Assembly: GCA_947648915.1 (NCBI GenBank)
Contig: CANSPQ010000014.1
Location: forward strand, 1 to 32,021
DNA: 32,021 nucleotides
Reading direction: 5' to 3'
From: an uncultured Caryophanales bacterium
GTDB lineage: Bacteria; Bacillota_I; Bacilli_A; RF39; UBA660
The notes below the pieces were generated by a model that was given only the letters and a program-made list of their open reading frames with translations, ran no database searches and was not told the origin of the DNA. Position numbers and translations under genes: made by a program. Shown here piece after piece: positions 1 to 32,021 of this stretch. Numbering within the stretch: position 1 is the first letter of the stretch; each line of letters begins with the position of its first letter.

Positions 1-88
1 CATAACAGGAACTGAAAAAAGCGGTGATTCCGACCATAACAGGAACTGAAAAAAGCGGTGATTCCGACCATAACAGGAACTGAAAAAA
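1..88 (+). ncRNA. toxI: ToxI-type antitoxin RNA repeats (type III TA), 5' end outside window
   Basis: A 34-bp unit is repeated head to tail: copies at 1-34 and 35-68 are identical, and the first 20 bases recur at 69-88. The array runs off the left edge, so the copy number is unknown. It is followed at once by a hairpin terminator and then a ToxN-family gene, which is the defining layout of type III toxin-antitoxin systems. In ToxIN systems the repeat RNA is cut by the toxin into single units (about 34-36 nt) that fold as pseudoknots and inhibit ToxN. Each unit has an A-run followed by GCGGTGATT. The GGTGATT part resembles what I recall of known ToxI repeats, and the A-run is a plausible cleavage site. 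The unit length is not a multiple of three and the frames hit stops, so a repeat protein is unlikely. The promoter is outside the window. Confidence 0.9.
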
Positions 89-89
89 G

Positions 90-115
90 AAACTAGAGAG
101 CAAACTCTAGTTTTT
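90..115 (+). terminator. Attenuating terminator between ToxI repeats and toxN
   Basis: A nine-base stem (90-98 with 105-113) closes a six-base loop and runs into a T-rich tract. In known ToxIN loci a terminator at this place lets most transcripts stop after the antitoxin repeats, with some read-through into the toxin gene, which sets the RNA-to-toxin ratio. Confidence 0.85.
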
Positions 116-157
116 CTATTTTGGATATTGTATAATGAACTTGTGGGGTGCGTATTT

Positions 158-661
158 ATGAAAAATGAACTAAAATTAGTCAGAATAGATACTGAGTATT
201 GTAATTTTTTAAGACAATTTGATAGTAGGGTTCCATATAATTTCAACGAGAAGGAATTAGGACCATTTATAGGCGTATTATTTGAAGTAAATGGTTGTAG
301 CTATTTTGCCCCTTTATCAAGCCCAAAGCCAAAACACTTAAAAATGAAAAATAAATTAGATTTTTTAAGAATAGATAATGGTAAATTAGGCGCAATTAAC
401 TTTAACAATATGCTGCCCATCCAACAAAACAATATCATTATGATAGATTTAGAAAAACAGTATGTTACAAAATCAGAGCAAAACTATCAAAAACTATTGA
501 AAGAACAAATTTATTGGTTGAATCGTAATGATGAAAAATTGTTTTCGAGAGCCGAGGGATTATATTTAAAGTATAAAGAAAATAAGCTAGATATGAAAAC
601 AAGAGAAAGATGTTGTAATTTTATGCTATTGGAAGAAAAATGTATGGATTATAATAAATAG
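158..661 (+). CDS. toxN: ToxN/AbiQ-family endoribonuclease toxin (type III TA)
   Basis: This 167-residue protein matches the ToxN family in length and motifs. The N-terminal segment LVRIDTEYCNFLRQFD is followed by FIGVLFEVNGCSYFAPLSSPK (about residues 37-57) and ends with CNFMLLEEK (153-161), the same order as in Pectobacterium ToxN. Known members are sequence-specific endoribonucleases that stop growth on phage infection when the unstable repeat RNA is lost. The ATG at 158 is chosen because a G-rich ribosome-binding site (143-150) lies eight bases upstream; an upstream TTG frame extension from 128 has no such site. A TATAAT at 131-136 could add a weak separate promoter, but no clear -35 is visible. 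The gene lies 42 bases after the terminator and 15 bases before a phosphatase-like gene, with which it is probably co-transcribed. Assignment to the family is firm; activity is inferred. Confidence 0.93.
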   Translation: MKNELKLVRIDTEYCNFLRQFDSRVPYNFNEKELGPFIGVLFEVNGCSYFAPLSSPKPKHLKMKNKLDFLRIDNGKLGAINFNNMLPIQQNNIIMIDLEKQYVTKSEQNYQKLLKEQIYWLNRNDEKLFSRAEGLYLKYKENKLDMKTRERCCNFMLLEEKCMDYNK

Positions 662-676
662 AAGGGGTAATGTGAA

Positions 677-1513
677 ATGATTTTATATCAGAAAACCTTT
701 GAGAATGTAAAAACAACTAACTGTAATTTTCCCGTTGAGGATCAATTCTATGCATATGATTCTGAGATAATTGTAGCGGATGGAATTACAAGGGATCCTG
801 TGGGAGTTTCCAATTTAAATGCATACGCATTGGAACAAATATTAGAAAAGTATCCAAGACCAAGTGGAGGAGAACTAGCGGCTCGTGTAGTGGTAGAGAC
901 CTTTATGAATACAACTGGGAATGTAAAAGAGAAATTGATTATTTGCAATCAAGCTGTTAAAAAACTAAACGACATATATATTAAAAAATGTGATTATTTA
1001 CAAAATGATTACTATGGAGCAGTTGCTTCTTGTATACAAATAAATGGAAATACTTTAGATTATGCTTATATTTGTGATTGTGGTGTAATCATTTACAATC
1101 AATCAGGTGAAGTCAAATTTCAAACGATAGATGAAAAAGAAACCTATAGTGATCCTTATATTAATCAAATAGGAATTCCATGGAATTTACCTGAGGCAAG
1201 AGTGATTGTTAGAAGGGATTATAGAAATAATTTGAATCAAATAAAGGATGGAAAATGTATTTCATATGGTGCTTTAACAGGGGAAGAATCAGCAATTTCA
1301 TTTATCAAATATGGTCAAATAGAGTTATCAAAAGGAGACATTGTTGCAGTATATAGCGATGGATTTACACCATTTTTAAAAGAAAAACAATTTATAGAAT
1401 TACTATGTAATTTTGATTCAACAAAATTTGAAGAATTTATCCATTCAAAATCATTAGAAAATGATAAATATGGAAAAGAAAAGACACTTGTACTTATGAA
1501 AATAGATGGATAA
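677..1513 (+). CDS. Divergent PP2C-like Ser/Thr phosphatase
   Basis: This 278-residue protein has the scattered motif set of PP2C/SpoIIE-type phosphatases: VED at 20-22, an ADGIT block at 34-38 (compare the family DGMGG), GAVAS at 114-118, and a SDGF block at 227-230. The usual GDSR motif is replaced by CDCG (133-136), and the terminal DN(I/V)T segment reads as YGKEKTLVLM. Most metal-binding aspartates are therefore present, but the protein is far from the typical PrpC type. There is no membrane segment, so it is probably cytosolic. A good ribosome-binding site (AAGGGGT, 662-668) precedes the ATG. It follows toxN by 15 bases with no terminator between, which suggests one transcript. A link between the phosphatase and the toxin is inference from position. 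Confidence 0.72.
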   Translation: MILYQKTFENVKTTNCNFPVEDQFYAYDSEIIVADGITRDPVGVSNLNAYALEQILEKYPRPSGGELAARVVVETFMNTTGNVKEKLIICNQAVKKLNDIYIKKCDYLQNDYYGAVASCIQINGNTLDYAYICDCGVIIYNQSGEVKFQTIDEKETYSDPYINQIGIPWNLPEARVIVRRDYRNNLNQIKDGKCISYGALTGEESAISFIKYGQIELSKGDIVAVYSDGFTPFLKEKQFIELLCNFDSTKFEEFIHSKSLENDKYGKEKTLVLMKIDG

Positions 1514-1601
1514 AATGGAAATGTACTTGATATAAACCAATTATCCTAAATATAGGACTAACATTCTATATATAAAAGTGCTTATGCTTTGTTTTCTAAA
1601 G

Positions 1602-1634
1602 AAAAATGTTACAGATTTTAATTGTAACATTTTT
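1602..1634. terminator. Bidirectional terminator between convergent genes
   Basis: A perfect 12-base stem (1602-1613 with 1623-1634) with a nine-base loop has A-runs on one flank and T-runs on the other, so it can end transcription from both directions. It lies between the phosphatase gene and the convergent PBP gene. Confidence 0.85.
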
Positions 1635-1640
1635 TAATCT

Positions 1641-3596
1641 CTAATCTCCATTCATTTCATGGAAGGCAGCCTCTAAATCATTGTCATCTGCAAGGGGTTG
1701 TGTACCTTTGATATAATAAAATATTTTTTTATTCTTTGTATCATTGGTAGCAGGCTTCCCACTAATCGGATCGACTAGAACACCCACTACATTAGAAGGT
1801 GTCTGATACCAATTATTTTCTTTTTCTCTTAAATAATTTTCCATGGTATCCGCCCAAGCATTTTTCATAAGTGTTCCATCGCTTACTTCGGTTTCTTCGT
1901 TATTATCATATCCAACCCACATTCCTAAAATGGCATCCTTGTTATATCCAAATATCAAATGATCGGTATTGGTTGTACCAGTTTTAATCGCATATGTTTT
2001 CGTGAGTTTTGGTGCGATATTAATACAAGTGGGATAATTATAATCAATTAACTCTTTGGAATAAGAATTGGCTAGTAACTCATTTAAAATATAAACAGTG
2101 CTTTTATTTAAGATATTTTCCTTTTTCTCTTTGTACTCATACAAAACGTTCCCATTCATATCCTCAACACGGCGAATAAAATGAGGTTCTATTTTGTATC
2201 CTTCATTTGCAAATGTGGCATATCCTTTCATCATATCTAAGATATTAATTTCTTCTGTACCCAAAGCAAGAGATGGAATTGCTTGTAAGTTAGAAGAAAT
2301 GCCTAATCTATCCGCAAATTCAACTAAGTTATCTTCTCCTAAAAATAGATGTGTTTTTACTGCATAAATATTATCGGAATATGCAATCGCGGCTGCCATA
2401 CTAATTGGTTTATTTCCATAAGTCTCCGCATAATTTTGAGGACTATATGTTTTATTTTCCGAAAAAGTAAATGTGGTTTTTTCACTGGTAAAGGTAGTGG
2501 ATGCCGTAAAGCCACTTTCGAGGGCCGTATAATATAAGAAAGGTTTCATCGTAGAACCCACTTGTCTTTTTGAACTGGTAACACGATTGAACTGACTTTT
2601 GTTATAATCTCTGCCACCTGCAATCGCAAGAATATTTCCAGTATTTGGATCCATCATAACCGATGCAACTTGTAAGTCAGGTTTACTGATAAAGTTTTTG
2701 GCAATACTTTCATCTAAATCTTTTTGCGCTTCCATATCCAAATTGGTATAAATTTTAAGTCCACCTGTTTGTAAGAAAGAACTTGGGATAGTACGAATTT
2801 CTTCTAACTCTTTCATAACTGCATCTTGATAATACATTAAAGTAGGAATGTCATCATTTTCCTTTTTGCCAATATAAGTAAGTTCTACTTCTGTAGCTTC
2901 CTTTTTTTCTTCCTCCGTAATATAGTTGTTATTTACCATAGCTTGTAAAATAATGGCTTGTCTACTTTTGGCTTTATCGGGGTTTGCAATTGGTGAATAA
3001 TTGGAAGGAGATTTGGGAATGCCCGCTAAAATAGAAGCCTCTGCAAGGGTTAAATCCTTCGCACTTTTTCCAAAGTAGTATTTGCTTGCATTTTCAATTC
3101 CAAAAATACCACCATAGTTAATGGTATTTAAGTAACCCTCTAAAATTTCATCTTTGCTATAATGTGCTTCTAAGCGTATCGTCAAAAAAGCTTCTTCTAT
3201 TTTACGGTACCACGTTTTATCAAAATCTAAGAATAGATTTTTGGCATACTGTTGGGTAATGGTAGAGGCTCCTTGTAGTCTTTTTCCGTTGGAGATATTG
3301 ACCATCATGGCCTTGGCAATTCTTAAAAAGTCAAAACCTTGATGTTTGTAAAAATTCTTATCTTCAACAGCAAGTGTTGCTTCGATGATATAATCAGACA
3401 TTTGATCTAAACTGATCCATTCCTTATTGGTCCCACTATATAAATTGTTATCTTTATCATACAAATAAAATTGGTTGGCAGAACGAATGGGTAATTTACT
3501 AGATAATTTTGCATATGCATAAAGACCGATATAAACAACACATAAAAAAAGGCACAGTATTCCAATTACTTTCATCGCTCTTTTGACGTGTTTCAT
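1641..3596 (-). CDS. Class A penicillin-binding protein (transglycosylase/transpeptidase)
   Basis: This bifunctional peptidoglycan synthase has 651 residues. A short cytoplasmic N-terminus is followed by one membrane anchor (about 9-28). The GT51 domain shows EDKNFYKHQGFD with catalytic Glu78, GASTITQQ (109-116), KDEILEGYLNTINYG, and GKSAKDLTLAEASILAGIPKSP. The transpeptidase domain shows the active-site STMK (348-351), SDN (407-409) and KTGTTN (538-543). All catalytic motifs are intact. It polymerises lipid II and cross-links stem peptides on the outer face of the membrane. It resembles PbpF/PbpG-type enzymes more than long PBP1a with extra C-terminal domains. The ATG at 3596 has an AGAGGTGA ribosome-binding site, and a promoter lies just upstream on the minus strand. 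It is transcribed alone. Confidence 0.96.
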   Translation of the reverse strand: MKHVKRAMKVIGILCLFLCVVYIGLYAYAKLSSKLPIRSANQFYLYDKDNNLYSGTNKEWISLDQMSDYIIEATLAVEDKNFYKHQGFDFLRIAKAMMVNISNGKRLQGASTITQQYAKNLFLDFDKTWYRKIEEAFLTIRLEAHYSKDEILEGYLNTINYGGIFGIENASKYYFGKSAKDLTLAEASILAGIPKSPSNYSPIANPDKAKSRQAIILQAMVNNNYITEEEKKEATEVELTYIGKKENDDIPTLMYYQDAVMKELEEIRTIPSSFLQTGGLKIYTNLDMEAQKDLDESIAKNFISKPDLQVASVMMDPNTGNILAIAGGRDYNKSQFNRVTSSKRQVGSTMKPFLYYTALESGFTASTTFTSEKTTFTFSENKTYSPQNYAETYGNKPISMAAAIAYSDNIYAVKTHLFLGEDNLVEFADRLGISSNLQAIPSLALGTEEINILDMMKGYATFANEGYKIEPHFIRRVEDMNGNVLYEYKEKKENILNKSTVYILNELLANSYSKELIDYNYPTCINIAPKLTKTYAIKTGTTNTDHLIFGYNKDAILGMWVGYDNNEETEVSDGTLMKNAWADTMENYLREKENNWYQTPSNVVGVLVDPISGKPATNDTKNKKIFYYIKGTQPLADDNDLEAAFHEMNGD

Positions 3597-3619
3597 CTTG
3601 TTTCACCTCTAATGTTAGT

Positions 3620-3647
3620 ATTCTAGAAAATTGAAAATTTATAACAA
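3620..3647 (-). promoter_or_regulatory. Probable sigma-A promoter of the PBP gene
   Basis: Read on the minus strand, TTGTTA (3647-3642) and TAGAAT (3625-3620) are separated by 16 bases. The leader to the ATG at 3596 is short. The match is moderate. Confidence 0.5.
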
Positions 3648-3746
3648 AAATATGAAAAAACTTCCAAAATTGTATGAGAAAATAAGCAAAAAATAGGGTC
3701 TTATAAAACTTTTCAAAAATATAGTGCATTTCTATAGTAAGTATGT

Positions 3747-3752
3747 TATAAT
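3747..3752 (+). promoter_or_regulatory. -10 element of the ywiB-argS operon
   Basis: A perfect TATAAT lies 29 bases before the ywiB ATG. No good -35 hexamer is visible at the normal distance, so the element is supported by the -10 and its position only. Confidence 0.45.
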
Positions 3753-3780
3753 GACTAACGAAATGGAAAAGAGGGATTCC

Positions 3781-4161
3781 ATGTCAAAGATAAACATAAA
3801 AGCATTGTTAGAAAATCAAACAGAACATACCCAACATAAAACAGAAACGATTGGGATTCAAAAAGAAAATCAGATTCTTTACCAAGATAATGAAATCCAA
3901 ATGATTTTGACCATAATGGATACTGAAATTCATATGAGAAGAGTTCATAACAAAGATGTTTTAGATTGCAATTTTAATCCCTCTTTGACAACAGATGGAA
4001 TTTATGATATAAAGAGTGTCAATATGATGATTCCAGTAAAAATGAACACAAAAAAGTTACAGATAGAAAAAGGAAAAATTGTACTCGAATATGAAATGAC
4101 ATTGGCAGATGAACCACCTAAGAAATTTTACTATGAATTAGCATATGAGGTGATAGAATGA
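3781..4161 (+). CDS. ywiB: DUF1934 (YwiB-like) beta-barrel protein
   Basis: This small protein (126 residues) sits immediately before argS and overlaps it by four bases, exactly as ywiB does in Bacillus. The C-terminal strand pattern, with KIVLEYEMTL near the end, fits the lipocalin-like DUF1934 fold. The N-terminus is hydrophilic, with no signal peptide or membrane segment. The function of the family is not known to me beyond this conserved linkage. The ATG at 3781 is preceded by AAGAGGG; an in-frame upstream extension has no ribosome-binding site. The call leans on gene order as much as on sequence. Confidence 0.7.
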   Translation: MSKINIKALLENQTEHTQHKTETIGIQKENQILYQDNEIQMILTIMDTEIHMRRVHNKDVLDCNFNPSLTTDGIYDIKSVNMMIPVKMNTKKLQIEKGKIVLEYEMTLADEPPKKFYYELAYEVIE

Positions 4162-5849
4162 TAACAAAGAAGCTAGAACAGTTTTTAGAAGAAGAAATAC
4201 AAAAACTAGGTTACGAAGAAAAAGTAAGAGTAATTGTATCGAATCGAAGAGAATTATGTGATTATCAATGTGATGACTGTTTTCGCCTAGCTAAAATCTA
4301 TCATAAAAGTCCAATGGAAATTGGAAATCGTATTGTCGAGGCAATTCAAAATAGTCCGAAGTATATAGAGTACTTTAAAGAAGTTACGTTTGCGAATCCT
4401 GGGTTTATCAATATGACTTTAAGTGATACACTCATCAATCAACAAATCAATTGTATGATGGAGAAAGAAAAATTTGGAATTGAAATGCCTTCTAAAATAG
4501 ATACTTATGTACTAGATTATGGTGGCGCTAATATCGCCAAACCACTTCATGTTGGACATCTAAGACCTGCGATTGTAGGAGAATCTATGAAACGTATTAT
4601 TTCGTATATGGGTCATAAGACAATTAGTGATGTCCATTTAGGTGATTATGGATTACAAATTGGTCAAGTCATTTATGGAATTTTGAAAGACCAAAAACAG
4701 GTAGAAGAAATTACATTGGAATATTTAGAGGACATTTATCCTAAAATGAGCAGTCTTTGTAAGGAAGATGAGTTCGTGAAAACAGAATGTGCAAATATTA
4801 CCAAAGACTTACAAGATGGAAATCCAGAATATCAAGTATTATTTCAAAAACTCAAAGAAGTGTCTGGGAAAGATTGTAAAAGATTATATGATTATTTAGG
4901 TGTATCTTTTGATTTGTGGAATGGAGAAAGTGATAGTTACCCTTATATTCCTGCCACTACAGAGGTTTTAAAAGATATTATAGAGGTAAGTGAAGGCGCA
5001 AAAATTATACCTGTCAGTGAGGTAACTGATGCGAAAGAATTACCACCTTTAATTTATCAGAAGAGTAATGGGGCATATTTGTATGCTACTACTGATTTAG
5101 CCACCATCTATGAAAGAATGGAAAAATATCATCCTGACTATATCCTTTATGTAGCAGATAATCGTCAGGCTTTGCATTTTGAACAAGTATTTCGTGCATG
5201 TCGAAAAAGTGGTCTTACCAAAAATACTAAGTTAGAATTTTTAGGACTTGGTACTATCAATGGAACAGATGGGAAGCCATTTAAGACGAGAAGTGGAACG
5301 GCGCCAAAATTAGATGCTTTATTTGAACAAATAAAAGGTATTTTCTTAAGCCAAAAAGAAAATAATAAAGATATGGAAACAGCTGATATCGATAAAATTG
5401 TAAATGCGATTTTAAAATTTGCCGATTTACAAAACAATCGTGAGCGTGACTATATATTTGATATTCGTAAGTTTTCCAATGTAGTCGGAAAAACAGGACC
5501 TTATATTTTATATACGTATTTGCGAATTCAAAAAGTATTAGAAAATATGTCCTTTGATTCTAACATAAGTAATTATATTTATAATGAAGATGATCGTAAG
5601 TTGCGATTACACTTATTAGAATTGGAAGCTTCTTTAAATAGTGCTTTGAAAGAAAGGTTGCCAAGTCTTTTAGCTGATTATATTTATACACTTGCACTTC
5701 TTGCCAATACATTTTATCAAAACAATCGTATTCAAGGATTAACAGATGAGGTACAAAAAAACGATTGGTTGTCGCTTTTCAATTTAACAAAAAATGTTTT
5801 AAAAGAAATGTTGAATTTAATTATAATTGACATTCCACAATTTATGTAA
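4158..5849 (+). CDS. argS: Arginine--tRNA ligase
   Basis: This class I aminoacyl-tRNA synthetase of 563 residues charges tRNA-Arg with arginine in the cytosol. The N-terminal Arg-specific tRNA-recognition domain is followed by the signature LDYGGANIAKPLHVGHLRPAIVG with the HIGH equivalent HVGH at 131-134. A KMSKS-loop equivalent, reduced to FKTRSG as is common in ArgRS, lies further on, and the helical anticodon-binding domain ends at the C-terminus with IDIPQFM. The length is normal. The ATG overlaps the ywiB stop (ATGA) and has AGGTGA ten bases upstream, so the two are translationally coupled. The rpoE gene follows, reproducing the ywiB-argS-rpoE order of Bacilli. Confidence 0.97.
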   Translation: MITKKLEQFLEEEIQKLGYEEKVRVIVSNRRELCDYQCDDCFRLAKIYHKSPMEIGNRIVEAIQNSPKYIEYFKEVTFANPGFINMTLSDTLINQQINCMMEKEKFGIEMPSKIDTYVLDYGGANIAKPLHVGHLRPAIVGESMKRIISYMGHKTISDVHLGDYGLQIGQVIYGILKDQKQVEEITLEYLEDIYPKMSSLCKEDEFVKTECANITKDLQDGNPEYQVLFQKLKEVSGKDCKRLYDYLGVSFDLWNGESDSYPYIPATTEVLKDIIEVSEGAKIIPVSEVTDAKELPPLIYQKSNGAYLYATTDLATIYERMEKYHPDYILYVADNRQALHFEQVFRACRKSGLTKNTKLEFLGLGTINGTDGKPFKTRSGTAPKLDALFEQIKGIFLSQKENNKDMETADIDKIVNAILKFADLQNNRERDYIFDIRKFSNVVGKTGPYILYTYLRIQKVLENMSFDSNISNYIYNEDDRKLRLHLLELEASLNSALKERLPSLLADYIYTLALLANTFYQNNRIQGLTDEVQKNDWLSLFNLTKNVLKEMLNLIIIDIPQFM

Positions 5850-5901
5850 AGTATTTTTATTTCATGCATAGTATGATATGAAAACAGTAGGAGGAATTAT
5901 T

Positions 5902-6339
5902 ATGAAATTAAAAAATATGCCAATAGAAGAAATTGAATTATTATCTTATACCGATCTCACTTATTTACTTTTAAAAGAAAATGGAAAATCAATGAATACA
6001 CCTAGTATTTTTAAAGAAATATGTAAGTTATTAGACTATAGTGATGATGAATATGCGGCAAAAATAGGAGACTATTATACCTCTCTTACCATTGATAAAC
6101 GTTTTGTGTTATTAGAAAATAATGAATGGGATATTCGGGACCGCCATTCTGTAGAACTTGTCATGGATGAAGAAGATGAAACAGATGAAGTGGAGGAAAC
6201 AGAAGAGGAAGAAGAACTGGTAGAAGATACGGAAGAAGAAAATATTGATGAAGCAATTGATGATGAAATAGATGATGAATTGGATGACGATGACATGGGA
6301 GATTTATCGATTGTGTCAGATGAAGAAGAGGAAGAATAA
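5902..6339 (+). CDS. rpoE: DNA-directed RNA polymerase delta subunit
   Basis: This 145-residue protein has the two-part RpoE architecture. A folded N-terminal domain (about 1-90, with SYTDLTYLLLKENGKSM and DKRFVLLENNEWDIRDR) is followed by an almost purely Asp/Glu C-terminal tail from about residue 91. Delta binds core RNA polymerase, displaces nucleic acid and sharpens promoter selectivity. It is found in Bacilli and relatives, not in typical Clostridia. The ATG at 5902 has GGAGGA nine bases upstream; an in-frame ATG at 5878 lacks a site. The acidic tail creates a long serine-rich open frame on the other strand, which is an artefact. Confidence 0.95.
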   Translation: MKLKNMPIEEIELLSYTDLTYLLLKENGKSMNTPSIFKEICKLLDYSDDEYAAKIGDYYTSLTIDKRFVLLENNEWDIRDRHSVELVMDEEDETDEVEETEEEEELVEDTEEENIDEAIDDEIDDELDDDDMGDLSIVSDEEEEE

Positions 6340-6355
6340 TTTCTCTCTTTTTTGA

Positions 6356-6384
6356 TTGACAAAGAACAAATGTTTGTGTATGAT
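6356..6384 (+). promoter_or_regulatory. Sigma-A promoter of the HAD gene
   Basis: TTGACA (6356-6361) and TATGAT (6379-6384) are 17 bases apart. The predicted start, near 6391, falls on the AGGTGA ribosome-binding site, so the 5' leader would be only about 11 bases. Confidence 0.8.
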
Positions 6385-6401
6385 TGATTTAGGTGATAGA
6401 T

Positions 6402-6902
6402 ATGAAGCAGTTATATATTGATTTTGATGGTGTTATTTTAGATACGATTACCTATCCGTATGAATATGTAGAAAAGAAACTTGGATTAGAAATTAATCCT
6501 GAAAATATGAGCAAATTTTATAGTGAGTTAGATTGGAAGGATTTTTTGAAAAAGGTTCCTGTAATCAATGATAGTATTGATTGTATTCAAAAAATTATTG
6601 AAAGTAACCTTTTTGAAGTGAGTATTTTGACTCATGTAACAACTTTAGAAGAGGCCATTGAAAAGATAAAATATATAAGGAAATATTTTAATGACATTAC
6701 AATCATTCCAGTACCAAGAAAAATTAGTAAGACAAAAATGGTGCATACAGAAGGTTCTATCTTAATTGATGACTATGCAGTAAATCTTAGAGAGTGGACA
6801 GAAGCAGGTGGTATTGGGGTTCGCTTTTCCCCTAAGTTAAGTAGTAAAGGATATCCCGTGATTGATCGATTGGATCAAATTTTGGAATTAGAATTTGTGT
6901 AA
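6402..6902 (+). CDS. HAD-superfamily 5'-nucleotidase-like phosphatase
   Basis: This 166-residue HAD hydrolase has motif I DFDGVILDT near the N-terminus (nucleophile and acid Asp), motif II in SILTHVT, a Lys in RKISKTKM (motif III region), and motif IV as ILIDDYAVNLREW. The short cap and the DDY.VN signature fit 5'(3')-deoxyribonucleotidase (NT5C)-like proteins, which remove phosphate from nucleoside monophosphates in the cytosol; the substrate here is not proven. The ATG at 6402 is taken because AGGTGA (6391-6396) sits at the right distance; the in-frame GTG at 6393 lies inside that site. The last 14 bases of the gene are repeated at 10698, where they begin the second copy of the downstream leader. 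Confidence 0.75.
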   Translation: MKQLYIDFDGVILDTITYPYEYVEKKLGLEINPENMSKFYSELDWKDFLKKVPVINDSIDCIQKIIESNLFEVSILTHVTTLEEAIEKIKYIRKYFNDITIIPVPRKISKTKMVHTEGSILIDDYAVNLREWTEAGGIGVRFSPKLSSKGYPVIDRLDQILELEFV

Positions 6903-6905
6903 AAT

Positions 6906-6933
6906 TTGACAAGATTTCATTTTCTGTTATAAT
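6906..6933 (+). promoter_or_regulatory. Sigma-A promoter, leader copy 1
   Basis: TTGACA (6906-6911) and a perfect TATAAT (6928-6933) are 16 bases apart, only four bases after the HAD stop. It drives the structured leader and the TPR operon. Confidence 0.85.
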
Positions 6934-6939
6934 AGGCAA

Positions 6940-7042
6940 CATTAGACAAAGAGGAATCATAATATAGTTTGTGGGTAGGTAAAATACAAGTATGCTATTT
7001 GCAAACGGGGGGGGGGGACACCCTCTTTTTTATGGTCTAAAA
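6940..7042 (+). ncRNA. Structured G-rich leader RNA of the TPR operon (unknown class)
   Basis: The predicted leader has several pairings. TTAGAC (6942-6947) pairs with GTCTAA (7035-7040). AAAGAGG (6948-6954) can pair with CCTCTTT (7022-7028). A 12-base arm (6967-6978) pairs with 6995-7006, including a block of G-U wobbles. An 11-base G run (7007-7017) can instead pair with CCC (7021-7023) before a T run, as a terminator. The CCTC segment cannot serve both, so the layout looks like an attenuator with mutually exclusive folds. I compared it from memory with common riboswitch consensus sequences and none fitted. Binding of a ligand or protein is not shown. Confidence 0.6.
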
Positions 7043-7111
7043 TATCGTTGAATTCTAATTGCTATTGTGAAATCATCAGATGATGCAATATTTTAAGTAG
7101 GGGGTATGAAA

Positions 7112-8110
7112 ATGACTCAAAATATGAGCGATATTTATTATAACGGAATGAATAGTTGGAAAAATAATGATTATATAAATGCAAGAAAATATTTTGAAAT
7201 TTCTTACAATGCTTCTGAATTTAAGAATGATTCATTATCAAAATTACTTCAAATTGATTTAAGAGAAGGAAAATATAATAAAGTTAGGAAATTATTAGAA
7301 GAAAATATTGAGAATCAAACAGTTCAAATGAAGCAAGTATATGGATTATTAGAAAATATTGAAAATAATTTTGAGGCAAGCAAAAAATACTATAGTGCAT
7401 GTATGGTTGATCCAAAAATGCAAAATAAAGCCTTGTTATCTATTGCAAAACTATATATTCAAACAGGAGACAATGAAGTAGCTAGAAAAATGTTTGAGAC
7501 CTTACAACTGGATAACTATTTTAAAATACAATCAACAATTGATTTAATTTGTTTAAACATTTTGGAACAAAATTATAGTGATGCTCAAAGTCTATTAAAA
7601 GGAATTGATGAAAAAAGATTGACTCCTAAACTTTATCAACATTATCGCATTTTACACATGTATATTCAATATTTTCAAGGGAAATTAAATAGCTCAAATA
7701 ATCATTTTGATCCTGTCAAGGACTATATGATTTATAGATTATTTGATCATAACGAAGAAATATTGCTAAATCATATACAAAAACATATGAATCAAAGAGA
7801 TAGAGACAGTAATGGATGTTTTTTCAAATATATAGATTTAAAAAAATTGCTTTCTGATGTAAGAGAAAGAATAGAAGGTATGAATGCAAATCACTTTGAG
7901 GTTTCTGATATGTATCGGTTTCAATTGGATACTCCGATTGGATTTAAAGGGGATGATATTACAAGTGACTTATGTGTAGTAACTATGATTGGAACAAAAG
8001 ATATTATAACAATGTATCCAGTTTTGCTATCAGATAAGTTTGATAAAGAGGGATTTTCTATAAGCAAAGAACTTATGCATAAAAGAAATATTGGAGGTAA
8101 AAAAAGATGA
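7112..8110 (+). CDS. TPR-repeat protein, first gene of a two-gene accessory operon
   Basis: This protein of 332 residues is built mainly of tetratricopeptide-like helical pairs over about residues 1-205 (for example MSDIYYNGMNSWKNNDYINARKYFE and ALLSIAKLYIQTGDNEVARKMFE). A shorter C-terminal domain follows (about 240-325) with RFQLDTPIGFKGDDITSDLCVVTMIGTKDIITMYPV, which looks beta-rich. It has no signal peptide or membrane segment, so it is probably a cytosolic scaffold or sensor. The ATG at 7112 has AGGGGG seven bases upstream; the ATG at 7106 is too close to that site. Its stop overlaps the start of the next TPR gene (ATGA), so the two are translationally coupled. I do not recognise a specific family, and the function is unknown. 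Confidence 0.75.
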   Translation: MTQNMSDIYYNGMNSWKNNDYINARKYFEISYNASEFKNDSLSKLLQIDLREGKYNKVRKLLEENIENQTVQMKQVYGLLENIENNFEASKKYYSACMVDPKMQNKALLSIAKLYIQTGDNEVARKMFETLQLDNYFKIQSTIDLICLNILEQNYSDAQSLLKGIDEKRLTPKLYQHYRILHMYIQYFQGKLNSSNNHFDPVKDYMIYRLFDHNEEILLNHIQKHMNQRDRDSNGCFFKYIDLKKLLSDVRERIEGMNANHFEVSDMYRFQLDTPIGFKGDDITSDLCVVTMIGTKDIITMYPVLLSDKFDKEGFSISKELMHKRNIGGKKR

Positions 8111-10647
8111 TAAATGAAGAAAGTCTAATGAAAATGTATGATGGTATATTAAACAACTCAGTATTAACAACAAAGAAGTTAAATGAATATGGTTTTCATG
8201 CAAAAGATATATCTGATTTAATAAAAGAAGGAAAACTACAAAGATTAAAAAGAGGTTATTATTCTTTACTTTCTATTGATGATCTATTTTATTATGGTAA
8301 AAGATTAATTTCAATGAAAGAATATGAAAAAGCAACGAAATGTTTTTTGACTTGTTATCAATTAAATCCACAACATTTAGGTTCTTGCTTTCAATTGTTT
8401 TTAAGAAGTATCCAAAGCAAAAATTATGAAAAAGCATTTGAATATTTTGAACATTTTTATGAATCCGAAAATGAAAATTATAATCATGATAGCAATTATT
8501 ACTTATATCTATTAAACATCATTACTGAATTACCAGAGCATCATAGAGAATATGCAAGATATTTAAAATTAAGTGATATTAGTGCTAATTATAATGATAA
8601 AAGGTATAGTAATCATCAACTTTATAATAAGATTAGAATATCATCGTTAAATCAAAGATTTGTACTTGCATTAAGGCAACTGAATGAGGCAATTCATGAA
8701 AACAATGGAATAATCACTGTACAGGATATTGTAGTTAAGACTTTATTAACGCAGGCTATAGAAAAACAACAAGAAACAAAAAAACGTATAATTAAATTAA
8801 TAAATGAAAAGAAATATGATGAAGTAATCCAGTTTTTACAAAATATGGATACCAAACATGGTTTAAGCCGTGCAGACCAATATACTCTAGTATTAATAAA
8901 AGATTTAACTAAAATAATAAAAACAGGTGAAATTCCAAAAAAACAAATATTTAGTACCGATAAAGTACTTGATGCAATTGAAGGTAAAAATTATGAATTA
9001 GCTTTTCAATTGAGTTTAGAATATCTTAAAAAAAGTAATATAAATTCTGATGATAATGCGTTATATTTATTGTTATCAGAAATTCAGAATTTGATGAATA
9101 TGCATAAAGAAATTTCACAGGTAGTAGAACAACAGGTTGTAGAAGAAATAGAATCTCATTCTATAAAAAAATCAGAAGAGCAACCAATTCAAGTACAAGC
9201 AACAAATTCCTTTACTGATACAAATACTTTTGCTGATATTATTGGATATTTGATGAAGGAAGATTTAGATAATGCTTTTACTGCTTTAAGAAATTATTTA
9301 TGTAGTATAAATAAAAGCCAATATGAATTTTTGATAATTGATTTAATTAAGATTAGCCTGATAGAAGGGGATATTGCTTTTACAAAACCTATGATTTCTT
9401 TAACTTATATTACAAGAGAAAATTTTGAATTCAATATTTCAGAATATATTCAAAAATTTTATGAAAATTTAGCAAACAATAATTTTGAACATGCAAGAAT
9501 ATATTTAGATATTATATCAAAGGCAAATAAGTTAGGACAATCTTGTATATTAACGGAAAGCTTAGAGAGGGTATTAAATGATACTGAAAAGATGCAAAAT
9601 TACAAAAGAAATAATGATGTAATAAGCAGGGTAGATGATTCAATAGAAAATATTTCAGAATTCACTTCTGAAGGAGAATCATATGCTGATTCCACTTCAA
9701 CTATTCCTTCCAAACTACTTTGTGAACAACCAGCTATTGAAAACATAGTGATGCCGAAGGATGGAATAGATACGAATCATAAAGCAACTCCACCAAAAAA
9801 GACTTATGATGATTATGATTTGATTCAGCAAAAGCTAGATGAGGTGTATGAAAAGGGAATTATCGTGTTAAAACCAATGAATGATGGACGAAGAAAAGAA
9901 ATACACAATATTGTGAAAAATATTCCGGATGTTGTATCATTCAGTATTGGAGCGAGTGAGGATAGAAGGGTAGTATTAAGATTTAAACCATATATATATG
10001 AACATATTGATATAAAACAAATGACGAGCATAGGAAATGAAGCATACAAAAATGGGGATTATGATACTTGCATAAATTCTTATCGACAATTGTTAGAATT
10101 AAAAGAGCCAAAAGCATTCATTTATGCAAAACTTGGATTAGCCTATATGAAAAAGTTTGATAAAAATACTGCAATTGACTATTTCACTGTAGCTACAGAG
10201 TTAAGTAAAAAGGAAAATGGAATGTATGATTTTACAGAATTGATAGCTAGTTTAAATGGGCTCATATCACAGGAGGATAAGAAGCCACTAGTTAGAATGC
10301 AAACATCTGATTTTAAAGATGATATAGATGAGTATTATGGAATAGATGGTATTGATCAAGTAGCAAAATTGATATCTTCTGGAATGACCATTGAAGAAGC
10401 TTGCTGTAATTTAAGGTTAAATGAGGAACAAAAAAATATTGTTACATTAATTTATGCGAGGGAATATTATGCACAGGAGTTTTATGCACTTGGTGATCAA
10501 TATTTGAAAAAGGTGGAACGCACAAAGAATAAATCTAAATTTGTTATTACGTTACTTGAAGAAATTAGGAAAAATAAAAGATTTTATAAGAATAGAATGA
10601 TCGAGGAAGCAAAACATTTAACATTTACTTCTGAGACACAGAATTAG
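8107..10647 (+). CDS. Large TPR protein with AbiEi-like winged-helix N-terminus
   Basis: This protein has 846 residues. Residues about 18-56 (SVLTTKKLNEYGFHAKDISDLIKEGKLQRLKRGYYSL) match the N-terminal winged-helix pattern of AbiEi-type antitoxins and related transcription regulators. TPR-like helical repeats follow from about 60, interrupted by linkers around 335-375 and 535-590. A further alpha/beta segment (about 590-640) and two canonical TPRs (TSIGNEAYKNGDYDTCINSYRQLLELK, then FIYAKLGLAYMKKFDKNTAIDYFTVATEL) precede a helical C-terminus with a GMTIEEACCNLRLNEEQ segment. GGAGG (8093-8097) precedes the ATG, which overlaps the upstream TPR stop. A DNA-binding head joined to a long peptide-binding solenoid suggests a regulator or sensor; this is inference. 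No catalytic motif is seen. Confidence 0.72.
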   Translation: MINEESLMKMYDGILNNSVLTTKKLNEYGFHAKDISDLIKEGKLQRLKRGYYSLLSIDDLFYYGKRLISMKEYEKATKCFLTCYQLNPQHLGSCFQLFLRSIQSKNYEKAFEYFEHFYESENENYNHDSNYYLYLLNIITELPEHHREYARYLKLSDISANYNDKRYSNHQLYNKIRISSLNQRFVLALRQLNEAIHENNGIITVQDIVVKTLLTQAIEKQQETKKRIIKLINEKKYDEVIQFLQNMDTKHGLSRADQYTLVLIKDLTKIIKTGEIPKKQIFSTDKVLDAIEGKNYELAFQLSLEYLKKSNINSDDNALYLLLSEIQNLMNMHKEISQVVEQQVVEEIESHSIKKSEEQPIQVQATNSFTDTNTFADIIGYLMKEDLDNAFTALRNYLCSINKSQYEFLIIDLIKISLIEGDIAFTKPMISLTYITRENFEFNISEYIQKFYENLANNNFEHARIYLDIISKANKLGQSCILTESLERVLNDTEKMQNYKRNNDVISRVDDSIENISEFTSEGESYADSTSTIPSKLLCEQPAIENIVMPKDGIDTNHKATPPKKTYDDYDLIQQKLDEVYEKGIIVLKPMNDGRRKEIHNIVKNIPDVVSFSIGASEDRRVVLRFKPYIYEHIDIKQMTSIGNEAYKNGDYDTCINSYRQLLELKEPKAFIYAKLGLAYMKKFDKNTAIDYFTVATELSKKENGMYDFTELIASLNGLISQEDKKPLVRMQTSDFKDDIDEYYGIDGIDQVAKLISSGMTIEEACCNLRLNEEQKNIVTLIYAREYYAQEFYALGDQYLKKVERTKNKSKFVITLLEEIRKNKRFYKNRMIEEAKHLTFTSETQN

Positions 10648-10714
10648 ACAAATGAGATGATTGAATATTACAAATGTAATTAAAACTACCTATTATATAG
10701 AATTTGTGTAAAAT

Positions 10715-10742
10715 TTGACAAGATTTCATTTTCTGTTATAAT
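10715..10742 (+). promoter_or_regulatory. Sigma-A promoter, leader copy 2
   Basis: TTGACA (10715-10720) and TATAAT (10737-10742) are 16 bases apart, identical to copy 1. It drives the Fic gene. Confidence 0.85.
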
Positions 10743-10748
10743 AGGCAA

Positions 10749-10851
10749 CATTAGACAAAGAGGAATCATAAAATAGTTTGTGGGTAGGTAAAATATAAGT
10801 ATGCCATTTGCAAACGGAGGGGGGGACACCCTCTTTTTTTATTGTCTAAAA
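10749..10851 (+). ncRNA. Structured G-rich leader RNA of the fic gene (unknown class)
   Basis: It has the same pairings as copy 1: 10751-10756 with 10844-10849, 10757-10763 with 10830-10836, and 10776-10787 with 10804-10815. Here the G tract is GGA followed by seven G, which gives a cleaner terminator stem GAGGG/CCCTC (10817-10821 with 10829-10833) before seven T. The one base change in the 10804-10815 arm adds a mismatch near the loop, so covariation support from the pair is weak. A reading frame from ATG 10801 runs through the terminator in frame with fic. Confidence 0.6.
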
Positions 10852-10866
10852 ATAGGAGATGAAATT

Positions 10867-11604
10867 ATGAATGAAGTAGTAATTGATATGGAATTTTTAA
10901 TACAAGAGTCCTTTTTAGGTTATAAGTATCGCAAGGAAAATAAAAAATTATATAATACAGATGCTGATTTACCTAAAAAATTAATCTATTTGTATTATTC
11001 AACAAACCAAGATAGAAATTTCGAAGATATTCCTAAAGCATTTATTAATCGATATATCAAGAATGAATGTGCTTTAGAAGGAGTACATGACAAAGAAGAA
11101 ATCATTGGGCAGGGAATTATGTACGAGTTTGCCCATACTACAGATGAACGATTTGATATTTATTCTTTGTTGTCATTTCATAAACAATTATATTCTGTTT
11201 CACCATACCCTGAGTGTGCGGGTCAATTCCGAAATTATGATGTGTATTTGCCAGGAACTGGAACAGAGATAGCTGAATGGTCAACGATTCGTACTCAAAT
11301 TAGAGCGTTAGACCCATTTGTCAATGAACTCATTGAAAAAGCAAAAATCCTAGATAAAAGTAATCCAAATGAATTGGTTCAGTATATTGATGACTGTATC
11401 AAAATAAAGTGTGCATTAATTAAAATTCATCCATTTTTTGATGGAAATGGTAGGACCATAAGATGTTTTATCAATTATCTATTTGAATTGGCAGGTATTC
11501 CTCCAATTTATATTAAGGTAAATGAGAGAACAGAATATCATTTGGCTATGAATCGGGCAAATTGCGAAAACGATTTTTCGGGTATTATCAATTTTTGTAA
11601 GTAA
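10867..11604 (+). CDS. Fic-domain protein (probable AMP/NMP transferase)
   Basis: This 245-residue protein has the full Fic core HPFFDGNGRTIR (188-199), with catalytic His188, the acidic residue and the phosphate-binding GNGR. Such enzymes usually transfer AMP from ATP to a target hydroxyl. An inhibitory-helix-like segment NECALEG (66-72) lies N-terminal to the core, as in class II Fic proteins. The family motif (S/T)xxxE(G/N) has Glu in place of Ser/Thr, while the key inhibitory Glu71 is kept, so self-inhibition may still work. The ATG at 10867 has TAGGAGATG upstream. An in-frame extension from 10801 passes through the leader terminator and is not believed to be the main start. The gene is alone after the second leader copy; no separate antitoxin gene is seen. 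Confidence 0.9.
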   Translation: MNEVVIDMEFLIQESFLGYKYRKENKKLYNTDADLPKKLIYLYYSTNQDRNFEDIPKAFINRYIKNECALEGVHDKEEIIGQGIMYEFAHTTDERFDIYSLLSFHKQLYSVSPYPECAGQFRNYDVYLPGTGTEIAEWSTIRTQIRALDPFVNELIEKAKILDKSNPNELVQYIDDCIKIKCALIKIHPFFDGNGRTIRCFINYLFELAGIPPIYIKVNERTEYHLAMNRANCENDFSGIINFCK

Positions 11605-11808
11605 TAGTTATGAGAATCAAAAGTGTGATTAAAAGAATGATAATAATGAGTAAAAATATGCAGATAGTAAATATTTATATTTCTTTTTTACGCATAATAT
11701 CAAGCTTTCCTTCTATTCATTAGAACGAAGATTGGCAGACCCTAATAGTCAATGTATTACATAATTATCATTCGTCTATGTGCAAGTAAACATATTATAG
11801 AAATACTT

Positions 11809-11837
11809 TTGATATTTCTTTTTTTTTCTGTTATAAT
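11809..11837 (+). promoter_or_regulatory. Sigma-A promoter of parE
   Basis: TTGATA (11809-11814) and TATAAT (11832-11837) are 17 bases apart. The predicted start near 11844 coincides with the AAAGGTGA ribosome-binding site, which gives a very short leader. Confidence 0.85.
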
Positions 11838-11853
11838 GTGAAAGGTGATAAAA

Positions 11854-13761
11854 GTGGCAAAATATGATGAAAGCTCAATAAAAATATTAGAGGGACTTGA
11901 AGCAGTACGAAAAAGACCAGGTATGTATATTGGCTCAACAGATAAAAGAGGGCTTCACCATTTAGTATGGGAAATTGTTGACAATGGTGTAGATGAGGTC
12001 ATCAATGGTTTTGGTAAAAAAATAAAAATAGTGATGTACAAAGATCACAGTATCAGTGTAGAAGATGAAGGACGTGGTGTTCCTGTTGGACAACATGCAA
12101 GCGGAATGAGTACACCTGAGGTTGTTTATACCGTATTACATGCAGGTGGAAAATTTGAGTCAGGTGGATATAAAGTATCGGGAGGACTCCACGGCGTAGG
12201 TGCATCTGTTGTAAATGCACTAAGTAAATGGATGGAAGTCAATATCAAAAAAGATGGATATGAATACTATATTCGTTTTGAAAATGGTGGAAAAACAGTA
12301 GTTCCTTTAAAGAAATTAGAAAAGACAAGTAAGACTGGAACCAAAGTAAGATTTTTACCAGATGATGAAATCTTTTCGACAACGAATTTTTCGTTTTCTA
12401 CTATTTGTGAAAGAATGCAAGAATGTGCTTTCCTTCTAAAAGGATTAACTATTGAGGTAGAAGATCAAGAAGAAGAGAGAAAAGAAGTATTTCATTACGA
12501 AAACGGATTAGAAGCATTTGTAGAATATTTAAATGATGATAAAACTGTTTTACATAAAGTCGTTCATTTTGAAGGGATGAAAGATAAAATCAATGTAGAA
12601 GTAGCTTTTCAATATACAGATACCTATTCTGAAAGTATTATTTCATTTGTAAATAATGTCAAAACCAATGATGGCGGAACCCATGAAGTTGGATTTAAAA
12701 CCGCATTAACACGTGTATTCAATGACTATGCACGTGCCAATGGATATTTAAAAACGAAGGATAAGAATCTAGAAGGGCCAGATACAAGAGAAGGATTAAC
12801 TGCTATTATCAGTTTACAAATACCAGAAAATTTACTTCAATTTGAAGGACAGACCAAAGGAAAATTGGGTACTCCCATCGCAAGAAATGTTGTAGAAAGC
12901 ATTGTTTCTGAAAAATTACAATTTTTCTTAGAAGAAAATAAAGAAATTGCCACTAATATTTTGAACAAAATGGTCAAAAGTAAAATGGTCCGAGAAGCAG
13001 CTAGAAAAGCCAGAGATGAAGCCAGAAATGGTAAAGACAAAAATAAAAAAGAATATGCGATTAATGGTAAACTTGCACCAGCTCAAAGTAAAAATCCTGC
13101 AATCAATGAGTTATTTTTGGTCGAAGGGGATTCCGCAGGTGGATCTGCAAAACTAGGACGTGATCGTAAATTTCAAGCTATTTTGCCATTGCGTGGGAAA
13201 GTACTAAATACGGAAAAAACCAAGATGGAAGAAATTTTAAAAAACGAAGAAATCAACACTTTAATTCATGCGATAGGTGCAGGGGTAGGAAGTGATTTTA
13301 CTGTAGAAGATTCGAACTATGATAAAATCATCATTATGACTGATGCCGATGTCGATGGTTCTCATATTCAAATCTTATTACTAACATTTTTTTACCGATA
13401 TATGAAGCCATTAATTGAACAAGGACATTTATATATCGCAATGCCACCTTTATACAAAATTTCTTGTGGAAAAGAATTTGAATACGCTTATACGGAAGAA
13501 GAGAGGGCGAGTATTTTAGAAAAATTCAAGGGAAAACAAACAACAACTCAAAGATACAAAGGTCTTGGAGAAATGAATGCTGAACAATTAAAAGAAACCA
13601 CCATGAGTGTAGAAACAAGAAGTTTGATTAAGGTGAATATTGTAGATGCTGCTTTGGCAGAGAAACGTGTCAGTGTTTTAATGGGGGATAAAGTAGAACC
13701 AAGAAAAGAATGGATTGAACAAAATGTACAATTTTCATTAGAGGATAATTTCACAATTTGA
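11854..13761 (+). CDS. parE: DNA topoisomerase IV subunit B
   Basis: This 635-residue GHKL ATPase/Toprim subunit works with ParC to unlink daughter chromosomes. The N-terminal part shows LEAVRKRPGMYIGSTDKRGLHHLVWEIVDNGVDE (ATP lid and Mg-binding Asn) and GGLHGVGASVVNALS. The Toprim part shows EGDSAGGSAKLGRD, MTDADVDGSHI and the C-terminal QRYKGLGEMN. The length and the pairing with a ParC-type gene favour ParE over GyrB. The start is the GTG at 11854, five bases after AAAGGTGA; the GTG at 11845 lies inside that site. A strong promoter for the next gene begins in its last codons. Confidence 0.95.
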   Translation: MAKYDESSIKILEGLEAVRKRPGMYIGSTDKRGLHHLVWEIVDNGVDEVINGFGKKIKIVMYKDHSISVEDEGRGVPVGQHASGMSTPEVVYTVLHAGGKFESGGYKVSGGLHGVGASVVNALSKWMEVNIKKDGYEYYIRFENGGKTVVPLKKLEKTSKTGTKVRFLPDDEIFSTTNFSFSTICERMQECAFLLKGLTIEVEDQEEERKEVFHYENGLEAFVEYLNDDKTVLHKVVHFEGMKDKINVEVAFQYTDTYSESIISFVNNVKTNDGGTHEVGFKTALTRVFNDYARANGYLKTKDKNLEGPDTREGLTAIISLQIPENLLQFEGQTKGKLGTPIARNVVESIVSEKLQFFLEENKEIATNILNKMVKSKMVREAARKARDEARNGKDKNKKEYAINGKLAPAQSKNPAINELFLVEGDSAGGSAKLGRDRKFQAILPLRGKVLNTEKTKMEEILKNEEINTLIHAIGAGVGSDFTVEDSNYDKIIIMTDADVDGSHIQILLLTFFYRYMKPLIEQGHLYIAMPPLYKISCGKEFEYAYTEEERASILEKFKGKQTTTQRYKGLGEMNAEQLKETTMSVETRSLIKVNIVDAALAEKRVSVLMGDKVEPRKEWIEQNVQFSLEDNFTI

Positions 13762-13785
13762 CAAGCAAAAAATATGTGCTATAAT
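13758..13785 (+). promoter_or_regulatory. Sigma-A promoter nested in the parE terminator
   Basis: TTGACA (13758-13763, overlapping the parE stop) and TATAAT (13780-13785) are 16 bases apart. The predicted start (about 13792) falls in the loop of the parE terminator, so the new transcript carries only the 3' arm and escapes termination. Another TATAAT at 13847-13852, without a clear -35, could be a second start. Confidence 0.75.
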
Positions 13786-13811
13786 ACCAAACTAACATTT
13801 GGTATTTTTTT
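13783..13811 (+). terminator. parE terminator
   Basis: A nine-base stem (13783-13791 with 13798-13806) with a six-base loop is followed by a T run to 13811. Confidence 0.85.
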
Positions 13812-13878
13812 GACGAAATTCGACAAATTTTTCAAAACCAATGTCATATAATGAAATATGTGTGAAAGGAAGAAAATT

Positions 13879-14259
13879 ATGAATAAACAAGTAAAACAAC
13901 AAAAAATAAATTATTTTATGGAGCACATAATCTCACTTCAAAATGGGATGATGGATAAAATAGGCGCAAAAACACTTCTATATGTAGTCAAGGAGACACT
14001 TATTTCAGAACAACCTTTAGAAACATGCCCATCTTATAATTCATTAGAACAATATTTTGGACAAGAGGAATCGTCAGTGATAAATGAGCAACAAGCAAGT
14101 TGTACACTTGGGAGTGTCTTAGCTAATATGTTAACTATGATGAATAAAGGACAGGAAATTGACCAAATTGGAAGAATTATTTCATATTATCCATATATAG
14201 TGGATAATCAAAGTTCTAGAGAGATTCATTCTCAAAAAAGAATTTCATATTCAGCATAA
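13879..14259 (+). CDS. Unknown small protein between parE and parC
   Basis: This 126-residue protein is of a type I do not recognise. The N-terminal half is a likely pair of helices (KINYFMEHIISLQNGMMDKIGAKTLLYVVKETLI). It is followed by a polar segment with two Cys and by a second helix-prone stretch (SCTLGSVLANMLTMMNKGQEIDQIGRII). There is no signal peptide or membrane span. The ATG at 13879 has AAAGGAAG upstream; an in-frame ATG at 13858 lacks a site. Its own promoter is nested in the parE terminator, and it has its own terminator before parC, so it is a separate transcript placed inside the topoisomerase IV pair. Whether it relates to chromosome segregation is not known. Confidence 0.7.
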   Translation: MNKQVKQQKINYFMEHIISLQNGMMDKIGAKTLLYVVKETLISEQPLETCPSYNSLEQYFGQEESSVINEQQASCTLGSVLANMLTMMNKGQEIDQIGRIISYYPYIVDNQSSREIHSQKRISYSA

Positions 14260-14280
14260 TCTATAAAAATACGTTATTTT

Positions 14281-14310
14281 AAAAGGAAATCCTTTGCACT
14301 TTCCTTTTTT
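14281..14310 (+). terminator. Terminator upstream of parC
   Basis: A nine-base stem (14281-14289 with 14300-14308) with a ten-base loop runs into a T tract. The loop contains the -35 element of the parC promoter. Confidence 0.85.
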
Positions 14311-14322
14311 TTTTGCTATAAT
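14294..14322 (+). promoter_or_regulatory. Sigma-A promoter of parC
   Basis: TTGCAC (14294-14299) and TATAAT (14317-14322) are 17 bases apart. The predicted start near 14329 lies on the AAGGTGAT ribosome-binding site. Confidence 0.85.
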
Positions 14323-14338
14323 GAAGCAAGGTGATAGT

Positions 14339-16843
14339 ATGCAAGAAGTACTAAAAAGAGTTTATGACTATTCCTTAGAAGAAATCATGGGAGAACGTTT
14401 TGGAAGTTATGCCAAAAGTATTATTCAAGATCGTGCCTTACCAGATGTTAGAGATGGTTTAAAACCCGTACAAAGAAGAATTTTATATTCTATGCATAAA
14501 GAAAGACATACCTATGATAAACCAACGGTTAAATCAGCACGCTGTGTTGGAGATATTATGGGTAAATTTCATCCACATGGAGATAGTTCTATTTATGAAG
14601 CTATGGTTCGTATGAGTCAGTGGTGGAAACAAAACACAATTTATATTGATATGCAAGGAAATAATGGTTCAATGGATGGTGATGGTGCGGCTGCCATGCG
14701 TTATACAGAGGCACGTCTTTCCAAAGTCAGCAATGAATTACTGAAAGATATTGATAAAGATACAGTTAATATGGCTTGGAATTTTGACGATACTTTATTA
14801 GAACCAACTGTTTTACCAGCCAAATTTCCAAATTTACTCGTCAATGGTGCGAATGGAATTAGTGCTGGATATGCAACCAATATTCCTCCTCATAATTTAG
14901 GAGAAATTATCGATGCTACCATCAAACGTATTGATAGTCCGAATTGTAGATTAGATACCATTTTAGAAATTGTGAAGGGTCCAGATTTTCCAACAGGTGG
15001 AATTGTCGAAGGAAAAGCAGGAATTCTAGATGCTTTTACAACAGGTAGAGGTAAAGTAGTAGTACGTTCTAAAACCGAGATTATAAAAGAAAAAGGAAAA
15101 GAACAAATTTTAATTACAGAAATTCCTTTTGATGTCAATAAAGCACTATTATGTAAAAAAATAGATGAAATTCGTATTGATAAAAAAGTAGAAGGAATTG
15201 CGGAAATTAGAGATGAATCAGATGGAGAATGTCCAGTACGTATTGTAATTGACTTAAAAAAAGATGCGGATAAAGACCTTGTACTCAATTACTTATTCAA
15301 AAATACCGATTTACAAATTTCTTATAACTACAATATGGTAGCAATTGTGAATGAACGCCCAATGACATTAGGAATTTTACCGATTTTGGATGCGTATATT
15401 GCTCACCAAAAAGATGTCATTACAAGAAGAACGAAATTTGATTTAGACCATGCCTTAAAAAGAATGCATATTGTCGAAGGATTAATTCGTTGTTTCTCTA
15501 TATTAGATGATGTGATTAAAACCATTCGTGCGAGTAAAAATAAAGCAGATGCGAAAGAAAATTTAGTAAAAGAATATGCTTTTTCAGAAGAACAAGCAAC
15601 GGCAATCTTGGATTTACAATTATACCGTCTAACCAATTTAGATGTAACGGCCCTAGAAGAAGAACAAAAAAATCTTACTTTAATTATTCAAGGATTAGAA
15701 TCTATTTTGGCTTCAGAAGAAAAATTAAAGATTGTGATGAAAGAAGAATTGCGTAAAGTTAGAAATGAGTATGCAACTCCTAGAATTACAGAAATTAGAG
15801 ATGAAATTACCGAAATTAAAATTGATACAACTAAAATGATTAGTAAAGAAGACTGCATGGTGGTTGTTACAAGTGAAGGATATGTAAAACGTGTCTCTTT
15901 AAGAAGTTATGATGAAGGATCAGAAACTATGGTAAAAGAGGGCGATTACGTTATTGGAAAATATAAAATGTCTACCATGGATACGATATTGTTATTTACA
16001 GATGCTGGAAATTACTTATATGTACCTGTGCATGAATTACCGGACTTAAAATGGAAAGAACTGGGAAAACATATCAGTAATTTGATTGCCATTTCATCTG
16101 AAGAGTCTGTGATCGCAAGTATTCCTATTTATACCTTTGATTCAGAAGATGTGATTACAATTTTCACCAAAGAAGGAATGGTAAAGCGTACTTTCATCTC
16201 AGAATTCAAGGTGCAAAGATATTCCAAACCATTAACCGCAATCAAATTAAAAGGACAAGATAAAGTCGTTACAGTAACGAAAGAAATGGAAGATAATATC
16301 TTTATTACGACAAAAAATGGGTACGGATTATGGTATGAAACAAATGAAGTACCAATTACAGGAGTAAAATCAAGTGGTGTCAAAGCAATTGGTCTTAAAA
16401 ATGATACTGTAGTCTCTGGGCATTTATTCAATTCTGATATGGAATATTTAACCGTAATTACAGAAAAATCAACTGGAAAGCGTATTAAATTGACAGAATT
16501 TGAAAGGACTTCTCGTGCTCGTAAAGGCGTGCAAATTATAAGAGAGGTAAAAACCAATCCTTATTACATTTTAAATAGCTTTATTCTTGGATATAAAGAA
16601 TCGATTAGTTTAAAAACAAAAGATGAATGGCTTACAGTCAAGTTAACAGAACTTCCAATTCAAGATCGTTATGCAACAGGAAGTACCATCACAAAACAAG
16701 ATATTCTAATTGCTTATCCAAGTGTGAAAGTAGTAGATCAAAAACAAGAAGAAAAAGTAATAGAAAAAGAAAATATTTCATTAGAAACAATTGATGATAA
16801 AATTATGACAATTGATGATTTTTTAAATGATATTGAGAAGTAA
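14339..16843 (+). CDS. parC: DNA topoisomerase IV subunit A
   Basis: This 834-residue DNA-cleaving subunit of topoisomerase IV is paired with parE upstream. The N-terminal part has SYAKSIIQDRALPDVRDGLKPVQRRILYSM. The quinolone-determining region HPHGDSSIYEAM starts at His78, so the residues equivalent to Staphylococcus ParC Ser80 and Glu84 are Ser83 and Glu87, both wild type. The catalytic Tyr is Tyr122 in AAMRYTEARL. The C-terminal beta-pinwheel lacks a clear GyrA box (QRRGGKG), which supports ParC over GyrA. The ATG at 14339 follows AAGGTGAT; an in-frame ATG at 14294 lies in the promoter and is not used. Confidence 0.95.
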   Translation: MQEVLKRVYDYSLEEIMGERFGSYAKSIIQDRALPDVRDGLKPVQRRILYSMHKERHTYDKPTVKSARCVGDIMGKFHPHGDSSIYEAMVRMSQWWKQNTIYIDMQGNNGSMDGDGAAAMRYTEARLSKVSNELLKDIDKDTVNMAWNFDDTLLEPTVLPAKFPNLLVNGANGISAGYATNIPPHNLGEIIDATIKRIDSPNCRLDTILEIVKGPDFPTGGIVEGKAGILDAFTTGRGKVVVRSKTEIIKEKGKEQILITEIPFDVNKALLCKKIDEIRIDKKVEGIAEIRDESDGECPVRIVIDLKKDADKDLVLNYLFKNTDLQISYNYNMVAIVNERPMTLGILPILDAYIAHQKDVITRRTKFDLDHALKRMHIVEGLIRCFSILDDVIKTIRASKNKADAKENLVKEYAFSEEQATAILDLQLYRLTNLDVTALEEEQKNLTLIIQGLESILASEEKLKIVMKEELRKVRNEYATPRITEIRDEITEIKIDTTKMISKEDCMVVVTSEGYVKRVSLRSYDEGSETMVKEGDYVIGKYKMSTMDTILLFTDAGNYLYVPVHELPDLKWKELGKHISNLIAISSEESVIASIPIYTFDSEDVITIFTKEGMVKRTFISEFKVQRYSKPLTAIKLKGQDKVVTVTKEMEDNIFITTKNGYGLWYETNEVPITGVKSSGVKAIGLKNDTVVSGHLFNSDMEYLTVITEKSTGKRIKLTEFERTSRARKGVQIIREVKTNPYYILNSFILGYKESISLKTKDEWLTVKLTELPIQDRYATGSTITKQDILIAYPSVKVVDQKQEEKVIEKENISLETIDDKIMTIDDFLNDIEK

Positions 16844-16866
16844 TTTGTAATAATGATCAATATTAG

Positions 16867-16895
16867 TTGTAAGAATACATATTATTTAGTAAAAT
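16867..16895 (+). promoter_or_regulatory. Probable promoter of yneF
   Basis: TTGTAA (16867-16872) and TAAAAT (16890-16895) are 17 bases apart, 21 bases before the yneF start. The match is moderate. Confidence 0.55.
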
Positions 16896-16916
16896 AAAGA
16901 TAGAGAGGAAGATGAT

Positions 16917-17135
16917 ATGGCATTATTTTTAGATATATTAAAAGTAGTTGTTGGTTTTATTGCTGGTGCAGTTGTGGGATTCTTTATTGCACGTAATTAT
17001 ATGAAAAAATATATGAAGAAAAATCCACCAATCAATGAACAAATGATTAAAGCAATGATGACACAGATGGGTAGAACCCCTAGTCAAAAACAAGTCAATC
17101 AGATGATGAAATCAATGAATAAATATATGGATTAA
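16917..17135 (+). CDS. yneF: YneF-family (UPF0154) small membrane protein
   Basis: This 72-residue protein has one N-terminal membrane helix (about 5-25, [21 protein letters not shown]). It is followed by a basic stretch and the family C-terminus with [29 protein letters not shown]. The length and pattern match the UPF0154/YneF family, widespread in Bacilli and mollicute relatives and of unknown function. GAGGAAG precedes the ATG. It ends at a bidirectional terminator shared with the convergent sigK. Confidence 0.9.
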
Positions 17136-17139
17136 ATAG

Positions 17140-17169
17140 AAAATCATACCCATCAAAAGGTATGATTTT
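17140..17169. terminator. Bidirectional terminator between yneF and sigK
   Basis: An 11-base stem (17140-17150 with 17159-17169) with an eight-base loop is flanked by T runs on both strands. The last codons of sigK lie inside the hairpin. Confidence 0.8.
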
Positions 17170-17854
17170 TGTTTTTAATAAATTCTCTCAACATTTTGGT
17201 TAATGCCCTTTTTTCAATACGAGAAACATAACTTCTAGAAATACCCATTTCCTCTGCAATTTCTTTTTGTGTTACCTCTTTGGTATTATTTAAACCATAT
17301 CTTCTTGTAATAATTTCTTTTTCTCTATCATTCAGTACATTAAAATACTCTTTTAATAAGTCAATGTTATTTTGATTGTGGATGTCTAAAGCAAAATCTG
17401 GTTTCGGTGTTTTTAAAATATCTAAAAAAGAAATTTCATTTCCATCTTTATCAAAACCAACAGGTTCATTTAGACTGATATTTTTACTATTTTTTTTATC
17501 ACTTCTAAAGTACATTAAAATTTCATTTTCAATACATCTAGCACAGTAAGTTGTAATTCTAGTTCCATGTTTATAAGAAAAACTATCGACTCCTTTGATT
17601 AACCCAATCGTCCCAATGCTAATTAAATCATCGGCATCTTCTTTTCTATGTTCATATTTTTTCACAATATGGGCAACCAATCGTAAATTGTGTTCAATTA
17701 GTAAATTTCTAGCCTCCTTATCCCCTGTTTGGGCAAGTGCAACATATTTTTCTTCTTCTTCCTTGGATAAAGGATCTGGAAAAATTTGATTGGAATAAGC
17801 CGCGGTAAAGAAGGTTAAATCTTTGAATAAATAACGGATTAACCGTAAAAACAT
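17153..17854 (-). CDS. sigK: Sporulation sigma factor SigK (pro-form)
   Basis: This 233-residue sigma-70-family factor is very close to Bacillus SigK. It has a hydrophobic N-terminal pro-sequence (about 1-20, MFLRLIRYLFKDLTFFTAAY) and region 2 with ARNLLIEHNLRLVAHIVKKYE, EDADDLISIGTIGLIKGVDSF and TTYCARCIENEILMYFR. Region 4 has DREKEIITRRYGLNNTKEVTQKEIAEEMGISRSYVSRIEKRAL. In spore formers it directs late mother-cell genes after pro-sequence cleavage. The gene is continuous, with no skin-type insertion. The ATG at 17854 has GAGG upstream; in-frame extensions to 17914 have no site. It is convergent with yneF and divergent from gltX. Confidence 0.95.
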   Translation of the reverse strand: MFLRLIRYLFKDLTFFTAAYSNQIFPDPLSKEEEEKYVALAQTGDKEARNLLIEHNLRLVAHIVKKYEHRKEDADDLISIGTIGLIKGVDSFSYKHGTRITTYCARCIENEILMYFRSDKKNSKNISLNEPVGFDKDGNEISFLDILKTPKPDFALDIHNQNNIDLLKEYFNVLNDREKEIITRRYGLNNTKEVTQKEIAEEMGISRSYVSRIEKRALTKMLREFIKNKNHTF

Positions 17855-17976
17855 AATACTCACATCCTCTATATAAATATAAGTAATTGCCTCATTTATT
17901 ATGTCAAATTCCAAAACTTTCCAACAAGTGTATATTGCATAGGGTATTTTTCTTCAAACAAATCTTGTGAATCTAC

Positions 17977-18005
17977 TTGAAAAATCAAGCAAAATAAAGT
18001 AAAAT
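17977..18005 (+). promoter_or_regulatory. Sigma-A promoter of gltX
   Basis: TTGAAA (17977-17982) and TAAAAT (18000-18005) are 17 bases apart. The predicted leader is about 22 bases long with AAGGAG at 18019-18025. Confidence 0.75.
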
Positions 18006-18034
18006 GTGATTATTGAATGAAGGAGCATGATGAT

Positions 18035-19687
18035 ATGACAAATCACGATTTAGCAAACCTTATTTTTCCAAATATTACAAAAACAATGGAAGATTATGAA
18101 AAAGAATATCCAGCAAGAAACCTAAAAGAAAACGCTTGTGTAACACGTTTCGCACCCTCTCCAACAGGTTTTGTTCACATTGGAAACTTTCAAGCTGCTT
18201 TAATTGATTTTGTGATGGCAAAAAAATCTGGTGGTGTTTTTTACTTAAGAAATGAAGATACCGATAAAAGTAGAGAAGTGGATCAAGCTGTAGAGATTAT
18301 TATGCAAGTACTACGGTATTATGGGATGGAACCAGACGAATATGAATATGATGGCAAGGTGATAGGCAATTATGGACCTTATATTCAAAGTGAACGTAAA
18401 GAAATTTATCATGCTGGTATCAAACATTTAATTGAGATTGGAAGAGCTTATCCATGCTTTTGTGAAAAAGAACACTTGGATCAAATGCGTGAAAATCAGG
18501 AAAAAAATAAGATGCGAACAGGATACTATGGACGGTATGCAACTTGTAGAAATATGAGTGTAGAAGAGGCAATCGAAAAAATAAAAGCAGGAATACCTTA
18601 TGTCATTCGCTTCCGTTCCAATGGAAATTTTGATGATCGTTTTTGGTTTGATGATTTGGTAAGAGGGAAACTATACCTCAATCAAAATGATCAAGATATC
18701 GTCATCATGAAGTCTGATAACTTACTTCCTACTTATCATTTTGCGCATATTATTGATGACCATTTTATGCATACAACACATGTGGTAAGAGGGGAAGAAT
18801 GGCTTCCATCTGTCGCAGTTCATATCGAATTATTTGAAGCAATGGGATGGACACCACCTAAATATATTCATACACCTTTGATTTTAAAGCAAGATGGTGA
18901 AATCAAACGTAAAATCAGTAAACGAAAAGATCCAGAAGCTTTAATGAGTTATTATATGGAAAAAGGATATCCAGTAGAAGCAGTTATTGAAGCCTTGATG
19001 ACCATTATCAATTCCAATTATGAGGAATGGCATACTGCGAATCCAGATAAGTCTTTTCTCGATTTTGACTTTCAGGCAAAAAAGATGTCTTCATCCGGTG
19101 GTGCTTTATTTGATTTAGAGAAACTAAATAACATTTCTAAAAATATCATTTCTAAAATGGATAAAGAGACTTTATATCAAAACGCCTATGAATGGTCAAA
19201 AACCTATTCCGATGTATTAAAAAATTTAATTGAACAAGATCCTGAATATTTCAAACAAATTATCAATATAGAAAGAGAGCAAAAAAAGCCAAGAAAGGAT
19301 TACGAAACTTACGCATCTATTCCAAATGAAATCTGTTATATGTATGACGACTTATTTGAAAAAATGGATACTTATGATTTTCAAAAGATTACAGATAAAA
19401 ATGAGATTGCAACAATCCTAAAAACTTATATAGAGGATTATTATGATGAACAAGATGATAAAGATACATGGTTCCAAAAAATCAAAGAGCTTACTACAAA
19501 ATTAGGATATTGTGCAGATATGAAAGCTTATAAAGAAAATCCCGAAGCTTATAAAGGAAGTGTTGCTGATATCAGTACTGTCATTCGTGTTGCTTTGACG
19601 ACTCGTTCGATGACACCAGATTTATATGAACTTTTAAGGCTACTTGGAAAAGAAAGAATAGAGAAAAGATTTAAAAAGTTTTATTAA
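18035..19687 (+). CDS. gltX: Glutamate--tRNA ligase
   Basis: This class Ib synthetase has 550 residues and charges tRNA-Glu. The adenylate site is RFAPSPTGFVHIGN, with HIGH present as HIGN at 48-51, followed by YLRNEDTDKSR. The KMSKS loop is KISKR at 293-297. The C-terminal half is the helical anticodon-binding part. The family normally reads HIGG and LRIEDTD, so this is a divergent GluRS subtype. GlnRS is less likely, because the overall GluRS layout (PCFCEKEHLDQMRE and VIRFR motifs) is kept. The ATG at 18035 is set by AAGGAG; the in-frame ATG at 18017 overlaps that site. A kinase gene follows 18 bases after the stop. Confidence 0.9.
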   Translation: MTNHDLANLIFPNITKTMEDYEKEYPARNLKENACVTRFAPSPTGFVHIGNFQAALIDFVMAKKSGGVFYLRNEDTDKSREVDQAVEIIMQVLRYYGMEPDEYEYDGKVIGNYGPYIQSERKEIYHAGIKHLIEIGRAYPCFCEKEHLDQMRENQEKNKMRTGYYGRYATCRNMSVEEAIEKIKAGIPYVIRFRSNGNFDDRFWFDDLVRGKLYLNQNDQDIVIMKSDNLLPTYHFAHIIDDHFMHTTHVVRGEEWLPSVAVHIELFEAMGWTPPKYIHTPLILKQDGEIKRKISKRKDPEALMSYYMEKGYPVEAVIEALMTIINSNYEEWHTANPDKSFLDFDFQAKKMSSSGGALFDLEKLNNISKNIISKMDKETLYQNAYEWSKTYSDVLKNLIEQDPEYFKQIINIEREQKKPRKDYETYASIPNEICYMYDDLFEKMDTYDFQKITDKNEIATILKTYIEDYYDEQDDKDTWFQKIKELTTKLGYCADMKAYKENPEAYKGSVADISTVIRVALTTRSMTPDLYELLRLLGKERIEKRFKKFY

Positions 19688-19705
19688 ATAGAAAGGGGTG
19701 CTGAG

Positions 19706-20560
19706 ATGGTAGACTTTACAAATTGTATAGAAGAAATGAATCAATATAAAGGTTCCGAAAAAAAGAAGACTTTAATTTATAACGCTAATAGGTATTTGGT
19801 AAAATTTCCAGATCCAGTTCGTGAAAAAAATAAAAATATTTCTTATATCAATAATGCTTTTTCAGAGTATATAGGAAGTCATATTTTTCAAATGATTGGG
19901 TTTGAAACGCAAAATACAATATTGGGAATTTATAAATATAAAGAGAAAGAAAAAAATGTATGTGCTTGTCAGGATTTTACAGACCAAAATCATGTTTTAT
20001 ATGAATTTGAAAGTATTGCCCTTAGTACGAATCCTGATAAAAAAATAGGAACAGAATTATCCGATATTATGGAAGTAATTGCAGAAAGTAAATTGCTTCC
20101 TACGGAAACTATCAAAGAAAAGTTTTGGGATATGTTTATTGTTGATGCATTCATTGGAAATCCAGACCGACACAATGCCAATTGGGGCTTTTTACTAGAT
20201 ATAAAGACAAATAAAACTTCATTTGCTCCTATATATGATTGCGGTTCTTGTCTCAACCCTATGCAAGAAGATGCTGATATAGTTGCGTTAGATAGGAGTG
20301 AAATTAAGAATTTAGCACTCAATATATTTTCTTGTATCAAAGAACAAGGGAATAGAATAGCGTACTTTTCTTATATCAAAAGTAAAAAGAATGAAGCGTG
20401 CAATCAATCGTTGAAAAGAATTTTTCCAAAGATAGATATGCCAAAAATTGATTCGTTTATTGATTCCATTGATTGTATTTCCAATATAAGAAAAGAATTT
20501 TATAAAAAATTGCTTGAAATGCGATATTCGGTATTGAAAGAGATATATCAAGAATTATAG
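19706..20560 (+). CDS. HipA/CtkA-like Ser/Thr kinase, stand-alone
   Basis: This 284-residue protein carries the HipA-type kinase core. A conserved Lys lies in YLVKF (Lys33). The catalytic loop DAFIGNPDRHNANWGFLL has DRHNAN at 154-159, and the metal-binding segment is IYDCGSCL (177-180). The length is that of the short CtkA-like proteins rather than full HipA (about 440 residues), and no HipB-type antitoxin gene lies next to it. Family members phosphorylate proteins (HipA acts on glutamyl-tRNA synthetase). Here the gene starts 18 bases after gltX, which encodes that very enzyme; the link is position-based inference. AAAGGGGTG precedes the ATG. A terminator follows downstream at 20652. Confidence 0.8.
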   Translation: MVDFTNCIEEMNQYKGSEKKKTLIYNANRYLVKFPDPVREKNKNISYINNAFSEYIGSHIFQMIGFETQNTILGIYKYKEKEKNVCACQDFTDQNHVLYEFESIALSTNPDKKIGTELSDIMEVIAESKLLPTETIKEKFWDMFIVDAFIGNPDRHNANWGFLLDIKTNKTSFAPIYDCGSCLNPMQEDADIVALDRSEIKNLALNIFSCIKEQGNRIAYFSYIKSKKNEACNQSLKRIFPKIDMPKIDSFIDSIDCISNIRKEFYKKLLEMRYSVLKEIYQEL

Positions 20561-20651
20561 TTGCATTAGTTGTAAATTCTTATAATGTGATATGATGATA
20601 AAATGTTTCTAGGTGAATGGTATAAAAAATAGAGCTACATTTTCATAGAAG

Positions 20652-20677
20652 AGCCAAGAAGTAATTGGCTTTTTTTC
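20652..20677 (+). terminator. Terminator after the kinase gene
   Basis: A six-base stem AGCCAA/TTGGCT (20652-20657 with 20665-20670) is followed by six to seven T. Its 3' arm doubles as the -35 element of the next promoter. Confidence 0.8.
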
Positions 20678-20693
20678 TGAATTATGCTATACT
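20665..20693 (+). promoter_or_regulatory. Sigma-A promoter with extended -10
   Basis: TTGGCT (20665-20670) and TATACT (20688-20693) are 17 bases apart, with an upstream TG (20685-20686) forming an extended -10. It drives the CmpB-like gene. Confidence 0.75.
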
Positions 20694-20737
20694 ACTGGGT
20701 AAAGAATATACCAATTTAGATGGTATGGAGGTATTTT

Positions 20738-21424
20738 TTGGAAGAAGTAAGTAATCAAAAAACAAAATTTGCAGAAGGTCTTTGTTTTCAAAAATTATTT
20801 TTTGTGTTTTTAATTGGCTCTATCGTGGGTGCTTATTATGAACAAATCTATAATCTGATTACGAATTATATGAGCACACATGAAATTGTTTGGAGTTTAA
20901 GACGTGGTGTAATCTATGGTCCATTTAATGTTATTTATGGGTTTGGTGCAGCCTGCATGTCTTATGTTCTTTTAAAAAAAGATTATAAGTGGTACCAAAT
21001 CATCGTTCGAGCTGGAGTTTTAGGAGGAATGATTGAGTACATTCTTAGTTTTTTGCAAGAAGTATTTATCCATACAACCTCTTGGGATTACAGTGGTAAA
21101 TTTTTAAATATCAATGGTAGAACTACACTTCCTTTTATGCTCGTTTGGGGATTGCTTGGACTTTTATTCGTGAAAGTCATTTATCCATTTGTTTCTTCTT
21201 TGATTGAAAAAATTCCTTCTATTTTAGGAAATCTAAGTTTTAAGATTTTACTTGTATTTATGATTCTTAATATGTTTCTTTCTTGGTCAGCACTCATTCG
21301 TCAAACATTAAGAAAAAACAATTATCCAGCTTATACATTTTTAGGTAGATTCTATGACCGATATTACACAGATGAATTTTTGAGTAAGTATTTTCCAAAT
21401 ATGGTGCATTTAGATGAGGGATAG
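20738..21424 (+). CDS. CmpB-like multi-pass membrane protein (putative ABC transporter permease family)
   Basis: This 228-residue membrane protein has four or so hydrophobic segments: FFVFLIGSIVGAYYE, then GPFNVIYGFGAACMSYVLL, FMLVWGLLGLLFVKVIYPF, and a C-terminal ILLVFMILNMFL. The motif set RRGVIYGPFNVIYG and EYILSFLQE...WDYSGKFLNINGR fits the family labelled putative ABC transporter type IV / CmpB (PF06541), whose function is not established. The start is the TTG at 20738, seven bases after GGAGGT; the in-frame ATG at 20720 has no ribosome-binding site. The GT2 gene begins three bases after its stop, so they form an operon. Confidence 0.75.
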   Translation: MEEVSNQKTKFAEGLCFQKLFFVFLIGSIVGAYYEQIYNLITNYMSTHEIVWSLRRGVIYGPFNVIYGFGAACMSYVLLKKDYKWYQIIVRAGVLGGMIEYILSFLQEVFIHTTSWDYSGKFLNINGRTTLPFMLVWGLLGLLFVKVIYPFVSSLIEKIPSILGNLSFKILLVFMILNMFLSWSALIRQTLRKNNYPAYTFLGRFYDRYYTDEFLSKYFPNMVHLDEG

Positions 21425-21427
21425 TTT

Positions 21428-22609
21428 ATGGTAGTATTCGGAATATTGTTGATTTTATATGCAATTTATTTATATATCAAAAGTAATATTGTTTTAAAAC
21501 AAAATAAGTTAGATTTAAAGCAAAAAAAGGGAATACCACGTATTGCGATATTGATTCCTGCTAGAGATGAAAGTTTAGTAATTGAATCATTGTTAAAAAG
21601 TATTGAGGGACAAACTTTTCATTTAAATGCTGAAGATGTCTATGTTATTGTTGAAACAATAAAAGATCCAACAGTTAACATCTGTCATAAATATAAGAAT
21701 ACAATAATTGTACGTGAAAATCTAGAAAAGCAAAGAAAGGGTTATGCTTTAGAGGAAGCGATTCAACAGATTCTACCAAAAAAATACGATTTATATTTTA
21801 TCTTTGATGCAGACAATGTGTTAAAAGAAGATTATATCGAAAAAATGGTTGAAAGTTATCATCAAGGATATGCAATCGCAACTGGGTACAGGATGCCTAA
21901 AAATGGGAATGATAATGTGATTGCTGCCACTTCAAGTCTTACCTTTTCTATGATTAATACATTGGGAAATTTAAGAAGAATTAAGGAAAATGCCAATGTG
22001 ATTATATCAGGGACAGGATATTATATAGATGGTAGTTTGATTGAAAAATGGAGCTGTTTTCCATTTCATAGTTTAACAGAAGATTATGAATTATCCTTAT
22101 ATGCAATTATGAACGCAATACCTACTTATTATAATGAGAATGCAATCTTTTATGATGAACAACCCACAAAATACAAACAAACGGTCAATCAAAGAATTCG
22201 GTGGATTAAAGGATATTTTAGTTCTAGAAAAAAGTATATTCCCCTTATGAAAAAGAACTCTATCAATTATGGTAGTGTTGTAAAGGAAAAAATTGGTGTC
22301 AAACCATTTGTCTTTTTTATTCTTGGACTCGCCTTTATTTTGATTCAAAATTTGATACAAGTGATTGCTGCAAAAGATATTTTGTTTGTTACAATTCGTA
22401 TGATTTTTATTTTACTGTGTATTTATTTTATGATGATGCTTGTAACAGGGTATATGATAAAAAGGGAAAAATATGAATTTAATTCAAAAATAAAATGGAA
22501 GGTTATTCTATACAATCCACTTTATTTAGTTACTTATATTCCGTGTGCTATTAAAGCAGTTTTAAAAAAGAATGTTACTTGGAAAAAGATAGAACATGGA
22601 AAAAAATAG
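21428..22609 (+). CDS. Family 2 glycosyltransferase, membrane-bound
   Basis: This 393-residue protein has an N-terminal membrane helix (about 3-18). The GT-A catalytic domain shows AILIPARDES, FDADN with the metal-binding DAD at 127-129, a TED motif at 217-219 and QRIRW at 255-259. Three C-terminal membrane segments follow (about 290-375). This is the architecture of processive GT2 enzymes that build polysaccharide or glycolipid on the cytoplasmic face of the membrane. Donor and acceptor cannot be told from sequence. GAGGGAT precedes the ATG. Two terminators follow it. Confidence 0.88.
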   Translation: MVVFGILLILYAIYLYIKSNIVLKQNKLDLKQKKGIPRIAILIPARDESLVIESLLKSIEGQTFHLNAEDVYVIVETIKDPTVNICHKYKNTIIVRENLEKQRKGYALEEAIQQILPKKYDLYFIFDADNVLKEDYIEKMVESYHQGYAIATGYRMPKNGNDNVIAATSSLTFSMINTLGNLRRIKENANVIISGTGYYIDGSLIEKWSCFPFHSLTEDYELSLYAIMNAIPTYYNENAIFYDEQPTKYKQTVNQRIRWIKGYFSSRKKYIPLMKKNSINYGSVVKEKIGVKPFVFFILGLAFILIQNLIQVIAAKDILFVTIRMIFILLCIYFMMMLVTGYMIKREKYEFNSKIKWKVILYNPLYLVTYIPCAIKAVLKKNVTWKKIEHGKK

Positions 22610-22618
22610 TTTTTTGAA

Positions 22619-22640
22619 AGAAGCAATTTTTTGCTTTTTT
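22619..22640 (+). terminator. Terminator after the GT2 gene
   Basis: Stem AAGCAA/TTGCTT (22621-22626 with 22631-22636) with a four-base loop is followed by T residues. Confidence 0.65.
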
Positions 22641-22682
22641 CTATAAAAGACTATTAACAAAATTTACTTTGTCAACAGCATG

Positions 22683-22718
22683 ACTCTATTTTAGTCTAAT
22701 TAAAATAGAGTTTTTTTT
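22683..22718 (+). terminator. Second, strong terminator
   Basis: A perfect 11-base stem (22683-22693 with 22701-22711) with a seven-base loop is followed by eight T. It insulates the downstream RHS locus from the GT2 operon. Confidence 0.85.
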
Positions 22719-22735
22719 GTTGTCGTTTTTTGTAG

Positions 22736-22988
22736 TATAATGGGAATATAAAATAGTAGTTAAGATTTTTTAAGAAGTATTATCTTAAACATTATATTTA
22801 ATATTAAAGAATGATTATTTTATGTATGCTTATGAAGAAATATTTTAACTTATATATTTTACGTTGTTATTGTTTGTATGTATTAGGCAGTTATCAATTT
22901 GTAACTGTTCTTTTTTTATCTTATTATTTTAGAAATAAATCTCCTCCACTATTAAATTTATAAAAAAAATTGATGGGAGGGGAAAAAC
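22736..22988 (+). promoter_or_regulatory. Long regulated leader of the sigma-like gene
   Basis: This covers most of the 379-base gap between the GT2 gene and the sigma-like gene; the rest holds the two terminators. A perfect TATAAT (22736-22741) without a good -35 would give a leader of about 240 bases. The leader contains a hairpin (22760-22766 with 22782-22788), an intrinsic terminator (22886-22917) and a possible ribosome-binding-site sequestering pair (22941-22948 with 22974-22982). Together these suggest control by premature termination and by translation. Short reading frames inside it lack ribosome-binding sites. Confidence 0.5.
22886..22917 (+). terminator. Leader terminator before the sigma-like gene
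   Basis: An eight-base stem with two wobble pairs (22886-22893 with 22902-22909) and an eight-base loop is followed by seven T. It lies 70 bases before the gene it precedes, so it acts as an attenuator if transcription starts at 22736. Confidence 0.7.
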
Positions 22989-23459
22989 ATGAATCAACAT
23001 CCAAGAAGGAGAAAATGTAGAGATAACTGTTATGAATTAATAAAACTGGAAAATCATTTTATTGTAAAATTTAAAGATGGAACGTATCATACGAATTCTA
23101 TTGAAGTTAATGCAGAGGTTTATCAGGCAATGAATCAATTTGAATTAGATGATTTAAAAATGCTGCACCAATTTGAGCGTCATATTGAACATTCAGAAAT
23201 ATATGAAGAAGCTCTTTATAATAGATCATTTCAAAAACAAGAATTGTTAGAGAATAAAGTAATAACGAATATTTTAGTACATGATTTCATTCAAGTAATG
23301 GAATCTCTTTCATATTGTCAAAGAAAAAGAATTATTTTATATTTCTTCCAAAATTTATCGTTAGAACAAATTGCACAGATTGAAGGAATTAGTCATCAGG
23401 CTATTAGTAAAAGTATCAAAAAAGGAATTACTAAAATGCGGAAAATGTTGAATATTTGA
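22989..23459 (+). CDS. Small sigma-70 region-4-like regulator
   Basis: This 156-residue protein has a C-terminal sigma region-4 helix-turn-helix: MESLSYCQRKRIILYFFQNLSLEQIAQIEGISHQAISKSIKKGITKMRK (about 106-152). Region 2 is absent. The N-terminal part (FIVKFKDGTYHTNSIEVNAEVYQAM) resembles short sigma-like regulators carried by phages and conjugative elements. It probably modulates or replaces sigma at specific promoters; the RHS operon downstream is the obvious candidate target. GGGAGGGG precedes the ATG and may be masked by the CTCCTCCA stretch at 22941. A terminator separates it from the next gene. Confidence 0.78.
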   Translation: MNQHPRRRKCRDNCYELIKLENHFIVKFKDGTYHTNSIEVNAEVYQAMNQFELDDLKMLHQFERHIEHSEIYEEALYNRSFQKQELLENKVITNILVHDFIQVMESLSYCQRKRIILYFFQNLSLEQIAQIEGISHQAISKSIKKGITKMRKMLNI

Positions 23460-23466
23460 TAGCATA

Positions 23467-23485
23467 TCCAGTAATTGTCCAGTAA
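23467..23485 (+). promoter_or_regulatory. Tandem TCCAGTAA motif pair, 11-base phasing
   Basis: TCCAGTAA occurs at 23467-23474 and again at 23478-23485, exactly 11 bases apart, just after the sigma-like gene's stop. A related pair occurs at 23634-23653. One helical turn of spacing suggests protein binding on one face of the DNA. Confidence 0.5.
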
Positions 23486-23545
23486 ATATTCAAAAAAAAG
23501 TATCATTAATTGCTATTTTAGGGTTGCAAAAGTGCTTTTAAGTGG

Positions 23546-23594
23546 GGAAATAAGTGAGAGGAAAAAATATTTTCACTCATTTATTCCTTTTTTT
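23546..23594 (+). terminator. Intrinsic terminator between the sigma-like gene and the tail-collar gene
   Basis: A 12-pair stem with one bulged base (23546-23558 with 23576-23587) is followed by seven T. Downstream genes need their own promoter or read-through. Confidence 0.75.
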
Positions 23595-23633
23595 GATTGG
23601 ATTTTTTCAAGGAAATTAAAAAAATTCAAAATG

Positions 23634-23653
23634 TCTAGTGAAAGTCCAGTGAA
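23634..23653 (+). promoter_or_regulatory. Tandem TCYAGTGAA motif pair, 11-base phasing
   Basis: TCTAGTGAA (23634-23642) and TCCAGTGAA (23645-23653) are 11 bases apart and share the TCCAGTRAA core with the pair at 23467-23485. They lie between the terminator and the tail-collar gene. Confidence 0.5.
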
Positions 23654-23671
23654 AAAAAGGTTATGATTTAG

Positions 23672-23685
23672 TTGTACCGGTACAA
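23672..23685. promoter_or_regulatory. Perfect 14-bp palindrome, probable operator
   Basis: TTGTACCGGTACAA is a perfect inverted repeat with a GC-rich centre in very AT-rich surroundings, 22 bases before the tail-collar start codon. It has the form of a dimeric repressor or activator site. Confidence 0.5.
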
Positions 23686-23707
23686 GAGAAAGGAACGTGA
23701 ATGTATT

Positions 23708-24439
23708 ATGGATTTAACAAATCAAAATGAAATTAATGATGTAATGGATGTATCTCTTGATGATGTAAATACTGCATCAGAAACAGGTACTAGTAGTGAT
23801 TTTACCTTGGATGACATTTATTTCAAGGATGCTTTTACAAAGACAGGAGATAAACTCAATTTGGAGGTAAATAGTGCAAAAGTAGATTGCATATCATCTA
23901 AAAAAAATAAGTTCAGTTTGGATGAAGAAGGAAATTTAACAGTAAAATCAATTACCACTGAAAAAGACAATAGTAATAATTTAGATAAAACTGCTGTATG
24001 CAATTTAATTTATCCAATTGGAAGTTTATATATGTCTATAAGTAGTACAAATCCATCAACCTTATTTGGGGGAACTTGGGAAAGAATTAATGGTTATTAT
24101 TTATATGCTGGAAATGGTGGAAACACTGCTGGAAGTAATACTTCTGGAGGACCTAGTACAAATTCTACAGGAAGTACTGCAATTACGGTTGCACAAATGC
24201 CTGCACATAAACATGGAATGGTGGAAGGAGATTATTTATATGTTACTGGGGTAAATAGTGGTGTTGGAAAATCAGGTGTGGGTATGCAATCAAATGGTTG
24301 GTGGCACGAGGATTATAAAGGTGCAAGTAAATTGAAAATAGAAGGCGGAGGCCAAGGACATACCCATACACTAAATAGTCATACCCATACTGTTACACCA
24401 TTACGATTTGAAGTTTATATGTGGAAAAGAACTGCATAG
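23708..24439 (+). CDS. Phage tail-collar-like (receptor-binding) protein
   Basis: This 243-residue protein has a C-terminal half with the common phage tail-fibre/collar pattern: YPIGSLYMSISSTNPSTLFGGTWERINGYYLYAG (about 102-135), Gly/Ser/Thr-rich repeats, MPAHKHG (164-170), a His-rich GHTHTLNSHTHT (217-228), and the terminal VYMWKRTA. Such domains bind surface carbohydrate and often coordinate metal through the histidines. The N-terminal 95 residues are acidic and unassigned. No other phage structural gene is near, and it lies in the RHS operon, so it may deliver or display the RHS toxin; that is inference. The ATG at 23708 has AAAGGAACG upstream. Confidence 0.82.
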   Translation: MDLTNQNEINDVMDVSLDDVNTASETGTSSDFTLDDIYFKDAFTKTGDKLNLEVNSAKVDCISSKKNKFSLDEEGNLTVKSITTEKDNSNNLDKTAVCNLIYPIGSLYMSISSTNPSTLFGGTWERINGYYLYAGNGGNTAGSNTSGGPSTNSTGSTAITVAQMPAHKHGMVEGDYLYVTGVNSGVGKSGVGMQSNGWWHEDYKGASKLKIEGGGQGHTHTLNSHTHTVTPLRFEVYMWKRTA

Positions 24440-24471
24440 TGTTCTTTTCTACATATCTATCATGGTGAAAA

Positions 24472-24822
24472 ATGGACTTAGTTCATTATGCTGAAAAGAT
24501 GAAGTATGAAGTAAATTTGTTAGAAAATCGTTTAAAGATGATTAAACAGTATGAAAAATATTTATTAGAGGAAAGACATAAACTAGAAGACATGATATAT
24601 CTTCAAAGTGAGTCATTGGATCAAATATCATTGAAATTAAATGTATCTCAAAATATAGAGTATAAATTATTTAAAGAGATTATGATAAATGGTTTAAGTG
24701 TAACAAAGGCAATTGAAAAAGTTGCTTTGGAGGAATCAAAAGATGAATCCACATTATGGAGATATTATTATCCTAAAGTAAAAGAAAAAATAGCAAATTT
24801 GCAGGCTATGAAAGATAAATAG
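24472..24822 (+). CDS. Small coiled-coil protein with HTH-like C-terminus
   Basis: This 116-residue protein has an N-terminal coiled coil (about 5-45, KMKYEVNLLENRLKMIKQYEKYLLEERHKLEDMI). It is followed by a helical segment and an HTH-like part (LSVTKAIEKVALEESKDESTLWRYYYPKVKEKI). The shape resembles small phage transcription regulators of the ArpU/RinA kind, but I cannot name a family. The ribosome-binding site is weak (GGTGAAAA). It lies between the tail-collar gene and the RHS gene in the same direction, 14 bases before the latter's start, so it is part of the operon. Confidence 0.65.
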   Translation: MDLVHYAEKMKYEVNLLENRLKMIKQYEKYLLEERHKLEDMIYLQSESLDQISLKLNVSQNIEYKLFKEIMINGLSVTKAIEKVALEESKDESTLWRYYYPKVKEKIANLQAMKDK

Positions 24823-24836
24823 AGAGGAGAAAAAGC

Positions 24837-27800
24837 ATGAAAGAAATAGAATTAATCGATAAAAGAAAAAATAGGGAAAAACATTTTTTACAGGAAAATG
24901 GCGAAATTATTGCTAGAATGTATGAAGAACCAATCCATTTTCTGAAAAATGGTAAGTACGAGGAAATTGATAATACTTTAGTTTTAGAAAATAGTTATTA
25001 TCATAACAAAAATAATGATTATAAAGTATGGTTTGGCCTACATCCTAGTGATGTCCTGCTTCAAATGGCAACATCAGATTATTACTTATATATTCGACTC
25101 AAAACGCATGGTGATTTCAGCATTCAAAAGAATCCGAATAAATCAATATTAGAAGATAGAATAAGTTACAAAAACATTTTAGAAAATATGGATTTAGATT
25201 ATCAAGTACTGCCTACAAAGGTAAAAGAATCTATTGTGTTACATAATAAAAATGCAGATGTGAATGCACTAGAATTTATTATAAGAACAAATATGGAATT
25301 ACATATAATAGATGACAAGAGAATTTGTGCAAGTAAAGATGGAAACACAATTTTCTATATGGACGCACCTTATATGTCTGATTCTAATGATATTATCAAT
25401 CATAATGTGCATTACCTTTTGGAAAAGAAAGAAGAGGAATATGTATTAAGATTAGTTGTGGATCAAGATTGGTTAAATAATCTAAATATTACTTATCCAG
25501 TTGTAATTGATCCAACAATTGTAGGAGATAAAAACGAAAACAGTGTTTATGATACCTATATTTATCCAGAAGATACAGGGGTAGATAGAAACAATCGTGC
25601 CTATTTAAAAGTAGGTGTTGAAAAAGTAAATGGTGTAGATGTTATCAATCGTTCTTTAATCAAATTTGATTTACCAGTGCTTGGAACAGGAAGTTATATC
25701 ACTCATGCACAACTAGAATTAACTGGGTATCCAGATTTTACGAATTCATTGGAGCAGGATTTTGTGAATATTTATCGTGTAACAGAGGACTGGAATGAAT
25801 CAACCGCAAATTGGAATACAATGAACAACAAATATGATTCTAGTAGAATAGAAGGAACTTTTGAGAGTAACCGAAATTACTTTCAAGAAAATGGTGTTAT
25901 TAGTCCTTTTGGATCAAGTACTGATATTACAAGTTTAGTGCAAAAATGGTACACAGGAACACCTAATTATGGTATTATGTTAAAAGCAAATACAGAACAA
26001 TATCGTACAGATATTATTCCTATGTTTTTTTCAAAAAATAATACTGTAACAGGGGATAATCCGAAACCAATATTAGAAATTACTTATCGAAATCAAAACG
26101 GATTAGAAAGTTATATGGATTATAACCAACAAAGTTTCAGTCAGGGTAGTACCTATCATAATACCTATAATGGAAATCTAACAGGTGTATTTGATATTGG
26201 TGCAACTATCGGTGGAAAATTGCCTGTTGGTTTAAAATTGGTCTATAATACCAACGATGTTGTTTTAAATCAAAATCTTGGATATGGAATTGGTTATCGC
26301 CTTAATTTATTGCAAACCATTCAAGAAGAAGAAATCGACAACAGAAATTATTTAGCATATGTAGATGAAGATGGGACCATTCATTATTTCTTAAATCAAA
26401 AAGTAAAATATGAACAAAATGAAAATGGTTCTAGTGGATTTGTAACAACCACATATGAAAATACTTATTTTGATGAAGATGGTCTAGGTTTGGAAATTGA
26501 AAAAAGTACAAATACTTATATCATGAAAGATAAGAATGGCAATCAGAAAAAATTTGTAAAAAGTGGTAAATATAGTTATTTAACTGAAATCAAAGATGTC
26601 AGTGGAAATAAAATTAGTATTACCTATGATACAAATCATAGAATTACCAAAGTAGTAGATGCAAATAATCAAGCAATTAACCTTACTTATGGAGTTAGTG
26701 CAATTACAGTTACAAGTCCTGATCAAGTAGTAACTTTAAATCATGAAAATTGTAATATTACAAGTATTGTAAGTATTCAAGGAACAACTACGCTTACTTA
26801 TTCCAATAATTTGATTTCTAGTATTACAGATGTAACAGGTAAAAAACTAGAATATACCTATTATGAACAGAGTCCATATAAAGTAAAGAAAATAACAGAA
26901 TATGGTCTTAATAATACAATGGGTACCTTCTATGAAGTAACATATGGTTTTAATGCAACAACCATTACAGATTCTAAAAATAAAGTACAAACGATTGTTT
27001 ATAATTCTTATGGAAATCCTATTTCTATGAGCAGTCTAAAAGATCATAATGATATTACAAATGCTTATGGGATGAAATTAGAATATGGAGAATCTATTCG
27101 AGGTGTAAATACATATTCAAATAAATTATTGGAAAATCAGATTCCATTAAAATACGTAAAAAACTATATCAAAGATTCTAGTTTTGAAAAAATGGAAACA
27201 GAATTTATTGCAGAAGGGGCTTCACATGTAGTTACATCTTCGGATTATGCCAATAGTGGTAATAGAAGTTTAAAAGTACAGCTTGGAACAGGTGCATACC
27301 AAGGAGCATATAAAGAAATTGAAGTTTCAAAAGGAAAGTATTATACATTAAGTGCTTATGTAAAAGCACTATATCAACCGATGCTTTTAGGTTTATATTA
27401 TATGGATAATAATGGAACTATGGTAATAACATTCAGCGACAATATTAAACAAACAAGTCAAGCAGGTGCATTTGAAAGACATGATGTAACAATCTTTTAT
27501 CCAAGTGATGCTACAAGTAATTTATATATTGGATTCTTTGAGGGAGACCTTTATTATATAGATGACATTCAGTTAGAAGAAGGACAAGTTGCTAATAATT
27601 ATAATATGATAGAAAATTCTGATTTTTCAGAAGGCCTTTCCTCATGGGATTTAAGTGCAACAAAATTCAAAGATGATACTGATATTCCTGTTGCAGATGT
27701 TTTTGAAATAATCAATGTTACAGACAATCAAAAAGCTTTAAAAGTAAGCATGAATCCAGAAGTATCTAGTACTTTTTCTAAAACATTTAATGTAAAAGGA

Positions 27801-30800
27801 AAAGCAGGAGATATTTACACATTGTCATTTTGGTATAAAAATGAAGGCTTAGTGGCAGGAGAAGGAATGTATTATGGAACTTATAACAATATTATATTTG
27901 GATTTATCCCTGTAGCAGAATTTGGAACTGATGATGTTTATATCAAACCATTTAATCCGAATGAAAAGGAATGGCAGTATTATTCTTGTACCTTTACAGC
28001 ACCATTTGATTTCAAAGAAATAAATATGTCATTTTTACAATCTATGAATGCTAATAACTTCTATATTACCAATATCAATTTATTTAAGGATGTTAGAAGT
28101 GTAACTTATGATTATGATGAAAACGGGAATGTGATTTTATCAAAGAATTTAAACAAAGATTCGAGTTCATTCAAGTATGATAAAAACAATCAATTGATTG
28201 GTATGTTTGATCCTAAGGGTAAGAATTTTACATTTGAATATGATAATATTGTTACTGATAGAGTTTTAAAAGGAGTATCAGAAACAGGAATTTCGAATGA
28301 AGTGGAATATGATTCTTTTGGTAATCCACGCATTACTAGAATTGTAAATAGAGGACAAGAGACATATGTTACTGAAGAAACTTATAGAATCAGATTAAAA
28401 GGAACCGAAAAGTATATTAGACTAATTGATAATTCTATATCACTAGTAGAAGATTTATGTAATCACGATTCATGGATTTTTGATACAATACTTACGGGTA
28501 CTCATGATTATTTTAGAATATCACACTCTATTATTTCGCAAAAATATTTAACTTTAAGTGATAATAAGTTAGAGTTCATAGATAATAATAATGAGTATTC
28601 TTTATTCACATTTATTAAAAATGAAAATGGAAGTTATTGTATTCAATGTAAGGCAAATAATTTATATTTATATAATGATAACAATAGTTTACACTTCAAA
28701 GAATTAGAAAAAGGAAATTATAATTTTGAATTTTATTTAGAAGCTCTGACAAATTCAGTACTTTATACTGATCCAGTTGCAACTGCAGAATTTATTGAAA
28801 ACAGTTGTGAATATACAGAAGATGGAAAATATATCAAAAGTATAACAGATACAAGAATGCATAAAACAAGCTATGATATTGATACAACAACAGGTCTTCT
28901 AAATTCAATTACTAATGCCAAAAATCAAACAACAAATTACGTTTATAACGATAAAAGACAGTTAACTGGCATTACAACGAAAGATAGAAGTGTAGGCTAT
29001 ACTTACAATAATCAAAATCTATTATCAGAAATTACCCAACAAGATAGAGTATATCATTTTATCTATGACAACTTCTTAAATATGAAATCTGTAAAAATAG
29101 GAGATAATATTACCTTAATTACCAATAATTATGAAGAAAACAATGGTAATTTAGTATCTTCTATTTATGGAAATGATGATTCCATTACTTATGAATATGA
29201 TGAATTTGATCGTATTAAGAAAGTAAATAAGATGAATGATACGTATGAATACTTCTATGGTAATAATGGAGATTTATTAAAGATAAAATCCAATGAAAAT
29301 ACAATCAAATATACCTATGATTCTGGTAAACGGTTATATAAGTATTGTAATAACAATTTTAAAATTACTTATGGATATGATTCTAACGACAATATTATTA
29401 GCAAGAAGTATGTTTTAAATGGAACAGAATATACCGAAGTGGTAAATACGTTCAATAAGGATGATGCTCTTACAAAAGTGCAAATATTTGGTGATTTAGG
29501 GGTAAGTTATTATTACGATAATTTAGGAAGATTAGATTATAAAAGTTTAAATCATGTTATTCCAATATTTTACGAGTATTTAACAAATGGTAGGAGAACT
29601 TCTTTGTTAATCAATAAAATAAAAATAGAAAATGATGTTTATTCTTATAAGTATGATAAGTTAGATAATATTACACATATTTATTATAATGGTGTATTAG
29701 AGAATAGATACTATTATGATGATTACAATGAACTTATCAAAGAAGATAATTATATTTTAAATAAAACGATAAAATATACCTATGATAGCTTAGGAAATCT
29801 ATTATCTAAAAAGGTATATGAATTAGGTACAAATAATCTAGTAGCTCAAGATAGTTATCAATATAATAATTCAAATTGGAAAGATCAATTAACCAAATTT
29901 AATAATGACATAATAACTTATGATGCAATAGGAAATCCACTTACCATAGGAGAAAATATCACATTAGATTGGGTAAATGGAAGACAATTAAACCAATATG
30001 TTGATGCAAATAACACAGTAGAATATCAATACAATAAAGATGGAATTAGAACTTCTAAGACAATTAATAATGTGAAGACAGAGTATTATGTAGAGGGGAC
30101 ATCTATTATATTTGAAAAAACGGGTAATGATGTGTTATACTATATACGTAATGAAGTAGATGGATTAGTAGGATTCAAATATAATGATGAAACTTATTAT
30201 TATATTAAGAATAATCAAAATGATATTATTGCAATTTTAGATAGTCTTCATAATTATGTTGCAAAATATACCTATGATGCATGGGGCAACATCATATCTA
30301 TTACAGATAGTGATGGCAATGATGTATCAAATGATGATACTCATATAGGGAATATCAATCCATTTAGATATAGAAGTTATTATTATGACAAAGAAACCAA
30401 TTTATATTATTTAAATAGTAGATATTATAATCCTGTATGGGGTAGATTTTTAAATGTAGATTCTGATTTAGGTGCAAATAAAGATATAAATAGTTACAAT
30501 TTATATACTTATGTAAGTAATAATCCAATAAATATGTGTGATCCAAGTGGACAATTTGGTATAATATTAGGCTGTGTAATTATTGGAGGAGTTGCAGGAG
30601 CAATTGCTGGCGGAATGGTAGGCGCAGCTAAGTCAAAAGCAAAAACAGGAAAGGTAAAATCTTCAGAAGTTATTAAAGGTGCTACAACAGGTGGAGTAGG
30701 TGGAGCACTTGTAGGCCTTGCAGTAGGCAGCTTAGGATATGCAGCAACAGCATTATTAAATCCTCAGACAAAGGATGCAGCTCAACAGGGATATGATACG

Positions 30801-31091
30801 TTTTCACAATTGAAAGAAAATTTACCAAAACCAGCACCAGGCAACCAATATCACCATATCGTAGAACAAAGTCAAATAACGAAAAGTGGCTTTGATCCAA
30901 AAATGATACATAATGTGAATAATATTACTGAAATCAGTAAAGAATTGCATTATAAAATTAGTGGATATTATAGTAGTATACAAGACAATGTTGATTCTAC
31001 TATGAGAGTTAGAGATTATCTTACAGGAAAGTCGTTTGATTCACAATATGAATTCGGAATAAAAGTAATTGAACTATTTAAGGATAAGTAA
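24837..31091 (+). CDS. DNRLRE/RHS-repeat polymorphic toxin with C-terminal HNH-like nuclease
   Basis: This is a 2084-residue protein. In order it has: a leader region (1-230) with no signal peptide; a DNRLRE-type beta domain (about 232-418, VYDTYIYPED, SLIKFDLP, LELTGY, WNESTANWNTM); YD/RHS repeats; two jelly-roll, carbohydrate-binding-like modules (about 775-1088); a beta-trefoil-like insert (about 1181-1303); more YD repeats; the RHS-associated core NINPFRYRSYYYDKETNLYYLNSRYY (from about 1839) ending near DPSGQ; a glycine-rich hydrophobic stretch (about 1907-1985); and a C-terminal toxin with GNQYHHIVEQSQITKSGF and IHNVNNI (from about 2000), an HNH/endonuclease VII-like pattern. The YD shell is known in the family to enclose and then release the C-terminal toxin. 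AGAGGAGA precedes the ATG. The immunity gene follows after 49 bases. Confidence 0.9.
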   Translation: MKEIELIDKRKNREKHFLQENGEIIARMYEEPIHFLKNGKYEEIDNTLVLENSYYHNKNNDYKVWFGLHPSDVLLQMATSDYYLYIRLKTHGDFSIQKNPNKSILEDRISYKNILENMDLDYQVLPTKVKESIVLHNKNADVNALEFIIRTNMELHIIDDKRICASKDGNTIFYMDAPYMSDSNDIINHNVHYLLEKKEEEYVLRLVVDQDWLNNLNITYPVVIDPTIVGDKNENSVYDTYIYPEDTGVDRNNRAYLKVGVEKVNGVDVINRSLIKFDLPVLGTGSYITHAQLELTGYPDFTNSLEQDFVNIYRVTEDWNESTANWNTMNNKYDSSRIEGTFESNRNYFQENGVISPFGSSTDITSLVQKWYTGTPNYGIMLKANTEQYRTDIIPMFFSKNNTVTGDNPKPILEITYRNQNGLESYMDYNQQSFSQGSTYHNTYNGNLTGVFDIGATIGGKLPVGLKLVYNTNDVVLNQNLGYGIGYRLNLLQTIQEEEIDNRNYLAYVDEDGTIHYFLNQKVKYEQNENGSSGFVTTTYENTYFDEDGLGLEIEKSTNTYIMKDKNGNQKKFVKSGKYSYLTEIKDVSGNKISITYDTNHRITKVVDANNQAINLTYGVSAITVTSPDQVVTLNHENCNITSIVSIQGTTTLTYSNNLISSITDVTGKKLEYTYYEQSPYKVKKITEYGLNNTMGTFYEVTYGFNATTITDSKNKVQTIVYNSYGNPISMSSLKDHNDITNAYGMKLEYGESIRGVNTYSNKLLENQIPLKYVKNYIKDSSFEKMETEFIAEGASHVVTSSDYANSGNRSLKVQLGTGAYQGAYKEIEVSKGKYYTLSAYVKALYQPMLLGLYYMDNNGTMVITFSDNIKQTSQAGAFERHDVTIFYPSDATSNLYIGFFEGDLYYIDDIQLEEGQVANNYNMIENSDFSEGLSSWDLSATKFKDDTDIPVADVFEIINVTDNQKALKVSMNPEVSSTFSKTFNVKGKAGDIYTLSFWYKNEGLVAGEGMYYGTYNNIIFGFIPVAEFGTDDVYIKPFNPNEKEWQYYSCTFTAPFDFKEINMSFLQSMNANNFYITNINLFKDVRSVTYDYDENGNVILSKNLNKDSSSFKYDKNNQLIGMFDPKGKNFTFEYDNIVTDRVLKGVSETGISNEVEYDSFGNPRITRIVNRGQETYVTEETYRIRLKGTEKYIRLIDNSISLVEDLCNHDSWIFDTILTGTHDYFRISHSIISQKYLTLSDNKLEFIDNNNEYSLFTFIKNENGSYCIQCKANNLYLYNDNNSLHFKELEKGNYNFEFYLEALTNSVLYTDPVATAEFIENSCEYTEDGKYIKSITDTRMHKTSYDIDTTTGLLNSITNAKNQTTNYVYNDKRQLTGITTKDRSVGYTYNNQNLLSEITQQDRVYHFIYDNFLNMKSVKIGDNITLITNNYEENNGNLVSSIYGNDDSITYEYDEFDRIKKVNKMNDTYEYFYGNNGDLLKIKSNENTIKYTYDSGKRLYKYCNNNFKITYGYDSNDNIISKKYVLNGTEYTEVVNTFNKDDALTKVQIFGDLGVSYYYDNLGRLDYKSLNHVIPIFYEYLTNGRRTSLLINKIKIENDVYSYKYDKLDNITHIYYNGVLENRYYYDDYNELIKEDNYILNKTIKYTYDSLGNLLSKKVYELGTNNLVAQDSYQYNNSNWKDQLTKFNNDIITYDAIGNPLTIGENITLDWVNGRQLNQYVDANNTVEYQYNKDGIRTSKTINNVKTEYYVEGTSIIFEKTGNDVLYYIRNEVDGLVGFKYNDETYYYIKNNQNDIIAILDSLHNYVAKYTYDAWGNIISITDSDGNDVSNDDTHIGNINPFRYRSYYYDKETNLYYLNSRYYNPVWGRFLNVDSDLGANKDINSYNLYTYVSNNPINMCDPSGQFGIILGCVIIGGVAGAIAGGMVGAAKSKAKTGKVKSSEVIKGATTGGVGGALVGLAVGSLGYAATALLNPQTKDAAQQGYDTFSQLKENLPKPAPGNQYHHIVEQSQITKSGFDPKMIHNVNNITEISKELHYKISGYYSSIQDNVDSTMRVRDYLTGKSFDSQYEFGIKVIELFKDK
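29316..29663 (+). repeat. RHS segment duplicated at 31621-31968
   Basis: This is the intact source-type copy of a 348-base stretch within the YD-repeat region. The second copy lies after the immunity gene at a constant offset of 2305 bases, with about 93% identity and no gaps. Confidence 0.9.
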
Positions 31092-31140
31092 TATACTTGC
31101 TTCCTACGGATATTTATAGACTGAGAAAGGAATGTAACTT

Positions 31141-31512
31141 ATGAAAAAAAGAGAAATTTTAACAAAAGAGCAATTTATCCAAAAATATATTGAATACATC
31201 GAAGGTATGAAATTTTGTATGGAAAAAAATAATTATAAAAAAAATAATGTACTTGCAAAAAAATTTAATCAGTTTATAATAACTCATGAAAAGGAAGAAT
31301 ATTTTGAAGAAGGAATGTATGATCTAATGAATGTTGAACAGGAAAACATAAAAGTTTCGGCAGCTTGTAACTCTTTAAGACATGAAATTCATATTAAGTA
31401 TGCAATAAATGTTTTAGAAAAAATAAAAAAAATGGGTAAAGGTTTTGATTCTTTTCATGCGGAAATAGCGTTAAAAAATTATTATGGTGAAATTCCTAAT
31501 AGAAAATTATAG
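31141..31512 (+). CDS. Probable immunity protein to the RHS nuclease
   Basis: This 123-residue, mainly helical cytosolic protein lies directly after the toxin gene, the usual place for an immunity gene. The C-terminal segment VSAACNSLRHEIHIKYAINVLEKIKKMGKGFDSFHAEIALKNYY resembles DUF2019-type immunity proteins (HEAT-like helical pairs) that occur downstream of RHS and other polymorphic toxins. GAAAGGAATG precedes the ATG. Assignment rests on position, size and this pattern; binding to the toxin is inferred. Confidence 0.7.
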   Translation: MKKREILTKEQFIQKYIEYIEGMKFCMEKNNYKKNNVLAKKFNQFIITHEKEEYFEEGMYDLMNVEQENIKVSAACNSLRHEIHIKYAINVLEKIKKMGKGFDSFHAEIALKNYYGEIPNRKL

Positions 31513-31518
31513 AGTGTT

Positions 31519-31565
31519 AAAAGAATTAAGAGGTCTGTAAATAGACTATCGAGATTCTTTTTTTT
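31519..31565 (+). terminator. Terminator of the RHS toxin-immunity operon
   Basis: An outer stem (31519-31526 with 31554-31561) and an inner stem (GTCT 31533-31536 with AGAC 31543-31546) are followed by a T run. Confidence 0.65.
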
Positions 31566-31620
31566 GAAAAGAAAGATTGTTAAGAGAAAACAAATAAAAA
31601 AGACTTCAATACAAATAAAC

Positions 31621-31986
31621 TATGATTCTGGTAAACGGTTATATGAGTATGCAAATAACGGATTTAAAGTAAAGTATGGATATGATTCTAACGATAATAT
31701 TATTAGTAAGAAGTACATTTTAAATGGAACAGAATATACCGAAGTGGTAAATACGTTCAATAAGGATGATGCTCTTACAAAAGTGCAAATATTTGGTGAT
31801 TTAGGGGTAAGTTATTATTACGATAATTTAGGAAGATTAGATTATAAAAGTCTAAATCATGTCATTCCAATATTTTACGAGTATTTAACCAATGGAAAAA
31901 GAACTTCATTGTTAATCAATAAAATAAAAATAGAAAATGATATTTATTCTTATAAATATGATAAATTAACGCGTTGTGCTAGTTGA
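31621..31986 (+). pseudogene. Displaced RHS core fragment
   Basis: Positions 31621-31968 match 29316-29663 of the RHS gene in frame (YDSGKRLYEYANNGFKVKYGYDSNDN... to YSYKYDKL). Homology then stops abruptly, and the frame ends 18 bases later at 31986 after TRCAS. The upstream open frame (TTG at 31564) lies in the terminator T run and has no ribosome-binding site. The piece has neither an RHS start nor a toxin tip in the window. It looks like a remnant of an orphan toxin cassette of the kind used for tip exchange by recombination; the rest may lie beyond the window. Confidence 0.85.
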
Positions 31987-32021
31987 AATTTAAAATATAA
32001 GATAAGGCTGTAGAACTACCA

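Follow-up and report, generated by a model that had tools for sequence, protein, structure and literature searches.

Two leader copies in the window

The window, by which we mean the whole stretch of 32,021 nucleotides analysed here, holds two copies of a compact element, each lying between a promoter and a gene on the forward strand (Table 1). The first precedes a TPR-like gene that forms a unit with a second, longer gene; the second, offset by +3809, precedes a Fic/DOC-family gene, whose start was set at the ATG after AGGAG, as the automatic ORF start (10801) falls within the leader. Both copies belong to a subtype with the loop ACA, the genes of which encode Fic (PF02661), TPR and Spo0A_C-like proteins, together with a sigma-region-4-like match that lies under its cut-off. 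With z-scores of -2.8 to -3.4, the window leaders fold better than their dinucleotide shuffles, and at 7007-7028 there are three terminator-like readings, overlapping one another, where 0.1 were expected. Elsewhere in the window, a 300-bp repeat (29302-29601 and 31607-31906; 91% identical) corresponds to the core of a YD-repeat (RHS-like) gene and adjoins a truncated second copy, and a 34-nt unit recurs three times head-to-tail at the contig start (1-102), the third unit being just 68% identical.

Table 1. Coordinates of the two leader copies and adjoining genes within the window.
Feature	Position	Strand	Description
Promoter, copy 1	6906..6933	+	TTGACA, 16 nt, TATAAT, TG before the -10; 12/12 matches
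A-box, copy 1	6955..6966	+	AATCATAATATA; conserved, predicted single-stranded, precedes P2
Hairpin P2, copy 1	6967..7006	+	arms 6967-6978 and 6995-7006 (12 bp); compensatory changes between genera
Terminator-like hairpin P3, copy 1	7007..7031	+	G11 7007-7017, loop ACA, CCCTC 7021-7025, T6 7026-7031
Gene 3' of copy 1	7106..8110	+	TPR-like protein, 334 aa; TPR under curated cut-off
Second gene of the TPR-like gene's unit	8107..10647	+	846 aa; AbiEi_4-like N terminus, TPR repeats, R3H domain
Promoter, copy 2	10715..10742	+	by identity with the copy 1 promoter
A-box, copy 2	10764..10775	+	AATCATAAAATA
Hairpin P2, copy 2	10776..10815	+	
Terminator-like hairpin P3, copy 2	10816..10840	+	G tract GGAGGGGGGG, ACA, CCCTC, T7
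Gene 3' of copy 2	10867..11604	+	Fic/DOC-family protein; PF02661 E 1.9e-10

The initial annotation had described copy 1 as a structured RNA with mutually exclusive folds, built on a 12-bp hairpin, a G tract and two long-range pairings, and all of these are present where it placed them (TTAGAC 6942-6947 with GTCTAA 7035-7040; AAAGAGG 6948-6954 with CCTCTTT 7022-7028). It had further argued from the retention of the long-range pairs in both copies, which is true as an observation; but as the two copies constitute one 154-bp direct repeat, 92% identical, that begins 5' of the promoter and includes it, their shared pairs are no evidence of constraint. When conservation is instead judged over 93 copies, the hairpin and the G-tract terminator persist, but the TTAGAC and AAAGAGG pairings do not, and are restricted to near-identical copies (two on C14, one on C22 and one on C3 of G004). 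The same comparison brought out a conserved A-rich box that had escaped the annotation.

Architecture of the element

In the element a strong sigma-A promoter leads to the A-rich box (A-box), hairpin P2, the G-tract hairpin P3 and then the gene. Among the 89 copies with enough upstream DNA, a promoter-like pair (score >= 10) lies just 5' in 81%, versus 12% of shuffles. The distance from the end of the -10 to the end of the A-box is 21-27 nt in most copies and 31-47 nt in fewer, the window copies among them, with the box itself situated near +10 to +18. Several columns of the A-box (AATCATAAAATA) are identical in 89-93 of the 93 copies, and a related box, AATAGTAATATA or AATAATAAAAT, occurs in other genera.

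Hairpin P2 (GUUUGY/GYAAAC) has outer six pairs that are 93-100% paired over 105 copies, in which pair 3 is UA in 82, GC in 19, GU in two and AU in one, and pair 1 is GC in 100 and AU in three. The annotation had proposed covariation among homologous leaders as a check, and P2 does covary across genera: in the cross-genus alignment its covariation score exceeds all but 3 of 500 shuffles, and sliding the partners lowers the proportion of paired cells from 96% to 49-73%. The signal appeared only once other genera were added, as no pair changed on both sides in the genus-level alignment. In alignment A2, and slightly in A3, some G tracts and U runs were trimmed manually to let the model align; tract lengths reported here were counted on unedited sequence. 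The P2 loop varies from about 5 to more than 40 nt, and compact copies exist. Two further structures were considered and set aside. A few copies offer a good closing helix, P1 (ATCATAA/TTATGGT), but it surpasses 95% of shuffles in just 11 of 93 and exhibited no self-preference in a clade-swap test; an H-type pseudoknot (ATAG/CTAT) was dropped because its connecting loops would be zero, and the pairing is absent from genus g2.

P3 consists of a tract of G or G/A joined by a short loop to an arm of CC(C/T) type, with a U run behind it whose length is 4-9 and most often 7, although the scan itself required four Ts; the tract is predicted to pair with CCCUC and on into the U run, forming a hairpin that resembles an intrinsic terminator. 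The modal tract length is 10, found in 54 of 93 tracts including 6 of the 14 interrupted ones, and 19 of 20 A's within the G tract pair with U. Such tracts are rare in this genome (30% GC), where 400 kb contained two G runs of at least seven, both within the element. Lying between promoter and gene, and made up of a GC-rich hairpin with a U run behind it, P3 reads as a putative leader intrinsic terminator, and an attenuator-type leader, as the annotation proposed, is the natural reading. The proposed logic of mutually exclusive folds fared less well. The AAAGAGG anti-terminator is missing in most copies, and no competing fold that opens the terminator was found in the 93 leaders, in every one of which blocking the pairing between G tract and C arm costs 7.7-18.3 kcal/mol; leader-encoded exclusive folds are thus not supported. 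The leader is therefore best modelled as holding a terminator with no visible anti-terminator of its own.

Copies, distribution and downstream genes

A DNA search of the element's own genome returned 16 places at E < 1e-5, in which the core recurs about 15 times; three are nearly identical including the promoter, most others share the core only, and one, on C52, shares the terminator only. At locus L016 (G000:C52:1255-1291), 5' of another gene, an unrelated hairpin without an A-box is followed by a G10 terminator of this kind. Loci L013 and L325, from this genome and G004, are decayed copies in which A-box and P2 are intact and the terminator arm is lost. In total, 93 distinct copies were parsed, nearly all from seven genomes in two genera, and divergent copies come from another two or three genera in the family. 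A pattern search of 60 genomes located the core in this genome and three others of its genus, while covariance models, from which per-genome match counts are lower bounds, detected the element in each of the genus's five genomes, in two of the second genus and in further genera. Across the family, 12 of 386 genomes have a match with E no higher than 0.05, the three lowest-ranking ones being weak, and a search of 385 genomes of the order added no new lineage. The named records among the carriers are uncultured Bacilli MAGs, two of them labelled 'Lapin', which we take to denote rabbit gut. The phage and plasmid records searched held no similar DNA, and the 11 pattern matches read outside these Bacilli MAGs looked like chance or had no terminator. 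Loci L239 and L246 (uncultured Clostridia, Lapin-004) are the two occurrences of a repeat ending GTAAAC-G9, without a terminator.

The leader matches no Rfam family, in agreement with the annotation, which had recognised no riboswitch consensus in it: no family of Rfam 15 reached its gathering score, the only match being RF02740, which scored 18.9 bits where 79 were required. No description of it turned up in a small number of term-based searches over a limited set of papers. We regard the element as a real leader RNA family, apparently undescribed, that carries a putative terminator.

A same-strand ORF lies 3' of 74 of the 75 copies with at least 400 nt downstream, and the products are mostly prepilin-like (KKKGFTLIELLAVIVILA, KKKGFATSAILYTLLLLFL) or have a single hydrophobic stretch at the N terminus, such that most genes behind the element appear to encode type IV prepilin-like or other surface proteins. 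Conversely, when 28 prepilin-motif genes from two genomes were examined, a script detected the element at 17 and inspection by eye at one further gene. In some copies from the same genomes the next gene encodes an apparently cytosolic protein. The suggestion that the element precedes unrelated genes (TPR and Fic), and so responds to a general stress or phage signal, does not hold in this wider picture, in which those two belong to a smaller non-surface subset. Two observations on other G runs are recorded here. At L360 (G003:C65) lies a pilin gene that lacks the leader element and whose promoter spacer includes a G9 tract (TTGACA...G9 T TATACT), which is the layout of known phase-variable promoters. 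In G008 (genus g5), a different repeated motif, TTCATAAATC-G8-TACTTTTAAT...TATAAT, places G8 near the -35 of many genes; in a search for exactly eight Gs it was present at 17 of the 20 G8 loci read (L364, L366-L369, L371-L373, L375-L383), and 390 kb of this genome contained no G run longer than eight and a single run of seven, outside the motif.

Discussion

Leader position, promoter, terminator-like hairpin, A-box, covarying P2 and shared downstream gene classes can all be read from the sequence, and the element is probably a switch. Given a terminator without an anti-terminator of its own, control may be exerted in trans, through G-tract slippage, by a ligand or by translation of a short ORF, or the role of the element may be purely one of stabilisation. 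We tentatively favour the first, in which a multi-copy 5'-leader attenuation element is opened in trans via the A-box and P2, and would put its chances a little below even. Transcription would start at the strong sigma-A promoter, in most copies shortly 5' of the A-box, and the nascent RNA would expose the A-box and P2; polymerase would then meet a strong intrinsic terminator, whose 5' arm of about 10 Gs pairs with CCCUC and the U run, and by default most transcripts would end at P3. We infer that P3 terminates in vivo and that read-through is regulated, the latter by a factor acting in trans, most probably a protein or a modified polymerase, that recognises A-box and P2. Such a factor would co-control the pilin-like surface genes and a smaller set including TPR, Fic and Spo0A_C-like genes. 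Counting against this reading are the copies ahead of apparently cytosolic proteins and the lack of any fold in the leader able to open the terminator. The regulator is hypothetical, and no known antiterminator was found: 19 of 20 genomes encode one NusG-domain protein and G349 none, so that control by LoaP, which calls for a NusG paralog, was rejected across these 20 genomes, and the CAT_RBD RNA-binding domain of the BglG/LicT type is absent from the 14 genomes searched.

Foremost among the alternatives, albeit unlikely, is a phase-variable leader terminator, whereby replication slippage in the G tract shifts terminator strength and surface genes drift heritably between low and higher expression. 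The targets are indeed surface proteins, and surface genes elsewhere are controlled by poly-G slippage (PMC9187656, PMC7864442), while in S. gallolyticus a pilus leader terminator is under phase control (PMC3894217). Five leader pairs from G000 and G004 were compared (L003/L122, L006/L064, L005/L196, L008/L106 and L012/L115, judged orthologous by flanks or downstream gene), and the G tract is different in each; these are differences between species, each represented by one assembled genome. The G9 in the promoter spacer of one G003 pilin gene points the same way. Against slippage, predicted hairpin energy moves just ~0.5 kcal/mol per G from 7 to 12 Gs, and the prevalence of tracts of exactly 10, interrupted ones included, looks like a structural optimum and not an on/off switch. 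A combination may also be envisaged, in which a surface-gene regulon in a few genera of gut Bacilli pairs a slippage-prone G-tract arm with a dedicated antitermination factor, independent of any NusG paralog, that acts via the A-box and P2. We regard this as rather less probable than slippage as such; if true, it would combine heritable variation with control in trans.

A small-molecule riboswitch, in which A-box and P2 form an aptamer beside the terminator and the ligand acts on P3 directly, would accord with a conserved single-stranded box next to a covarying hairpin and terminator, but the variation in P2 loop length and the compact copies, the lack of a metabolic theme among downstream genes, and the want of a competing fold make it decidedly improbable. 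Cyclic di-GMP in particular is an unlikely ligand and was rejected, as there is no Rfam match and the sole GGDEF match in each element-bearing genome is a protein of roughly 690 residues, the size of the c-di-AMP phosphodiesterase GdpP, to which we tentatively assign it on size. Very unlikely, in our judgement, is attenuation by leader translation, in which ribosomes that initiate within the leader collide with P3 and so open the terminator. The S. gallolyticus pil1 operon offers a precedent (PMC3894217), and in genus g2 most copies have a TTG at -19 or -15 preceded by an SD-like AAAGGA, loosely approaching a conserved leader ORF that runs from an SD into the terminator; no such ORF was otherwise seen, a start with a 4-nt SD match occurs in just 35 of 93 copies, at varying position and frame and in several not at all, and compact copies in G005 have no room for one. 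We give just as little credence to a 5' stabiliser whose hairpins and G tract would shield the 5' end of the mRNA, with little termination, for which the placement of structures near the extreme 5' end and the pairing of the G tract into the U run might speak, but which would not need the U run that follows a GC-rich stem in the scanned copies (the scan having required four Ts).

The element defines a compact RNA leader, present in high copy and apparently undescribed, by which a set of pilin-like surface genes of uncultured gut bacteria can be recognised. Should its terminator prove to be regulated, the element would provide a handle on surface control in reduced-genome commensals, and possibly lead to a new antitermination factor.

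Several characterised systems invite comparison. The LoaP-dependent leaders of dfn and mln in Bacillus velezensis (PMC12691694) likewise place a small 5'-leader RNA hairpin 5' of an intrinsic terminator in several operons per genome, but a UNCG hairpin was not noted here, there is no second NusG-family gene, and the targets are pilin-like. The HMP-PP (thiS) riboswitch, which is embedded in a terminator (PMC6478431), resembles the element in being a compact leader whose terminator may itself act as the switch; the present leader differs in having no Rfam match, metabolic gene context or competing fold. In S. gallolyticus pil1 (PMC3894217), as here, a premature terminator in the leader stands before pilus genes, and the leader holds a repeat prone to slippage; there, however, the repeat is GCAGA within a translated leader peptide, whereas the present leader has no conserved ORF and its G tract is the terminator arm. 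The poly-G phase-variable promoters of tprL in Treponema pallidum and porA in Neisseria (PMC7864442) share with the element a G tract of ~8-11 adjoining surface-protein genes, but here the tract lies 3' of the promoter, inside the transcribed terminator hairpin.
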